From Candidatus Obscuribacterales bacterium (GTDB lineage Bacteria > Cyanobacteriota > Vampirovibrionia > Obscuribacterales > Obscuribacteraceae): a DNA stretch of 61,052 bases. Of the stretch, positions 1 to 61,052 are shown one piece after another. Position numbers and translations under genes: made by a program. Position 1 is the first letter of the stretch, and each line of letters opens with the position of its first letter. The notes below the pieces were generated by a model. The model saw nothing but the letters and a program-made list of their open reading frames with translations. It was not told the DNA's origin and did not search any database. The stretch covers positions 1 through 61,052 of the forward strand of contig JAGVKG010000036.1 of assembly GCA_020050685.1 (NCBI GenBank). The letters are read 5' to 3'.

Positions 1-62
1 AGCAACCGCCTCGTGACCCCACGACGACGGCCCTCTTATCCATAATTCCAGGATTAGGGCAG

Positions 63-1829
63 TTGGCAAACGGCGAGACACGCAAAGGTTTTCTCTTCCT
101 TGGCGTTACTGCCATCAATTTCTTGATTTTCCTTTGCCTTTGCTTTACCGATCCAATTTTGCGCGGCTTACTTGATTTTGGTGGTGCCTTCCACGTTAAA
201 CCAAATCGCATACTTGTTCACGTGCTGCTTGAGTCACATATGGGCAGTATGGTTTCGATCATATTTATAGGACTCTGCCTTACCTTTACTTTTTACGCCA
301 TGCGCGATGCTTACGATCATGCCGCCATGGTGCATCGCCGTCATATATATCCCGAATACGTAATTGACATGCCGGAAGCAACTTCTGGTTCTTATATATT
401 CCATTATTCGTTGATGATCTTGTGTTTCATTCTGGCGTTTTTCTTCTTGATACCACCGCCACCAAAAACCCAAGTCACGGATATTGAATTCATTCAAAAT
501 CAACCGCCGACACAAAAGAAAATTCGCTCGCAAAGACACGCCGAGCATGCATCTGAATCGGCCGGTCGTCATAATCCTAATAAACCGGTTGTTGCACCGT
601 CGCCTCAACCGAAGGCCGCCAGTCAATCTCATGCGCCATCGCCGCGCCCGTCACATCAATCGCAAGCTCCGGCACCAACGCCGAGTCCGACGCACGCACC
701 AACTCCGCATCCAACTGCGCACCAGTCACCGGCGCCATCTCCGGCTCCTCACCCATCACCATCACCGAGCCCATCGCCGCATCCAACACCCTCACCAATG
801 GCCAGACCAACTCCTATGCCGATGGCCCATCCATCGCCATCGCCGAGTCCGTCGCCGAGTCCTTCGCCATCACCATCTCCGCGACCAACTCCGACAGCAT
901 CACATTCACCAAGCCCGAGTCCTTCGCCCATGCCGACGCCGAGATCGTTTTCGCCTGGTGCACCAAGTCCCTCGCCTTCACCAACCACTATGACAAGAAC
1001 CATGGGTGGTGGCGCACCGATGCCGTCGGCTCATGCACCGGCTTCACGTGGTGGCGGTGGTGCGACAAGCGCTCCTTCACCAATTGCCTTTGCTCCAACC
1101 GGTGGTTTTGGTGGTTTCTTTGCCCCTGCCCCTAAAGCAGGTGGTGGCGGATCTGCCCCAGGCAGTAACGTTCCAACCGGTGCCCCCGGTCCAGTCTCTG
1201 CCACCGGCGGTGGTGGCGGCAGTCGAGGCGCACCGATGCCAGTTCCATCAATGGGTGGTGGTGGCAGTCGATCATCATCAGGTGGTGGCGGCGGTGGTGC
1301 TGGCGCACCGGCTCCGGTTCGCGCCGGTGGCGGCGGCGGACGTCCCGGATCCACAGGTTCTGGTGCTGGTGTAGGTGTTGCACCATCAGTGCCACGTGGT
1401 GGTGGCGGTAGTCCAGGTGCTGGTGCCTCGCCCGGTGGTGGCGGTGGCGAAGGTGCCGAAGGCAATCCAGATAGAAACAATAACCCAACTGGCAGACCAA
1501 GTCTTGCTGCTCAACCAGACGTTGACTTTGGTCCTTACATGCAGGACTTGCAAAGAAGAATTAAGAAGGCCTGGTTCCCACCGAGAGGACAAGAGTCAAG
1601 AAGAGTGACGGTTGTTTTCAAGATACATAGTGGTGGTGAATTATCTCATCTACGTCTGGAGCGTTCGTCCGGAAATGCTTCTGCCGACCAGGCAGCCTTG
1701 CGTGCCGTGGAAAACGCCGCCCCCTTCAGACCTCTACCTCAAGGTGCACCACCGGATGTCGATATTCAATTTACCTTTGATTACAACGTTTTTGGTGGGG
1801 GGGGACGTGGCACATTCCGCCAACTCTGA
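63..1829 (+). CDS. tonB: TonB-family energy transducer with long Pro/Ser/Gly linker
   Basis: Likely periplasm-spanning arm that passes proton-motive force from ExbB/ExbD to an outer-membrane transporter. The last ~100 residues (from about residue 486) resemble a TonB C-terminal domain, with an amphipathic start, the RRIKKAWFPP segment and an ending that pairs G-rich strands. Hydrophobic segments sit at about 11-31, 57-80 and 111-130; the third is followed by PPPPK as in ordinary TonB, so two extra N-terminal helices are present. Residues ~170-320 are Pro/Ser/Thr/His-rich and ~330-470 Gly-rich, both likely disordered. The TTG start at 63 is provisional: the frame stays open to base 1, so the gene could begin before the window. 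It is followed directly by exbB and exbD. No outer-membrane receptor is seen nearby. Confidence 0.85.
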   Translation: MANGETRKGFLFLGVTAINFLIFLCLCFTDPILRGLLDFGGAFHVKPNRILVHVLLESHMGSMVSIIFIGLCLTFTFYAMRDAYDHAAMVHRRHIYPEYVIDMPEATSGSYIFHYSLMILCFILAFFFLIPPPPKTQVTDIEFIQNQPPTQKKIRSQRHAEHASESAGRHNPNKPVVAPSPQPKAASQSHAPSPRPSHQSQAPAPTPSPTHAPTPHPTAHQSPAPSPAPHPSPSPSPSPHPTPSPMARPTPMPMAHPSPSPSPSPSPSPSPSPRPTPTASHSPSPSPSPMPTPRSFSPGAPSPSPSPTTMTRTMGGGAPMPSAHAPASRGGGGATSAPSPIAFAPTGGFGGFFAPAPKAGGGGSAPGSNVPTGAPGPVSATGGGGGSRGAPMPVPSMGGGGSRSSSGGGGGGAGAPAPVRAGGGGGRPGSTGSGAGVGVAPSVPRGGGGSPGAGASPGGGGGEGAEGNPDRNNNPTGRPSLAAQPDVDFGPYMQDLQRRIKKAWFPPRGQESRRVTVVFKIHSGGELSHLRLERSSGNASADQAALRAVENAAPFRPLPQGAPPDVDIQFTFDYNVFGGGGRGTFRQL

Positions 1830-1880
1830 TACACTCATGCATGGTATTTTTGTAACGTCCTTGGCATTGCAGGAGAAATA

Positions 1881-2522
1881 ATGGAAAGTAAATTCTTCAC
1901 GTTTTTCATGGAGTTCATGATTAAGGACTGGTTTGCGTCCATTCCGATTACGATTTGTTCAATTTTGACGGTCGCAGTTGTGATTGAAAGATATCTCTAT
2001 TATCAAAAAAATCGCCGGGACGTTTCTGCCTTCATCCACCAACTACAACGCGAATTGGAGCGTGGGCAGTTGCAAGCAGCTCAAGCTACATGTAGCCGTT
2101 TAGGTGGTGTGGTTGGCGAAGTTGCTGAAGAAGGCGTTCGCCTCATGGCTGAACAAAAAGAAGATTTCTCCAAGGCATTTGATATCACAGTCGGTCTTGT
2201 CACCCGCAAACTGGAAAAGAACTTGGCAATTCTCGGCACTATTGGTGCCACCTGCCCATTTATTGGTTTGTTCGGAACAGTGGTAGGCGTTGTGTTCACC
2301 CTTGACCAACTCGGTGTTGGTGGTGGTGGTACACCGGTTGTGGTGACAGGCGTTGCTAAAGCCCTTATTGCTACAGGCTACGGTCTGGTTGTCGCCATTA
2401 TGGCGGTTATCTTCAACAACACTTACACTAATACGGTCAAGCGTTTTGATGATGACTTCTTGCTCTTGAAACTTTTGTTCCTGAGCTTTGTCGGCACAGA
2501 ACAAGCCAGAGCATCACGATAA
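1881..2522 (+). CDS. exbB: ExbB/TolQ/MotA-family proton channel subunit
   Basis: Inner-membrane channel subunit that with ExbD converts proton flow into movement of TonB. The 213 residues are usual for the family. Hydrophobic helices lie near 21-41, 115-142 and 155-178. The segment GATCPFIGLFGTVVGVV is the characteristic MotA/TolQ/ExbB pore helix, followed by GVAKALIATGYGLVVAI. The ATG follows a GGAGAAAT ribosome-binding site. It sits between tonB and exbD in the same direction, 51 bases after tonB, so the three form one transcription unit. TolQ is the alternative, but the TonB-like upstream gene and the absence of TolA/TolB/Pal favour ExbB. Confidence 0.93.
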   Translation: MESKFFTFFMEFMIKDWFASIPITICSILTVAVVIERYLYYQKNRRDVSAFIHQLQRELERGQLQAAQATCSRLGGVVGEVAEEGVRLMAEQKEDFSKAFDITVGLVTRKLEKNLAILGTIGATCPFIGLFGTVVGVVFTLDQLGVGGGGTPVVVTGVAKALIATGYGLVVAIMAVIFNNTYTNTVKRFDDDFLLLKLLFLSFVGTEQARASR

Positions 2523-2552
2523 CTCGCTTACGCAAATAGCGCTACAATCTTA

Positions 2553-2565
2553 AAAGGAGGTGATT
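2553..2565 (+). promoter_or_regulatory. Very strong Shine-Dalgarno for exbD
   Basis: AAAGGAGGTGATT is a near-perfect complement of the 16S rRNA 3' end, with the ATG at 2571. It is much stronger than most sites in this window and suggests high translation of ExbD, a subunit needed in several copies per complex. Confidence 0.75.
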
Positions 2566-2570
2566 AGGCT

Positions 2571-2999
2571 ATGTCCATGGGAGCCGTGGGTGATACGTTT
2601 GAGGAAATCAACGTCACGCCGCTTACAGATGTATTTCTTGTGCTTCTCGTGATCATGATCCTGATCGCTCCTCTTATCGACAAGTCTGATTTGAAGATCA
2701 AGCCTCCGGATACCCGCAATGCCAAGAAGGACGATTCCAGTAAGGCCATCTTTATAGATATCGATAAGGACGGACAGATCGCGATTAATTCCAAGCTGAT
2801 TGAAAAAGGCGCCGACTCAGAGACCTTGCAAGCCAAAATCAAAGAGCTACAAATGCGAGCCGGACGAGACGACGTGCCGGTTACTGTCAATGCAGATGGC
2901 GACGCTAAGCAGCGCGATGTGGTGGCAATCATGACCGCCGCAGCGGCGGCTGGTATCAAACGCATGCGTATTGCTACTCTGCAAGAAGCTCAGTACTAG
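2571..2999 (+). CDS. exbD: ExbD/TolR-family biopolymer transport protein
   Basis: Partner of ExbB in the TonB motor. It has one N-terminal membrane helix (about 20-40) and a periplasmic domain. Asp20, in NVTPLTDVFLVLLVIM, matches the single conserved membrane aspartate that carries protons in ExbD/TolR. Length (142 aa) is typical. The periplasmic part ends in the family-like segment that contains AIMTAAAAAGIKRMRIAT. It lies 48 bases after exbB and 17 bases before aroE, so aroE may be cotranscribed. Confidence 0.93.
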   Translation: MSMGAVGDTFEEINVTPLTDVFLVLLVIMILIAPLIDKSDLKIKPPDTRNAKKDDSSKAIFIDIDKDGQIAINSKLIEKGADSETLQAKIKELQMRAGRDDVPVTVNADGDAKQRDVVAIMTAAAAAGIKRMRIATLQEAQY

Positions 3000-3016
3000 C
3001 TCTGAATTGAATTTAT

Positions 3017-3916
3017 ATGTATTACTTTCTTGGTCTGATTGGGCACCCGACAGCTCATTCTTTGTCGCCTTACATGCACAAAGCTGCCCTCCAACATTTT
3101 GGGCTTGCTGGTGACTATCAGCTTTTTGACATAGCCCCAAATAACTCTCAATCGGCATCCGACAAGCCTCCAGTTGAAGATGCGGTCAAGAGAATCATTG
3201 CCAGCGCTCTAAACAAGTCGGATACGCTTTGTGGTTTGAACGTCACCGTTCCTCATAAGGAAATTGCTTTGCAATTTGCAGACAAGTTGACCGCAGAGGC
3301 AAAGTTAGTTAATGCAATCAACTGCCTCAAGATAAGCGAAGAAACCCAAGGCCAAATCATCGGACACAATACAGACCTGGAAGGCTTCACTAAATCGGTG
3401 CAAGAGGCATTTCCCGGCTCACCAAATCAGGCCGCTTGCGTACTCGGTACAGGCGGAGCCGCCAAGGCTGCCGTAATTGGTCTGACTCGACTTGGTTACA
3501 AGCAAATTGCCATTGTCTTTCGTAATAGACATAAAGCCACAACCGTCCGCTCTTATTTCAGCAAACTTTATCCCTCAGTTAAATTTCAAATGATTGACTG
3601 TCAGGATCTAATACCGCTAAAAAATTGCGACTTGCTGGTTAATGCCACCACGATTGGTTTAAACAATTTGCCCCCACCTGATTGGGCCGCCAGTTTTTTC
3701 GAACGCTTACCGGTCCAAACATTCTTTTACGATATGGTTTATCACAAAGATGGTCACTCTACCGCGCTTATGCAATTGGCGCACGACAAAAATCTCAGCA
3801 CCCTCGATGGGAAAGACATGCTGATTAATCAGGCAATCGCATCGTTCTCATTCTGGACAAATCTCACCTGTCCCAAAGAAGTGATGCAGGACGCGCTTGT
3901 GCGGGCCCTCGGCTAA
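3017..3916 (+). CDS. aroE: Shikimate dehydrogenase
   Basis: Cytosolic enzyme that reduces 3-dehydroshikimate to shikimate with NADPH in aromatic amino-acid synthesis. The shikimate-binding start LIGHPTAHSLSPYMHKAAL (8-26) is classic. The catalytic pair is visible as Lys81 in NVTVPHKE and Asp120 in HNTDLEGF. The dinucleotide-binding turn is GTGGAAK (144-150), followed by the NATTIGL segment. The protein is a little long at 299 aa because of an insert at about 42-68. No other aro gene is present. It starts 17 bases after exbD, which suggests cotranscription without a functional link. Confidence 0.95.
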   Translation: MYYFLGLIGHPTAHSLSPYMHKAALQHFGLAGDYQLFDIAPNNSQSASDKPPVEDAVKRIIASALNKSDTLCGLNVTVPHKEIALQFADKLTAEAKLVNAINCLKISEETQGQIIGHNTDLEGFTKSVQEAFPGSPNQAACVLGTGGAAKAAVIGLTRLGYKQIAIVFRNRHKATTVRSYFSKLYPSVKFQMIDCQDLIPLKNCDLLVNATTIGLNNLPPPDWAASFFERLPVQTFFYDMVYHKDGHSTALMQLAHDKNLSTLDGKDMLINQAIASFSFWTNLTCPKEVMQDALVRALG

Positions 3917-3995
3917 CAACATCTTGCGCTTTCTCATAAGCAGTGTACTCTTAGAATGGTAGCTCTTTGAGAAAAGATCTAAAAAGGAAAAGCTG

Positions 3996-4595
3996 ATGTT
4001 TTGGGATGGGATTTGCGCGCTCCTAATTATCATATTGGCCTTCGCAGGCTTTAAGCGCGGCTTAACTGGAAGTTGGGTGGGTTTGCTGGCCATGGCAATT
4101 GCTACCGTGATTGTCCAACATTACTATATAGATTTCTCGGCTTGGGTCCTTTCTAGACTACGCACAAGCCCACAAACATCGGTGCTGGTCGGCTATGTAA
4201 TCATTTGGTTAGTAACAGAAGGCGTCTGCGAACTGATCTTGAATAACATGGTCAGACGCAAATCAGGTGGGGCACCAATCCTCATTGATCAAATTGCCGG
4301 ATTGGGTTATGGGTTGCTAAAAGGCTCAGTCATAGTGGTACTACCTTTGATGGCCACATCTGTGCCAATCAAAATTCCTTCACCGCCACCAGATCGCTCC
4401 GGTCTGATTGTGCCATTCAGCGCTGAAACTGAATCAGCTTTGTACTTACTGCCCACCTATCAAAACGTAGCACTTTCCTTGCTCGCCTCACCAATTGCAA
4501 AATATGTGGTGTCAGAAAGTCCGCCAAGCTTCAAACTAGATTTCTCCACTGTCAAAGAGAAAAAAGAAGACAGTGAAGGTCAATCAGACCAATAG
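3996..4595 (+). CDS. CvpA-family membrane protein
   Basis: A 199-residue inner-membrane protein with about four hydrophobic helices (roughly 5-20, 27-45, 63-80 and 103-125). The layout, a first helix followed by GFKRG and a C-terminal polar tail, fits the CvpA family. That family is linked to colicin V production and envelope/division phenotypes, but its biochemical role is poorly known. The tail beyond residue ~185 is charged (KEKKEDSEG). The ATG follows AAAAAGGAAAAGCTG, a usable ribosome-binding site. The family call rests on topology and N-terminal resemblance. Confidence 0.7.
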   Translation: MFWDGICALLIIILAFAGFKRGLTGSWVGLLAMAIATVIVQHYYIDFSAWVLSRLRTSPQTSVLVGYVIIWLVTEGVCELILNNMVRRKSGGAPILIDQIAGLGYGLLKGSVIVVLPLMATSVPIKIPSPPPDRSGLIVPFSAETESALYLLPTYQNVALSLLASPIAKYVVSESPPSFKLDFSTVKEKKEDSEGQSDQ

Positions 4596-4624
4596 CAAGA
4601 ACCTCTCATAAGAGATTGTTTCAT

Positions 4625-4662
4625 GAGAGATCCTTCGTCGGCTGCGCCTCCTCAGGATGACA
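4625..4662. repeat. Intergenic dispersed repeat (GAGATCCTTCG ... CTCAGGATGACA)
   Basis: Between the convergent cvpA-like and SCP2 genes lies GAGAGATCCTTCG, a short variable middle, then CTCAGGATGACA. The same ends recur at 27446-27475, with two further CTCAGGATGA copies after it. The sequence resembles a non-coding intergenic element that I recall from many bacterial phyla; that recollection was not checked here. Confidence 0.6.
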
Positions 4663-4670
4663 ATTGATAT

Positions 4671-5030
4671 TTAAATAAATGGCACTTGTCCGTCAAAGAA
4701 GATTGGCACGAGCTGCATAGCCAGACCGAGCTCGCCTTCGATGGAAAGAATGCCGGAAAGTGCAGCGGTCATTGCGGACATGCGTCCGGACATAATCAAT
4801 TCCAGATCTTCGGCTGTGACAGTTATTTTGCAATCAGGCTCAACTGTGGATTGACCATTCTCAGGCTCAAACTCGCATTTGCCATCGTTGATCTTGGCTA
4901 ACCAGGAGCCGCCATTTTCGCCTTCAATGTTGAACAAGAAGGTGGCGTTAAAGTCTTTTGCTGCCTCAGGCTTGAACCGGCGGCTGAGTTCTTCAATAGT
5001 TTTGTTTGCAAGCACTGAGAACATCCTCAT
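4671..5030 (-). CDS. SCP2 sterol-binding-domain protein
   Basis: Small cytosolic protein of the SCP2 fold, which binds lipids or other hydrophobic ligands. The segment NATFLFNIEG...W.AKINDGKCEFE..., then DCKITVTAEDLELIMSGRM and an ending with GLAMQLVPIFF, follows the SCP2 pattern throughout. The frame is open to 5123, but the ATG at 5030 was chosen because a TATAAT -10 element lies at 5070-5075 on this strand, inside the longer frame. Another in-frame ATG is at 5024. Physiological ligand unknown. It is divergent from the DUF721 gene. Confidence 0.8.
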   Translation of the reverse strand: MRMFSVLANKTIEELSRRFKPEAAKDFNATFLFNIEGENGGSWLAKINDGKCEFEPENGQSTVEPDCKITVTAEDLELIMSGRMSAMTAALSGILSIEGELGLAMQLVPIFFDGQVPFI

Positions 5031-5069
5031 AATTGAAAAATTCAACGGGAAAAAATCTTTTGAAAACGG

Positions 5070-5075
5070 ATTATA
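5070..5075 (-). promoter_or_regulatory. -10 element for the SCP2 gene
   Basis: Perfect TATAAT on the minus strand, about 40 bases before the ATG at 5030. The -35 candidate (TTCCAA at 5093-5098, 17-base spacer) is weak. It supports the short start of the SCP2 gene. Confidence 0.5.
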
Positions 5076-5166
5076 TCGCAATTGGCGGGCTATTGGAAAC
5101 ATGAGGAAACTTTTGTTGATCAAATGCTACTCATCCATTTAAGATCCGCTTAGTCCCTGAGCAAGT

Positions 5167-5859
5167 TTGGACCGCTCTGCCCAAATGAAAAATTCCTTGT
5201 CGCGCGTTAATACCGTTCTCGACTCACTGCTTAACAAGCTGGGTCTTGATAAGCGTTTGCGCGAGCGTTGCTTAATGGATCTCTGGCCCAGCCTGGTGGG
5301 AGATTTCTTTGACCAGAGGACTCGCCCGCTGTTTATCGATAGCGAAAATCAGCTGGTTGTAGCGGTCAAGGACGCCTCTGTCGGTCAGGAGTTGAGTCTG
5401 CGTAAGCGAGACATCCTCTTGCGCCTTAAGGCTTGTGCACAAGGGCTCAATCTGGTGGTTAAAGGCTTGCGGTTTGATATGAAGGCTTACTATCAAGTAG
5501 CGCCCAAATCAGAACTTCAATTTACTGCCGAGCCGACGTTGCCAGAACCTGAGCAAAACGATTTAGATCAAGTTGCGCTTACCCAAGACGAGCTCGGTCG
5601 AATTGCTGAATTAAGAGGCTCCCTTGTCAAGCGGGGCATCGATGTAAATTTAAGTCAGCGTATGGTTTCTCTATATGAGAACAAGATTAGGCTTAGGTCT
5701 TGGCAAAAATCCAATGGATATCCGATATGCCCCCTTTGCAACTCCACCTCTACCCACCTGCATGGTTCATCACGCCTCTGCTCAAGCTGTTTTTTGGAGG
5801 AAATAAATGCCAAGAAGTCGGGCAGCAAATCAACTAGCCATTTGGACAATTACATTTGA
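5167..5859 (+). CDS. DUF721/DciA-like protein with C-terminal zinc ribbon
   Basis: The first ~100 residues resemble DUF721, the family of DciA, which acts on the replicative helicase in many bacteria lacking DnaC: a helix with LDSLLNKLGLDKRL, then W..LVG....QRTRPLFID..NQLVVAVKD. The middle (120-185) is unassigned. The C-terminus has a four-cysteine zinc ribbon, CPLC and CSSC separated by 13 residues (CxxC-x13-CxxC). The TTG at 5167 gives the longest product; an ATG at 5185 (MKNSLSRV) is equally possible. The helicase-loader role is a family inference; the zinc ribbon is not part of the usual short DciA. Confidence 0.7.
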   Translation: MDRSAQMKNSLSRVNTVLDSLLNKLGLDKRLRERCLMDLWPSLVGDFFDQRTRPLFIDSENQLVVAVKDASVGQELSLRKRDILLRLKACAQGLNLVVKGLRFDMKAYYQVAPKSELQFTAEPTLPEPEQNDLDQVALTQDELGRIAELRGSLVKRGIDVNLSQRMVSLYENKIRLRSWQKSNGYPICPLCNSTSTHLHGSSRLCSSCFLEEINAKKSGSKSTSHLDNYI

Positions 5860-5920
5860 TCATTTCAAGGCTTCCTAATGACTTCCGTGATATTATCGCC
5901 TTCCCAATTAGATTTCCCAA

Positions 5921-5926
5921 TATAAT
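5921..5926 (+). promoter_or_regulatory. -10 element directly before ftsE (possible leaderless start)
   Basis: TATAAT ends seven bases before the GTG at 5933, so transcription would begin at or beside the start codon. No Shine-Dalgarno is visible between them, and no good -35 is seen. Confidence 0.45.
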
Positions 5927-5932
5927 TGACCT

Positions 5933-6622
5933 GTGATTCGCTTACAAAACGTCAACAAAGATTACGTTGGTCGCCCAGCTTTGGCGAACATCAATTTGCA
6001 AATTGGTCTCGGCGAATTTGCCTTTTTGGTTGGCCCGTCTGGCGCAGGTAAATCGACGCTAATGCGTCTTCTTTATCGCGAAGAAGTACCAACATCAGGC
6101 AAAGTGCTAATTGGCGGTGTGGATATCACGCGCCTTGAGCCTCGCCAAATTCCACTTTTGCGCAGGCGCCTGGGTATCGTCTTCCAAGACTACAAACTTT
6201 TGCCCCGACAAACAGTTTTCGAGAACGTCTCATATATCCTACGAGCACTGGGTGTGGAAGGCGACCAAGTAATTCGTCGCGTTACGTCTGCACTATGCGT
6301 AGTTAATTTGGAAGACAAGGCCGATGCCTATCCGGATGAATTATCCGGTGGCGAACAACAACGTGTCGGCATTGCCCGGGCAATCGTCAATGGACCACCG
6401 GTATTATTGGCTGATGAACCAACCGGCAATCTTGATCCACAAACATCTTTGGAAATTGTGCAATTGCTTGAGAGAATTTCTCAACGAGGTACAACAGTCT
6501 TAATTTCCACGCACGATCAATTTATTGTTAATTCCTTGCGCCGCCGCGTGGTAAGCCTTAAGGGCGGTCAGTTGATCTCAGATGTAGATTCAGGCGTCTA
6601 CGAGATGGAGGCTCGAGCATAG
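5933..6622 (+). CDS. ftsE: Cell-division ABC ATPase FtsE
   Basis: ATPase that with FtsX forms the divisome ABC complex regulating septal peptidoglycan hydrolysis. It has the Walker A GPSGAGKS (34-41), Q-loop in [11 protein letters not shown], signature [14 protein letters not shown], Walker [12 protein letters not shown] and the H-loop STHD. The FQDYKLL segment is characteristic of FtsE among ABC ATPases. Length 229 aa is normal. The GTG start is supported by the conserved MIRLQNV opening. ftsX follows after 3 bases, so the pair is translationally linked. Confidence 0.95.
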
Positions 6623-6625
6623 GCT

Positions 6626-7495
6626 ATGCGACAAATACGCATCCTGACTCAAGTAGCCAGGGAAACATTTAGCGGTATGAAGCGCTCCGGTTGGTCCAAC
6701 TGGCTGGTGATCGGCATCTTAGCCATGGCACTGACCATATTTGGTGGCATCCTGCAATTGACCATGACATTGAAAAATGTGGTTGATTCATGGGGATCAC
6801 AATTAGAAATATCGGCCTATTTGAAAGATGGTTACGAAGCACGCATGGTGGCAAAACGCTTAAGCCAACTACCAAACATTAGCCTGGTTGAAATCGTTCC
6901 TAAAGATGTGGCTTGGCAAGACATGCAATCGCGTTTCCGCGTTGCTTCTTTGAAAAATCCTTTGCCCGACACTCTGCATGTCAGATTGATGCGAGCCGAT
7001 GCTGTTGAATCGACTGCTAATGCAATTAGAAAAGTAAATGGCGTGGAACATGTTCGCTATCCACTCAAGGTGGCAAATTCAATTAATCGCTTCCGCCATT
7101 TTCTCGAAATTGCCGGACTAGTTCTCACAGCCAGTTTAACTGCTGCCACACTAATCGTGATCGGTAATACGATTCACCTCGTCATTCAAGCCCGTCATCG
7201 CGAAATTGAAATTCTTTCCTTAATGGGTGTCAGCCCTTGGTACATACGCTCGCCCCTTGTTTTACAAGGAGCACTTTATGGCAGCTTGTCAGCACTGCTG
7301 GCCATTCTCAACCTCGGTGCCGTGCGCCTTTACTTCGATAGTTTCCTCAGAGAACAATTAGTGGGATTCATGCCGCTGTTTTCCCAAAACTTAGAGTACG
7401 GCATGCAGCCGACCTTCTTTGCTTTGTTAGTTTTGGGAATAGTTGTCGGCGCTGGTGGCTCTGCTTGGACCTCAGGTCGCTATATCAAGATCTAG
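6626..7495 (+). CDS. ftsX: Cell-division ABC permease FtsX
   Basis: Membrane partner of FtsE that relays ATP hydrolysis to periplasmic peptidoglycan hydrolases. The 289-residue layout fits: an N-terminal helix (about 25-47), an extracytoplasmic loop with EISAYLKDGYE and a PDTLHVRL strand, then three helices (about 167-190, 215-235 and 265-283). The segment RHREIEILSLMGVSPWYIR is the FtsX/MacB-type coupling region. It starts 3 bases after ftsE. No hydrolase partner such as EnvC is adjacent. Confidence 0.93.
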   Translation: MRQIRILTQVARETFSGMKRSGWSNWLVIGILAMALTIFGGILQLTMTLKNVVDSWGSQLEISAYLKDGYEARMVAKRLSQLPNISLVEIVPKDVAWQDMQSRFRVASLKNPLPDTLHVRLMRADAVESTANAIRKVNGVEHVRYPLKVANSINRFRHFLEIAGLVLTASLTAATLIVIGNTIHLVIQARHREIEILSLMGVSPWYIRSPLVLQGALYGSLSALLAILNLGAVRLYFDSFLREQLVGFMPLFSQNLEYGMQPTFFALLVLGIVVGAGGSAWTSGRYIKI

Positions 7496-7543
7496 AACTA
7501 GCTTTCCAAACATCTCAATCAATTTAATAACTTGCCTGCCAGA

Positions 7544-7549
7544 TATAAT
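7544..7549 (+). promoter_or_regulatory. -10 element before small secreted protein
   Basis: TATAAT 32 bases before the ATG at 7581, in a 85-base gap after ftsX. AAGG at 7569-7572 can serve as ribosome-binding site. No clear -35. Confidence 0.4.
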
Positions 7550-7580
7550 GGAATTCGTGAACTGATAAGGTAGACAAGCT

Positions 7581-7979
7581 ATGAAACGAACATTTGCTGC
7601 CCTGGTGATTCTAGTTACCTTCTTGATCCAACCATTGGCGAGCCTAGCTATCGACCACAATTTTGTTGGTTATTTAGTAGACAAGAAATGTTCCACAACT
7701 TGGCAAAAGTCGAAAGGCGCAATTAAGCAAGTAATTGATCACAGCAAAGACTGCGCGCTCAGTAGTGATGCTTTGCTAGATGGCTATGTGCTCTACACCG
7801 TAGATGGCCGCTGGCTACCTCTAGACAAAAAGGGAAACAAGCTTGCGCGCGAAACTATTGCTTTGAGCTCGAACCCTAGAGGTGTGCGCGTCAGCCTGAT
7901 TGGCGAATTAATTGGCGACACACTGAAAGTTAGACGCATACTCGAAGTTCCTGAACCGTCTGCCAAGGACAAAAAATAA
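7581..7979 (+). CDS. Small secreted protein of unknown function
   Basis: A 132-residue protein with a clear signal peptide (MKRTFAALVILVTFLIQPLASLA). The mature part has two Cys residues, in VDKKCS and KDCALS, flanking a His (DHSKDC). It continues with GYVLYTVDGRWLPLDKKGNKLA and a basic beta-rich end. This layout resembles small exported proteins I recall from Acidobacteria and related phyla, but I assign no function. The two cysteines could form a disulphide or bind a metal. It has its own -10 element, so it is probably separate from ftsEX. Confidence 0.75.
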   Translation: MKRTFAALVILVTFLIQPLASLAIDHNFVGYLVDKKCSTTWQKSKGAIKQVIDHSKDCALSSDALLDGYVLYTVDGRWLPLDKKGNKLARETIALSSNPRGVRVSLIGELIGDTLKVRRILEVPEPSAKDKK

Positions 7980-8020
7980 TTCTGCATTGTCCATATATTA
8001 GACTAGCAAATTTCTTAGTG

Positions 8021-9091
8021 TCATTTTTTCGGCGTCAATTGATCGATAAGTCGGCGTGCTTGTCCGGCCGAAAGTCCTTTTGGTCCTTCGATGATCCGTG
8101 CATTGACTTTGGCATCGGCAATTGCTTCCCTGAAGCTATTCTTCAGGCCTTCTGTCAGCTCGCCGGTTGTCTCGGCCTCATAATAATGACCACCGGATGA
8201 ATCGCTCAAACAACTCAAATGGGCTTTGGCAATTTTGTCGCGCTTCAGACCGACACCGACAATGTCAATCTTCATGTCGTATCCCATTTGCGACAAACGC
8301 TTAATGTAAAGACAAGGATCACCGCCGCAAGTCTCAAAGCCATCCGACACGAGAATAATTCGCCTAACACCTTGATGTCCGCGAAAGTCTTGTGCAGCCT
8401 GCACAAGCGTGTAAGCCAGTGGCGTCATCCCTCTTGGTTGCAGGTCTTCCACTGATTCAGCAATATGCCGGCGGTTGTGCTGACCAATTGGCACCAGCAA
8501 AAAACTTTGCCGGCAATCCCAATTGGCATCGTTTTTAAAAGCATTGCCAAACACCCGCAAACCAACATTTACATCATCTGGTATCTCTTTTAGTACATCG
8601 GCAATCACGCGTTTGGCCACAGTCAGTTTGTCTTCTTCCTGATCGGTAACAGCACCATGCAGACCTTCCTTCATCGTCTGTGAAGAATCAAGCAAGATCA
8701 AAACATTGGTGAAAGCATCTTCTGCCAAATTAGCCTGCAAAACAGTGCTATCCGTACCGCCTTGTAAATTTACTTGTTCGGTACCTAAATTCAATTTCGT
8801 CGAACTTGTGCCGGTCTGCAAAGTAGTGGTGCTGGTACCAGATTGCAAAAGCGTGCTGCCAGCTGAGCCTTGCAACAAAGTAGACTCGGCTTGCCCTTTC
8901 AATGAATCCAAAGAAGCAACTTGCTCCGGCGATAATTTGCCTTTGAAATTTTGATGACACTTAGTACACGGCGCCTTGCCGCCGGTCGTATCAGCTATTA
9001 CAGGACCGCCAAGCATAAGCAAAGCAAAACCGGCGGCAAGACCAATTGTTCTTGCCTGACGAGAAAGTAGATATTGCTTTGAGCCCAACAC
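8021..9091 (-). CDS. Secreted von Willebrand A protein with CxxCH haem motif
   Basis: Exported protein with a signal-like hydrophobic stretch at 16-33 and then CTKCH (42-46), the covalent haem-attachment pattern of c-type cytochromes. Six near-copies of a nine-residue unit, roughly STLLQxGTS, follow at 70-123. A VWA domain runs from about 128, with MIDAS-like DSSQT (135-139), RGMTPLAYTL and LVSDGFETCGGDP. VWA domains bind metal and partner proteins. The start is GTG at 9091 with GGGAG 11 bases upstream; the next codon TTG is an alternative. Haem loading is inferred from one motif only; no cytochrome-maturation gene is seen here. Confidence 0.8.
   Translation of the reverse strand: MLGSKQYLLSRQARTIGLAAGFALLMLGGPVIADTTGGKAPCTKCHQNFKGKLSPEQVASLDSLKGQAESTLLQGSAGSTLLQSGTSTTTLQTGTSSTKLNLGTEQVNLQGGTDSTVLQANLAEDAFTNVLILLDSSQTMKEGLHGAVTDQEEDKLTVAKRVIADVLKEIPDDVNVGLRVFGNAFKNDANWDCRQSFLLVPIGQHNRRHIAESVEDLQPRGMTPLAYTLVQAAQDFRGHQGVRRIILVSDGFETCGGDPCLYIKRLSQMGYDMKIDIVGVGLKRDKIAKAHLSCLSDSSGGHYYEAETTGELTEGLKNSFREAIADAKVNARIIEGPKGLSAGQARRLIDQLTPKK
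8723..8884 (-). repeat. Six tandem 27-bp coding repeats in the VWA gene
   Basis: Codes for six consecutive nine-residue units (STLLQGSAG, STLLQSGTS, TTTLQTGTS and three weaker copies) between the CxxCH motif and the VWA domain. The period is regular with no gaps. Confidence 0.75.
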
Positions 9092-9137
9092 TTTATCGAT
9101 TTCTCCCAGTCCTCATCGAATTCTCGCACGATTATGG

Positions 9138-9166
9138 AAAAAAGAGGCGGTTTTCACCGCCTCTTT
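9138..9166 (-). terminator. Intrinsic terminator after the cyclophilin gene
   Basis: An 11-bp perfect stem (AAAGAGGCGGT / ACCGCCTCTTT) with a four-base loop. On the minus strand the stem runs into six T residues, 35 bases past the cyclophilin stop. It closes the efp-accB-accC-tRNA-unknown-cyclophilin unit. Confidence 0.9.
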
Positions 9167-9200
9167 CATGACTAATAAATCAACGATCAATATCGCCGGA

Positions 9201-9806
9201 TTATTGTTTGGTTTGAGCAGCCTCAGCCACCTTGGTCATCTTGTCACCTTGGCGCAGTTGCTGGACAACATCCAGACCAGAAATCACCTTACCAAACACG
9301 GCATACTTCATATCGAGAAACGTTGCTGGTGCCAGAGTGATATAAAACTGGCAAGAAGCAGAATCTGGATCGTTGGAACGAGCCATAGCCACCATGCCAG
9401 CTTTGTCATGCTTGAGGTCAGACTTAACTTCCAACTTGATTGTGCGTTCACGCTTGGTGTCCGGATCAATAAAGCCGCCAGTACCATTGCCTTTCGGGTC
9501 GCCGCCTTGGATTACAAAACCAGGCTCATAACGGTGGAAAGACAAACCGTTATAAAAACCACGGTTCACCAGATCGAGAAAATTACCGGAGGTAATTGGT
9601 GCTTCGGATTGAAACACTTCTATCTTGATTTCCCCTTTACTGGTATTCAAAATAACAATTGGATTTTCTGCCATCTTTTCATTTTTACCAATTAGACGCC
9701 TTTGTTTTTCAGCAGCAAACGCAGTCGTGCTAATGATTCCACCGGCAAGAATTGCCAGTGCCAAAAATGCGGTCACCAACTTCAAATATCTGTTAAACGC
9801 ATGCAT
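9201..9806 (-). CDS. Exported cyclophilin-type peptidyl-prolyl isomerase
   Basis: Catalyses cis-trans isomerisation of Xaa-Pro bonds, probably in the periplasm. Residues 1-32 form a signal peptide ending near TTAFAA. The cyclophilin core follows: [20 protein letters not shown], then [25 protein letters not shown] with the catalytic Arg of FHR and the Gln of IQGGD, and [10 protein letters not shown]. Length (201 aa) fits single-domain exported PpiA-like proteins. AAGGAG precedes the ATG. It lies 23 bases after the upstream unknown gene and is followed by a strong terminator. Confidence 0.93.
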
Positions 9807-9829
9807 CTACTTGATATCTCCTTTAAAAA

Positions 9830-10732
9830 CTACTGAGCAATTTTACCAAGATCGATTTGAATCTGTCCGGAAGCGGGCTGAGGCGCAAGCGACTGCACGG
9901 GCAAAAGTAATTTAGCCTGTGCCAGGTCATCTTGAGAAGTTTTAAAGGCCTGAGAAACTTTGGCAGCCTGAATATCGCGCTTAGCAAAAAACAAAAGACC
10001 CAGCGTTTCATCCTTCGGCATAATCAGCCGACGCTCCAAGGCAACATCTTCTAGCCGCCAACGAATGGCATCCGGCCCCAATGGCACACCAAGATTTTTG
10101 TGCGGCTCCATGATTTCTTGAAAAATTGTATTTGCCAAGCCAATGCTGGTAATACCAACTGTGGCCTCCAACATTTTCTTGGCTATGGACACACCGCATC
10201 CTGAACCTTTCAAGACGGTCGAAAGTGGCACAGCTTGCAAGCGCGCCTCACCTTTAGCTGAATTCAAAACCAAAATTGTTTCCATCGCTTCCACAATTAA
10301 GCCAGAAGTGCCATTGTTAACAATCTTGACGCGAATACATTCAAACTTGCTGCCGCGGCAATCAGAAAATATCTTTGTGCCAATCGGTTCTGCCTTCACA
10401 TCAATCAAGCTGAATTCGGCAGAACCAGAAAGTCCTTTCAGTTGCGGAACATCCAATGTAGTTTCTGTAATACCAGTGTCTTTCGGTACTTGGGGAGAAA
10501 CTTGTTTGACACCACCTAGAGCTGGTGCGTCCGGCACCATTTGACTACCAAATTCTGCCCTCAAGCTCTCAGGCGAAAGCCGCTCCAGCTGATCACTTGG
10601 AGGCGAACTCGTTTGTTGCGCCAATGCCAGAGGAGAAGTTAGCCCAAGACAAAGCAAGATCAGAAAAGAAAAAATGGCTCCGACAGGATTCGAACCTGTA
10701 ACCTGGCGATTATGAGTCGCTTGCTCCACCAT
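9830..10732 (-). CDS. Secreted protein of unknown function overlapping tRNA-Met
   Basis: The credible protein begins near a hydrophobic signal (FSFLILLCLGLTSPLALAQQ) that starts right after the tRNA-Met 3' end. The mature part has a beta-rich region with IRVKIVNNGTSGLIVEAMETILVLN, resembling a domain that handles secondary or induced structure, then a glycine-rich helix and a C-terminal helical tail. The frame has no ATG/GTG/TTG between the tRNA and the signal. The nearest ATG (10732) lies inside the tRNA, a longer frame starts at 10810, and an ATT start at 10675 is conceivable. The MVEQATHNRQVTGSNP stretch is simply tRNA read as codons. The N-terminus is therefore unresolved. No function assigned. 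Confidence 0.6.
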   Translation of the reverse strand: MVEQATHNRQVTGSNPVGAIFSFLILLCLGLTSPLALAQQTSSPPSDQLERLSPESLRAEFGSQMVPDAPALGGVKQVSPQVPKDTGITETTLDVPQLKGLSGSAEFSLIDVKAEPIGTKIFSDCRGSKFECIRVKIVNNGTSGLIVEAMETILVLNSAKGEARLQAVPLSTVLKGSGCGVSIAKKMLEATVGITSIGLANTIFQEIMEPHKNLGVPLGPDAIRWRLEDVALERRLIMPKDETLGLLFFAKRDIQAAKVSQAFKTSQDDLAQAKLLLPVQSLAPQPASGQIQIDLGKIAQ

Positions 10733-10746
10733 TGAGCTACGGAGCC
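10675..10746 (-). tRNA. tRNA-Met (anticodon CAT), elongator type
   Basis: A full cloverleaf: acceptor GGCTCCG/CGGAGCC, D-arm GCTC...GAGC, anticodon loop CTCATAA giving anticodon CAT, and T-loop TTCGAAT. The first pair is G-C, which argues against initiator tRNA; tRNA-Ile with a modified CAT is the alternative. Discriminator A; CCA is not encoded. It lies between accC and the secreted unknown gene on the same strand. Confidence 0.95.
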
Positions 10747-10811
10747 ATGAAGGCAAACTAAAATTCAATTCTATATTACCTCCGGGGTTAACGCCAAGTC
10801 CGAACGGCAAT

Positions 10812-12164
10812 CTATTTAGTCAGTTGCGGGGTCATGTGCTTTTCAATAAAGTCGGTTGTCACGTCGCCTCTTTGAAAGGCCTGCGATGACAAAACTTTTT
10901 GATGGAAAGGAATTGTGGTTTTGATGCCGGTAATCGCATATTCATCTAAGGCTCTCTGCATGCGTTGAATTGCCTCAGCTCGATTGCTGCCCCAGACAAT
11001 TAATTTGCTCACCAAAGAATCGTAATACGGTGGTATCACGTAACCTGGATAGCAATGGCTATCCACTCGAACACCAGGACCGCCCGGCGCGATATAGGCA
11101 TCTATGCGTCCAGGACAAGGCAAGAAGTTTCTGTCCGGATCTTCTGCATTGATCCGGCACTCTATTGAGTGTCCGGACAAGGTAATCTGATCTTGGCTGA
11201 TTGATAGTTGTTCTCCGGCAGCAACGCGAATTTGTTCTTTGATCAAATCAACTTGCGTGATCATTTCCGTCACTGGATGTTCGACTTGGATACGCGTGTT
11301 CATTTCCATGAAGTAGAACTTGTCATCAGAAACAATAAATTCAATTGTGCCCGCACCTTCATAGTTAATCGCTAGTGCCAGCGAGCAAGCGGCTTTACCC
11401 ATTTGTTCGCGCATTTTTTCTGAAATGGCAGTACTCGGAGCTTCTTCAATCAGTTTTTGGTGGCGGCGCTGAATCGAACAATCACGTTCTCCCAGGTAAA
11501 TGCAATTGCCGCGTCCATCGGCCATGATTTGAATTTCTACGTGGCGAATTGAACGCAAATACTTTTCGATATAAACGCCACCATCGCCAAAAGATGCTTG
11601 AGCTTCGCTGCGAGCCGAGGCAAGGGCCCGACCCAGTTGCACGGAATCGTTAGCAACACGCATTCCCTTGCCGCAACCACCGGCGGTGGCTTTAACAATT
11701 ACCGGGAAACCAACCTTCTCGGCTATCTTGTATGCTTCCGTTTCGCTTTGAATTAGTCCATCGGATCCTGGCACACAAGGCACGCCGATTTTCTTGGCGG
11801 TTTCGCGAGCCGTCGACTTATCGCCCATGACGGAAATTGATTCGGGTGACGGTCCGATGAATTTGATCCGGTGGTCGCGACAAATTTCAGCAAAATTGGC
11901 ATTTTCCGACAAGAAACCATAGCCAGGATGAATGGCATCGGCTCCGGTGACAACCGCAGTCGAGATTAAAGCCGGAATGTGCAAATAAGAACGTGTCGAC
12001 ACAGCCGGTCCAATGCAATAGGCTTCATCTGCCAACTTCACATGCAACGATTCGGCATCGGCTTGCGAATAAACGCAAACTGTCCGAATTCCCAATTCGC
12101 GGCAGGCACGGAGAACTCTGAGAGCAATTTCTCCTCGGTTAGCAATTAGTACCTTTTCAAACAC
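10812..12164 (-). CDS. accC: Biotin carboxylase subunit of acetyl-CoA carboxylase
   Basis: ATP-grasp enzyme that carboxylates biotin on AccB, the first step of fatty-acid synthesis. It opens with [20 protein letters not shown]. The glycine-rich ATP loop reads [13 protein letters not shown], with Cys and Lys where GGGGRGMRV is common. [14 protein letters not shown], with the catalytic region, and the C-terminal [13 protein letters not shown] segment are all present. Length 450 aa is standard. It starts 2 bases after accB, so the two are translationally coupled. The carboxyltransferase genes accA/accD are not in the window. Confidence 0.97.
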
Positions 12165-12166
12165 GA

Positions 12167-12673
12167 TTAACCTTTAGGATCAACTAAGAACAGGGCCTGA
12201 CCATACTCGACTGTCGTGCCATTATCGACACAAATTTTGACGACGCGACCGGATACTTCCGACGGCAGATCGTTCATTAGTTTCATGGCTTCGATAATGC
12301 AAACTGTTTGACCAATTGTCACTTGGTCGCCAACTTTGACAAAGGCAGGTGCGGTCGGCGATGGTGAAGCATAGAATGTACCAACCATTGGTGAGGCAAT
12401 CGGCACAAGTCCGTTATCTACAGGCTTAGATTTAACTTCCGGCTCGGGAGCAAATTCCACTTGCGGTTCCAAAACGATATCCCGCGTCTGTTCGCGCGAT
12501 ACATGGGAAATGGAATACTCAGAAGCCTCACCGGGCGGCACTGCACTGGGCGGCGGCGCTTTCTTCAAGGTAATTTTTTCTTCGCCAGATTCGATAGTTA
12601 TTTCAGTCACATCAGTTTGGCTGAAGACTGCCAACAACTCGCGAATTTGCTCAAAATCAATTTTCACCGACAT
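12167..12673 (-). CDS. accB: Biotin carboxyl carrier protein
   Basis: Carries the biotin of acetyl-CoA carboxylase. The C-terminal biotinyl domain contains [14 protein letters not shown] with the biotinylated Lys131. It is preceded by a Pro/Ala/Glu-rich linker (about 38-85) and an N-terminal helical segment ([19 protein letters not shown]). Length 168 aa is typical. It is 53 bases after efp and 2 bases before accC. The efp-accB-accC order is common in bacteria. Confidence 0.96.
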
Positions 12674-12726
12674 TCCTCACTTGACCTTTTTTGTTGTGCT
12701 GGTTTGATGAGCTGGAACTGTGTGTC

Positions 12727-13287
12727 CTATACACGCGTTAGATACTTTCTTGAACGTGTATCGACACGAATTTTGTCGCCAACCTTAACGTGGAAAGGCA
12801 CAGTAATCGTGGCGCCAGTTTCCAAAACTGCTGGCTTGCCACCACCGGATGATGTGTCGCCACGCTCATCAGGTGCAGTTTCCGTCACATCCAACTCCAC
12901 TGTATTTGGCAGTTCGACGCCAATCACGCGGCCGTCGTAACGCATAACTTGAATGTTTTCCAAGCCTTCTTTCAAAAACTCCACTTCTGATCCGATTTCA
13001 TCGGCACCAAGTTCAATCTGGTCAAAAGTTTCTGCACACATCATGGTGAACTTATCGCCGCTCTTGAAGAGGAATTGCATTTGCGACTTTTCCACTACAG
13101 CTTGCGGAACTTTTTCGCCTGCACGAAAAGTTATTTCGTTGGTGTTGCCGGTTTCGATATTTTTGAGCTTGGTGCGAACAAATGCCGAACCTTTGCCAGG
13201 TTTAACGTGCATGGCTTCGACAATTTGCCAAAGACCGTTGTTGTACTCAATTGTCACGCCCGGACGAAAATCATTACTGGAAATCAT
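12727..13287 (-). CDS. efp: Elongation factor P
   Basis: Ribosome-binding factor that relieves stalling at consecutive prolines. The N-terminal KOW-like domain has the tip HVKPGKGSAF; Lys32 corresponds to the modified lysine. Two OB-type domains follow, the last ending IRVDTRSRKYLTRV. Length 186 aa is standard. The lysine, rather than arginine, suggests either a lysine-modifying enzyme elsewhere or an unmodified form; none is seen here. EF-P would matter for proline-rich proteins such as the TonB in this window. First gene of the efp-accBC unit. Confidence 0.96.
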   Translation of the reverse strand: MISSNDFRPGVTIEYNNGLWQIVEAMHVKPGKGSAFVRTKLKNIETGNTNEITFRAGEKVPQAVVEKSQMQFLFKSGDKFTMMCAETFDQIELGADEIGSEVEFLKEGLENIQVMRYDGRVIGVELPNTVELDVTETAPDERGDTSSGGGKPAVLETGATITVPFHVKVGDKIRVDTRSRKYLTRV

Positions 13288-13488
13288 GAATAGTGACCTT
13301 TTACGTTGTGAACTCGGAGACTGTATGACAAAATCTGCGACAGGTTGTCATCAGACAAGCCAAATACTCTCAAACAAGTGATTTTAACATCTTGCCTCAA
13401 GCGAAATCTGGCATTGTACTTGCGCATGAAGAGGCATTTACAAATTGGGATATCTCCTTTGCCTGCGCCCAAAGCCTGGCTCTACGCC

Positions 13489-13497
13489 TGATATAAT
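13489..13497 (+). promoter_or_regulatory. Extended -10 promoter of valS
   Basis: TGATATAAT combines a TG extension with a perfect TATAAT. It would start transcription near 13504, giving a leader of about 30 bases before the ATG at 13534. No -35 is evident, as expected for an extended -10. Confidence 0.6.
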
Positions 13498-13533
13498 TAG
13501 GGATTCGCCTATCGCACTGCCAAGATAAACTTT

Positions 13534-16191
13534 ATGATAGAAACTAAAACTGCTTACAGCCCCAAAGACGTCGAAGCAAAGTGGACCAAATATTGGTTCG
13601 ACGAGCATTGCTTTGACCTATATATCGAAGAAGACAAACCAAGTTTTGCCATTGCCTTGCCGCCACCAAACATCACGGGCAATTTACACATGGGGCACGC
13701 CTTGAACGGCACCTTGCAGGATTTGCTGATTCGCTGGAAGCGCATGCAAGGTTTCAATGTACTCTGGCAACCAGGCACCGACCACGCTGGCATTTCTACG
13801 CAAATGGTAGTTGAGCGCGAATTAAAGAAGGAAGGCAAGAATCGCCATCAATTGGGGCGCGAAGCATTTTTAGAGCTGGTTTGGCAATGGCGCAACAAAT
13901 GTGGCGCGCAAATTCTTGAGCAGTACAAGCGTCTGGGTGTGAGCTTTGCTTGGGATCGCGTAGCGTTCACCATGGATGAGGGATATTGCCGCGCTATTAA
14001 CAGGGCATTCGTCACACTCTTTTCCGAAGGATACATTTATCGTGGTAATCGCGTCACCAATTGGTGTCCGCGTTGCCATACAAGTTTGTCCGATTTGGAA
14101 GTCGAACACGAAGAAACCAAAGGGCATCTTTATTGCATCAAATATAAGTTAGCAGAGGGCATTGGCGAGCTTGTGGTTGCCACCACGCGTCCAGAATCAA
14201 TGTTTGGCGACGTGGCCGTTGCTGTGCATCCTCAAGATCCGCGCTATCAAGCCTTAATTGGCAAGTCTGTAATCATTCCATTAAGCGGCAAAGCCATTCC
14301 TATAATTGCCGACGAATATGTCGATCGTGAGTTTGGCACCGGAGCCTTGAAAATCACACCCGCACACGATGCAAATGACTGGGAAGTTGGTCAACGCCAC
14401 AAACTGGATCAACCAATCGTGATCAATGAGCACGGCAAATTGATTGCTTGTGACTTGGTGCCAGCGAACTTGCACAACGTGGAACGCTTTGCCGCCCGCA
14501 AACAAATTGTCGAGGCATTAGAAACACAAGCTTTGCTTGCCGAAATAAAAGACTACACGCACGGTGTCGGCGTTTGCGAGCGCTGCCACACAGTTATTGA
14601 GCCACGTTTATCCGAACAGTGGTACGTGCGCATGAAGGAATTAGCAGAACCGGCCATCAAAGTCGTGGAAGAAGATCGCATAGTCTTCATTCCTGATCGT
14701 TACACGGCCACATACTTAGATTGGATGCGCAACATTCGTGATTGGTGTGTATCCAGACAACTATGGTGGGGACACCGCATTCCCATATGGACTTGCAAGG
14801 CTTGCGGTCATTTTGATTCTTTTGAAGAAGCACCAGAAGCTTGCGGCAAATGCCAATCAAAAGTTCTCGAACAAGACCCCGATGTTCTCGACACTTGGTT
14901 CTCATCGGCACTGTTTCCTTTCGCCACGCTTGGTTGGCCGGATAAAACCATAGAACAAAAGGTCTTCTACCCGACAACTGTTTTGTCCACAGCCCGCGAA
15001 ATAATCAACTTGTGGGTGGCACGGATGATTTTTATGAGCTTGAAACTAAAAGGCACGATTCCTTTTAAACAAGTTCTGATCCATCCGGTTATCCAAACAG
15101 CCGACGGTAAGCGCATGTCCAAATCCAAGGGCAATGCAATTGATCCTTTGGATATGATCGATAAATACGGCGCCGATGCTAATCGCTTTTTGTTCTGTTC
15201 AATGGGTGTGAAAGGCGATCAAGACGTGCGCTTCCGCGAAGATCGTTTGGAAGAATACAAACGGTTTGCCAATAAATTGTGGAACGCTGGTCGTTTTGTT
15301 CTTACCTGTCTTGAAGGTTACAAGCCGCAAGTCATTGATAAGAGCAAATTGACTTTAGCCGACAGATTTATTCTCCATCGCTTCCATCATCTATTAGATG
15401 ATGTACACAATGGTTTGCGCAACTGGGATTTTGATCATGTGGCGCGCGAACTCTATAACTTTAGTTGGGATTATTTCTGCGATTGGTATTTGGAAATTGC
15501 CAAAGTGCAATTAGGTCAAGAAGGACCAGATGGTCAAACCAAGGCCGTTCTTGCACTTGTATTTGAGGGCTTGATGCGCGCTCTGCATCCAATTATGCCT
15601 TTCATCACAGAAGAACTTTGGAGCCACGTTCCCAGATCGGCATACTTGGCTGAATATGACACTATCATGTTTGCTCCATTCCCTAGGCCGGATGAGCAAT
15701 ATTATGATGACGAAGCAGAAAGTCAATTTGATCTTCTCATGCGCATCATTCGCGGCATTCGCAACATCCGTCAAACCTACAACGTGCCTGCATCGTCAGA
15801 GGCTGATGTTTTGATCGAAGTGACGAATGCCGATGAACTAAATACCCTAATAAATGGACAAGACTACATCAAACGTCTTGGCCGAGTTCATTTGCAAATT
15901 GCAAACAAAATCCCAGCACCACCAATGGCTGCCTATGAGAAAGTCTCACACTCAACGATTTACTTGCCGCTTGCTGGTCTGATTGACGTAGAAAAATCGC
16001 GCACAAAATTAGATCAAAGAAAACAAGCTTTGGAAAAGGAATTGGCCAAGGTAAACGAAGTTTTCTCCAAGCCCGACTTCAAAGCCCGTGCACCAAAAGA
16101 AAAAGTGGAAGCCATGCAGACCCAACTCACCGACATGGAATCCCAAATGGCATCAGTCATGGCACAACTCAAAGTCCTAGAAAAAGCTTAG
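13534..16191 (+). CDS. valS: Valyl-tRNA synthetase
   Basis: Charges tRNA-Val; class I synthetase. The HIGH motif is HMGH (52-55) in PPPNITGNLHMGHALNG. The KMSKS motif is RMSKS in GKRMSKSKGNAIDP (about 525-534). The editing domain lies between, with the TTRPESMFGDVAVAV segment and the TPAHDANDWEVGQRH region. The zinc-finger-like Cys pairs CPRC and CEPC-type clusters around 175 and 350-430 are seen. A C-terminal coiled-coil arm occupies about 815-885. Length 885 aa is normal. It is a single-gene unit with its own promoter. Confidence 0.97.
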   Translation: MIETKTAYSPKDVEAKWTKYWFDEHCFDLYIEEDKPSFAIALPPPNITGNLHMGHALNGTLQDLLIRWKRMQGFNVLWQPGTDHAGISTQMVVERELKKEGKNRHQLGREAFLELVWQWRNKCGAQILEQYKRLGVSFAWDRVAFTMDEGYCRAINRAFVTLFSEGYIYRGNRVTNWCPRCHTSLSDLEVEHEETKGHLYCIKYKLAEGIGELVVATTRPESMFGDVAVAVHPQDPRYQALIGKSVIIPLSGKAIPIIADEYVDREFGTGALKITPAHDANDWEVGQRHKLDQPIVINEHGKLIACDLVPANLHNVERFAARKQIVEALETQALLAEIKDYTHGVGVCERCHTVIEPRLSEQWYVRMKELAEPAIKVVEEDRIVFIPDRYTATYLDWMRNIRDWCVSRQLWWGHRIPIWTCKACGHFDSFEEAPEACGKCQSKVLEQDPDVLDTWFSSALFPFATLGWPDKTIEQKVFYPTTVLSTAREIINLWVARMIFMSLKLKGTIPFKQVLIHPVIQTADGKRMSKSKGNAIDPLDMIDKYGADANRFLFCSMGVKGDQDVRFREDRLEEYKRFANKLWNAGRFVLTCLEGYKPQVIDKSKLTLADRFILHRFHHLLDDVHNGLRNWDFDHVARELYNFSWDYFCDWYLEIAKVQLGQEGPDGQTKAVLALVFEGLMRALHPIMPFITEELWSHVPRSAYLAEYDTIMFAPFPRPDEQYYDDEAESQFDLLMRIIRGIRNIRQTYNVPASSEADVLIEVTNADELNTLINGQDYIKRLGRVHLQIANKIPAPPMAAYEKVSHSTIYLPLAGLIDVEKSRTKLDQRKQALEKELAKVNEVFSKPDFKARAPKEKVEAMQTQLTDMESQMASVMAQLKVLEKA

Positions 16192-16468
16192 CAACGCGCC
16201 TAGTCCTCCGCTTCTGCTTATACTTTGGGGTACTAGCTATTGCTAACGCCCCATATGTATCCTTCTGATACTGCCACAACAGACATCACCTACCACCCCA
16301 AACTCGAGATCACAATTTCTGGTCTCAAAAGATCGGTTTGCGATCATTAAAAGCGCATGCACTGGAGCCTGCGCTTGCGCATACCCAGATACGTCTAGCA
16401 TCATCCCTCTTTGCAAGTCGACGGGTGACTTTTCCGGCAGAATGTCGACCCCAAGAGGGGGGGCTCCG
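16192..16468. other. Gene-free stretch between valS and the repeat array
   Basis: No open frame with a convincing start and no RNA gene is visible. It holds a G-rich run (AGAGGGGGGGCTCC) next to the array and two GTCGAC hexamers. Otherwise I see nothing in it. Confidence 0.5.
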
Positions 16469-16565
16469 TTTTGAGTGATAACCTATAGGTTATCATTTAC
16501 GGCGTATAGGTTATCAATGACGGTGTATAGGTTATATTTGACGGCGTATACGTTATCACTCAAAA
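16469..16565 (+). repeat. Array of 21-bp direct repeats with flanking inverted repeats (probable operator)
   Basis: Three full 21-bp units start at 16484, 16505 and 16526, each opening TATAGGTTAT and ending CGGYG, with a fourth partial unit at 16547 (TATACGTTATC). The array is bracketed by perfect 14-bp inverted copies, TTTTGAGTGATAAC at 16469-16482 and GTTATCACTCAAAA at 16552-16565. GATAACCTATAGGTTATC at 16477-16494 is an 18-bp perfect palindrome. The 21-bp period is two helical turns, so protein dimers would line up on one face. A possible promoter (TTGACG at 16538 and CAAAAT at 16561) lies inside, which suggests autoregulation by the next gene. Confidence 0.85.
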
Positions 16566-16578
16566 TCGAGACATACCC

Positions 16579-17178
16579 ATGAATCATCGAGTTCGAACCA
16601 ATCTCACCTACTTGAGAACGTGGCAAGGTAAAGTTACTCAGCGCCAGTTGGCACGAGCAACTGGCATTGCCCAGAAGACACTTAGTGCATTGGAGTCTGG
16701 TCAGACTAGCGGCATTGACTTCACTACTTTAGCTAGGCTTTGTGATTATTTTGGCTGCACCCCAAACGACATTTTGATTGTCGAACAGGGGTTCAGGAAA
16801 GATCCGAATCAAGCACTCATATCTGAACTGGCATTGGGAATCAGTAGACTTGCAGCGCAGATTCAGCCCCAAAATCAGTCCATGCATCGGGCCATGCATC
16901 AGTCCATGCACCTGCCCATTCAGAAACATCTGACAAGGAATCTATATGGATCATCTTCTGATGAGCAGTTAGACTGTTCTCCCCATGCCCAAGATCCCTG
17001 GTTAGAATTGGGTGAGAGGGATAAAAACGTCTACGAGCATATTACGAGCGAGCCAGTACATTTTGATGTGCTGGCTGAACGCACAGGTTTAGCGGCAGGA
17101 GAATTGTCGGCCACGCTAACTATGCTGGAGCTTTCCGGAATTGTACATCGGGTGTCCGGCGACTGGTATAAGCGTTAA
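16579..17178 (+). CDS. XRE-type HTH regulator fused to a DprA-type winged helix
   Basis: Two DNA-binding-like modules. Residues ~5-68 form a Cro/CI helix-turn-helix (VTQRQLARATGIAQKTLSALESG, then ARLCDYFGCTPNDIL). The last ~55 residues (RDKNVYEHITSEPVHFDVLAERTGL...LTMLELSGIVHRVSGDWYKR) closely follow the winged helix at the C-terminus of DNA-processing protein DprA. The linker (about 92-120) is Met/His/Gln-rich (SMHRAMHQSMH). The DprA Rossmann core is absent. The ATG is 14 bases after the 21-bp repeat array, which it probably binds. Target genes beyond itself are unknown. Confidence 0.8.
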   Translation: MNHRVRTNLTYLRTWQGKVTQRQLARATGIAQKTLSALESGQTSGIDFTTLARLCDYFGCTPNDILIVEQGFRKDPNQALISELALGISRLAAQIQPQNQSMHRAMHQSMHLPIQKHLTRNLYGSSSDEQLDCSPHAQDPWLELGERDKNVYEHITSEPVHFDVLAERTGLAAGELSATLTMLELSGIVHRVSGDWYKR

Positions 17179-17270
17179 GCACTATCCTCTGCAACATCAA
17201 ACGTCACTTCGGCTGGGTCACTGGGCAAACGAGAATGCCACCATAGACGGTATCTTTGCCAAGACAACCG

Positions 17271-17474
17271 TTAATTGTTCAGATCGGCCACAACGTTTGT
17301 GTGGGAAACTGCTGATAATTGCTTTTGTACTTCGGGATTGTAGCTGGGATAAACCCAGGGAGCGTCGTAGCCCGGCAAATCTTTGGGGCTGCGATTGAGC
17401 CAGGTTGGGGACGTAGCAATTAAGACGCCAAGCATTACTGCCAACCAGACTGTTTTTAAAGCACTTTTATCCAT
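17271..17474 (-). CDS. Small membrane protein, hypothetical
   Basis: A 67-residue frame with a single hydrophobic helix at about 7-24 (LKTVWLAVMLGVLIATSP) and a polar, Pro/Tyr-rich tail (YDAPWVYPSYNPEVQ). The ATG at 17474 is preceded by TTTTAGGTTTTAGCT, a modest ribosome-binding site. It lies alone between two plus-strand genes, and the opposite-strand frame at 17141-17398 lacks any signal. Function unknown; it could be a fortuitous frame. Confidence 0.45.
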   Translation of the reverse strand: MDKSALKTVWLAVMLGVLIATSPTWLNRSPKDLPGYDAPWVYPSYNPEVQKQLSAVSHTNVVADLNN

Positions 17475-17617
17475 AGCTAAAACCTAAAAAGGGTCACCTT
17501 TGATCCAAATCCACTAATTGCAGTTCGATTGACTGCTTGCTCCTTCATACCCGGCAAGCTATGCTTTTAAAACTTTTCCCCGACTGATAATTTGGCTTAA
17601 AATTTGGCTTTAATGTA

Positions 17618-18259
17618 ATGAACACGAAAACGGAAAAGAAGAAATTCTGGCTCTGGCGGGCTTTTGAGCCGCCAGTCAACTTCTATGAATTGCTCAATCG
17701 CCAAGCTTCCAAGACGATGGAAGGCATAGAGGCACTAGCTGATTGGCTAGATACGGGCGAAGAAGAAAAATTTCAGAAGGTGCGTGAGCTTGAGCGCGAG
17801 GCAGATGAAATCAAGCTCGATTTAATGAGTAAGCTAGACGAGACTTTCGTCACACCCTTCGATCGAGAAGATATTTACGACTTGTGCCTGCTGATGGATG
17901 AAATCATTAACCAAGCCAAAGCCACTGTCCGTGAAGTAGAAATATTGGAAGTCTCGGCAAACAATGCTTTTCTACGCGAGCTGGCTCAGCTCTTGGTCGA
18001 GGGCACACATTGCCTCAAACTTTCTTTCAACAACTTAAAAAGCAATGGTAAAGAAGCTTCCAATCAAGCCTTTCTGGCTCGCAAATGCGAAAACCGTTTT
18101 ACCAAAGTTTATCGACAAGCCCTTCGGCAACTTTATTCCCTTGACGACCTCAAAACAATTCTCAAGACGCGCGAAGTTTATCGTTGTATGTCCCACGCCG
18201 CCAATGCTATGGATGTCGTGGGTGAAAAACTTTTGCACGTCATCGTCAAAATCACTTAG
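17618..18259 (+). CDS. DUF47 PhoU-like accessory protein of a phosphate transporter
   Basis: Helical cytosolic protein of the DUF47 family, usually encoded beside PiT-type phosphate transporters and thought to regulate them. The EREADEIKLDLMSKLDETFVTPFDREDIYDL segment, given here in part, carries the acidic EExxD-like metal-binding pattern of PhoU folds. Length 213 aa is standard. It is followed after 20 bases by a PiT permease, matching the usual gene pair. Likely cotranscribed with it. Confidence 0.9.
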   Translation: MNTKTEKKKFWLWRAFEPPVNFYELLNRQASKTMEGIEALADWLDTGEEEKFQKVRELEREADEIKLDLMSKLDETFVTPFDREDIYDLCLLMDEIINQAKATVREVEILEVSANNAFLRELAQLLVEGTHCLKLSFNNLKSNGKEASNQAFLARKCENRFTKVYRQALRQLYSLDDLKTILKTREVYRCMSHAANAMDVVGEKLLHVIVKIT

Positions 18260-18279
18260 CAAATTATGATTGGTGATTT

Positions 18280-19302
18280 GTGACAACAGAAGCACTATTA
18301 GTTTTGGTAATTGCCTTAAGCCTTTTATTTACTTTTACCAATGGCTTTCAAGACGGCAGTTCGGTTTGCGCATCAGCAATAGCCTCGCGTGCCTTAAGCG
18401 AAATGCAAGCCGTTTGTTTGGTGGCAGGCATGGAATTTTGTGGTGCCTTGCTTGGTGGCTCAGCGGTGGCAAACACAATTCGCTCCGTATGCAGTTATCC
18501 AGACACACCTAGCATGTTACCCATCTTGATTGATGGCTTGTTGGCAGCAATCACCTGGAATTTTGTCACCAAGCGCATTGGCTTACCATCAAGCTCGACG
18601 CACGCGCTAGTTGGTGGCATCCTTGGTTCAGTAATTGCTGCCGGTCGGGGCTTTCAATACGTTGTCTGGGGCCATGTCAATCAAACCTGGAATGCATTTG
18701 GCGTTTGCAAAGTCGTCGAGTCACTATTGATCTCACCGCTTATTGGTTTTGTTGCCGGCTATCTCATGCTCAATTTGATGATTCTTTTGCTCATGAGAGC
18801 ATCAAGTCACGTCAATCGCTTACTCAAACAATTTCAATGGTTCACGGTTTCTCTTTTAGCATTTGCACATGGTGCCAACGATACGCAAAAGGCCATGGGC
18901 GTGATTTTACTGGCGCTCAATGCATCCGGTTTATCTCACAATCATATGATTCCCCTCTGGGTCCGCGTTTTGTCAGGAGCCGCCATGGCTTGTGGCATCA
19001 TTAGTTTGGCGCCAAGCATTGTACGCAAAGTCGGCATGGGCATTTACAAACTTCGGCCTCTGCATGGATTCGTAACCCAATTAGCATCTGCAAGCGTCGT
19101 CTTAACCGGATCAATCACCGGTGGTCCGGTTTCAGCTTCGCAAGTAATAAGTTCAAGCGTTATGGGTATTGGCACAAGCGAGCGTATAAAAGGAGTGCAC
19201 TGGCTTGTGGCAAAGGACATGCTGCTTGCTTGGTTTCTTACCATTCCTTGTTCTGGACTTCTGGCCGCAGTCATGTACATCACCGTGTTCCAGTGGCTTT
19301 AA
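18280..19302 (+). CDS. PiT-family inorganic phosphate transporter
   Basis: Membrane permease of the PiT/PHO-4 family, which moves metal-phosphate with protons or sodium. There are about ten hydrophobic helices in 340 residues. Both internal signatures are recognisable: N-terminal FTNGFQDGSSVCASAIA and C-terminal AFAHGANDTQKAMGVILLAL. The N-terminal one departs from the usual NGFHDTANA form (Gln for His, Ser for Asn) but keeps the Asp; the second copy is canonical. Start GTG at 18280. It follows the DUF47 gene. A second, more canonical PiT is at 56092-57138. Confidence 0.9.
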   Translation: MTTEALLVLVIALSLLFTFTNGFQDGSSVCASAIASRALSEMQAVCLVAGMEFCGALLGGSAVANTIRSVCSYPDTPSMLPILIDGLLAAITWNFVTKRIGLPSSSTHALVGGILGSVIAAGRGFQYVVWGHVNQTWNAFGVCKVVESLLISPLIGFVAGYLMLNLMILLLMRASSHVNRLLKQFQWFTVSLLAFAHGANDTQKAMGVILLALNASGLSHNHMIPLWVRVLSGAAMACGIISLAPSIVRKVGMGIYKLRPLHGFVTQLASASVVLTGSITGGPVSASQVISSSVMGIGTSERIKGVHWLVAKDMLLAWFLTIPCSGLLAAVMYITVFQWL

Positions 19303-19319
19303 AAACATCAATGAGATTC

Positions 19320-19718
19320 CTATCCTCTTTGTAGTTCTGCTAATTTCTTGGCTGAGAATTCCGATTCTGGAATATCAAAAATAAGTTTAGGCACTAAATC
19401 ACGCTGGCCGATTATTTGCATCAGTTCGCTCAGTTTGATTTTTTTGCTGTCGTAAATTATTACGGCTTTTACCGGAGTGCGGCTGGAAAGCTTGCTTTCA
19501 ATCACGCCCGGTGTTGAGTTGAATTTTTTGGCAAGAGTCATGATGCAAGCCATGCAACTTGCCCCCATCACTTTTATTTGCGCGTGACGAATACCTGCGC
19601 TTTGTACGGCTGGCTTTGCTTGACTTTGGTGCTTGACTTGCGCCAAGGTATTACCAGACAAATTTGCCCAAATGGCAAGAAAAACAATGGCGACTATAAT
19701 AAGAGATAAATTCCTCAA
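19320..19718 (-). CDS. Exported heavy-metal-associated (HMA-like) domain protein
   Basis: A signal peptide (MRNLSLIIVAIVFLAIWANL, cleaved near LAQ) is followed by an HMA-like ferredoxin fold: IKVMGASCMACIMTLAKKF, then TPGV and AVIIYDSKKIKLSELMQII. The CxxC pair in GASCMAC is the metal-binding loop, normally specific for copper or other soft metals. The TTG at 19718 is preferred over the GTG at 19763 because GAGG lies eight bases before it and the signal peptide then starts correctly. It is divergent from the TPR gene. The partner is unknown. Confidence 0.7.
   Translation of the reverse strand: MRNLSLIIVAIVFLAIWANLSGNTLAQVKHQSQAKPAVQSAGIRHAQIKVMGASCMACIMTLAKKFNSTPGVIESKLSSRTPVKAVIIYDSKKIKLSELMQIIGQRDLVPKLIFDIPESEFSAKKLAELQRG
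19695..19700 (+). promoter_or_regulatory. -10 element for the TPR/methyltransferase run
   Basis: TATAAT on the plus strand, about 50 bases before the TTG at 19752. It lies within the start of the divergent HMA-like gene. No clear -35. Confidence 0.4.
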
Positions 19719-19751
19719 CTGGAAATCCTCGCGGTCGGAGCCTAATAAATT

Positions 19752-20696
19752 TTGCGATATCACCCTACTAATTTTGGCATATTACTTTGCCTGCTTGCCA
19801 ATTTGCTTTGTGGGGTAGCCGGCAAAGAAGCCAAGCAGTCAAGCAGCCCGAATTTTGCCAGCGCTCTTAAATCAGCCGAAGATGCAGAATCGAAAGAAAG
19901 CTTTGTCGAGGCTTATGAATTGTACATCGTGGCAGGCAAGCTCAATGCCAAAGACGCAAGTGTGCCAATTGGACTGGCAGCTTGTTTGGAAGGCATGAAG
20001 GAAACCGAAGAAGCAGCACTTGTGCTTGAGCGCGCTTGTAAATCCGAGCCGAACAATATTGCCCTTTGGAGGGCTCTTTCCCAGCTTTCCGTTCGCTCAG
20101 GCGATTTTATTCGGGCAGAGCAAGCAGCCGAAAAAATGTTATCAATCAATCCCAAATCGATGGAAGCACTTTCCATCCTGGCGGATTTGCAACTGCAAAG
20201 ACAAGATGGTGATGCGGCCAGACAACTAGCCAACAAAATGATTGCCGTAGATCCACAAAACAGAGCCGGCTACATTACGCTGGCTCGCAGCTATTTCGAA
20301 GCAGATAATGATGCGGCAAAAGAAATCGCAGTTCTTGATCAAGCAACCAAAGCATTGCCTCATGATGGACAACTTTATTCTACGTTAGCTACTTACTTTC
20401 GCAATCAAGGTGACTTAGCCAATAAGAAAACTAGCGGATTACAAAAGGCAATGTTGTGGTGGCAGGTGGCCGAACGTGCTTATAAATTGGCGATTGAAAA
20501 TGAGCCAAATAACGATCGCATGCGGGTGGACTTCGCCAATTTACTTGCCGAACAACACAAATATGCAGAGGCAATTGTGCAAGCCGAAGTTGCTCTTAAG
20601 ATCAATCCGAAAAATTTGGACGCCAAAACTCTTGAGCAAAAGATTCATTCTGCCAAGAGTGATTTAGCAGGTCAGTTGAAACGTTGGCTGAAGTAA
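19752..20696 (+). CDS. Exported TPR-repeat protein
   Basis: A signal peptide (FGILLCLLANLLCGVAG) precedes about six to seven tetratricopeptide-like repeats (each near 34 residues, with A-x-x-L and A-L-x-x-x-P positions), which form a protein-binding solenoid. The start is TTG at 19752; the reading is supported by the signal peptide. Its stop overlaps the next gene by 13 bases, so translation is probably coupled. The binding partner is unknown. First of a four-gene run to 23876. Confidence 0.8.
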   Translation: MRYHPTNFGILLCLLANLLCGVAGKEAKQSSSPNFASALKSAEDAESKESFVEAYELYIVAGKLNAKDASVPIGLAACLEGMKETEEAALVLERACKSEPNNIALWRALSQLSVRSGDFIRAEQAAEKMLSINPKSMEALSILADLQLQRQDGDAARQLANKMIAVDPQNRAGYITLARSYFEADNDAAKEIAVLDQATKALPHDGQLYSTLATYFRNQGDLANKKTSGLQKAMLWWQVAERAYKLAIENEPNNDRMRVDFANLLAEQHKYAEAIVQAEVALKINPKNLDAKTLEQKIHSAKSDLAGQLKRWLK

Positions 20697-21739
20697 AATC
20701 GATTCATTACTATCGCTTGCTGAAAACGGCAACTAGCATTGCTTACATTGCGCTGTTGGTTTTAACCTGGCGATTTTTTGCCGGCGAACTTTATTGGCGC
20801 ATTGGTATTGCCGCGGCTGTACTCAATTTTTGCTGGCTGATTGTCACCAGTTTGCAAATCAACCATTTGCTAAAGACTTACTTTGACATTCTGTCTCGTC
20901 TGGAAATTACAATACCAATCACCTTGGGTGTACTTCTTTCAATTATCAGTTTACACTCGGCAATTCACCAGGAAGTGAGATTTGTGGCAGTGGCTGAACT
21001 GGGTGCCTGGGCAATTGTTTATGGTGCCTATCGGGCAAATCGCAAAAAATTTGTTAAGCAAGGACATGGTCCGATGCCAATTGGCACTTGGGTAAGTCCG
21101 CCAGCCAAAGTTTTATTACCTGGCGATCTATTACTTACCTCCGGACGCGTTGCTGCTAATTTGCACGAATGTGTTGGTCATGCGGAATTGGCAATCAAGA
21201 TGACCGATGGCAGGATGGACGCATTTAGCTCTTATATGACAAAGGGCATAGTCCTCAATCCACTTGCGGCAGTTGCCTCAGCGACTTTGCGCGACGGACA
21301 TTATATCGTACTGAGGCTCGCTAAGCCAATGACGGAAGAACAAGTCAGAAAGGCTGCCCAAGTTGCCAGCCAAATGCAAAAGGAGAATATGGCATGGCGA
21401 GACATGGTTAACCAAAGAATCAAGAAAGGTCTAAATCTCTTGCCGTTGTCATCCGCTTTGCAAGCAAGGCTTTACGACTACCTGAAACAAACCGGATACG
21501 ACTATGTCGGTTTATTCATGGGCAGGCTTACCCAAGATCATTGGACCTGTATTGCTGCCTGCCTGGAATTATATAAACGTGTTGGTATTACAACCCGTCC
21601 TTACGGTACAGGCCTATTAGGATTAGGCAGTACAATATTTGATCCAATCATGCCGGTACGATTTCTTGACGATCCAGCATTTGAACTTTTGACCAAAACT
21701 TATGAGGAGAATTCAAACAATGCAGTGGCAAATGGCTAA
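20684..21739 (+). CDS. Membrane-anchored papain-like (YiiX/YaeF type) hydrolase candidate
   Basis: Four hydrophobic helices occupy about 13-31, 37-57, 73-91 and 97-112. The soluble part starts with LLPGDLLLTSG (145-154), then GHAELAI with His166, then DAFSSYM, LNPLAAVASATLRDGHYIVLRL, and a late Cys pair (C289/C293 in WTCIAACLELYKRVG). GD(L/I)...GH...C order is that of circularly permuted papain-fold amidases such as YiiX/YaeF. The assignment rests on that order and is not certain. TTG start; 13-base overlap with the TPR gene and 20-base overlap with the next start. Confidence 0.6.
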   Translation: MAEVKSIHYYRLLKTATSIAYIALLVLTWRFFAGELYWRIGIAAAVLNFCWLIVTSLQINHLLKTYFDILSRLEITIPITLGVLLSIISLHSAIHQEVRFVAVAELGAWAIVYGAYRANRKKFVKQGHGPMPIGTWVSPPAKVLLPGDLLLTSGRVAANLHECVGHAELAIKMTDGRMDAFSSYMTKGIVLNPLAAVASATLRDGHYIVLRLAKPMTEEQVRKAAQVASQMQKENMAWRDMVNQRIKKGLNLLPLSSALQARLYDYLKQTGYDYVGLFMGRLTQDHWTCIAACLELYKRVGITTRPYGTGLLGLGSTIFDPIMPVRFLDDPAFELLTKTYEENSNNAVANG

Positions 21740-22724
21740 CAATTACAAAGCCAGCTTGGCTATTCTTGCTTTACTAGGACAAGCTCAAGTGCCAGCGCTG
21801 GCTCAGACGAATCAAAGTATTTCTACTACCGCCCCAGTCTCAGCAGTGACAGATCCGGCCACTGAAAGTGCACGCTCCTCTTTACTGAAAGCAAATTACG
21901 ATTTTCACAACGACTATGTGAAAGCGAAAAAAGAGATTATCGCTAAAGCCAATCCAATTATGATTGTCGAAGGCGACAATTTAGTATTGTTTCTCAATGG
22001 CGAACGCCAACAAACAAAATTCGTGCCAGATATTTGGCATGCCCTGAAAGAAGTTGATCACATTGCCCTGGCTGCCTATGTCATGCTGGTCAATCATTGT
22101 GATACGAGTTTGGACAACCAGACTATTCAGACACTTACCGAGTACAGAAAAGCTGTCCAAGCTGTACGTGCCAACCTAAACCAGCTCAGCTGGTCTGATG
22201 CTAATTTGAAAGATTACATCACGAGCGATGCTTTGCTAGTCCGCCAAAAACAAATTGTCGATGCGACACAAACATTTATTGATTCGGCACTCTCAGATAA
22301 GCAAATGCCGACCCAAACCCTGATCGACTTTTGCCGCAGGATGACACCATTGGTAATGGCTAATGCCGACGATGCCGAAGTAATTGAGATGAGCAACTTG
22401 AACACACAAGTGCAAAACTGGAAGAATTCCATGTCTTCTACCGATTGGGATAACATACATGTCGTAATCATGGGCGGACACATGCCGCATGATCAAGACC
22501 GCAACATTCAATATTTCTCAAAGGTCTTACATGAAGAACATGAAGGCAATCGTTGGATTTATTTGGAAGTTTGCCCGGACGAAGCTAGCGCTCTTGATTC
22601 TCTTGCCACACATCTTCTGGACAGACAAATCGGCAAGGCTTTCTTCAATAATCCCGATCGTATGCATCGCGATCTATTATCCGATTCGGCCAAGAAATAT
22701 CTCGACAAGCATCCAATCAAGTAA
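21720..22724 (+). CDS. Exported protein of unknown function
   Basis: A 334-residue product with a signal peptide (to about residue 29, ALAQ). The rest is helical: N-terminal FHNDYVKAKKEIIAKANPIM, a middle with repeated VxxxTQ-type helices, and a C-terminal part with VVIMGGHMPHDQDR and RWIYLEVCPDEASALDSLATHLLDRQIG. The GGHMPHD cluster of His and Asp could be metal-binding but no family is recognised. The ATG at 21720 has GAGGAG ten bases upstream and is preferred over the ATG at 21702. It overlaps the preceding gene's end and stands 18 bases before the methyltransferase. Confidence 0.65.
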   Translation: MQWQMANNYKASLAILALLGQAQVPALAQTNQSISTTAPVSAVTDPATESARSSLLKANYDFHNDYVKAKKEIIAKANPIMIVEGDNLVLFLNGERQQTKFVPDIWHALKEVDHIALAAYVMLVNHCDTSLDNQTIQTLTEYRKAVQAVRANLNQLSWSDANLKDYITSDALLVRQKQIVDATQTFIDSALSDKQMPTQTLIDFCRRMTPLVMANADDAEVIEMSNLNTQVQNWKNSMSSTDWDNIHVVIMGGHMPHDQDRNIQYFSKVLHEEHEGNRWIYLEVCPDEASALDSLATHLLDRQIGKAFFNNPDRMHRDLLSDSAKKYLDKHPIK

Positions 22725-22742
22725 AACTATAGGGAGCAAAAA

Positions 22743-23876
22743 ATGTCTTTGCAAGCAACGTCAATGAAGGGTGGCGGTTATTATGACCGGAACTCATCTA
22801 TTCAAGCCTCGACTAATGCCACTGCGATCCCGCTAATTCAAAAAGCAATTGAGGAAATGGATATGCCGGCGGCAGGCCAAGCCTTCACCTTAGTTGACTA
22901 TGGCTCTTCTGAGGGGAAAAATTCCGCCGAAGCCGTGGCGTCGGCAATATCTTCCTTGCAAAAGATCCGTGGCGACGAACCAATCAGTATCGTTCATAAC
23001 GATCTATTTACCAATGACTTCAACCGTCTCTTCTACAACATTTATCAAAATCCCGAGGCCAGCTATCTATTTAGATCCGCTCCGTCGTCTTCCGACTCCT
23101 CCGCTATATCGGGACAGCGACAAAAAAATGTATTTGTGACTGCATCCGGAACCTCGTTTTACGAACAAGTCATGCCGTCATCAACTGTGCATTTGGGCAT
23201 ATCTGCTTGGGCAGCCCAATGGCTTTCGCAATCTCCGGCAATTCGCATGAATCATATTTACTATGCTGGAGCTGAAGGCGAAAATCGCCAGCGCTTTGCC
23301 GAGCAAGCAGCAAAAGATTGGTTGCAGTTTTTGACAATGCGTACAAATGAACTGGTCAGCGGTGGCAAATTTGTCATGACTTTGCCTAGTCAGGTTAGCG
23401 ATCCAAACGCACTGCTTGAGCAAGTACGGTCAACCCCGGAAACCATGAACAATAAGCTGCAAGAAATGGTAGCCGAAGGTCTTATTGATAGAGACGTCTA
23501 TGAGAACTTTATCTTCCCCTATTATTTCCGCACGCTTGATGAAGCGCTTGAGCCGCTAATTAGCAAGACTTCACCTCTTTCCCAAAAGGTATCTTTAGAC
23601 TCATCTTTAGTGCAAGCAATTCCTTGCCCGATGTTTGCCGAATATCTGCGCACGAAAGACAAAGCGGTCTATGCTAATGCTTACGTATCGTGGTTAAGAG
23701 CCTGGAGCGAGCCAATCTTAGCCAAAGGAATTTTTTCACGCAGTGCTTCTTCTGAGTCGGATGCTTTTCGCATGATTGACGATTTTTATGGCCGCATTCA
23801 AGAAACTGTAGAGGCCGATCCTCTGGCGCACATATTCAAAGTCGAGGCATGCTTTCTTGTCTTCACAAAAAAATAG
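22743..23876 (+). CDS. SABATH-type carboxyl methyltransferase
   Basis: SAM-dependent enzyme of the family that methylates carboxyl groups of small acids (plant salicylate, jasmonate and indole-acetate methyltransferases; Methyltransf_7). Family landmarks appear in order: KGGGYYDRNSSIQ (9-21), VDYGSSEGKNSAE (51-63, the SAM site), VHNDLFTNDFNRLF (84-97), GTSFYEQVMPSSTVHLGISA (136-155) and WLSQSP. Length 377 aa fits. The substrate is unknown. It has AGGGAGC before the ATG and is the last of the four-gene run. No signal peptide, so it acts in the cytosol while its neighbours are exported or in the membrane. Confidence 0.85.
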   Translation: MSLQATSMKGGGYYDRNSSIQASTNATAIPLIQKAIEEMDMPAAGQAFTLVDYGSSEGKNSAEAVASAISSLQKIRGDEPISIVHNDLFTNDFNRLFYNIYQNPEASYLFRSAPSSSDSSAISGQRQKNVFVTASGTSFYEQVMPSSTVHLGISAWAAQWLSQSPAIRMNHIYYAGAEGENRQRFAEQAAKDWLQFLTMRTNELVSGGKFVMTLPSQVSDPNALLEQVRSTPETMNNKLQEMVAEGLIDRDVYENFIFPYYFRTLDEALEPLISKTSPLSQKVSLDSSLVQAIPCPMFAEYLRTKDKAVYANAYVSWLRAWSEPILAKGIFSRSASSESDAFRMIDDFYGRIQETVEADPLAHIFKVEACFLVFTKK

Positions 23877-23901
23877 TTAGCCTCGGCCCAGTAAAACAAA
23901 T

Positions 23902-24306
23902 TTATTCTGAGGATTCAGGCGGTCGTATTCTCATGCGCTCATGCAGATACTCTTCAATCTGCGGCAAAAAATCTTCCGGGCCATAAACAGGCGAAATGCA
24001 TTTGCTGGCACCCATAGCAAATGCTTCCGCATGATGCATGGTATCAACCGGCTTTGCCGCCAAGAAAACAAAAGGAAGTTCAGCAAGTGCAGCATCTGCA
24101 CGAATTTCTTTCAGCAAGTTCAAACCACTGTCGTCAGGCATGCCGGCTTCACACAATATCAGTTCCGGAAAGTTTTTGTGCGCCAAATAAACAGCCAAAG
24201 CAATTGAGCTTGCCGTAATAATGTCACAATTGAGTGGCACCAAGGTGGCCTTTACTAAGTCCTTGAGTTTGAGCGTATTGCCAAAGTAGAGAACGCGAAT
24301 ACTCAT
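23902..24306 (-). CDS. Degenerate receiver-domain (pseudo-receiver) protein
   Basis: A single CheY-like fold of 134 residues with the usual beta-alpha rhythm (VLYFGNTLKLKDLVKATL, PELILCEAGMPDDSGLNLL, LPFVFLAAK, GASKCISPVYGPEDFLPQI). The phosphorylatable Asp is Glu in LILCEAGMP. The acidic pair before it is lost (FGN), the Thr/Ser is Ala (FLAAK), and the late Lys position is Ser-Pro. It therefore cannot be an ordinary phospho-acceptor, and the Glu may mimic a permanently charged state. It overlaps the upstream gene by four bases. No kinase or output domain is seen. Confidence 0.8.
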   Translation of the reverse strand: MSIRVLYFGNTLKLKDLVKATLVPLNCDIITASSIALAVYLAHKNFPELILCEAGMPDDSGLNLLKEIRADAALAELPFVFLAAKPVDTMHHAEAFAMGASKCISPVYGPEDFLPQIEEYLHERMRIRPPESSE

Positions 24307-24704
24307 TTTGCTGGACGATAGGGTTGAAATCCAAGAAACGGTTTGCTTTGCCAGAAGGCAGCTGTGACTGTCAACGGTCCGGCAGGAGAAAGTATCAAGC
24401 GCAGAATTTTTCCCTCGAGAAACATCTCATCTATCTTTGATCCGGAAATCCAGCCCCAATCAACTGCACAGACGGCATCCGACAATTTCTCCTGTTGATT
24501 CGCTTGCTTAAGAGAAAGCGATACGAGCGGCAAATTTACCGTGCCGGCAGCTTCAATCACAACTACAGACGGCTCTTCTTGATCCTTTTGATTTTGCTGA
24601 TCTTGCGACTCCAAATAAATGGCAAATGTGTTCAAACTGGATTGCGCAAAGGCAATTGTTTTTCCTGAAAGTTTGGCAAGACTTTCTTCGCAACTGGTAG
24701 ACAA
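24303..24704 (-). CDS. Hypothetical protein coupled to the pseudo-receiver
   Basis: A 133-residue product from the TTG at 24704, which has GAGGAGA about seven bases upstream; a longer frame begins with ATG at 24737. Sequence features are a helical start (STSCEESLAKLSGKTIAFAQ), a Gln/Asp/Glu-rich linker (SQDQQNQKDQEEPS) and a beta-rich C-terminal half with GKILRLILSPAGPLTVTAAFW. No family recognised. Its stop overlaps the receiver gene start in ATGA, so the two are translated together and may act together. Confidence 0.6.
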   Translation of the reverse strand: MSTSCEESLAKLSGKTIAFAQSSLNTFAIYLESQDQQNQKDQEEPSVVVIEAAGTVNLPLVSLSLKQANQQEKLSDAVCAVDWGWISGSKIDEMFLEGKILRLILSPAGPLTVTAAFWQSKPFLGFQPYRPAK

Positions 24705-24884
24705 CTTTCTCTCCTCAAAACTCCACACCACCATCATAGCGCTAGATATATCTTGCTATCGAAAGCTAAAACTAAACACATCTGTCTTACCACCGTCAGT
24801 TGATGTTGCCAGGGCGCCTTGATTCAGGCAGCAATTCACTCTTCAAACGGCTGTCAACAGATCACGTGCCGTAATTATTCTCGC

Positions 24885-24890
24885 TATAAT
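24885..24890 (+). promoter_or_regulatory. -10 element before the 24946 gene
   Basis: TATAAT about 55 bases before the GTG at 24946, in the gap between divergent genes. No convincing -35. Confidence 0.4.
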
Positions 24891-24945
24891 TTGAAAGCTA
24901 TCTGACAAAACCTTACCAACCAAAAACTTCTCAAGAAGAAACTCG

Positions 24946-25935
24946 GTGAACAGATATATCTGGACTCAGGTCCAAGCTACTTTATGCATGTTGATTTTTG
25001 CCATTACCTACCCGGCTATGGTGGCGGCAAGCGCCATCTTGCCAGAAAGAGAAGAAAAACCGGCAACTAATTTGGCCGAATTGCCTGGCATATCGGATGC
25101 TGGTCAAAAACTAGATGCCGACTTGAAAAAGGTTTCTTTTCTTTCACCACGAGCTTGGGATATTGCCGAACTACTTGGCGTAACCGGTCTGATTGAGCGC
25201 TTGATTGTTCTGCAAGCAAACGATCGGCGTCTTCACGGCAAGGTAATGTCGGTTGAATGTCTCTCTCTGAGACAAGAATTGACAGAAGCCATCCTGACAA
25301 CAATGCTACAGGTGCACGATGTGATAGCCAAAATCGACACGGAAATTTCCACCTACAATCAGGTGCAAAACCTTTTAGAGGACAAGCGCGATAGAGCAAT
25401 CAGCTACAACGCTTGGGCAAACGTGATTGGTGCTGGTGCCTTAAACACAGGTGGCGCTGCCGGAGAATTGGTGCAATCAAACGAAGTCCCAGGTGAAATT
25501 GCTCAGGTCGTCGGTGGCGGCATCAACATGATCCTGGGAGCCTTGGCACTCAGGCAACAAAATGGTGGCAGGCACATGACCTCAGGCCACCCCAACATGC
25601 TTGCCCAAATTTTTGGCAGGCCGACTGAAAGCCAAACAGAATATCCTCCCTTGATTTGGCAGTACTTAAACAAAATTCCTGCCGGCAGTGGTGTTCCTGA
25701 CACACGCCGTCAATATGTAATCAATCAATGGGTTAACTTGCATGCCATCGACAATCCCGCGACGTCCAGAGGCAAAATACAGATCGAACGTCTTACTTCT
25801 ACTATGCCAAAACAAAATGTAGTAACAATTGATCTCTTGGAAGATCGCAAAGATTTGCTTGCCGATATCAGAGCCCAAGTCTCGCAAATGGATAGCGACT
25901 TGCTTGAACTTATGAATGCAATTAGGTCCTTATGA
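24946..25935 (+). CDS. Exported helical protein with glycine-rich hydrophobic hairpin
   Basis: 329 residues with a signal peptide (ATLCMLIFAITYPAMVAASA). A helical middle (ELTEAILTTMLQVHDVIAKIDTEI) is followed by a pair of small-residue hydrophobic segments (WANVIGAGALNTGGAAGEL and IAQVVGGGINMILGALALR) that look like a helical hairpin, then a helical tail. No family recognised. The layout resembles the minus-strand gene at 54131-55591. Its stop overlaps the next start as ATGA, so it is coupled to the TPR gene. GTG start. Function unknown. Confidence 0.6.
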   Translation: MNRYIWTQVQATLCMLIFAITYPAMVAASAILPEREEKPATNLAELPGISDAGQKLDADLKKVSFLSPRAWDIAELLGVTGLIERLIVLQANDRRLHGKVMSVECLSLRQELTEAILTTMLQVHDVIAKIDTEISTYNQVQNLLEDKRDRAISYNAWANVIGAGALNTGGAAGELVQSNEVPGEIAQVVGGGINMILGALALRQQNGGRHMTSGHPNMLAQIFGRPTESQTEYPPLIWQYLNKIPAGSGVPDTRRQYVINQWVNLHAIDNPATSRGKIQIERLTSTMPKQNVVTIDLLEDRKDLLADIRAQVSQMDSDLLELMNAIRSL

Positions 25936-27422
25936 AATTACTGAAGACGAACTTGGGCAAAGCAAATGATTGGCTGAGAGCCAGTCTTACAGGATTGGCA
26001 TTGAGCATAATCGCTTTAGGCGATTTTACTTGTATGCAGGCTAGTGCTGAGGCTAATGCTCAGACCAGTACTCAGGGCAAAGCTCAGTTGCTGGCTCAAG
26101 CATCGCCACAAGCCAATGAATGGAATAAGCGATTCGAACTGGCAGTCAAAGCCTACAACTTTCGCATTTATGATGAAGCCCAACGAAAGTTATCCGTACT
26201 GAATAAGTTACAGAGCGGCCTGGCTGGTTCAAACATTCATTACATCAAGGCTCGCGTCTTGCAAGCCAAAGTATATTATGCCGAAGGCAAGCTTGACTTA
26301 GCAGCACAAACTTATGCCAAATGTTCGCAGCTGTCCAAGAATTATTCTGGTCCGGACTCACTTGTGCATGCCGATTGTTTAGCCGGCTTGGCCCAAATTG
26401 CTTTAGTTAAAGGCGATGCCAAAAAAGCAGCAATGCTTTGTGACCAAGCCTTAGCAATAAAAAGGAAGTACTTAAACGAGAGCAGTCGCGCTCTCGGCAC
26501 AACATATACATTGTCGGCAAACATTTCTTTTGCGCTTGGGGCAGAAGAGCAAGCCCGCGAGTCATTTGTCAAAGCAATTGAGATATTGAGAAAGGACCCA
26601 GGACCGCAAGAATTAGATCTGGCTGATGCGCTGCGAGACTATGCTTTATTCAACAAAGAAATGGATCACTTGGATGATGCCACCAAAGACTATGAAGAAT
26701 CGTTTGCCCTGAAAGAAAAGGCGGTTCGCTTCACACAACCAGCTTGCTTGCGTGGTTTGATAAATTTCCCTTGGGACGATGGCATGCCTGGATGCTCACA
26801 GATTGTTGATGGCAAATTTCCCCTCAAATCAATTACGGTAAACGGTCTAAAAGTTTCTGCTTGTACTGTTGATCTGAGAAATATTATCGGTGTACTGGTA
26901 TCTCTGGAAAACGTTACACCTAGCCCAATGACCGTTGGTGTCGGTCCAGCACAATTTAAGATCACAAAACCAGGCACGAACGTCTTGAAAGCGCTTGATC
27001 ACAAATTTATTGATGAAACTTTGGAAGAAGAAACTTTTTGGGGACAAACTTGGAGACAGGAGTCGCTACGTTTCCTGCAAGCAACTTTCATTCCCCCTTT
27101 GCCCAAGAATCCCAATTTAGGAGATATTCCTCAGTCCAATGTTTTTGGTGATTGGGGCAAATGGCCGAGAGCGAGAGCCGGCGCACCACATATAGTGCCA
27201 ACTCATGCCTTGCTTGCCAATGCTCAATCAATCTTGGATCCATTAGCAAAAGGAGCAAGCCAAGCTCACTGTTTGAACTTGAATGGCATTTACATTGAGC
27301 CTAATTCTTCTCGCTCAAGTATTTTGTTTTATCAATACCAACCTTGGAACCAAGCAAAAGTAGAAGTCTCGATTGGCAACACAGTTTACGAATTACCTTT
27401 CCAATTCCAAGGCAAGTTATAA
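25932..27422 (+). CDS. Exported TPR-repeat protein
   Basis: A 496-residue product with a hydrophobic N-terminal segment (17-35) and an Ala/Gln-rich spacer (SAEANAQTSTQGKAQ). About five TPR-like repeats occupy 60-260 (AKVYYAEGKLDLAAQTYAKC, CLAGLAQIALVKGDAKKAA and similar, spaced about 42 residues as in kinesin-light-chain-type repeats). The C-terminal 220 residues are beta-rich and unassigned. Coupled by a four-base overlap to the helical unknown gene. Role unknown; the solenoid suggests assembly of a partner. Confidence 0.75.
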   Translation: MKLLKTNLGKANDWLRASLTGLALSIIALGDFTCMQASAEANAQTSTQGKAQLLAQASPQANEWNKRFELAVKAYNFRIYDEAQRKLSVLNKLQSGLAGSNIHYIKARVLQAKVYYAEGKLDLAAQTYAKCSQLSKNYSGPDSLVHADCLAGLAQIALVKGDAKKAAMLCDQALAIKRKYLNESSRALGTTYTLSANISFALGAEEQARESFVKAIEILRKDPGPQELDLADALRDYALFNKEMDHLDDATKDYEESFALKEKAVRFTQPACLRGLINFPWDDGMPGCSQIVDGKFPLKSITVNGLKVSACTVDLRNIIGVLVSLENVTPSPMTVGVGPAQFKITKPGTNVLKALDHKFIDETLEEETFWGQTWRQESLRFLQATFIPPLPKNPNLGDIPQSNVFGDWGKWPRARAGAPHIVPTHALLANAQSILDPLAKGASQAHCLNLNGIYIEPNSSRSSILFYQYQPWNQAKVEVSIGNTVYELPFQFQGKL

Positions 27423-27445
27423 GGCACGAGTTTAAACATTGACCT

Positions 27446-27525
27446 GAGAGATCCTTCGCACTGCTCAGGATGACACACTGTTAATTGGCTCAGGATGACA
27501 CGATATTATTTCGCTCAGGATGATT
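27446..27525. repeat. Intergenic repeat cluster, second copy
   Basis: GAGAGATCCTTCG...CTCAGGATGACA as at 4625-4662, followed by two more CTCAGGATGA units about 22-24 bases apart (27489 and 27514). It lies between the convergent TPR and beta-propeller genes. Confidence 0.55.
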
Positions 27526-27528
27526 TGA

Positions 27529-28299
27529 TTATTTGTAGCCGCCACCATACTGGACCAGGCCGACTTCCACATAACCATTTACGTCCCACAAGTGGGCATA
27601 GCTAGCAGTACCTGTGATCAAAAATCTGCCATCAGGACTAAAGCTTGCACCCATGACGGTTGATTCATGCGCCAACGAGCCTACTTCTTGCCCATCTGGA
27701 ATAGTCCACAACCTGGCTCTTTCCGATCCTGTGGTGAGCAATTTCGTTCCGTCCGGATTGAAGAGCACCGCCCGTGGTGCAAATGGCAGAGAGACAGTTA
27801 AGAGCGGCAAACCACCAGGAACTGACCATAAGCGCCAGCCACCTGCTGTAGCCGTGGCGACATAATTGCTCTGAGCGCTAAAAGCCGCTGTAGTCACATC
27901 GGCATTTTGTGAGAGAAGCGCTTTGAAGTGTCCGCCAGGCGCATCCCAAATTGCCGCCGTATTGCCACCACCAAGAAGAATGTAATTGCCATCGGGGCTA
28001 AAAGCAATCACCCGAATCACGGCACCATGCGGCATGCCTTGAATTGCCGCGCCGGTTTTCATGTTCCATAAGTAAGCCATATTGCCGTAAGCAGTGACAA
28101 AACATTGGCCATTGGGGCTAACAACAATCGAGCGCGCACCATCGGGAGGAACTAAGGTCGTATTGTCGGCAGATGATCGGCAACTGCTTGCATCAAACGA
28201 AATTGAATTTACAACGTTAAGCTGAGCATTGGCACTGAGGCATGTAAAGCAAAACAAAACAGCAACGAGATAAAAGACCTGAGCAGTAAATTTTTTCAC
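27529..28299 (-). CDS. Exported WD40-like beta-propeller protein
   Basis: A signal peptide (VFYLVAVLFCFTCLSANAQ) precedes five WD40-like blades of about 40 residues. Each has an FSPDG-type turn and a LW-type end (AYLWNMKTG, AAIWDAPGG, WRLWSVPGG, ARLWTIPDG, AHLWDVNGY). Five blades plus the N-terminal strand are fewer than the usual seven, so the propeller may be open or need a partner. GGAGGG lies before the ATG at 28299. It is on its own and convergent with the TPR gene. Function unknown. Confidence 0.75.
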   Translation of the reverse strand: MKKFTAQVFYLVAVLFCFTCLSANAQLNVVNSISFDASSCRSSADNTTLVPPDGARSIVVSPNGQCFVTAYGNMAYLWNMKTGAAIQGMPHGAVIRVIAFSPDGNYILLGGGNTAAIWDAPGGHFKALLSQNADVTTAAFSAQSNYVATATAGGWRLWSVPGGLPLLTVSLPFAPRAVLFNPDGTKLLTTGSERARLWTIPDGQEVGSLAHESTVMGASFSPDGRFLITGTASYAHLWDVNGYVEVGLVQYGGGYK

Positions 28300-28422
28300 G
28301 ACTACACCCTCCGAATTCGCGGCTCAACAATTCTAACAAGTTAACAAAGAGAAATCCGCCTGCCCACTAGATTGGGCAAGTGGATTTTCTCACTCTCTCA
28401 ATGGTTTTTAGCTCAGCTTCGA

Positions 28423-29364
28423 TTATTCAACGTCTGTGCTCTTTTTCTTTCTGCTCTCGCCATCTTCACCACCAACAACCTTGGCAACTGCGACTTTGGG
28501 CAATTTCTTTTTGCCATTAGCCACAGTTACTCTCGGCAAACTAACGCCGGTGCGTGGTTTCAATTGCGCTTCGATTTGATCAATGCGCTTGTTTATCTCA
28601 CGCGAAATATCGTCGACCCGCGGAAATGATACAGAACCAGACTGCTTCAATTGCGATTCAATTTGTTCGATACGCTTATCGATGCCTTGCGAGATTTCAT
28701 CGACCGAGGGGATATTCAAACCCATCTTCTCTTTCAATTGTTTCTCAACTTGGTCTAGCCTTTTGTTCACTTCCACAGAAATATCTCCGGAGCGTGGCAG
28801 ATTGACACCAGTTTTCTCTTGCAACTTTTCTTCCAATGCATCGAGGCGGCGGCTAAGCTCGTCCGATATTTCGTTCACACGCGGCAAAGTAATATCGGTC
28901 TTCTGCTTAATTTGCTGTTCGAGCTCATCAAGGCGGCTATTAATTTGTTTGGAAATTTCCTGCGAGCTTGGCAACACCTTAGTGGCCTTGTCTTTGACTT
29001 TCTGCTCAACTTCACCAATGCGTGCCTTTACTTCGGATGAAAGATCATTGACACCAAGAGCCGATGCAAGTGCTTTAATTGAATCAGCCATTACAACCAT
29101 TGGATCGAATTGACCTTCTTTTGAGGAAGTTTCTTTTTCCAATCTTTCCAATACCCACATCCTGGCCAAGACTCCGGCACCTGTACGTCTTTCTTTTGCC
29201 ACGGTCGACAAAAGTTCCATTTTGTCCGAATCTAAGCGAAACTGGACTGTGCTGTCTTTAGTTTGGCGTGCGCCCTTAGTGGCTGTAGTCGATGTTTCTG
29301 AACTTTCAACCTTCTTGCTTGCAGAATGCCCTTTAGCGTGTGATTTCTTTGCTCCCTTACTCAT
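28423..29364 (-). CDS. Ribbon-helix-helix protein with tandem 29-residue coiled-coil repeats
   Basis: A 313-residue protein from the ATG at 29364, supported by AGAGGAACG upstream. It has a Lys/Ser/Thr-rich tail (1-38), then a segment fitting a ribbon-helix-helix DNA-binding fold (STVQFRLDSDKMELLSTVAK, then ARMWVLERLEKE). After a spacer come five 29-residue repeats, roughly LPRVxEIS.EINKRLDQIE.QLK.KTGVS, at 131-275, with a sixth degenerate copy before them. Each repeat is a short amphipathic coiled coil broken by Pro. The tail is basic (RKKKSTDVE). RHH points to DNA binding; the repeats suggest multimer formation. No family is recognised for the whole. Confidence 0.75.
   Translation of the reverse strand: MSKGAKKSHAKGHSASKKVESSETSTTATKGARQTKDSTVQFRLDSDKMELLSTVAKERRTGAGVLARMWVLERLEKETSSKEGQFDPMVVMADSIKALASALGVNDLSSEVKARIGEVEQKVKDKATKVLPSSQEISKQINSRLDELEQQIKQKTDITLPRVNEISDELSRRLDALEEKLQEKTGVNLPRSGDISVEVNKRLDQVEKQLKEKMGLNIPSVDEISQGIDKRIEQIESQLKQSGSVSFPRVDDISREINKRIDQIEAQLKPRTGVSLPRVTVANGKKKLPKVAVAKVVGGEDGESRKKKSTDVE
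28540..28974 (-). repeat. Five tandem 87-bp coding repeats
   Basis: Encodes the five consecutive 29-residue units of the RHH/coiled-coil protein, each opening LPR or IPS and ending near KTGVS. The conserved positions are the Pro, the EIS and the RLDxIExQLK core. Confidence 0.85.
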
Positions 29365-29611
29365 AATTCGTTCCTCTTTTGAAGATAAAAGCAACCGCTT
29401 TTTGCGGTTCGTTTTCGCCCATTTGTATGACAAAGTAACACAAATGTCTGACCCTGTCAAACGATTCTTGACAAGGAGAATTTGCCGCTATCACAATCCC
29501 GGCAAGCGTTTTCCACCTTTTTCTCTCAAATGAAAAAACTATGACTATACTTAAAACGATAGATTTCCCACCCCATCCAAGCGCACAATTTCGTAGAGGA
29601 CATTGGCTAAG

Positions 29612-30118
29612 ATGACGAACGAGCCACAAATATTGCTAGCCGCCTGTTTGGCTTCTTTGCTGGAAGAATACGAGGCCGTGCTTGCCCAATTGGATGAATT
29701 GACCAAAGACGGTCATGAATTGCAAGCTTGTTTCAATATCATCAAAGAGATGAAAGAGTTGGACAAGCAAATGTCACCGCTCACAAATAAAGGCGAACGC
29801 CTGCGCAACCAATATAAGAGCTTAAAAGACAAATTGAAAAATGCCAGCACTACAGGCGAAATTCAAGAATTGCGCGAAGCACAATCGCATTTGCAAAACA
29901 CTCATGATCAAGTTATGTCTGAGCTCAATTCCGTTCTCGCCAATCGCGATTCGCTGCAGTCACACCTAGAGCAAAAATACAGCAATTTGCAAATCAGCAA
30001 TTTAGACTCTCTGTTTTCAAAGTGGAGACAAACAACTCTGACTTTGGCAGAAGTCGGTCAGCACCTAGAGGACTTACAAGGGGAAATTGAAGAGCTGGAA
30101 ACGAATTCGCAGACCTGA
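29612..30118 (+). CDS. Coiled-coil protein of unknown function
   Basis: A 168-residue acidic helical protein with heptad-like patterns over almost its whole length (for example LEEYEAVLAQLDELTKDGHE and HLEDLQGEIEELE). It has no signal peptide or hydrophobic segment, so it is probably cytosolic. The ATG at 29612 follows GAGG at 29596-29599; a TTG at 29603 is the other possibility. It precedes the secreted protein at 30172 by 53 bases. It is divergent from the RHH coiled-coil gene. No family recognised. Confidence 0.65.
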   Translation: MTNEPQILLAACLASLLEEYEAVLAQLDELTKDGHELQACFNIIKEMKELDKQMSPLTNKGERLRNQYKSLKDKLKNASTTGEIQELREAQSHLQNTHDQVMSELNSVLANRDSLQSHLEQKYSNLQISNLDSLFSKWRQTTLTLAEVGQHLEDLQGEIEELETNSQT

Positions 30119-30171
30119 AATGCTAAGATTATTTTGGTAAGATAAATCAGACGCCATGAGGCCGCTTTCCG

Positions 30172-30831
30172 ATGAAAAAATCTACCCTGCTTCTTCTGCT
30201 TCTCTTGCTGCAACCCTGTGATCCAAATTCAAGCATTTTGGCCAAGGAAAATGCCGAGAGCCAGGGTAATCAAATTCAGAAAAAGCCTGTGATCAAAGGC
30301 GTGATCAAATTCAATGCCTTGAAAGCAGAGGAAAAACTTTCCGTCATCAAGGCCAATGCCAAGAAATTGCACAAAATGTCGCTTGTCTTTATGAGCGAAT
30401 TGAAGCGTCCAAATATGGTCACTACTGGACCGGTGAATGTGATTGGCTCAACAGTAACGCCTGCAATGCCGCTGCCGACCGGCGAAATGCAACTGGGCAC
30501 CTTGCCACCGCGTACAAAAATGCTCAGGGCAATGGTTTACGAAATCAACAAAATCGTCAACGAAATCCATGATCAACAACAATCACTAAAAGTGCAACTC
30601 TCCGCACATCCTAAGCTGATTGATGATTGGTACACGGTTACAAGTTTGAAACGGGATATGGTCGAGCATTACAATCACCTCAAATTACTTTGTGACGAGG
30701 AGAAGCCGGACTGCAAAGCCGCGGGTAAAGATATCCTGGCTATTTATGACGCTGCAGAAAAAATCCAAGATCCGCTCGATCAAATAATTGCTGCACTTGC
30801 AGCTGAAAAAGCCACTAGCGTTAAAAATTAA
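30172..30831 (+). CDS. Exported protein of unknown function
   Basis: A leucine-rich signal (MKKSTLLLLLLLLQPCDPNSS) with a Cys at 16 leaves lipoprotein processing possible, though the box LQPC is imperfect. The mature part is helical and basic, with a proline-rich interruption (TVTPAMPLPTGEMQLGTLPP) and two Cys in LCDEEKPDCKAAG. No family recognised. It resembles the 31448-32302 product in layout: signal, polar N-terminus, then a long helical domain. Confidence 0.6.
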   Translation: MKKSTLLLLLLLLQPCDPNSSILAKENAESQGNQIQKKPVIKGVIKFNALKAEEKLSVIKANAKKLHKMSLVFMSELKRPNMVTTGPVNVIGSTVTPAMPLPTGEMQLGTLPPRTKMLRAMVYEINKIVNEIHDQQQSLKVQLSAHPKLIDDWYTVTSLKRDMVEHYNHLKLLCDEEKPDCKAAGKDILAIYDAAEKIQDPLDQIIAALAAEKATSVKN

Positions 30832-30962
30832 GCCCCATATAAATCCAGCAATTATCTTAAATCAGCCAGGTTCAGGGAACCATTTGCAAGGCCTACGCGT
30901 CCCCCAACACGTCCCATCAAAGGGGCTAAGCATTCATAATGCTACCAACACAATCTTAAATA

Positions 30963-31023
30963 GGCACCATAAGTGGTGCCGAACAAAAGACCGCCCTTGC
31001 CCGCATAGAGGAAATCGGGCAAG
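30963..31023 (+). promoter_or_regulatory. Two hairpins in the leader of a small secreted protein
   Basis: GGCACCA-TAAG-TGGTGCC (30963-30980) is a perfect 7-bp stem with a four-base loop. CTTGCCCG...CGGGCAAG (30996-31003 and 31016-31023) is an 8-bp stem that ends three bases before the AAGGAGG ribosome-binding site. The first could end upstream transcription, though no T-run follows. The second could affect translation of the next gene. Confidence 0.5.
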
Positions 31024-31038
31024 TAGAAGGAGGAAGTT

Positions 31039-31326
31039 ATGAAATGTAACCTTGCAAAATACCTGTTATTAGCAAGTTTCATCATTGGAGCGCAGACGAT
31101 TGCTCTGCCAGATACAGCCAAGGCGGATGATTTGGATGATGTGATGATCTTAGAAAGGCCAGTTAGACCCATGGTAATTCAACGGATTGATGATAGACCA
31201 ATGATCATCGAAAGACGGGCCTATACAAAACCATTAATCATTAAAAAGAAACATCATAGATGGTTTCATGACGATGACAATGTACGGGTCAGACTACCAT
31301 TCCTTGAAATAGATGTAGATGACTAA
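31039..31326 (+). CDS. Small exported basic protein
   Basis: A 95-residue product with a signal peptide (YLLLASFIIGAQTIALPDT). The remainder is short and charged: alternating Pro/Ile-Arg segments (RPVRPMVIQRIDDRPMIIER), a basic KKKHHRWFHDDDN stretch and an acidic end. The ATG follows GAAGGAGGAAGTT, an excellent ribosome-binding site that fixes the start. Two hairpins lie directly upstream. No family recognised; likely a small abundant envelope protein. Confidence 0.7.
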   Translation: MKCNLAKYLLLASFIIGAQTIALPDTAKADDLDDVMILERPVRPMVIQRIDDRPMIIERRAYTKPLIIKKKHHRWFHDDDNVRVRLPFLEIDVDD

Positions 31327-31447
31327 TTGTGTTTTCAGCCAAGTTGAGGGACGAAGCTGGAAAACTTGGGCAGGGACCGCCATCCCTGCTTAAGTTTTTG
31401 CTTGAAAAATGGAGTATTGTGGAATGTAGATAGGTAGGGCATTGGGG

Positions 31448-32302
31448 ATGGGAATCTTGAAAGCACGCTCCATTTTGTTCAAGTCGTTTCAACTGGCAAT
31501 TTTCTTGGCTGCCTTGATTGCAACGCCTGATAATCTGCTCCCAGCCTGGGCTCAGACTGGCGCTCAGTTTCCCAAAGAAGATACTTCAACACCGAGCGAT
31601 ACTCAGCCTGGCCAAACTGGCGCTCAAACGCCAAAGACAGATGCCAGCACACCAACAGAAACAAAAAAAGGTCCCTTTAATTTAAAAGGCGGCGTCGTTA
31701 AAGGCGATCGCACACCAACGGAAGTACTCAAGGCTATTAATGATGCTGCCGGCAAATTAAAGCACGAAGCAAAATCATTATTCAAAGAGTGCACTCGGCA
31801 AAACTATATTGAGGCACAGTCGCCCACGATTACTGGCGGCTTTGGTTTCGTGATTGTGGATAAGCCGGATTTTTCTTACGAGCCAGGCTATCTTCCGCCC
31901 AATGAAAATAAGGTGGCAAGCTTTGTGGCAAGCATTCAGAAATTAACTGACACCTTGGAAGAACACGTCGCCGATTTAGCACTTCCTACTGATACTTTGG
32001 CCAATGTCAATCCAATTGGCCGAGACATCAAACAAATCATGGGCGATCTTGTCCAGCATAAAGCCAATTTAGCTGGTCTGGTTAACGCCTACGACTTAAA
32101 TACCAATATGATTGTGCGCAACGCCGAACGTCTGATCGATGACTCACGCGTAATTCAACTAGAATGCAAGCAAGCAGCCGGTGCTTTGCAAAACAGTCCT
32201 TCTTATGGACTGGCTGCTAAATCCACTGCAGATAGCGATGCTAGTGCGAAGAATCATCCATTCTCCAATATCAGAAAAGAAGCACAAAATATTCCATTCT
32301 AA
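31448..32302 (+). CDS. Exported protein of unknown function
   Basis: A hydrophobic signal (SFQLAIFLAALIATPDN, cleaved near AWAQ) is followed by a Thr/Pro/Gln-rich spacer in which TGAQxPKxDxST occurs twice. A helical domain follows (EVLKAINDAAGKLKHEAKSL, then KVASFVASIQKLTDTLEEHV). Start at ATG 31448 (AGGG eight bases before); TTG 31442 is an alternative. It resembles the gene at 30172 in layout. No family recognised. Confidence 0.6.
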   Translation: MGILKARSILFKSFQLAIFLAALIATPDNLLPAWAQTGAQFPKEDTSTPSDTQPGQTGAQTPKTDASTPTETKKGPFNLKGGVVKGDRTPTEVLKAINDAAGKLKHEAKSLFKECTRQNYIEAQSPTITGGFGFVIVDKPDFSYEPGYLPPNENKVASFVASIQKLTDTLEEHVADLALPTDTLANVNPIGRDIKQIMGDLVQHKANLAGLVNAYDLNTNMIVRNAERLIDDSRVIQLECKQAAGALQNSPSYGLAAKSTADSDASAKNHPFSNIRKEAQNIPF

Positions 32303-32365
32303 TTTGGCAATGAAGATCGGTCATCTAAAGACAACCGACCTGCAAGCATCGCAAATTACTTGGGC

Positions 32366-32899
32366 TTATCCTTTGCGATTAAATCCACCTCTATGTCCGG
32401 CAAAAGCAAAGTGACGTCCGTGGTGTTTGTGTCCACCAAAGGCTTGTTTCATCAACATGCGGTGCCGAATTTTTTCTCTCTGTTCATCAGTAAGAACAGA
32501 CATCATGTCCAAGCGGAATGCCAGTTTTTCCTTAGCCAAATCTGCTCTGAGAGTACTGATTTTTTCCTGCAAAACAAATGCTTCTTGCCGATTCACTTCT
32601 TTCTTCGTCAGCAGACCACGCAATTGGCGTCCAAGGCCTTTCAGTTCCACTTTCTTGCCGGCAGTCTTGCTTAAAAAATTGTCTTTCAGAGCGGCAATTT
32701 TTTCCAATTGCTCGTCCGTTAAAGTGGACTTCATGCCACAGGGGCTCGCACCTCTCGTACATGCTCCTTTCTTATCCGAAAGTGATACCACTCCCGATGG
32801 TGTCCCTCCGGCTTGGCTTGGGTCTGCAGCCAGTGCCGGCAACCCAACCAGTGCACTCGAAAGAAGTAGATTGCATAACACTTGGCGATTGAATTTCAT
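32366..32899 (-). CDS. Spy/CpxP-family periplasmic protein
   Basis: A signal peptide (MKFNRQVLCNLLLSSALVGLPALA) precedes a helical domain with two LTxxQ motifs (LTDEQLEKIAALK and LTDEQREKIRHR), the hallmark of the Spy/CpxP family of periplasmic chaperones and stress sensors. The C-terminus is His/Gly-rich (GGHKHHGRHFAFAGH), which could bind metal. The ATG at 32899 has GGAGGTTTCTT before it, and an upstream ATG at 32977 is rejected. The mature start also contains two Cys (ACTRGASPCG). Likely protects the envelope from misfolding. Confidence 0.85.
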   Translation of the reverse strand: MKFNRQVLCNLLLSSALVGLPALAADPSQAGGTPSGVVSLSDKKGACTRGASPCGMKSTLTDEQLEKIAALKDNFLSKTAGKKVELKGLGRQLRGLLTKKEVNRQEAFVLQEKISTLRADLAKEKLAFRLDMMSVLTDEQREKIRHRMLMKQAFGGHKHHGRHFAFAGHRGGFNRKG

Positions 32900-32958
32900 A
32901 AGAAACCTCCAGTCAAAAAACCTAATATAAGTAGTGAAAAAACATTGAAAGCAACAAA

Positions 32959-33306
32959 CTATATGCCGAGCTTCCACCTGATTTGCTGTAGAAGCGAACT
33001 GGAATTATTCAAATAGGGATTACCGTAATTTCCATAATAAGCATTGGAATAATATGGGTTTGCATTATATTGATTGGCGTAAGCCGAATTCCAGTTTGCA
33101 TTTGTATTTAAATATGGATTGACGTAAGGATTCATCAATGCCTGATTCGAACCACATGAATTCGCTTGGTTCAAGTACTGTTGAGTCATGTACTGTTTTT
33201 GCCACTTCTTCCACTTATGCTTACGGCGCGCCTCGGCAGGTGCATCTAAAGTCAGTGCCCCCAGGAGCAAGGCGCTTGCAAGAGCCATTGCCGCGAAACG
33301 TTTCAT
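32959..33306 (-). CDS. Small exported Asn/Tyr-rich protein
   Basis: A 115-residue product from the ATG at 33306 (GGAGGATATAGAT precedes it); the longer frame to 33420 is rejected. It has a signal peptide (KRFAAMALASALLLGALTL...), a basic patch (RRKHKWKKWQKQ), then a low-complexity tail rich in Asn, Tyr and Ala (NPYVNPYLNTNANW and YYSNAYYGNYG). It sits before the Spy-like gene on the same strand. Low complexity suggests an extracellular or surface role; no family recognised. Confidence 0.7.
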   Translation of the reverse strand: MKRFAAMALASALLLGALTLDAPAEARRKHKWKKWQKQYMTQQYLNQANSCGSNQALMNPYVNPYLNTNANWNSAYANQYNANPYYSNAYYGNYGNPYLNNSSSLLQQIRWKLGI

Positions 33307-33454
33307 ATCTATATCCTCCAATATTTCAATTTTAAGTAAACCCGCTGACATTTGAGGCGAACCACTCACCGCTAAAAGCTGAGACGCCGGCCTTTCAAAA
33401 ATGTGCCTGCTTAAAATCAAAAATTTTTTTGGAAGCTGGAAAGCCTGAACCTGG

Positions 33455-33460
33455 TATCAT
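33455..33460 (+). promoter_or_regulatory. Extended -10 element before ctp
   Basis: TGGTATCAT provides a TG extension and TATCAT, ending ten bases before the ATG at 33470. Transcription would start very near the start codon and no Shine-Dalgarno is seen, so a leaderless or near-leaderless mRNA is possible. Confidence 0.4.
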
Positions 33461-33469
33461 TTCCTAGCT

Positions 33470-34801
33470 ATGCGAAAAAGAGTTTTTCTGTTAGCCGCAA
33501 TCCTCTTTACAACCTGCATTGCAGGTACAAATCTTCTTTCCGGATTATCCGCCTCTGCTCTCGGTCAATCTCAGGACACCTCAGAGAAAGCGACACCTGA
33601 CGGTCTTTATAGTCAGGTCTGGACACTGGTAGACACGAACTACTACGACCAGACCTTTCACGAGCAAGATTGGAACCGTTGGCGCAATCGCTATGACGGC
33701 AAGCTCAACACGCTGGCAGATTCCTATAAAGCCATCGAAACCATGCTGGCTAGCCTCAGCGATCCTTATACTCGTTTTCTCAATCCGGAAGCGTTTGCCC
33801 AGGAGAACAATGCCATTTCGGCAAAACTTTATGGCATCGGCATTCAAATGGCGCCGGATCAAAGTCACAATATCGTCGTCATTGCCCCAATTGAAAATAG
33901 TCCAGCGGCAAGAGCCGGTCTGATGCCCATGGACATAATTTTGGAAGTGGATGGCAAGTCAACCAAAGGCTTGGCAGTGGATGCAGTCTCGCGCATGATT
34001 AAGGGCGACATCAATACCCCCGTAACCATAAAGATACTGCGCGGCAAAGAAACCAAAGCCTTCAAAATGGTGCGCGCGGAAATTCACATCAAATCGGTTT
34101 CAGATGTAAAAATGCTCACGCCGGAAATCGGTTATCTGCGCCTCAGCACTTTTATGTCTCAAACAGCAGGCGACGAAGTGCGCGATGCTCTGTCCAAATT
34201 ATCGCCGGCCCGAGGGATAATTTTGGATCTCAGAGGCAATCCAGGTGGACTGGTAACCAATGCTCTTGAAATTTGCAATATCTTTCTTGATGGTGGCATC
34301 ATCGTCTCGACCGTCGACCGCCAAAGCCATCTGCAAGCCGCATATGCCAAGAAGAAACCTTTTTATAGCAAGCCAGTTGTTGTGCTAATTAATGCCGGAT
34401 CTGCTTCGGCTTCCGAAATTACCTCTGGTGCTCTGAAGGACAATAATCGCGCCCAACTGATCGGGGAAAAAAGCTTCGGCAAGGGGCTTGTGCAGTCCGT
34501 CAACCGTTTACAAGGAGATTGCGGCATCAATCTGACGATTGCCCGTTATTTAACACCTTCCGGCACCGATATCCACAAAAAGGGAATTACTCCGGACTAC
34601 TTGGTGCCAATCTCCCTGGATGATTATAAGAAGGCCAAAGGTCCTTGGTGGGCAGATCCAAATGGACCGACGGCAAAGCGCAAGCCAGAGGATCTAAAGG
34701 ATATACAACTGAAGAGAGCTGTCGAGATTCTCGGCAACAAGTTGGACAATGCCCAAGAATCAATTCAGCTTCACCTCGACTCGCCTTTGATAATTCACTA
34801 G
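33470..34801 (+). CDS. C-terminal processing protease (S41, PDZ)
   Basis: Exported serine protease of the CtpA/Prc family, which trims or degrades envelope proteins. A hydrophobic N-terminal segment (5-24) is followed by a cap helix region with SDPYTRFLNPEAFA, a PDZ domain (about 117-200, starting YGIGIQM and containing PAARAGLMPMDIILEVDG), and the S41 core. The nucleophile is Ser313 in INAGSASASEI and the general base Lys338 in SFGKGLVQ, spaced 25 residues as in the family. Length 443 aa is normal. Confidence 0.95.
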   Translation: MRKRVFLLAAILFTTCIAGTNLLSGLSASALGQSQDTSEKATPDGLYSQVWTLVDTNYYDQTFHEQDWNRWRNRYDGKLNTLADSYKAIETMLASLSDPYTRFLNPEAFAQENNAISAKLYGIGIQMAPDQSHNIVVIAPIENSPAARAGLMPMDIILEVDGKSTKGLAVDAVSRMIKGDINTPVTIKILRGKETKAFKMVRAEIHIKSVSDVKMLTPEIGYLRLSTFMSQTAGDEVRDALSKLSPARGIILDLRGNPGGLVTNALEICNIFLDGGIIVSTVDRQSHLQAAYAKKKPFYSKPVVVLINAGSASASEITSGALKDNNRAQLIGEKSFGKGLVQSVNRLQGDCGINLTIARYLTPSGTDIHKKGITPDYLVPISLDDYKKAKGPWWADPNGPTAKRKPEDLKDIQLKRAVEILGNKLDNAQESIQLHLDSPLIIH

Positions 34802-34804
34802 ATC

Positions 34805-34833
34805 CATATAGATCTAGTGAATAGATCTATATG
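34805..34833. repeat. 11-bp perfect inverted repeat between convergent genes
   Basis: CATATAGATCT / AGATCTATATG with a seven-base loop, directly between the ctp stop and the convergent methyltransferase stop. It is AT-rich and lacks a T-run, so it could be a weak bidirectional terminator or a protein-binding site. Confidence 0.5.
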
Positions 34834-34847
34834 ATGGGAAATTTTGC

Positions 34848-35735
34848 CTAGGCTTTCCGAGCCAAGACTCCCAGCCGGCAAAAATTCAAACCGGAATCTG
34901 GCTCAAGAAAACTGGCATTATCCAAGCCAGCAAAGCGCTCGGCAAATTCCGGGTCATCTGATTTTAAGTGCCTGCCTTCCGAGTCATAGAGGACTATCTC
35001 CTCGATTTGCCAATCCTCAGAATTAAATGCTTGTTTGATCATTCCCATATCATGTACATAGTCCTGGAAGGTCAAATCGCCCTTTGGCATAGGGAATAAT
35101 TGCCGGAACATCATGCCCTCACAATTATCAGTAGCAAAATATTCAGATTGAGAAAGCGTTATATGGTGATCGCCCTTGCCTCTCGGTACACGGCTTGCCG
35201 GGACAAAGACATTGCTGACAAAAAATAACTGGCCCCCGGATTTGAGGCATTGACCTATAGCAGATACCACTATGCTGGGGTGGGGAAAGCAAACGGCGTT
35301 ATAGCAATTGAGCGCTGCGTCGACAAAAATTCCTTGTTGGGCGATTTGGGGCAAAAATTCTTCCAAGCTTGCTTCCAGAAAAACATCCTTGCCAGAGGCC
35401 AGTGCATCTTTTATGGCACCGATTTGCAGAGGGGCGAATTGCAGGGAAATGTCCTCGGCTGACTGAACTGGTATCCTAGAAAGCATTTCACGCGATTGAT
35501 CGACACCCAAAACCTGCCGGGCAAGTGTACGCAAGACCGGTCTCAATCTGCCCATGCCGCAGCCAAAATCGCCAATCAAACTTTCTGCCTGCACGTGCTC
35601 GGCAAGCTTTTGGCAAAGCCATGCCTCAATAGAATCGTCTTCCAATATCGGCATTTGACCATTCACTAATAAGAACTTTTGATAGGCCTCGACAGCATCT
35701 TTTGCCGCATATTGCTTTCTAATTAGTTCGTTCAT
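34848..35735 (-). CDS. Class I SAM-dependent methyltransferase
   Basis: The SAM-binding loop is IGDFGCGMGRLRPVLR with VLGVDQSREML following. Later come VDAALNCYNAVCFPHPSIVV and LKSGGQLFFVSNVF, the fourth and fifth strands of a Rossmann-type methyltransferase. The ATG at 35735 with GGAG before it is preferred to 35882, whose extra N-terminus is not family-like. The C-terminal ~100 residues carry no identifiable motif. Substrate unknown. It is convergent with ctp. Its leader carries a hairpin (35788-35819). Confidence 0.8.
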   Translation of the reverse strand: MNELIRKQYAAKDAVEAYQKFLLVNGQMPILEDDSIEAWLCQKLAEHVQAESLIGDFGCGMGRLRPVLRTLARQVLGVDQSREMLSRIPVQSAEDISLQFAPLQIGAIKDALASGKDVFLEASLEEFLPQIAQQGIFVDAALNCYNAVCFPHPSIVVSAIGQCLKSGGQLFFVSNVFVPASRVPRGKGDHHITLSQSEYFATDNCEGMMFRQLFPMPKGDLTFQDYVHDMGMIKQAFNSEDWQIEEIVLYDSEGRHLKSDDPEFAERFAGLDNASFLEPDSGLNFCRLGVLARKA

Positions 35736-35787
35736 CAGTCTCCAAACATGTTTTTTCCGAGAGAAAAACTCTGGTCTTCGAGGTAAA

Positions 35788-35819
35788 AAATCGCATTTCA
35801 GAGGAGAAATTTGCGATTT
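35788..35819 (-). promoter_or_regulatory. Hairpin in the methyltransferase leader region
   Basis: AAATCGCA / TGCGATTT, an 8-bp stem with a 16-base loop, about 55 bases before the methyltransferase ATG. It could be a regulatory leader or chance in AT-rich DNA. The remaining gap to 36014 is AT-rich and carries the promoter of the SWIB gene. Confidence 0.3.
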
Positions 35820-36014
35820 AGAGTGAAAATTCGAAGAAAATTCACAAGATCTATACCCATTTTCTCTAGATAAACGATCCATTTTGGAAAATCTATGGCA
35901 GAATATGCAAGGTAATTATCGGATGTAAAAAACATTTGCACTCGCATAATTATTGAATCACTATATATGGTGCATGACACCAATGATGATTACTCTCTCT
36001 CAAGGAGCCTTGAA

Positions 36015-36434
36015 ATGGTAGTAAAAGGTAAGAAGTCCAAAGCTAAACCAGCAGCTAAGAAATCAGCTGCCAAGAAGCCTGTCAAGAAAGCAGCCACAAA
36101 GGCTAAAAAAGCGCCAGCCAAAAAGTCCGTAGCGAAGCGCACACCTAAGCAGGCAGCAACAAAGACAAAGGCAAAAACAAAACGTAAACCAAATGCAGCC
36201 TTCATGAAGCCAATGACACCGTCAGCGGATCTCGGTGCTGTAATCGGTACTTCTGCGCAACCACGCACACAAGTCACCAAGAAAATTTGGGAATACATCA
36301 AGAAGCACAAACTGCAAGACAGCAAGAACAAGCGCATGATCAATGCCGATGAAAAGCTGAAATGCGTATTTGGCGGTAAGAAGCAAGTATCAATGTTTGA
36401 GATGACCAAGCTGGTAAGCAAGCACCTCAAATAG
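36015..36434 (+). CDS. Histone-H1-like SWIB-domain protein
   Basis: A 139-residue protein with a Lys/Ala-rich tail (1-60, dominated by KKAAAK-type repeats) resembling histone H1 and chlamydial Hc1. A SWIB/MDM2-type domain occupies about 60-139 (FMKPMTPSADLGAVIG, then RTQVTKKIWEYIKKHKLQD, then ADEKLKCVFGGKKQVSMFEM). SWIB domains in eukaryotes belong to chromatin-remodelling complexes; bacterial versions are known, often with basic tails, and may condense DNA. The ATG at 36015 has AGGAG before it; the upstream start at 35967 is rejected. It is closed by its own terminator. Confidence 0.88.
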   Translation: MVVKGKKSKAKPAAKKSAAKKPVKKAATKAKKAPAKKSVAKRTPKQAATKTKAKTKRKPNAAFMKPMTPSADLGAVIGTSAQPRTQVTKKIWEYIKKHKLQDSKNKRMINADEKLKCVFGGKKQVSMFEMTKLVSKHLK

Positions 36435-36464
36435 TTCGACAACGAACAATTGAAATTGCAATTG

Positions 36465-36495
36465 AAAGAGCTGGGATTTTTCCTGGCTCTTTTTC
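36465..36495 (+). terminator. Intrinsic terminator after the SWIB gene
   Basis: AAAGAGCTGGGA and TCCTGGCTCTTT pair over 12 positions (two of them G-U) around a four-base loop, followed by a T-run. About 30 bases after the SWIB stop. Confidence 0.75.
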
Positions 36496-36671
36496 TATGT
36501 GACCAGCGATATATCTGCAATCAAAAAATCGCCTGTCACTTTCGGAGCAAACTTAGTGCATAACGCTCGCGACAGAGCGAAATTGAAAGTTCAACAATCG
36601 AAAAGCCAGTGCGATGCCAAGGGAGTCAGATCGTCCCAAGGCAACGATACGTCTATAGAACAATAGAAAAA

Positions 36672-36748
36672 TGGGGCAGATGAGGGGATTCGAACCCCCG
36701 GATACCGGTACCACAAACCGGGGCCTTAACCGCTTGGCGACACCTGCC
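36672..36748 (-). tRNA. tRNA-His (anticodon GTG), CCA encoded
   Basis: Cloverleaf with acceptor GCAGGTG/CATCTGC plus the extra G at -1 opposite C73, which is the tRNA-His identity element. The anticodon stem CCGGT/ACCGG holds loop TTGTGGT, anticodon GTG. The T-loop is TTCGAAT. The 3' CCA is encoded, unlike the tRNA-Met in this window. Confidence 0.95.
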
Positions 36749-36833
36749 ATAATGACCCACTACTGCAAAAATTGTAACATGGGTGCGAATCCAATGCTTA
36801 TAGCAAACTCATAGAGGGCCGATAGGCTACTTC

Positions 36834-38135
36834 TTAGAAGTAATAGCGCCCCTCGTTATAAATTACATTGCGCTGGTAATTGTTTGCTGCTTGCAGGAAA
36901 TACCAGCCTTGCTCGACGGTGATGTGCTTGCCTATACGCATCGTCAAAGCAGCGTTGGCTGTTCCGACTATTCCGGTTTGACCAAGGCTGGTTGTCGTGT
37001 TTTTGAAATTCTGCGTACCGAGACTGCCGCCCAATTTATAGAACAATCTACCAATTACACGACCAGAGACATCTAAACGTGTCTGCGTCAAAAAGAATTT
37101 TTGCGGACTGAAATAGCCACCCACTCCTGCCGGTAAGGGAGCAGACAAATCCGGAATGGGATTAGCCGTTAGTCCGGCAAACGCTTGATAAAGACTGGCA
37201 GCATTGGCATAAATATTGTCTTGCGGCTTAAGCGAAACATTACCGAAGTTACTTAAATCGTACTTGAAGCCTGTAGCCAAAAATTGAAAGCTGGGCTGCA
37301 GAAGTTGCAAGTGAGCACCGGGCTCATGTGCCACCAAAGTTCTGCCCACGCGCAGACTAAATTCCTGAAAGGGATTTTTTTGCATGTGGTGCCCAATATC
37401 AACGCCAAGGCTGTAGCGAAAGTCAACATCAGTCCGCGGATCAAGACGAATACTTGTACCCATCGTAAAACGGTTACGCTTGACTCTACCCACCAAAAAA
37501 TTGCTGCCCGGCAAATTTATACCGACTGCCGACAAACGAGAATCACCAACGATGTCGCGATTGAACCCGCCGACTACTCTAATGCGATCGCTCAAGGCAT
37601 AGTTGATACCAGCACCACCAATAAGCGCCACGCCTGGTTTGACATTATGGAAAGTATGTACCAAGGCCAAACTTCCCAAAAGTCGCAATCTATTTGTCGG
37701 TTGATTACGAATGGTGGCACGATATTGATTCATATACATTTGCGGCTGCGAAAGTCCGGCAATCGTAGGCAGAAAATCCAACTGCACTTGCGTTTGACGA
37801 TTTGGATAGAATCCCAATTCCGCCCCTTCGGTTACAGTTGCCAGCTTATTATCGAAAGTATCGAGCGGCTCATTTGAATAAGAGAATATATGCCCTATAT
37901 ATGGCCTGTGTGCTTCCTGCAAGTCCTGATCCAATTGCAAGATCTTTTTATGCAAGAAAGGAAGTTTCTGAGGTGTGCGCACAGGCGAGGGCAAGGGTGA
38001 AACAGGCACGTCACCATAGACACTGGGCAGAAAAGTGCCAGGGACTTGGGCGAGGGTGGGGAGTGTGCTTGCGGTCACTAAAGATAGAGCGATTGCCCAA
38101 AATCCGTAGTGCAGAAGTTTTTTCAGAGATACCAC
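36834..38135 (-). CDS. Outer-membrane beta-barrel candidate, divergent from GH8/TPR genes
   Basis: A 433-residue exported protein: signal peptide (to about TLAQ, residue 30), a Pro-rich spacer, then about 330 residues of alternating hydrophobic/polar beta strands (for example RLRLLGSLALVHTF, RIRVVGGFNRDIVG, RFTMGTSIRL) that end in an aromatic (GRYYF). This is the pattern of an outer-membrane barrel. With the adjacent GH8 and long TPR gene it may correspond to the barrel part of a BcsC-like polysaccharide export protein. The match to BcsC is inferred from context; it was not recognised by sequence alone. GTG start at 38135. Confidence 0.6.
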   Translation of the reverse strand: MVSLKKLLHYGFWAIALSLVTASTLPTLAQVPGTFLPSVYGDVPVSPLPSPVRTPQKLPFLHKKILQLDQDLQEAHRPYIGHIFSYSNEPLDTFDNKLATVTEGAELGFYPNRQTQVQLDFLPTIAGLSQPQMYMNQYRATIRNQPTNRLRLLGSLALVHTFHNVKPGVALIGGAGINYALSDRIRVVGGFNRDIVGDSRLSAVGINLPGSNFLVGRVKRNRFTMGTSIRLDPRTDVDFRYSLGVDIGHHMQKNPFQEFSLRVGRTLVAHEPGAHLQLLQPSFQFLATGFKYDLSNFGNVSLKPQDNIYANAASLYQAFAGLTANPIPDLSAPLPAGVGGYFSPQKFFLTQTRLDVSGRVIGRLFYKLGGSLGTQNFKNTTTSLGQTGIVGTANAALTMRIGKHITVEQGWYFLQAANNYQRNVIYNEGRYYF

Positions 38136-38237
38136 TTAATTCTCTATTTCTGTGCTGCTACCTGCGCTTAGCTCGCCCTTTGCATATACGCTATCAAGGC
38201 AGTATTATAAGACGACTATAAGGTAATTGTATTAAGT

Positions 38238-39374
38238 ATGAGATTCTCCCGGTTTTGTTTTTCTCTAGCGTATAGCTTGATCACCTTCATGAGTATTGCG
38301 TGCCCTGCCTTTTCTGCGCCATTGCCACAAGCCTCAGAAAATATTCTGCAAGAATCCTGGCAAGCTTATAAAACCCACTTTATTCAAGCTGATGGTCGTG
38401 TTGTCGATCATTCAAATGCCGACATAACCACATCTGAGGGTCAGGCCTATGCCATGCTCAAAGCACTGTGGATAAATGATCAAGCGACCTTTGATCTGGT
38501 CTGGACTTGGGCCAAAGCAAACTTAGACTATGAAAAGTCGGGACTCTTTGCTTGGAAGTGGGGAAAGCAATGCGACGGCACTTGGAGCATTTTGGATAAG
38601 CAAGCAGCAACAGACGCCGATCAAGACATCGCATTTGCTTTAATTTGCGCCAGCAAACAATGGAAAAGAACTGATCTATTAGATCCGGCCAAAAATATTT
38701 TGAAGAATATTTGGGATCAAGAAGTAGTCTTAGTCAACAGCAAGCCATATTTGCTACCTGGACAGTGGGCAAAATCAACACCAAAAATTCGTCTCAATCC
38801 TTCTTACTTTGCTCCATATGAGTACAGGGTTTTTGCCAAAGTTGACAGCAGTCGCGATTGGCAAAGTCTCGTAGATACCTCTTATGATGTGCTTGAACAA
38901 TGCGGCAAAATAAGCAAACTTGGTTTGCCTCCGGATTGGTGCGACCTGGATCAGGCAACCGGCATTGTCTCTTTCGATCCGGCAAATCCAAGCTCAGACT
39001 ATTCTTATGATGCCATGCGCGTACCCTGGAGAATTTCGCTGGACTATATTTGGAATCAAGATCCGCGAGCCAAAAAATATTTAGGTACGCTCTCGTTCCT
39101 AGAAGACACCTGGAATACGATGCGCACCATCCGTGGTGCCTATACCGCCCAAGGCGTGATGCGAAGCTTTGACGAGCCACTGGCTGGTTTTGCCTGTGCC
39201 ATGGCATCCTTTCAAATAACTGCACCGCCCTTAGTTAAGCAAGTGTTGCGCGAGCGCATACTTGCCAAGTATGAAGATGGATTATGGATGCCAAATAATG
39301 ATTACTACGCACAGAACTGGTGCTGGTTTGGCATTGCTTTGGTTAAGGGTGCTATCATTGCACCGAGTCTCTAG
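38238..39374 (+). CDS. Glycoside hydrolase family 8 (BcsZ-like endoglucanase)
   Basis: Exported glucanase of the family that contains BcsZ, the periplasmic cellulase of bacterial cellulose operons. The signal peptide runs to about AFSA (27). The catalytic Glu67 lies in TTSEGQAYAM, and the GH8 signature appears as ATDADQDIAFAL (124-135), providing the second acidic residues. Length 378 aa is normal. Its stop is immediately followed by the GTG of the TPR gene, so the two are coupled. The polymer cut is probably a beta-glucan; no synthase (BcsA) is in the window. Confidence 0.92.
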   Translation: MRFSRFCFSLAYSLITFMSIACPAFSAPLPQASENILQESWQAYKTHFIQADGRVVDHSNADITTSEGQAYAMLKALWINDQATFDLVWTWAKANLDYEKSGLFAWKWGKQCDGTWSILDKQAATDADQDIAFALICASKQWKRTDLLDPAKNILKNIWDQEVVLVNSKPYLLPGQWAKSTPKIRLNPSYFAPYEYRVFAKVDSSRDWQSLVDTSYDVLEQCGKISKLGLPPDWCDLDQATGIVSFDPANPSSDYSYDAMRVPWRISLDYIWNQDPRAKKYLGTLSFLEDTWNTMRTIRGAYTAQGVMRSFDEPLAGFACAMASFQITAPPLVKQVLRERILAKYEDGLWMPNNDYYAQNWCWFGIALVKGAIIAPSL

Positions 39375-41519
39375 GTGCCTGACTTGCTAAGTAATTACAA
39401 TCCATCGCTACCTAATTTGCATGCAGCGCGCGGCAAATTACTGTCTGCATCGTTGCTTTGTTTTAGTTTATTGCTTCAGCCGGCAACATTTGCCCCAGTA
39501 GCCTTTGCCATAGATAGCTTCGACAAAGTCTATCAAAATGCCAGCCAAGACTTGGCTAAAGGATATGCACGCAGTGCAATAACCGGCTTCACTACTTGTC
39601 TCAAATTGCATCCGAATGATCCGGCAAGTTCATTAGGTCTGGCACTAGCGTTGAAGAAAAATGGGGAAGCAGCTAAATCAATTCCCTTATTTCGCCAAGT
39701 AATTGAATCAGATCCAAATAACCCCCAAGCTTTATTTGAATTGGCCGAGATTTTGAGCTGGGATCAAAACAAAAGGGGAGAAGCAATCTACCTTTTGAGA
39801 AAGCTTTTAGAGAATCATCCTGAACATATGCAAGGACATTTGTTCCTGGGTAAAATTGCCAGCTGGACACGCGAGACTCACGACGATGCCATAAAGCATC
39901 TGGGCATTGTTGTCGAACATAATCCCAATGACGTGCAGTCCTTGCTCACCCTGGCACAAATAAATAATTGGCGTGCTAATTATCCGGAGGCGGAAAGACT
40001 TTATCGCCTCTACCTGGCAAAAAAAGCCGACGACTCTACCACTCGCTTGGAATTAGCCAAAATTCTCAGTTATCAACCCGAGAGTCGGCAAGAGGCTATA
40101 AAACAATTCGACATTTACATTGCCAAAAATCCCAACGATCTAACTACTCGTTTGGCACGCGCCATGACACTTGCTTGGACAGGCGACTACAAAAAGGCCT
40201 TGCCCGAGCTGCGCAGTATGGCCACAAAGTCACCATTTGAAGTGTCTTTGCCCTCCATCGATCCATCACGAAACAACGTACCGGCAATTTTAGCGCTAGC
40301 GCAAGTGCTTTCCTGGTCCAAAAATTTTCCTGAAGCTGAATCTGCTTACCAAACTTATTTAGATAGACAGACGAATGACTGGGGAGCACTGGCCGAGCTG
40401 GCGGCCATTTTGAGCTATCAACCAGCAAGGCGCATTGAAGCACTTGCCTTGTTTGATAAAGCACTTGAGCTAAATCCTCGCGATAAAATAATCCGTCTTA
40501 ATCGCGCTCATACTCTCAGATGGATTGCCAAACACGAAGAGGCAATCTCGGAATTTCGCACGCTTCTGCAAGATTCACCTAACGATGCCGAAATTGAAAA
40601 GGCGCTTGGTCTAACCTTATACGATCAACAAAATCCCAGCGAAGCTATGATTCATTTACAGAAAGCCTCTCAGCTCAAGCCAAATGATTTTGAAATTCAA
40701 AAATGGCAAGCGCTTTGTTTACTAAAAGCGAAACGCATTGGCGAAGCAGAAACCAGCTTGCAAGCTCTCTTGCAAAAGTCACCCTCCGATCCGGATTTAA
40801 ATTTCGGCATGGCACAAATCTTAGCCAGTCAGGACAAGAACGATCAGGCACTGGAATATTTGCAAAAAGGTTTGTCCAGTGCAATTAAAACGGAAGACAG
40901 AATTCGTCTGGCTCAAGAGCTGACTGGGCAACTAAAACATCGCTCGCTGGCAATCAAAGTTTGCGAGCAAATGCTCAAGGAAAATCCCCAGGACGCCGAC
41001 GCACTTTTGTTGCTTGGCAAAATTCAATCGTGGGACGATGAGAGCCGTAGCCAGGCGCTAAGCAATTTAGAAAAATATGTAGCAATGAAGCCGGACGACA
41101 AGGAGGCAAAAGCTTATTACGCCCAAGTACTAAGTTGGACAAAGAAGCGCCGTATGTCATTAAAAATGTACGACGACATGTTACATGAATTTCCTAACGA
41201 CCGACTATTGCTCATACGCCACGCTCAGGTCTTGAGTTGGACCGGACACATCGGCAAGGCCATGAAAGAATATCGTCAAGTCTTAAAAGGCGATCCCTAT
41301 AATCGTGATGCTTTGATTGGACTAGGACAATGCACAAGCTGGCAAGGTGATTTCTTCAGAGCCGAAAAGATTTTTTCCAAAGCCCGAGAGAAATATAATG
41401 AGGACATGGAATTACTCATCGAACAAGCACTCAATTACAAACAGATGGGCAGAATGGACAAGGCAGTCAAGCTTGTGAAGATTTGCATGCAAATGATCAA
41501 CCAAACACAAGCCCCCTGA
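39375..41519 (+). CDS. Exported long TPR protein (BcsC TPR-like)
   Basis: A 714-residue protein with a hydrophobic segment (24-45) and roughly eighteen TPR-like repeats to the C-terminus. Many repeats carry a conserved ILSW/VLSW pair (AEILSWDQN, AQVLSWSKN, AQVLSWTKK, GKIQSWDDE), which is unusual in ordinary TPRs. Such long periplasmic TPR solenoids lie upstream of the barrel in BcsC, which guides cellulose to the outer membrane. Start GTG at 39375 directly after the GH8 stop. It has no barrel of its own; the divergent gene at 36834 may supply it. Confidence 0.8.
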   Translation: MPDLLSNYNPSLPNLHAARGKLLSASLLCFSLLLQPATFAPVAFAIDSFDKVYQNASQDLAKGYARSAITGFTTCLKLHPNDPASSLGLALALKKNGEAAKSIPLFRQVIESDPNNPQALFELAEILSWDQNKRGEAIYLLRKLLENHPEHMQGHLFLGKIASWTRETHDDAIKHLGIVVEHNPNDVQSLLTLAQINNWRANYPEAERLYRLYLAKKADDSTTRLELAKILSYQPESRQEAIKQFDIYIAKNPNDLTTRLARAMTLAWTGDYKKALPELRSMATKSPFEVSLPSIDPSRNNVPAILALAQVLSWSKNFPEAESAYQTYLDRQTNDWGALAELAAILSYQPARRIEALALFDKALELNPRDKIIRLNRAHTLRWIAKHEEAISEFRTLLQDSPNDAEIEKALGLTLYDQQNPSEAMIHLQKASQLKPNDFEIQKWQALCLLKAKRIGEAETSLQALLQKSPSDPDLNFGMAQILASQDKNDQALEYLQKGLSSAIKTEDRIRLAQELTGQLKHRSLAIKVCEQMLKENPQDADALLLLGKIQSWDDESRSQALSNLEKYVAMKPDDKEAKAYYAQVLSWTKKRRMSLKMYDDMLHEFPNDRLLLIRHAQVLSWTGHIGKAMKEYRQVLKGDPYNRDALIGLGQCTSWQGDFFRAEKIFSKAREKYNEDMELLIEQALNYKQMGRMDKAVKLVKICMQMINQTQAP

Positions 41520-41547
41520 TCTCCTTTCACATCGATAATATTGCCAA

Positions 41548-43590
41548 CTAAGAAATGCCTAAGTGTCCTAGGCTTGAAAGAATTGGTGGTAATGCATGCG
41601 CCAAGGCACCACCAATGGCAAAAGCAGCCATCCATGAGCCTAGCCAAATTGTCATTGCTACTTTCATGCCGCGCTCTTTAATCATCACACCAACAGTGGC
41701 AATGCATGGTACGAATAATGTAATTACAACCATGGCTACTACTGCTTGAGCAGTAGTCATCGCTACATCCGTCAAACCAAAGGCAGCAAAATCGCGTCGA
41801 ACAATTCCCAAAATAAATGTGGTGGCAACTCTCGGATCGCTTGGTAAATTAAGCCAATTAACCGTAATTGGTCTGAGACAAGCAATAAAGAAATCCAAAA
41901 TACCGGTGACTTGGGCAATAGTCACGACAAAGCCGGCTAAAGCGAACATAGGAATTGATTCCATCAAGAAATTCCAGGACTTCGACCAGGTCTTCTTCAA
42001 AACATTATCCAAGCGGGGCATGCGCATTGGTGGCAGATCAATTACCAAGCTTCCGGATTGTCCCGGCAAAACCATATTGAGCAAAAGACCGGTGACGCCA
42101 AGAATAGTAGCGACAACCAAACCATAAACGCTCCAGGCAACCATGCCACCACAGCGTGCCAGAGTGCCGGAGACAACGCCTAATTGTGCCGAACAAGGAA
42201 TGGCTACACCTAAGAGTGCAGTGGCAATCAACTTTTCTCTTTTTGTTGTCAGCAAGCGCGTGGTGATTGTCGCCATGGTTACACAACCAAGTCCCAAAAT
42301 CAAAGGAATGATGGCGCGGCCATTCAAACCCATTTTCATCATTACACGATCAACAAGCACTGCCAGTCTTGGCAGATAACCCGAGTCTTCCAATAAAGAC
42401 AAACCTAAATAAAATCCCAAAACAAGTGGCATCAAAAGCCCAAGCAAATATGTGACTGTCAATGTCAAAACACCATAGTCACCAGCAATGCTTGTACCAA
42501 TAAATTCCTTTATGCCGGCACGCGGCCAAAAGTTGTATTCAACTTCATCTGGCTGACTTTTTGCCAGCGCTTGTTCAAATTGTTGATTTTGATTAGCATC
42601 GGCAAGTGTGCCGGCAGGAAAAACAAACTTGGTATCACCGACTACGACATCGGCAGGCAAGATGGTGGCACAAGTCTTGCGTACAAGTGGTTCCCAGAAA
42701 ACGCGCATGCCTTTTTTCTCAGTCAGATCGACAAGGTTACCGGCAATCAAAACACCGAGAACTTGATAGAAAAGAAAATAGCAAACCGCAACGGCAATAA
42801 CAGATCCGTAAAACGGATGCAAGAGCCATCGCCCAAGTTTGACAGAAAAACTTTGCTTGCGCACTTCTTGGCTTATTACTTGCCCAACAATTTCATTTGC
42901 TCGTGTACGTCTAAGTCTGTAGATATTGCCGCGTTCGGCAAGTATCTGACAATCAAACTCTTTTGCGGATGCTTCATCGCCTTCTGCAATCAATAGCGCA
43001 TAGGCTTGAGGAATTTCCTTTTCACGAAGCGGCTTGATGATTTCGTAAATGCTTTTGTCGACATTGCCGATGCGGGCTTGTTCGACTTCCAGCATAATTC
43101 GATCAATTCCCTGGCGCGCCACAGCCACGCAAGTCAGCACGTGAATATCTAAAAGCTGGCTTATCTGGTCAACGTCAATCTTCAGCCCGCGGCGGGCAGC
43201 TTCATCCCATTGGTTAATCACAAGTAAAAGTGGCTTGCCCATATCAATGAGTTGAAGAGTGAGAAACAAATCACGATCGAGACTGAGGGCTGAAACAACA
43301 TTTACAATCGCGTCAGCTTCCAAGATCAAGCGTCTGGCGGCGCGCTCCTCATCGTTGAAACTCGAGACGCCATAAGCTCCAGGCGTGTCTACCAGCTCAT
43401 AATTTCCCGCTTTTCCTCTGGCAATATCAATGGTTGTGCCGGGATAATTAGAAACATCAGCGGCCATGCCGGTAAGGGCGTTAAATATTACAGATTTGCC
43501 AACATTAGGATTGCCGGCAAGCACAACTTTCCTAAAGCGGTTAACCTTAGTTGCCTGGCTTTGTTTGATCTCGGAAGCTATGGTTTGCAT
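41548..43590 (-). CDS. feoB: Ferrous iron transporter FeoB
   Basis: GTP-regulated inner-membrane iron(II) transporter. N-terminal G domain: G1 GNPNVGKS (27-34), G3 VDTPGAYG, G4 NQWD. The membrane part follows from about residue 260, with the gate-containing segments (VATTFILGIVRRDFAAFGL, MAGLFM-type region, ALLGVAIPCSAQLGVVSGTLARCG). Length 680 aa is slightly short but complete. No FeoA or FeoC gene is adjacent. Convergent with the TPR gene and divergent from the M16 protease. Confidence 0.95.
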   Translation of the reverse strand: MQTIASEIKQSQATKVNRFRKVVLAGNPNVGKSVIFNALTGMAADVSNYPGTTIDIARGKAGNYELVDTPGAYGVSSFNDEERAARRLILEADAIVNVVSALSLDRDLFLTLQLIDMGKPLLLVINQWDEAARRGLKIDVDQISQLLDIHVLTCVAVARQGIDRIMLEVEQARIGNVDKSIYEIIKPLREKEIPQAYALLIAEGDEASAKEFDCQILAERGNIYRLRRTRANEIVGQVISQEVRKQSFSVKLGRWLLHPFYGSVIAVAVCYFLFYQVLGVLIAGNLVDLTEKKGMRVFWEPLVRKTCATILPADVVVGDTKFVFPAGTLADANQNQQFEQALAKSQPDEVEYNFWPRAGIKEFIGTSIAGDYGVLTLTVTYLLGLLMPLVLGFYLGLSLLEDSGYLPRLAVLVDRVMMKMGLNGRAIIPLILGLGCVTMATITTRLLTTKREKLIATALLGVAIPCSAQLGVVSGTLARCGGMVAWSVYGLVVATILGVTGLLLNMVLPGQSGSLVIDLPPMRMPRLDNVLKKTWSKSWNFLMESIPMFALAGFVVTIAQVTGILDFFIACLRPITVNWLNLPSDPRVATTFILGIVRRDFAAFGLTDVAMTTAQAVVAMVVITLFVPCIATVGVMIKERGMKVAMTIWLGSWMAAFAIGGALAHALPPILSSLGHLGIS

Positions 43591-43643
43591 CGCCGAGCAA
43601 ATACACCTTCGTCATAATTTGTTGTGAAGTCTATCAGTATAGA

Positions 43644-43649
43644 TATAAT
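43644..43649 (+). promoter_or_regulatory. -10 element of the M16 protease
   Basis: TATAAT with TTGTGA at 43622-43627 (16-base spacer), giving a leader of about 55 bases before the ATG at 43713. Confidence 0.5.
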
Positions 43650-43712
43650 ATTCAAGTTTCAAAGCTAATATATGTAACATTGGCATTAACCTGATTTAAC
43701 GCCAGGAGCAAA

Positions 43713-46700
43713 ATGTCCACACGCACAAAATCATTCGTTCTTTCGATTTGCTGGACTTGGCTTGCCTTTATGCTTGCCTTCTGCCAGACGATTCAACCGG
43801 CTGTTTGCGCCTTACCGCACGAAAAACCAAGCGCCATTGAACTGACACTCGAAAATGGACTGAAGCTAATCATGCTGGAAGACCACTCTTTCCCAGTCGT
43901 CTCATGCCTAATGTGGTATCACGTGGGAGCACGTAATGAAGTTCCTGGTACGACTGGACTGGCTCACCTAACCGAGCATCTTTTATTTGGTCAAGTCGGC
44001 AGCTTCAAAAAAGGTGAAATTGGCCAAGCGATTGTGCGCTCTGGTGGTCAATTCAATGGATTTACATCCGATGATTTCATGACCTTTTTTGAAACTCTGC
44101 CACCAGCCAAACTTGAGCTTGCCATAAAGATTGAAGCCGAGAGAATGAGACAAGCCTCATTCGGGCAAGGCGATGTTGAGACCGAGATTGCCCAGATCAA
44201 TAAAGAATTCGAGTCGCAATCGAAAGACCCGCAAGATGTGTTAGCGCAAGAAGTGCGGGCATCGGCCTTTGAAGAACATCCTTATCACCATCCGACAATG
44301 GGTTGGCAAAACGAAGTGCAAGCCCTCACCGTGCAAGATGCAAAAGCGTTTTACAACACCTATTTTTGGCCGGACAATGCCACGCTGGTAATTGTCGGCG
44401 ACTTCAAGGAAGTACAAGCACAAGCCTTAGTCAAAAAGTATTTTGAAGATATTGATAAGGCACCACAGGCAATACCACCGGTTAAGGCTCGTGAGCTCAT
44501 ACAAAAAGGTGAGCGGCGCGTCAGCGTACGCATGCCGCAAGCTAAGCAAGAAGTGATTCAAGTGGCTTACCATGCACCAGCTTTGTGCAACCAAAATGCG
44601 CAAGCCATGGTGGTTCTGGAAAAGCTTCTGGATGCAAATTTTGCGGGCCGATTAAAACCAAAATTAGTAAACACAAAAATTGTTTCCTCCTGCTCGGTTT
44701 CTTTTGAAGCCCGTCGTGATCCCGGCTTATTTTTAATTACCTTGATTGCACCAGCAGGCACCGGTCAGCAAAAGGCATTGGAAGCACTGGATGCGCAAAT
44801 TAATTTGATTAGGCAGCAGCCACCAACTGAAGCCGAGCTAAAACGCGCCAAAAATCTAGCAGAATTTGCTTTTGCATCTGAAGCAGGAAGCCCATACCAT
44901 CAAGCTTTCCATCTTGGTTATTTTGATTGTTTGAGCAACTGGCAACAAGCCAAAACTTGGCCGGACAAAATTCGCTCCGTGACCGCGCAAGACCTAACGC
45001 GCGTAGCAAAAGAATATTTAAATCCGGACGAACGTACAGTCGGCTTTCTTGCATCTTCAACGTCATCACGTTTTCAAATGCCAAAACCTTTGGAGGCTGA
45101 CGACGATCGCCAAACTCCCCAACAAGGTCCTGCCAAATCACCGGTGCGTTCCAAACAATTTGAACACCTGCACTTAACCGGCTACAAAGTCGACGATGCG
45201 AAACTGGCAGAAAAGCCAAGCGATGGTCCGCAAGTTATTCCCCAACTGATTCACGGCATGCAAGAGCAAGCAGCAACTACAAAGCCAAAGTCCGATTCTG
45301 ATGATGCAAATTCGGAATCTGCTGCCAATGAGCAAAAGATACCGGAAATTAAGCGCGTCCAGGAAAGAATTTTGAAAAATGGCGTGCGTTTGCTCGTCTA
45401 TGAAAGCCATATCAGCCCGATTGTGCAAGTTTCCGGATCTGTCTTAGCTGGTGATGCCTTTGATCCTCCAGCTAAAAGAGGTATTGCTCAGCTTCTCAGC
45501 CAAGCTTGCAATCAAGGATCTATAAAACACGCGCACGCCCAACTGGCACAAGCTCAGGAAGACATGGGCTTAGCACCGGATGCCATGATCAACTTTAGTT
45601 GTGATTCGGACACAATAAATTTCAGCACCAGGTGTTTGAGCCGCGATTTGTTTTCCCAGTTTGTCACCATTGCCGAATGCCTGATGTCACCGGCTTTAGC
45701 AGAAGATGATTTGGAAAGATCCAAGCAAGATGCAATTGCCGCAATTAAAGCGCAAGAAGGCTCGACGGCAGAAAAAGTGGAGCGTGTGCTTTTGCGCAAT
45801 TTGCTTTCGCCCCAGTCGCCTTATTATCCTGGCGAGCCTTTTGATCGAGCCAAGTCCATCACCAATCTCAAACTTCTAGATCTGAAAGAGTTTCATGGTC
45901 AGCATGTATTTCCACAAGCAACAACTATTTCTGTTGCCGGTGATGTAACAATCGAAGCAGCTGCCCAAATGGCAGAAAAGGCTTTTGCCGAATGGACATC
46001 CGGTAAATCGCGCGCGCAAAGACCGACTGCCCGAGTGGTGGCACGCAAAGTGCTGAAGACATCATTGCCACTTAAGGATAAGTCGCAAGCCTATGTAAGC
46101 TTTGGCAAACTGATTGGCATTGCTCCGAATCATTTGCGCTATGCAGACCTTTTAATTGCCGATTGCATTTTGGGCAAGCACCCAATTTATTCGCGCATTG
46201 ATCGCGCCTTCGCTAAAGTTCCGGAATTATCGAAAGCCGGCACCGCAGACGCTGTTTCATCACGCATGGTGCCACTGGCATATGAAACTTGCTGGTCACT
46301 TTCTCTGCCTGTAGACGATGAACTATTGAAAATGGCTAGTGATACCATTTCCACCGAAATGAAAAAGTTTGAGCAATTCGGAATTGAGCCACAAGAAATG
46401 GCGGAAGCTAAACGTTATCTTCTCGGCTCAACCGTTGTCAGCTCCATGTCCAACCTGCATGCATGCAGCCGATCGGTATTGGCTGCTGCCATGGCCGACG
46501 AAGATCCAAACTTTTTGGCCAAGCGTCTGGCGGGAATTAGGCAAGCCGATTTGGACAGCGTCAACAAATTTATTCATTCGAACTTCAAACCTGAACAGTC
46601 ATCAATGGTAGTTGCATCCAACCCGGATGCCATTCGCACTTCAACATCAAGTGCCACCAAAGCCAGTGGCACCAAAGAGGATTTACAGCCTTCTGGCAAT

Positions 46701-46790
46701 TCCGCTCCAACCTCACGTTCTTCACAACCCATGCAAAATCCTGTACAAAAGAATGGTCACGAGGATTCACAGGCAGACGAGCCAGACTAG
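43713..46790 (+). CDS. Two-module M16 zinc metallopeptidase
   Basis: An exported insulinase-type peptidase of 1025 residues, holding two M16 halves on one chain. The N-terminal half has the inverted zinc motif HLTEH (85-89, in GLAHLTEHLLFGQ) and the downstream ligand Glu165 in INKEFESQ. The second half (from about residue 545) lacks HxxEH and probably only completes the clamshell. A Ser/Thr/Gln-rich tail ends the protein. Signal-like segment at 9-33. AGGAG precedes the ATG. Likely clears peptides in the periplasm. Confidence 0.93.
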   Translation: MSTRTKSFVLSICWTWLAFMLAFCQTIQPAVCALPHEKPSAIELTLENGLKLIMLEDHSFPVVSCLMWYHVGARNEVPGTTGLAHLTEHLLFGQVGSFKKGEIGQAIVRSGGQFNGFTSDDFMTFFETLPPAKLELAIKIEAERMRQASFGQGDVETEIAQINKEFESQSKDPQDVLAQEVRASAFEEHPYHHPTMGWQNEVQALTVQDAKAFYNTYFWPDNATLVIVGDFKEVQAQALVKKYFEDIDKAPQAIPPVKARELIQKGERRVSVRMPQAKQEVIQVAYHAPALCNQNAQAMVVLEKLLDANFAGRLKPKLVNTKIVSSCSVSFEARRDPGLFLITLIAPAGTGQQKALEALDAQINLIRQQPPTEAELKRAKNLAEFAFASEAGSPYHQAFHLGYFDCLSNWQQAKTWPDKIRSVTAQDLTRVAKEYLNPDERTVGFLASSTSSRFQMPKPLEADDDRQTPQQGPAKSPVRSKQFEHLHLTGYKVDDAKLAEKPSDGPQVIPQLIHGMQEQAATTKPKSDSDDANSESAANEQKIPEIKRVQERILKNGVRLLVYESHISPIVQVSGSVLAGDAFDPPAKRGIAQLLSQACNQGSIKHAHAQLAQAQEDMGLAPDAMINFSCDSDTINFSTRCLSRDLFSQFVTIAECLMSPALAEDDLERSKQDAIAAIKAQEGSTAEKVERVLLRNLLSPQSPYYPGEPFDRAKSITNLKLLDLKEFHGQHVFPQATTISVAGDVTIEAAAQMAEKAFAEWTSGKSRAQRPTARVVARKVLKTSLPLKDKSQAYVSFGKLIGIAPNHLRYADLLIADCILGKHPIYSRIDRAFAKVPELSKAGTADAVSSRMVPLAYETCWSLSLPVDDELLKMASDTISTEMKKFEQFGIEPQEMAEAKRYLLGSTVVSSMSNLHACSRSVLAAAMADEDPNFLAKRLAGIRQADLDSVNKFIHSNFKPEQSSMVVASNPDAIRTSTSSATKASGTKEDLQPSGNSAPTSRSSQPMQNPVQKNGHEDSQADEPD

Positions 46791-46964
46791 ATTTTTACCC
46801 TATTGACAACCGTGCCGGTGCTCAGAGTTTGCCAATAAATTAATCTCATTCGGACACAACCAAGCGGTTATCAGTATTATGGCTGTATCAGCAAGCGCGC
46901 ATGACGGTTGCAAAGCACACCAAAACCCAACCAGAGATAAGGCTTTGGGCAACGCAAACCTCAT

Positions 46965-46992
46965 TTGACTTTCTAATGGCAATTCATATAAG
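46965..46992 (+). promoter_or_regulatory. Promoter of the LysM protein
   Basis: TTGACT and TATAAG with a 16-base spacer, about 95 bases before the ATG at 47089. This is the best -35/-10 pair in the window. Confidence 0.6.
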
Positions 46993-47088
46993 ATGCTCAC
47001 TTGAATTAACCACGGGCAGGCGCAAGAGCCAGACAAAAAATCGTGCGCAGTATTCGATCTTCTTTAGGGATTTTGAGGGAGCGATTAG

Positions 47089-47922
47089 ATGGTAACCAAT
47101 TGCGACGACGAAAAATTGGAATTTGAAGCCATGCCAGAATTTGTGCGCGAGCCTTATTCTGCACCGAAGGAATCATACACATCTTCTTACGGGCAAACAT
47201 CGGTTCCCCGTACACAAGCGACATCTCAGTCTCTTCCACAGTTCACACAGCAGCCTCAAGTACCGCCAACAATATCTTCCATTCAACAGGCCATTCCGCA
47301 GCCAGCTCCGTACAGACGTAAAGGACCAAGCGTTGCCGAAAGAATGGCGGAGTTCATGGCCGAGCATCATGAGCGCAATACTTATTCTGCTGAAGAAGGA
47401 GATTTACCGAAGTCTGCAGAATTAGAAGCGTTATGGCCGGGTGTCAATCATGATTTCTACCAGACTTCGCGCAAGTCACCAAGTTTTTATCTCACCGTCG
47501 GTTTCATGGCCGGTGCAGTGGTTTCTCTGATCGTTGCTTGGGTTTATTCGATGGCATTCCATCCATCAAGCCCAACACAAGCGCAAGCACCACAAACCGA
47601 TGCCAAGCCAATAGTTGTTGCTCATGGAGCACAGACTTCCGCCAAGCTTACATCTGCAGCTCCGCAAACATTGACAGTACAAGGCACAGGCTCTGAGCTA
47701 ATCACTCCAATTGATAGTGTGTACGAAGTAAAAGATGGCGACACACTGGCTGGCATTGCTTTGCATGAATACAAGCGTGTCAGTCCGCGCTTGATGGATG
47801 CAATTTGCCGCGCCAACGGTATGGCCAATGCTGACCATCTCTCGCTCGGTCAAAAGTTAAACATGCCACAGTACCGTACACAACCAACACAAATTTCCGC
47901 TGGCTCCGGTAGAATTCAGTAA
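47089..47922 (+). CDS. Membrane-anchored LysM protein
   Basis: A 277-residue protein: a Gln/Pro-rich cytosolic N-terminus (1-135), one transmembrane helix (about 139-158), a Pro/Ala/Thr-rich spacer and a C-terminal LysM domain (about 215-262, VYEVKDGDTLAGIALHEY...ICRANGMANADHLSLGQKLNMP). LysM domains bind peptidoglycan glycan chains. The ATG follows TTGAGGGAGCGATTAG. Cytosol-to-wall topology suggests a scaffold or sensor of the cell wall. Nearest relative in the window is the LysM protein at the right edge. Confidence 0.85.
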   Translation: MVTNCDDEKLEFEAMPEFVREPYSAPKESYTSSYGQTSVPRTQATSQSLPQFTQQPQVPPTISSIQQAIPQPAPYRRKGPSVAERMAEFMAEHHERNTYSAEEGDLPKSAELEALWPGVNHDFYQTSRKSPSFYLTVGFMAGAVVSLIVAWVYSMAFHPSSPTQAQAPQTDAKPIVVAHGAQTSAKLTSAAPQTLTVQGTGSELITPIDSVYEVKDGDTLAGIALHEYKRVSPRLMDAICRANGMANADHLSLGQKLNMPQYRTQPTQISAGSGRIQ

Positions 47923-47983
47923 GCTGAAGTAACTGCGTAGAAGTCTGCGCCAGTGACTTGCTGATACTCACTGGATTGCGCAC

Positions 47984-49912
47984 GTGCTGGTTGACGGAGC
48001 TAAGCTCACTTTAGAAGATGTTTTCGACTTGGTAAGCGAAAAGCTTTCCTCGTACGAACACCGGCCGCAACAAGTTGAACTGGCGACCTTAATCCACAAA
48101 TGCTTCTCAAGACAAAGCGTCGGCATCTTTGAAGCTGGCACGGGAATTGGCAAGAGCTTGGCGGCTCTCATACCAGCTGTGATTTCCGGCAAGAAGACTG
48201 TTGTTTCGACTGCCACCATTGCGCTGCAGGAACAATATATCCACAAGGATATACCTTCCTTGCAGGCTATTTTGCCTTTTACTTTTGAGGCTGCCTTGAT
48301 CAAAGGGCGCGGTAATTACTTGAGCCGGCGGCGCTATCGCGATCATGTTTTAGAGCACGAAGTTGACGAGCGAATTAGCGATTGGGTGAATGACACGGCA
48401 GCCGGTGATATTTCCGAGCTGGATTTTATTCCGCCAGGTGAACTTTGGTACGAAGTAAATTCTGATGCCGATGATTGCTTGCGAAATAAGTGTCCTAACT
48501 TCAAAGAATGCTTTTACTTTCAAGCGCGTGAATACGCACAGCAAGCCGACATTCTTGTCGTCAATCACGCCTTGCTCTTAGCTGATGCAGCATCGGGCGG
48601 CAGCATCTTGCCACCATACGAGAATTTGATTATTGACGAAGCGCAGCATTTGCCGGACATCGCCACTGATGCATTTTCTGCTGGCATAAGCATGCGTGGT
48701 ATTCGCATGACAGCGGCCCGCGCGCAGAATAAACTAAACGCACCAGGCGACTTAATTCGCGAAATCGAAATGGAAGCCGGAGAATTTTTCCAACGACTGG
48801 GCTCAACATTTTCCGGCAGTCGGACGCGCCTGCGTAACCCAATTGAGCAAGCAAGATTTTTGCACAATCACATTGATATGCTCAGCAAATGGATTGAAGA
48901 ACAAGATTTTAGTCATATCCTCGATGTTGATATGGCCAGAGAAAAAATCAAACTAAAAGCCAAAGCAGTTGCCACCACTCTTGAAGGTTACAAGCACTGC
49001 CTAGAAACACTCGTCGAGCCGGATCCATCGTCTGTAATTTGGGCGGAACGAAGCGGCAAGGCATTACAAGCCGATGCACAGAGGCTAGAAGTGGTGGCAG
49101 CACCGCTTGATGTATCGGAATCTCTTAAACAATTGTTGGTAGAGCGCCCCGGGCTCACGTCTTCGGTCTGGATGTCCGCAACGCTGGCAACTGGTGGCAG
49201 CGATCCGTTCTCCTATTTCAAAAAACAAGTTGGTATTGAAGGCAAAGTGATTCAAGCAAAAATTGCCAGCCCCTTTGATTATCCACGGCAGTCAATTCTC
49301 TACTTACCAAAAGATCTTCCCGAGCCAAATCGTCCGGAGTTTCTCGAGGCGGCAGCAAACGAAATTGAGCGTTTGGTTTTGCTTTCCGAAGGACGCGCAT
49401 TTTTGCTGTTCACAAGTTATACAGCGATGAATTCTGCTTACACAATCCTCACCCAAAGATTGCCCTTCGATTGCAAGCGCCAAGGCGAAATGCCCAGAAA
49501 GAAACTGATTGATTGGTTCAAGGCAACACCACAAGCAGTACTCTTTGGCACATCAAGTTTTTGGGAAGGTGTTTCCATCGACGGCGAGCAATTGAGTCTC
49601 GTCGTCATCGATCGCATCCCCTTCCAAGTTCCCGACGATCCAGTTTACGAAGCCCGCTGCGAAGTCCTGCAACAAGATAATGAACGCAGTTGGTTTGCCG
49701 AGCTTGCCTTACCTCATGCCATCATGCGCCTAAAACAAGGCGTCGGCCGCCTAATCCGCACCAAGCAAGACCGCGGCATCGTCGCTATTCTCGATCCCCG
49801 CCTGACAAAAAAACAATACGGCCAAACAATTCTGTCGTGTCTCCCACCAATGACGATCAGCCGTAAACTCGACCACAATCAAACATTCGCCAACATCATG
49901 GACTCTCTGTAA
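47984..49912 (+). CDS. DinG-family ATP-dependent helicase
   Basis: A superfamily 2 helicase of the DinG/XPD type, unwinding DNA or RNA-DNA hybrids during repair. Walker A FEAGTGIGKSLAAL, DEAH box IIDEAQHLP, and C-terminal motif VI with VGRLIRTKQDRGIVAILDPR are present. The iron-sulphur segment has CxxxxC-x5-C (DDCLRNKCPNFKECFYF), but the first Cys of the four, expected near KGRGNYL, is Ser (NYLSRRR). The cluster may thus be absent or altered. GTG start at 47984. Length 642 aa is normal. Confidence 0.92.
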   Translation: MLVDGAKLTLEDVFDLVSEKLSSYEHRPQQVELATLIHKCFSRQSVGIFEAGTGIGKSLAALIPAVISGKKTVVSTATIALQEQYIHKDIPSLQAILPFTFEAALIKGRGNYLSRRRYRDHVLEHEVDERISDWVNDTAAGDISELDFIPPGELWYEVNSDADDCLRNKCPNFKECFYFQAREYAQQADILVVNHALLLADAASGGSILPPYENLIIDEAQHLPDIATDAFSAGISMRGIRMTAARAQNKLNAPGDLIREIEMEAGEFFQRLGSTFSGSRTRLRNPIEQARFLHNHIDMLSKWIEEQDFSHILDVDMAREKIKLKAKAVATTLEGYKHCLETLVEPDPSSVIWAERSGKALQADAQRLEVVAAPLDVSESLKQLLVERPGLTSSVWMSATLATGGSDPFSYFKKQVGIEGKVIQAKIASPFDYPRQSILYLPKDLPEPNRPEFLEAAANEIERLVLLSEGRAFLLFTSYTAMNSAYTILTQRLPFDCKRQGEMPRKKLIDWFKATPQAVLFGTSSFWEGVSIDGEQLSLVVIDRIPFQVPDDPVYEARCEVLQQDNERSWFAELALPHAIMRLKQGVGRLIRTKQDRGIVAILDPRLTKKQYGQTILSCLPPMTISRKLDHNQTFANIMDSL

Positions 49913-49950
49913 ACACAACTACCGAGTAATGCAGGTATATCAGGACATAC

Positions 49951-50472
49951 ATGAAAGCAAAGAAAATTGTGATTATCGCCGGACCAAATGGCGCTGGAAA
50001 AACTACCTTTGCAAGAGAGTTTTTGCCGAATGAAGCCGACTGTCCAATATTTATTAATGCGGATTTGATTGCAGCTGGATTGTCACCGTTTAAACCAGAA
50101 GTGGCCGCAATCAAGGCCGGTCGCTTAATGCTGGAGGAAATTAAGGAGCACATCCACAAAGGTAACAGTTTCGCCTTTGAAACTACCTTATCCGGACGAG
50201 GTTATGTAAGAATGATTAGGGAATGGCGCAATAATGGGTATCAGGCGAAGCTAATCTTTTTATCTCTAACAAGTCCTGAGGAAGCCATCGCACGAGTAGC
50301 TGCCCGGTGTAAACAAGGAGGTCATCACATTTCTGACGAAGTCGTTAGACGCAGGTTCCACTCTGGTTGGAAACATTTTCAGGAAGTGTATAAGCATGAG
50401 GTTGATGTATGGCGCTTGTATGATAATAGTGGCGACACAGCCATTTTGGTTGACGAGGGAGAGAATCAATGA
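49951..50472 (+). CDS. Zeta-toxin-like P-loop kinase
   Basis: A 173-residue P-loop protein: GPNGAGKTTFAREFLP (11-26), FINADLIAAGLSPF and FETTLSGRGYVR, followed by VRRRFHSGWKHF. This matches zeta-toxin/AAA kinase family members that phosphorylate UDP-N-acetylglucosamine or other targets. The second gene starts four bases before its stop, forming a pair. Whether it is toxic or a metabolic kinase cannot be told from sequence. Confidence 0.85.
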   Translation: MKAKKIVIIAGPNGAGKTTFAREFLPNEADCPIFINADLIAAGLSPFKPEVAAIKAGRLMLEEIKEHIHKGNSFAFETTLSGRGYVRMIREWRNNGYQAKLIFLSLTSPEEAIARVAARCKQGGHHISDEVVRRRFHSGWKHFQEVYKHEVDVWRLYDNSGDTAILVDEGENQ

Positions 50473-50654
50473 AAGAAAAAAAGCTGCGTAAGATTGACCC
50501 CGACATGAAGAATGCGACAGCAGCTCTAATAAGGGCAGCCAAACGCGCAAGGACACTTGCAGCACAAACCGGCACAGAAATCGTTGTCGTCCGTGATGGC
50601 AAACTGATACGCGAAATACCCCAGCTTGAACAGCGAACCAATAAGTCCAAGTAG
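50469..50654 (+). CDS. Small partner of the zeta-like kinase (antitoxin candidate)
   Basis: A 61-residue basic protein starting inside the last codons of the kinase gene (ATGA overlap). The central helix (NATAALIRAAKRARTLAAQT) is followed by TEIVVVRDGKLIREIP, which reads as a short beta hairpin, and a polar tail. The order (kinase first, partner second) is the reverse of the classical epsilon-zeta pair. No family recognised; antitoxin is inferred from coupling and size only. Confidence 0.6.
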   Translation: MKEKKLRKIDPDMKNATAALIRAAKRARTLAAQTGTEIVVVRDGKLIREIPQLEQRTNKSK

Positions 50655-50792
50655 CAATGACTAAGAAATGGAAGATAGTGTTGTGTCCCCCAGCGAATGT
50701 CCAGCGATATTAGTGCCCAGTTGCGGTTTGTACCATTCTCCGTTGTTACGACAATTGATATTGTATACACGTAGATTCTGGGAGTATTTGGT

Positions 50793-51230
50793 ATGCCTGC
50801 TCTCTTGTTAAAAATCCCAACCAGCTTTCCCTTTCCTTCATCCCGCCATACTCGCATTCTTGCTATATGCCTTTTGACGGCGATGTGGCCTTTATGTGGA
50901 CTAATTGACAATTTCTGCGCAGGTTGGATATCGCCGCCGGAAGGCTTCGGTTGCCTGACCGCGCTAATGATGTACTTAGATTATGCTAGAGGATCCGCTA
51001 TATACTTTGCCTGCCTTTTGGCAATATCAATAGCGGCTCTGTTATGGAGTATCCAGGATTGGGAACGACGAAAGTTCCAAGCACTTATCTTCGCAATTCT
51101 AATATCCACCTGCATCGGTCTCTGCTGCCAGGTCGGTCTCTTGGGCCCAATTCGAACACCGTATGTGTTAGCCACATTTCTGTCATTTTGGCTGCTTGGC
51201 TCCTGTAGCAAGTCCATTTTAAAGGACTAA
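50793..51230 (+). CDS. Small polytopic membrane protein, hypothetical
   Basis: 145 residues with about four hydrophobic helices (20-40, 66-85, 92-115, 120-138). The ATG at 50793 is preceded by GGGAG. Cys-rich within the helices (NFCAGW, LCCQVGLL). No family recognised. It stands between the kinase pair and a minus-strand gene cluster. Confidence 0.6.
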   Translation: MPALLLKIPTSFPFPSSRHTRILAICLLTAMWPLCGLIDNFCAGWISPPEGFGCLTALMMYLDYARGSAIYFACLLAISIAALLWSIQDWERRKFQALIFAILISTCIGLCCQVGLLGPIRTPYVLATFLSFWLLGSCSKSILKD

Positions 51231-51358
51231 GGTTGCCATCAAAGTCTCAATTCGCATTGTTTTCAGTAGGCGGCGTATTTTTCAGGTTCAGATCACTAGC
51301 AAAACAGTTTTGTCAGAACGTAGCATTTGAAACACCTTGAATCTGCAGCAAGCGCGCG

Positions 51359-52489
51359 TTAGAAGCGCGTGTATAGCGTTTGTCCAGCTGCTCCATCGAA
51401 GCTGCCGCCGAAACTCGGTGCTCGTATCACACGCGATGCGCTTGAAAAGGACCCGGAGCCGCTTGGTGATGAATGTCCATAACCATATGATGACCGCATA
51501 GCTGGTGCGGACTGCAGTGCCATACCAAGGGCGGTGCCGGCAACTCCTATCATCACTCCAGTAGCAAGAGTCTTTATGTTGGCCTTGATTGTCTCGTCTT
51601 CCATCTTTTGCATTTTGTCAGTCAACCGCACATTTTGTTGAGCTGTTGCCTGCAGCATTTTTGTGGTGCCGTTTGATTCCATGTCCTGGTTGAATTGATC
51701 CATTGCCTGGTCGCTTGCGCTTATCGCCTGATGCAGGCTGTCATTGATGTCGCTAAAATCTTCCGCCACATCCGGAGTATCAATCTCATACTTGTTGAGC
51801 CCGGTCATGATTCCCGGTCTTTTCAGTACATCCTCATCCCAGTTAAGAGAGCGGTCCCAGCCGTTACGGTTGATGTCGACGAGTTGCTGATATGCCGGAC
51901 CCAGCTTAAACAGATGACTTGGCGGTGCATCGATGCGCCCCACCAAGCGTGTGGCCTTGTTAATTGAGCCTAGTTGTTTTTGCGTTCGGATTATCACCGC
52001 AATTTTTTCTGCCATCTGTTGCGGTGTTTCCCACACGAATGAATCAAGCGTTAAGACCTGCTTAGAAATCCGAGCAAGCTGTATTTGGAGAATAATATTG
52101 TGAAGTTCAAATAGAGTCTGTGCAGCATCCAAATGCCGGCTATAGGGATTGGCGCGGTTTTTCATCGCCTCCTTAAGAATGTTTTGTAAAAGATCTTCTC
52201 GAACATATTCCTTTGGATATTCCATTGGATGTTCCAGGTCTCGTCGCATCGCTGTTTTAACAACCAGAGCGAACAACTCACGCTGGGCGAATGTCAAATT
52301 TGCACCATCAAGTTTTTTCTCTATGATGGCATCGATAACCATATCGCCAGTGTCGTAGCCGGCTTCAATATATCGCTTCGAGACAGTCATATCAGAAGCA
52401 TCCGCATATGCTGACGGAAAGAACAAACAAAGTTGAGAGAGTGCGACAATTGTTGCCAGTAATCTGAGTTTCAAATGTTTTGAAGGCAT
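51359..52489 (-). CDS. Exported protein of unknown function with C-terminal membrane segment
   Basis: A 376-residue product with a signal peptide (LLATIVALSQLCLFFPSAYA). A long helical domain follows (RELFALVVKTAMRRDLEH, then LLQNILKEAMKNRANPYSRH), then a coiled-coil-like stretch (residues ~245-300), a Gly/Ala-rich hydrophobic segment (ATGVMIGVAGTALGMALQS) and a Ser/Gly-rich tail. The ATG is supported by AGG nine bases upstream. No family recognised. It is followed upstream on the same strand by two similarly built genes. Confidence 0.65.
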   Translation of the reverse strand: MPSKHLKLRLLATIVALSQLCLFFPSAYADASDMTVSKRYIEAGYDTGDMVIDAIIEKKLDGANLTFAQRELFALVVKTAMRRDLEHPMEYPKEYVREDLLQNILKEAMKNRANPYSRHLDAAQTLFELHNIILQIQLARISKQVLTLDSFVWETPQQMAEKIAVIIRTQKQLGSINKATRLVGRIDAPPSHLFKLGPAYQQLVDINRNGWDRSLNWDEDVLKRPGIMTGLNKYEIDTPDVAEDFSDINDSLHQAISASDQAMDQFNQDMESNGTTKMLQATAQQNVRLTDKMQKMEDETIKANIKTLATGVMIGVAGTALGMALQSAPAMRSSYGYGHSSPSGSGSFSSASRVIRAPSFGGSFDGAAGQTLYTRF

Positions 52490-52516
52490 TTTGCTAACCT
52501 AATTTTGTGATCCATC

Positions 52517-53959
52517 CTATAACGTTCCAGTAACCGTAGCAGTGGCGGAATTGGAGAAGCGCTTCTCGTACGCTTCCTTCATGCTCTTGCGAAAACCTTC
52601 TGCTCCATCGCCACGAACTTCAACGGTATCATTGTCAATCGTCAAAAGACAAGAAACTTGAGTCTGGTGACTATCGTCCCAAGTCTTTTTGAAATCTGCG
52701 CGCATCTTGTTTTGCAATGTCGCTTCACGCCCAGCTACAGTAACGGCAGCACCAGCGATAGCCATATGAAATGCGGCAATTGGAGCAGCTGCCGCCATGG
52801 CGACAAGTCCAACTCCAGCGGTGGCACCACAAAGCGCCATGGCTAGAGCCTGGCGCCTTTGGGAATTAAGTGTCTTCTTTTCATATTGATACTCAGAGTT
52901 TACTGCTGTGCGGAACTGCTTGCCGAAGTCACCGACATAGATAACACTAGCCAGAGAATCTGATTCTTTGGTAAACAACTGCACACGCATGGCGGCCAAA
53001 CAGTAATTGAAGAACTGTTCTTTACGTTGAAGATCGGCTGCCGGCAAATTAGCATCTGATGTTAGTGACTGGGCAAAGTCCGGTGCAATGTCATCCACAT
53101 ATTCAGCCAGTAGGGCAGGTCTAATCTTTTCCAAGTCTTGCTTGTTGAGTGCTTCCACAATTAAATTCGCATAGCAACGCAATTGATCTTTTGAGGCGGG
53201 GTCGGTCAGCTTTGTTGTTTCTTTTATGTCTGCCTCAATGTCTTTTGGCTGGAATCTAAAGTCTTGCCGAATAACACATTTCCTTACTTTGCTAGCGGAT
53301 TTTAAAGGCTTCTCTCGTTTACCGCTTAGCTCATAGTTATAGAACGATTCAATATTTCGTTTTGATTTGTCTTGCGCAAATAATTCGCGCTTTCCATCTA
53401 TTAGTGTCGACATCGATATGCTAGTCAATGCCTTTTCCGCAAATGTGTCCGGTTGGCAAATGGTAACTTCTGGTCTTCTTATACGCAGAAGATTGATGTG
53501 TGAAAACAAATCAATTTGCACCGCAGCAGGAACCGGTTTGTTGACGGGAAAGTTTATTACCTTGCCTGTACCATCCATTTGCAAATCGGTCGGCACGAGA
53601 ACAATACTCTTCTCGGGCAAGCAGGTCTTCAGATATTCGTATAACTGACAGGCGAGATAAGTTGACTTGAGCACTTCTTCTTCGACAAATTGACTAACCA
53701 CTTCTTTCTTTTCATTTTTAAGCAGCTTGAGTTTTGCCACATCGTCGACAAATGTTTCTGAATGGTCGGCGGGAAACTGGATGCTTACAAGCGGGAATGG
53801 GTACTTATCCGGATAATCAATTTTGAGCGGCTTTTGATCTGGGGTTCTGCGCAATTTTGGCAGAGTGTACAGAGGTACGTTCTGGACCGCTACGGCAGGT
53901 AAGAGAAAGTTAGTTATTAGAACGAGGGATAGCAGGGCATTACCAGGAAGATTTTTCAC
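52517..53959 (-). CDS. Exported protein of unknown function
   Basis: A 480-residue product from the GTG at 53959 (GAGG eight bases before); an ATG at 54004 gives a longer N-terminus and a poorer signal. The signal peptide is NALLSLVLITNFLLPAVAVQ. The body is alternating alpha/beta; late in the protein an Ala/Gly-rich hydrophobic segment (about 400-430: ALAMALCGATAGVGLVAMAA and following) precedes a beta-rich end. No family recognised. It is 27 bases from the 51359 gene, same strand, so likely cotranscribed. Confidence 0.6.
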   Translation of the reverse strand: MKNLPGNALLSLVLITNFLLPAVAVQNVPLYTLPKLRRTPDQKPLKIDYPDKYPFPLVSIQFPADHSETFVDDVAKLKLLKNEKKEVVSQFVEEEVLKSTYLACQLYEYLKTCLPEKSIVLVPTDLQMDGTGKVINFPVNKPVPAAVQIDLFSHINLLRIRRPEVTICQPDTFAEKALTSISMSTLIDGKRELFAQDKSKRNIESFYNYELSGKREKPLKSASKVRKCVIRQDFRFQPKDIEADIKETTKLTDPASKDQLRCYANLIVEALNKQDLEKIRPALLAEYVDDIAPDFAQSLTSDANLPAADLQRKEQFFNYCLAAMRVQLFTKESDSLASVIYVGDFGKQFRTAVNSEYQYEKKTLNSQRRQALAMALCGATAGVGLVAMAAAAPIAAFHMAIAGAAVTVAGREATLQNKMRADFKKTWDDSHQTQVSCLLTIDNDTVEVRGDGAEGFRKSMKEAYEKRFSNSATATVTGTL

Positions 53960-54130
53960 AACATTGTCCTCGCAAGACTTCCCACAGCGTCTGGCTTTCC
54001 TCATTACGTTTGATCAACCTATTATACTTCAGCATCGTTACCAATAAATCACAACCGCAACAAGATGTCATGAGATCGTTGCAGTTGAGACTAGGATCCT
54101 TACCTAAGGTCAATATAATTGCAGAGCGTG

Positions 54131-55591
54131 TCAGTCGTTAATCAGCTTTTCCATCGTATCCAAAAGTTTCAGGCGCTCAACTCTCATTTGATGTGGCAAT
54201 AGCCCTTGTTTCCTCAGTTGACGTTCTTTGACTTGTTGAAGATACTTTTCGCGCACGACTTCCAACATCTGGGCAGCCGTACCGGCAGCATAAGTGGTAT
54301 TACCAGCAACAGCAATCTTGGTGGACTTAACTTGCTGAGTGGGATACTGCCAGCCTGCAATCATGCCGGTAACACCATTTGTGATTTTCGTAGAACCGCC
54401 AGTGCCGGCCACCGCAAACGACTGCAGCGTCGTATCCAAGTCTTGTCGAATTTGTCGTACCATAAGATTTTCCTGATTCGAATACAGAACTGCCTGATGA
54501 GCATAAGCATAAAGACGGTGATCCATTCCGGAAAAATGTCCACTGCCTGCGCCAGACTGCGAAGCCAGCTTTGTCAGACGCTCCAAATCCTTTTCATAGA
54601 CATCCATCAAACTCTGCTCAACTTCTCCGACACTGCGAGCCGTTTTTAAATCAGGAGACAGCCTGCGCCTTGCCATTGCCTGCACCATGTACGATGCTAG
54701 TCTTGAGCCCGTTGGAATAGCCAATAGGCAGGCACCGGAAATTGTCGTAAACAAACTAGCAGTCCCGCCTGCCCGAGGACTGTCTGCACCGATGGCATAG
54801 AGGCCAATCACACCAGTTGTGGCACCAGTCATATTTCGCACAAAATCAATGAGATAAACACTTATTTGAAATGTGGAGAATCCTTTGGCGGACAAATAGT
54901 AACGTTCATTTTGCAATAAACCCAGATCACGAATATCCTTAAGAACCTTACCTTCAGTGCGATAAATTTCCCGCTGCTCGGGAGTAAAACCGGTCGCCGA
55001 ATCTAAAAATGTCTCTCGTTCGGCAATCATGCGATCGACATCGACCAACCACTGCTGTACCTGTTTTCGTACCTCACCGGCCAACAATCCTGCCTTCTTG
55101 TTCCGCCTGTACTTTGCACAATTGACACCAAGTTCAACCACATCACCTGTGGCACCAATACAGTTACCAACCATTTGCAAAATCGCGCTGGCTCGCAATG
55201 TATCGGGATCCATCGGTTTTCGTGGAGCGCGCCTGATTTCAATTCGACTACTGTCTCTGCCGCGCCCTCTGACGGCGATTAATGGTGGTTGGCGCAAAAA
55301 CTTATAGCGCTCAATCATCGAGGTCAAAAGACCGGCTTCCGTTAAACCAGCGTTGCTCATCGAGTAAGCGAACTGACGCCAGCCTCTCCACTTATCGTCA
55401 TGCATAGAGGCAATGCGAAAGTTCGTATTCAATCTTTCCAGATCAAGTTCTTTGAGTAGAATCGCCTTGGTCTTAGCAGTGAGCTCCTGATTTAGATCTT
55501 CAGGCGATTGCTGCGAAAAGACAGGCGATATCGATCCAATCTGCAAGCAAATCAACAATAGACCAACAATTGCTCGCCTAACGTATATCAA
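54131..55591 (-). CDS. Exported protein of unknown function with glycine-rich hydrophobic segments
   Basis: A signal (AIVGLLLICLQIGSIS) precedes a helical domain with conserved-looking aromatic patches (DDKWRGWRQFAYSMSNAGLTE) and two Gly/Ala-rich hydrophobic regions (MVGNCIGATGDVVELGVN and NMTGATTGVIGLYAIGADSP, then a third, SLFTTISGACLLAIPTGSRL). The C-terminus is helical and basic. The long frame to 55666 (TTG) overlaps the stop of the UspA gene; a TTG at 55591 is proposed but uncertain. It shares the build of the products at 52517 and 24946. Confidence 0.6.
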   Translation of the reverse strand: MIYVRRAIVGLLLICLQIGSISPVFSQQSPEDLNQELTAKTKAILLKELDLERLNTNFRIASMHDDKWRGWRQFAYSMSNAGLTEAGLLTSMIERYKFLRQPPLIAVRGRGRDSSRIEIRRAPRKPMDPDTLRASAILQMVGNCIGATGDVVELGVNCAKYRRNKKAGLLAGEVRKQVQQWLVDVDRMIAERETFLDSATGFTPEQREIYRTEGKVLKDIRDLGLLQNERYYLSAKGFSTFQISVYLIDFVRNMTGATTGVIGLYAIGADSPRAGGTASLFTTISGACLLAIPTGSRLASYMVQAMARRRLSPDLKTARSVGEVEQSLMDVYEKDLERLTKLASQSGAGSGHFSGMDHRLYAYAHQAVLYSNQENLMVRQIRQDLDTTLQSFAVAGTGGSTKITNGVTGMIAGWQYPTQQVKSTKIAVAGNTTYAAGTAAQMLEVVREKYLQQVKERQLRKQGLLPHQMRVERLKLLDTMEKLIND

Positions 55592-55602
55592 CTGGAGATA
55601 TC

Positions 55603-56052
55603 TTAACTTTCTAGATCTTGCTCCTTGCCCGCGGAGTGCCGAACGATACACAGCGAAATTGGGCAATGGTCCACTAAATAATGCACTATTGGATCATTTA
55701 CCGTCAAATAAAATGGCTTACTTTCTACAGTACTGCTACCGACATACAACAAATCAGCGCCCAATTCCTGAGACGTTTTGACGATTGTCTTTGCCACTGC
55801 GCCAACCTTAACCATGCCTGAAGCGTTAATGCCTTGTGCTTTCAGTTGACCAACCACTTCCTCAATTTGTGTTTCTGCTTTGTCTTGCGGTCTCTTGCTT
55901 GCTACGAGCTGAGCAACTACGCCGAGCGTCTCAGGGTCCGGCACGACTCGCACTAAAATCACTTCCGCATCTTGCACGCGCGCATGTTGAGCAGCAAGCT
56001 CAACTACCTTAGCACTACGCTTGGGGCTGGCAAACGCCACCATCAATTTCAT
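55603..56052 (-). CDS. UspA-family universal stress protein
   Basis: A 149-residue protein with the UspA fold: KLMVAFASPKRSAKVVELAAQHA, then VILVRVVPD, and the end LGADLLYVGSSTVESKPFYL with NDPIVHYLVDHCPISLCIVR. The ATP-loop pattern G-x2-G-x9-G(S/T) is not present, so it is probably a non-ATP-binding member. The ATG at 56052 has GGAGG five bases before it. It lies 39 bases from the PiT gene, same strand, likely cotranscribed; its role may be phosphate or stress signalling. Confidence 0.85.
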   Translation of the reverse strand: MKLMVAFASPKRSAKVVELAAQHARVQDAEVILVRVVPDPETLGVVAQLVASKRPQDKAETQIEEVVGQLKAQGINASGMVKVGAVAKTIVKTSQELGADLLYVGSSTVESKPFYLTVNDPIVHYLVDHCPISLCIVRHSAGKEQDLES

Positions 56053-56091
56053 ACACACCTCCGAGCCAACACAAGCATAAAACCCCCAACA

Positions 56092-57138
56092 CTAACGCCA
56101 AAGCGCATGAAGAATAAAGTAGCTAACGGCAGACAATGTCGCCGCCACCGGCAGGGTTAAGACCCAAGCCAACAAAATCAGATTCATGGTCTTCAAATTG
56201 AGATTTTCGCGACCATGAGCAGGAATGGTGCCACCAGCAACAGCAGAACTAAGAGTATGGGTGGTGCTGATTGGTGCACCGATGGCTGATGCTGTCAAAA
56301 TAATTAGAGACGTCGCCATGGACGCTCCGAAACCTTGGGAATGAGCCAGTCTTTCTTTGCTTATTTTTGTACCGACAGTTCTAATCACGCGCCAGCCACC
56401 AATAATGGTGCCGGCGGCAATGGCAGCGGCAGCTGCCGCCATCACCCAGAAAGGAACCTGGTTGAAGGTGTAACCGTACTGAGCAAAGTGCGACGCAAGA
56501 ATGAGCGTGATGATGCCCATAGTTTTTTGTCCATCGTTTGAGCCATGACTAAAACTCACAGAGGCACTTGAGAGAATGTGCAAGCGGCTCATGATTTTTT
56601 TCATCCGCTCTGTTTTCGGGTCCAAAGCCTTTTTGCCATTGGGCTCGGCCTTCTCCCCCGACAACCTGAGGGAAAGCCAAGTTAAAAACCAACCAGCAAA
56701 GAATCCCACCAAAGGCGAAATCAAAAGCGCCAGGATAACTTTGTCCAGTTCATGCCAGGCGACGCCTTGCATGCCACCAGCGGCGACACCAGCGCCAAAC
56801 AGACTGCCTATCAAGCAATGCGATGAGGACACAGGAATTCCGTACCACCAAGTAATCAAATTCCAAACTACTGCCGCCGAAAGAACTGCCACCACAATTG
56901 TTAGCGTCACTTTGTCTTGCGGAATTATTTTGGTAATTGATTTAGCCACGGCAGTGCCAACCATGACCGCACCAAGGAAATTGAGGATGCCACTCATGAC
57001 AATAGCGGTGGCCGGTCGCATAGCTTTTGTGTATATAACAGTAGCTACGGCGTTTGCCGTATCGTGAAAGCCATTGACGAAGTCAAAGCCGAGCGCAAGT
57101 GCGATTGAAAAGATAGCAATGGCTGTCTCCCAATTCAT
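56092..57138 (-). CDS. PiT-family inorganic phosphate transporter
   Basis: A second PiT permease, about ten helices in 348 residues. Both signatures are canonical: GFDFVNGFHDTANAVATVIYT at the N-terminus (given without its last residues: the core is NGFHDTANA) and SFSHGSNDGQKTMGIITL in the second half. The segment GIPVSSSHCLIGSLFGAG is the characteristic inter-helix loop. ATG start with no obvious ribosome-binding site resolved. Followed by UspA rather than DUF47, unlike the permease at 18280. Confidence 0.93.
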   Translation of the reverse strand: MNWETAIAIFSIALALGFDFVNGFHDTANAVATVIYTKAMRPATAIVMSGILNFLGAVMVGTAVAKSITKIIPQDKVTLTIVVAVLSAAVVWNLITWWYGIPVSSSHCLIGSLFGAGVAAGGMQGVAWHELDKVILALLISPLVGFFAGWFLTWLSLRLSGEKAEPNGKKALDPKTERMKKIMSRLHILSSASVSFSHGSNDGQKTMGIITLILASHFAQYGYTFNQVPFWVMAAAAAAIAAGTIIGGWRVIRTVGTKISKERLAHSQGFGASMATSLIILTASAIGAPISTTHTLSSAVAGGTIPAHGRENLNLKTMNLILLAWVLTLPVAATLSAVSYFILHALWR

Positions 57139-57427
57139 TTAATTGCCCCCGGTCTCCCGCACTAAACCAAAAGTTCTAGTCCACCGAAATTGCTGAGTTA
57201 GATTTGATTTGCTTAATCAACACTCTTGGAATCATCAACAATACATCGGATCAAAATACATATCCCGAATAACACATAAGAGAATAGCGACATGAAAGCC
57301 GTGCTACCTGACTGGCGACTCATTCGTCTAGACAACAATCGCTAGATATATGGCAGAGTCTATTTCGCCGCGACACTAAAAGTCTGCGCAACATTCCGCA
57401 AAACAAAAATCATTGAAAAAAATCAGA
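57139..57427. other. Gene-free stretch upstream of PiT
   Basis: No open frame of note (a 17-codon frame at 57292 is ignored). AT-rich; it should contain the PiT promoter, but I do not see a clear -35/-10 pair. Confidence 0.4.
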
Positions 57428-57733
57428 TCAGGCTGGACGAGCTTCAACAGCTTCCAGGTAATCCGCCTCTGCATAAACCCAGAGATCGCCTGGACGCCAG
57501 GAAAGTGGCTGTCTCAGTAAATAGCGGAAGACAAGCAGTTGTCGAATGATTCTGCGTGCGGCAGGATTCTGTTCACCGCGCTTGTCATTAGCCAATTTAG
57601 TTCGTAACTGAATTGCTTCCCGTTTGGTCCAGCAATAAGCGGGCCCAGGATTGATACCACGCGAACGGCACAGTATCGCTACTTTCCCCGAGGGTTGGGG
57701 CCAACCTAAAATGTAATATCCATCATCTGGCAT
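57428..57733 (-). CDS. Small protein of unknown function
   Basis: About 101 residues from the ATG at 57733; a TTG at 57745 extends it by four. The N-terminus PDDGYYILGWPQPSGKVAILCRSRG is beta-rich; the rest is basic and helical (AARRIIRQLLVFRYLLRQPLSW) with an acidic end. No signal peptide. A 16-bp palindrome lies 28 bases upstream, likely in its promoter. No family recognised. Confidence 0.5.
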   Translation of the reverse strand: MPDDGYYILGWPQPSGKVAILCRSRGINPGPAYCWTKREAIQLRTKLANDKRGEQNPAARRIIRQLLVFRYLLRQPLSWRPGDLWVYAEADYLEAVEARPA

Positions 57734-57760
57734 AATGCCGGTCAACTAATTGGTGAAGTA

Positions 57761-57776
57761 ATTTGTGATCACAAAT
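57761..57776. promoter_or_regulatory. 16-bp perfect palindrome (operator candidate)
   Basis: ATTTGTGATCACAAAT, symmetric around GATC, between the divergent 57428-57733 and 57923 genes. The TGTGA/TCACA ends recall CRP half-sites but without the usual six-base spacer, so another dimeric regulator is more likely. Confidence 0.5.
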
Positions 57777-57922
57777 GGGCAACGAACTAATATCATTCAT
57801 TATCATAAGCCATATGTCCTATAAGTCTAGTGCAGATTGCTGTATATCGCTATAGCCCGCGCCCGCAAAAGAGGCTTAAAATGAGGGCTTGCAGCGTGTG
57901 GTGCAAATGGAGTTAGTTAAAT

Positions 57923-58945
57923 TTGAGCCATTTTAGAAATATTCTTGTTTTTCAGCCTGCCGCTATCGGGGATGTCATGTTCGCAACACCGGTGGCCAAG
58001 ACACTTAAGGCCAATTTTCCAAGTGCTCAAATCACTTGGTGGACACATGCGAGCACCAAAGATCTTTTGCAACTTTGTCCTTACATCGATACGGTTATCG
58101 ATTACAAAAGATCCGACGGGATTTTGAAACAGCGAAAGATCATCAAGCAGCAGGACTATGATTTGGTTGTCGACTTGGTTGGCTCGACACGCGCTAAGCT
58201 TTTGACGATTTTTTCCAAAACCAAAGTTTTGCATTTGAAGAAACAGTCTTTGAAGAGCAAAGAGCTTAAGCACATCGTCGACAATCTTTTGCACACCCTT
58301 GCACCTTTGAATTTGGCGCGACAGGCAAAACCGTTTCCCACGCTTTCGCTCAATAGCGCAACTAACAAGACTTTGCCGCAGCAAGCCCAGACAATTATCA
58401 AAGATGCTCAAGCACCAGGAAAGAAGTTGGTGGCGCTGGTGCCGGCAGTCGGTTCAATTCGACCCAATCGAGCTTGGGATAAAAACAATTGGAAAGAACT
58501 TGCACGCAAGCTGCAAGCAGAAAAGAAAATCAAACTTGTTCTTGTCGGTGGCAAAGACGATCTGGATCTTTGCGAAACTTTAGCAGAAGAAATTGGCGCA
58601 GACTGTGTTTCGCTTGCAGGCAGACTCTCGCTTTCGGAAACTGCAGCCTTGCTCAGGCAATGTGCTTATGTTGTATCTTGCGACACGGGACCGGCACATA
58701 TAGCAGTGGCTTGCGGCACTCCGGTAGTTGGCTTGTACGGCCCAACTTATTCGAGGCGCAATGGACCATATGGATTTGATCAATACGCAATTGATCATTC
58801 CAGTGAGTGTCAATGCCATTACGCAAAAATTTGCAAACTGACGAAGCAGACCGGACCAGGTAGGTGCATGCAAGAAACTCGAGTCGAGGAAGTCTTGCAG
58901 AAGATAAATCAAATTACCCAAGAGACAAAAGCTATAAATACTTAG
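57923..58945 (+). CDS. Glycosyltransferase family 9 (heptosyltransferase-like)
   Basis: A GT-B enzyme of the ADP-heptose/LPS heptosyltransferase family. N-terminal domain ILVFQPAAIGDVMFATPVAK with the DLVVDLVGSTRAK strand, then the C-terminal domain VALVPAVGSIRPNRAWDKNNW, LVLVGGKDDLDLCETLA, and the nucleotide-binding VVSCDTGPAHIAVACGTPVVGLYGP. The GPAHIA core is the family signature. Length 340 aa is normal. It probably adds a sugar to LPS or a surface glycan; the donor cannot be told. TTG start at 57923 with GGAG ten bases upstream. Convergent with the LysM gene, with a 14-base overlap. Confidence 0.9.
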   Translation: MSHFRNILVFQPAAIGDVMFATPVAKTLKANFPSAQITWWTHASTKDLLQLCPYIDTVIDYKRSDGILKQRKIIKQQDYDLVVDLVGSTRAKLLTIFSKTKVLHLKKQSLKSKELKHIVDNLLHTLAPLNLARQAKPFPTLSLNSATNKTLPQQAQTIIKDAQAPGKKLVALVPAVGSIRPNRAWDKNNWKELARKLQAEKKIKLVLVGGKDDLDLCETLAEEIGADCVSLAGRLSLSETAALLRQCAYVVSCDTGPAHIAVACGTPVVGLYGPTYSRRNGPYGFDQYAIDHSSECQCHYAKICKLTKQTGPGRCMQETRVEEVLQKINQITQETKAINT

Positions 58946-61052
58946 TATCGTCGAGAAGATATGCCTTTTGATAAGCGTGCCAATGTTTGGAAAAATCTTC
59001 CAATGCCATTTCTCTGATTGTGGTTTCCGGCAAGTCTAATTGGAATGCTCTTCTCGAACCGTCACGGAAATAAAGATAACGGACGCTGTGACCATTGCTT
59101 GCCGGCAACGTCGCACCGACTCTTGCTCTGGAGAATTCATAAGTGGCAATGTTCAACCAACGATTATCAACACGCAACTGAAGCTTGATACTAAAAACGG
59201 TGGCATGCGGTCCCGGATCGGCAACCACAATTCTGCAAGTCGAGTTTATGTAACGGACTTGCATCCAGTCGCTAATCAACGGATCTTTTCCTGCCCCTGT
59301 GCGCAAGTGTTGTTCGTTCTTTTGATCAGTTGATTCGGCTTTACCTAAAGCTGTTTTGCTTTCGTCTGCTTTTGACTCAGCACCAACCACTCGACGCGGT
59401 GTCTGACCACCAGCAATGCCTTTGCTGGCATTGTCTTTTTCAATCATCGCCTTAACGTCTGATGGTTTGAATTCACCAACTTTTCCATTTGCCGCCAAGG
59501 GCCCGCTAGCGACTTCGGTAGAGTCTTGAGGTTTGCGTCCGATTGATGTCTTCACATACAGTTCCAACTCCGCTCTCGAAGGCAGAATAATTTCATTGCC
59601 GACAATCACGGCAACTTGGCGATTGCCTTCTGTAATCATTTTTACGCCGGTCGGATTTATTGTTGCCAAAAGACCAACGAATCTCGAATCACCAAATCGT
59701 CTTTCAGCTATTTGTTCGAGTGTCTCACCTTCGCGAACCGGAATTCTGATACGACGGTCACCAGTGAAATCTTGACCGGATGTGTTGTGTGACTTAGTGG
59801 TGGCATCGACTCTCACATCCACCATGCTCGATCCACCGCTTGGTGTTCCCGGGTGAATCGCGCGTGGAGGCAAGATAAATGGTTGTATTCCGAAATCTTC
59901 AATGTTCTGGTTGGAAGACGTTTTAATTGTAGAAGTCTTGCCGGTGATTTCAGGACGAATGTTGTGATCGATATCTTTTATCTGATCTTTGCCGGCTTGA
60001 ATTTCTTTTCCAGGAATATTCGGTCTGTTGCCGGCATCTGCCGCCTGCATACCTTGTCCAGGCTGACCAATCAGTCCCAAAGATTTTGCAGCAGCATCGT
60101 GTCCTTTCTCACCATCATAACGAAATCCGTGCGCGTCAGCTTTTTGACCAGCAAGATCGCCAAGTTTCTGGGCGAGTTCCGGCCTAATTGCGCCGATCAC
60201 TTGCTCTTGCAGCGCGCGATCCAATTGCCGTTGTGCTAAGTCCTTAAGCTGAGCGTCTTTTTGTTGGATGTCTTTTGGCAGCAAATCTTTCTGTTGCAGA
60301 TCACGCAATTCCTTTACTTGATCTTGCAAGCGTTGTTGCTCGCCCTTTTGCCCGCCTTCCGGAGCACTTGCTGCAACCTTTTGGTGGAAGTTTGAAAGAC
60401 CGGCTTCTGCCTGAGCACCTTGCCCTTTGCCTGTGCCGGATGCAGGTTCAATTGAAACCTGTCCCAAAATATTTTTCACTTCGTGATCAGAAATACTTGC
60501 TCGATTCATGCTTCCGGAAGCGCCAAATCCACCTGCAGGAAGAGGAGCAGTCTTTGATTGCTGCGGATCTTCCTTTGGAATTTCGACACTGCCGCGAGGA
60601 TAAACCTGTGCCGGCTGTTCTCTCTCTACTTGACGGGAAGGTTGCACCGGCTGATTATCTGATGGGCGCTTATCAGAAACCTGATCTGATTGTTTCGTCT
60701 CCTGTCGGGAACGTGAATCTTCAGGAGCAGGTCTGTCATTTCTGCTTTCACCGTGTTGACTGCTTGGTGGTGGCACTCTAGATTCCGAGGTAGTCGAATC
60801 AGATTGTTTATTACCCGGTCTGTCACCAGTGGGTCGATCACCAGTTGGTTTATCACCAGTAGGAGCAGACTTGTCACCGGGAGAATTTTGGCCACGATCC
60901 TGTGTAGGATTTTGTGTACCACCACCATGTCCGCCATCACCTCCAGACTTTGTATCGCCAGGCTGAGTTGGTGCGGGAGTCTTACCTTGCTGATCGCCAG
61001 GCTGGGTTGGTGCGGGAGTCTTACCTTGCTGATCGCCAGGCTGAGTTGGTGC
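58932..61052 (-). CDS. LysM protein with Pro/Gln/Gly-rich repeats, 5' end outside the window
   Basis: The frame stays open from 58932 to the window edge, so at least 706 residues are seen and the start is missing. Toward the N-terminus lie tandem APTQPGDQQGKTP units and Gly/Asp-rich GDRPTGD-type repeats, then a Gln/Asp/Lys-rich helical region (QQKDLLPKDIQQKDAQLKDL). A LysM-like domain follows (RIPVREGETLEQIAERRFGD...NEIILPSRAEL), and a beta-rich C-terminal domain of about 110 residues (ISDWMQVRYINSTCRIVVAD to the end) is unassigned. Likely a surface or wall-bound protein. Confidence 0.75.
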   Translation of the reverse strand, partial: APTQPGDQQGKTPAPTQPGDQQGKTPAPTQPGDTKSGGDGGHGGGTQNPTQDRGQNSPGDKSAPTGDKPTGDRPTGDRPGNKQSDSTTSESRVPPPSSQHGESRNDRPAPEDSRSRQETKQSDQVSDKRPSDNQPVQPSRQVEREQPAQVYPRGSVEIPKEDPQQSKTAPLPAGGFGASGSMNRASISDHEVKNILGQVSIEPASGTGKGQGAQAEAGLSNFHQKVAASAPEGGQKGEQQRLQDQVKELRDLQQKDLLPKDIQQKDAQLKDLAQRQLDRALQEQVIGAIRPELAQKLGDLAGQKADAHGFRYDGEKGHDAAAKSLGLIGQPGQGMQAADAGNRPNIPGKEIQAGKDQIKDIDHNIRPEITGKTSTIKTSSNQNIEDFGIQPFILPPRAIHPGTPSGGSSMVDVRVDATTKSHNTSGQDFTGDRRIRIPVREGETLEQIAERRFGDSRFVGLLATINPTGVKMITEGNRQVAVIVGNEIILPSRAELELYVKTSIGRKPQDSTEVASGPLAANGKVGEFKPSDVKAMIEKDNASKGIAGGQTPRRVVGAESKADESKTALGKAESTDQKNEQHLRTGAGKDPLISDWMQVRYINSTCRIVVADPGPHATVFSIKLQLRVDNRWLNIATYEFSRARVGATLPASNGHSVRYLYFRDGSRRAFQLDLPETTIREMALEDFSKHWHAYQKAYLLDDTKYL
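60960..61052 (-). repeat. 39-bp tandem repeats at the window edge
   Basis: Two full 39-bp units (60960-60998 and 60999-61037) and a partial third encode APTQPGDQQGKTP. Copies differ by one or two bases. The array continues past the window. Confidence 0.85.

Follow-up and report, generated by a model that had tools for sequence, protein, structure and literature searches.

A predicted fatty acid O-methyltransferase-like SABATH enzyme in a probably lineage-specific four-gene run of a Candidatus Obscuribacterales bacterium

From sequence comparison, we consider it probable that a four-gene run in the genome of a Candidatus Obscuribacterales bacterium is a lineage-specific arrangement containing a cytosolic carboxyl methyltransferase that resembles bacterial fatty acid O-methyltransferase (FAMT), and that its four genes do not form one system. 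The run lies in a whole contig of 61,052 nucleotides (hereafter the window), from a host genome of 4.2 Mb that is 98.7% complete. The product of the last gene would be a cytosolic enzyme that uses SAM to O-methylate carboxyl groups and that falls within the FAMT-like, bacterial branch of the SABATH family. As judged from a relative of 40% identity, it would most likely form the methyl ester of a free fatty acid, either medium-chain or 3-hydroxy, or else of a comparable hydrophobic acid, and the product could then leave the cell by partition or evaporation. The gene appears to be patchily held in the family and would here end a probably co-transcribed, lineage-specific run. The three genes ahead of it, which encode an exported TPR protein, a thiol enzyme predicted to face the cytosol (PAP) and an exported protein (G3), would have separate histories. 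If correct, this reading places a FAMT-like carboxyl methyltransferase in a lineage of which few members have been cultured, with methyl esters as a testable product.

Organisation of the locus

The ORF list of the window contains four open reading frames in series, flanked on both sides by genes of the opposite orientation (Table 1). Genes 1 and 2 overlap by 13 nt; the start of PAP is either TTG 20684 or TTG 20717. Genes 2 and 3 overlap by 20 nt, or by 38 nt with the upstream start of G3 at 21702 (340 aa); the likelier start at 21720 is preceded by GAGGAG. The 18-nt gap between gene 3 and the methyltransferase gene contains a GGGAG site. Because the genes overlap or nearly overlap and opposing genes lie on both sides, a single transcript across the run is likely. 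A promoter scan gave nothing above shuffled sequence, and the promoter-like site (10/12) at 19672–19700, upstream of the run, proves nothing. The base composition of the four genes is the same as that of their surroundings, and the methyltransferase gene shows no sign of a foreign composition, its GC (0.463) and GC3 (0.459) matching those of its neighbours. The product of the left boundary gene has an exported-looking N-terminus, and its GASCMAC stretch resembles a heavy-metal-associated domain; a Pfam search with this protein returned no match.

An earlier note on this DNA had read the run as a TPR protein, a membrane papain-like protein, a secreted unknown and a SABATH-type methyltransferase, and the open reading frames, their overlaps and the profile matches confirm it. 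The parts hold up individually as well: the TPR protein has the N-terminus expected of an exported protein, the GD..GH..C layout of the membrane protein is kept across 31 homologues in permuted papain-like order, the unknown bears a signal cleavage site, and the carboxyl methyltransferase assignment agrees with the family match and the retained clamp residues described below. The same note had called SABATH enzymes best known from plants, which is true of the family (a broad one, some members of which methylate nitrogen); for this particular enzyme, however, the nearest solved relative is bacterial.

Table 1. Features of the four-gene run and its flanks in the window.
Feature	Position	Strand	Basis
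Left boundary gene (147 aa), with a stretch, MGASCMAC, that resembles a metal-binding site	19320..19763	-	ORF list
Gene 1, exported TPR-repeat protein, 314 aa, TTG start, hydrophobic residues 6-24	19752..20696	+	TPR_19 E 2.9e-19
Gene 2, PAP, a 351-aa membrane protein with a permuted papain-like (YiiX/LRAT-type) domain behind four helical segments	20684..21739	+	alignment of homologues
Gene 3, exported unknown-family protein G3, 334 aa from 21720, ALA-Q signal cleavage site	21720..22724	+	alignment of homologues
Gene 4, SABATH / fatty-acid-O-methyltransferase-like carboxyl methyltransferase (predicted), 377 aa, Q21, Q159, W160	22743..23876	+	PF03492 + alignment
Right boundary gene, response-regulator receiver domain	23905..24306	-	PF00072 E 6e-8
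Small uncharacterised protein, paired with receiver gene	24306..24737	-	homologues in relatives

The predicted carboxyl methyltransferase

The product of the last gene (METHYLTRANSFERASE) matched PF03492 (Methyltransf_7) with 140.3 bits against a cut-off of 29.8 (E 1.1e-40), over model positions 2–300 of 335. Its top match in the PDB was the Mycobacterium marinum fatty acid O-methyltransferase (MmFAMT; 5f2k, E 2e-31), and the plant SABATH structures ranked below it, with E values of at least 4e-17. MmFAMT (PDB 5f2k, 5f2n, 5f2o), which comes from another phylum, is of the same family and length. The 40% identity between the two enzymes applies to 187 aligned residues in the N-terminal part only (the first ~55% of the enzyme), and is thus not strictly comparable with the full-length identities of 33–35% to the nearest homologues of its own family, 32% to Nitrospirales NPIRA03 and 22–24% to picocyanobacterial-type PF03492 proteins. 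In a small tree, no supported clade contained the window methyltransferase, and a common clade with FAMT was without support.

Both residues of the carboxylate clamp are present in the alignment: Q21 in the motif NSxxQ, and W160, which follows Q159 in SAWAAQW. We take these to be the positions of Gln25 and Trp151 that hold the carboxylate in salicylate methyltransferase. The plant salicylate (1m6e), geniposidate (8wwq) and loganate (6c8r) enzymes share PF03492 and the clamp residues with the window enzyme, but match it more weakly than MmFAMT does (E 1e-13 to 1e-16 versus 2e-31). The residue before the clamp Trp is a Gln (Q159), as in FAMT, whereas His occupies this position in other family members and in the aligned plant sequences (6lyh and 8wwq). 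The Q-to-A change in 5f2o falls at the position equivalent to Q159.

As far as its sequence tells, then, the enzyme belongs to the bacterial FAMT-like branch of SABATH, a branch that is already known and characterised, and since its closest solved relative is MmFAMT, a bacterial SABATH enzyme is not new. A literature search on bacterial SABATH found nothing direct. The substrates of MmFAMT are fatty acids of chain length C8, C10 and C12 and the corresponding 3-hydroxy acids (PMC9744835). Methylation of some other small carboxylate (an aromatic, terpenoid or dicarboxylic acid), for detoxification or as a volatile, strikes us as rather unlikely. It would be in keeping with the breadth of SABATH, with a clamp Gln/Trp pair common to salicylate-type enzymes and with the generality of the family match, but among solved structures the nearest is that of MmFAMT, with which the window enzyme has in common a Gln that is absent from the plant sequences shown.

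The picocyanobacterial-type proteins (f35; loci L068–L079), although of the same Pfam family, do not keep the clamp Gln: in these proteins, from small genomes of the same phylum, it is replaced by EGAR or EGAL and the Trp is kept, and their substrate may differ. Small genomes of 2–3 Mb with PF03492 occur in the wider phylum. In both g11 genomes, the methyltransferase gene has as its divergent partner a gene for a conserved protein of ~175 aa (ADNFQFxLQDRR; L080 8030–8557, L081 8296–8820).

The three upstream gene products

The TPR repeats of the gene 1 product follow its hydrophobic N-terminus. No specific orthologue was found at E <= 1e-25 among 60 relatives, and in this the TPR protein is unlike the other three proteins, which are conserved in relatives.

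PAP homologues were found in about 31 other family genomes, often several per genome. Among 31 aligned homologues, GD147-148 is conserved in 27–28, H166 in all 31, and Y272 and C289 in 30 each. This order of GD, His, Tyr and a C-terminal Cys is the definition of the permuted NlpC/P60 enzymes (PMC3142127), and PAP has it in common with YiiX/YaeF (Peptidase_C92, PF05708) and the LRAT-like proteins. It differs from them in having four extra N-terminal membrane helices and, at the position aligned with the polar third catalytic residue, Ser183 (28 of 31 homologues) where YiiX-like members have Glu. No Pfam or NCBIfam family matched PAP; the PF05708 profile matched none of the 31 members and nothing in the host genome. 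When the PAP profile was compared with profiles of true YiiX-type proteins (PF05708) from the same set of relatives, the match was weak, with a probability of 11% and P 0.003. It was nevertheless colinear: one alignment covered GD, His and the YxxLRL strand, and a second one paired WTCIxxCLELY with YCSELV. Judged by the layout of its sequence, PAP is a divergent YiiX/LRAT relative and not a certified member. A PDB profile search with the PAP alignment gave no credible match, and a single-sequence AlphaFold model had a mean pLDDT of 36.

The mean number of Lys and Arg residues over the PAP family is 3.7 at the N-terminus, 0.6, 3.0 and 0.9 in the successive loops, and 4.4 after the last helix. 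Under the positive-inside rule these counts predict that the catalytic domain lies on the cytosolic face. YiiX was crystallised with a fatty acid, and the permuted papain-like superfamily has hydrophobic acyl pockets (PMC3142127); LnsA, which is related to the permuted papain-like enzymes, is required for lipoprotein N-acylation (PMC7387801). By analogy with these two proteins, an acyl-handling role of PAP is plausible. Elsewhere in the host genome (contig C8:45186–50212, L092) we found four tandem, divergent PAP paralogues with 24–31% identity, and another on contig C10 (L093).

About 40 other genomes carry G3 homologues, and some of these genomes belong to a second family of the order. Twelve residues are invariant in 25 aligned sequences (K110, H114, N215, H254, M255, E275, H298, D301, R314, M315, H316 and D318), among them four His, and the motifs are GHMPR, THxLD and RMHRDLL. 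This His and acidic set suggests that G3 may be an enzyme, perhaps with a metal. Neither Pfam, NCBIfam nor PDB profiles recognised a family. The GHMPR motif led us to consider homology with TraB/GumN/Tiki (PF01963), which was rejected (hhalign probability 0.3%; no PF01963 match in the host genome). A single-sequence AlphaFold model of G3 had a mean pLDDT of 47.

Gene order in related genomes

The methyltransferase is present in 4 of 50 family genomes. At the other three loci, no match to PAP, G3 or the TPR protein was found in flanks of ~9 kb, or of shorter length where the contig ended; these genomes carry PAP on different contigs, and G3 lies elsewhere or, in two of the three, was not found. 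PAP and G3 occur together in 27 further genomes and are never adjacent, sharing a contig in only two, at distances of ~58 kb and ~129 kb. No two of the four genes were found to be neighbours in any relative searched, the relatives being members of other genera (33–56% identity, many of them draft genomes in many contigs). As a control, the receiver gene and its small partner gene (Table 1) were found adjacent in one relative, G021, by the same method.

The four-gene order, which the earlier note had proposed to follow across the lineage, is therefore not kept in the relatives searched. That note had also pictured the four products as a set that might make, release or cleave a methyl ester or acyl signal at the envelope. 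The chemistry of the parts is plausible; their working as one set is not supported by the relatives searched, and the predicted cytosolic position of the PAP domain sets it apart from the exported TPR and G3 proteins. Because no related genome searched keeps the genes together, we infer that they probably form a local, lineage-specific neighbourhood and not a conserved system. A true acyl-ester module, in which PAP frees or transfers an acyl group on the inner leaflet, the methyltransferase turns the freed acid into a methyl ester, and G3 and the TPR protein handle or cleave the product outside, seems improbable to us. Overlapping genes can be a mark of functional coupling even without deep conservation, and the same-direction run between opposing genes, the fatty acid binding of permuted papain-like enzymes and the need for LnsA in lipoprotein N-acylation, the FAMT-like character of the methyltransferase and the predicted cytosolic action of both this enzyme and PAP would all suit such a module. 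It is nevertheless at odds with the scattered positions of PAP and G3 in the other methyltransferase carriers, with the wide occurrence of both without the methyltransferase, and with the absence of any neighbouring pair. We give little credence to a genus-specific circuit in which PAP releases or transfers an acyl group, the FAMT-like enzyme makes a volatile methyl ester and exported G3 acts on this product outside; if this were true, non-photosynthetic cyanobacteria would have a pathway for acyl methyl esters. Methylation of nitrogen instead of a carboxyl group, as in the caffeine branch of SABATH, is very improbable, for although two of the next PDB matches are plant N-methyltransferases (6lyh and 6lyi), the window enzyme keeps the clamp Gln where the aligned 6lyh has Thr (NSSFT).

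With a lineage-specific run ending in a FAMT-like methyltransferase as the preferred reading, the locus is ordinary as a system, and the PAP and G3 families are its more interesting part. More durable interest would lie in these two uncharacterised families: PAP as a widespread, membrane-anchored putative thiol enzyme whose layout is close to that of the acyl-handling YiiX/LRAT proteins, and G3 as an order-wide exported family with an invariant His and acidic set, beyond recognition by Pfam or PDB profiles.

Lastly, the neighbourhood of PAP in G021 (L084, contig C1, 3305–10246) resembles that in the window. There, as in the window, the receiver pair is convergent to a PAP homologue; the two lie ~5 kb apart in a stretch of about 7 kb, and a flavoprotein gene and others lie between them in place of G3 and the methyltransferase. 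On the basis of this one genome, part of the PAP-receiver neighbourhood may be old, and the stretch with G3 and the methyltransferase would be particular to the lineage of the window. The small protein paired with the receiver is present in 26 of the 60 genomes searched, which is most of the family, and its gene is adjacent to the receiver-domain gene both in the window and in G021.
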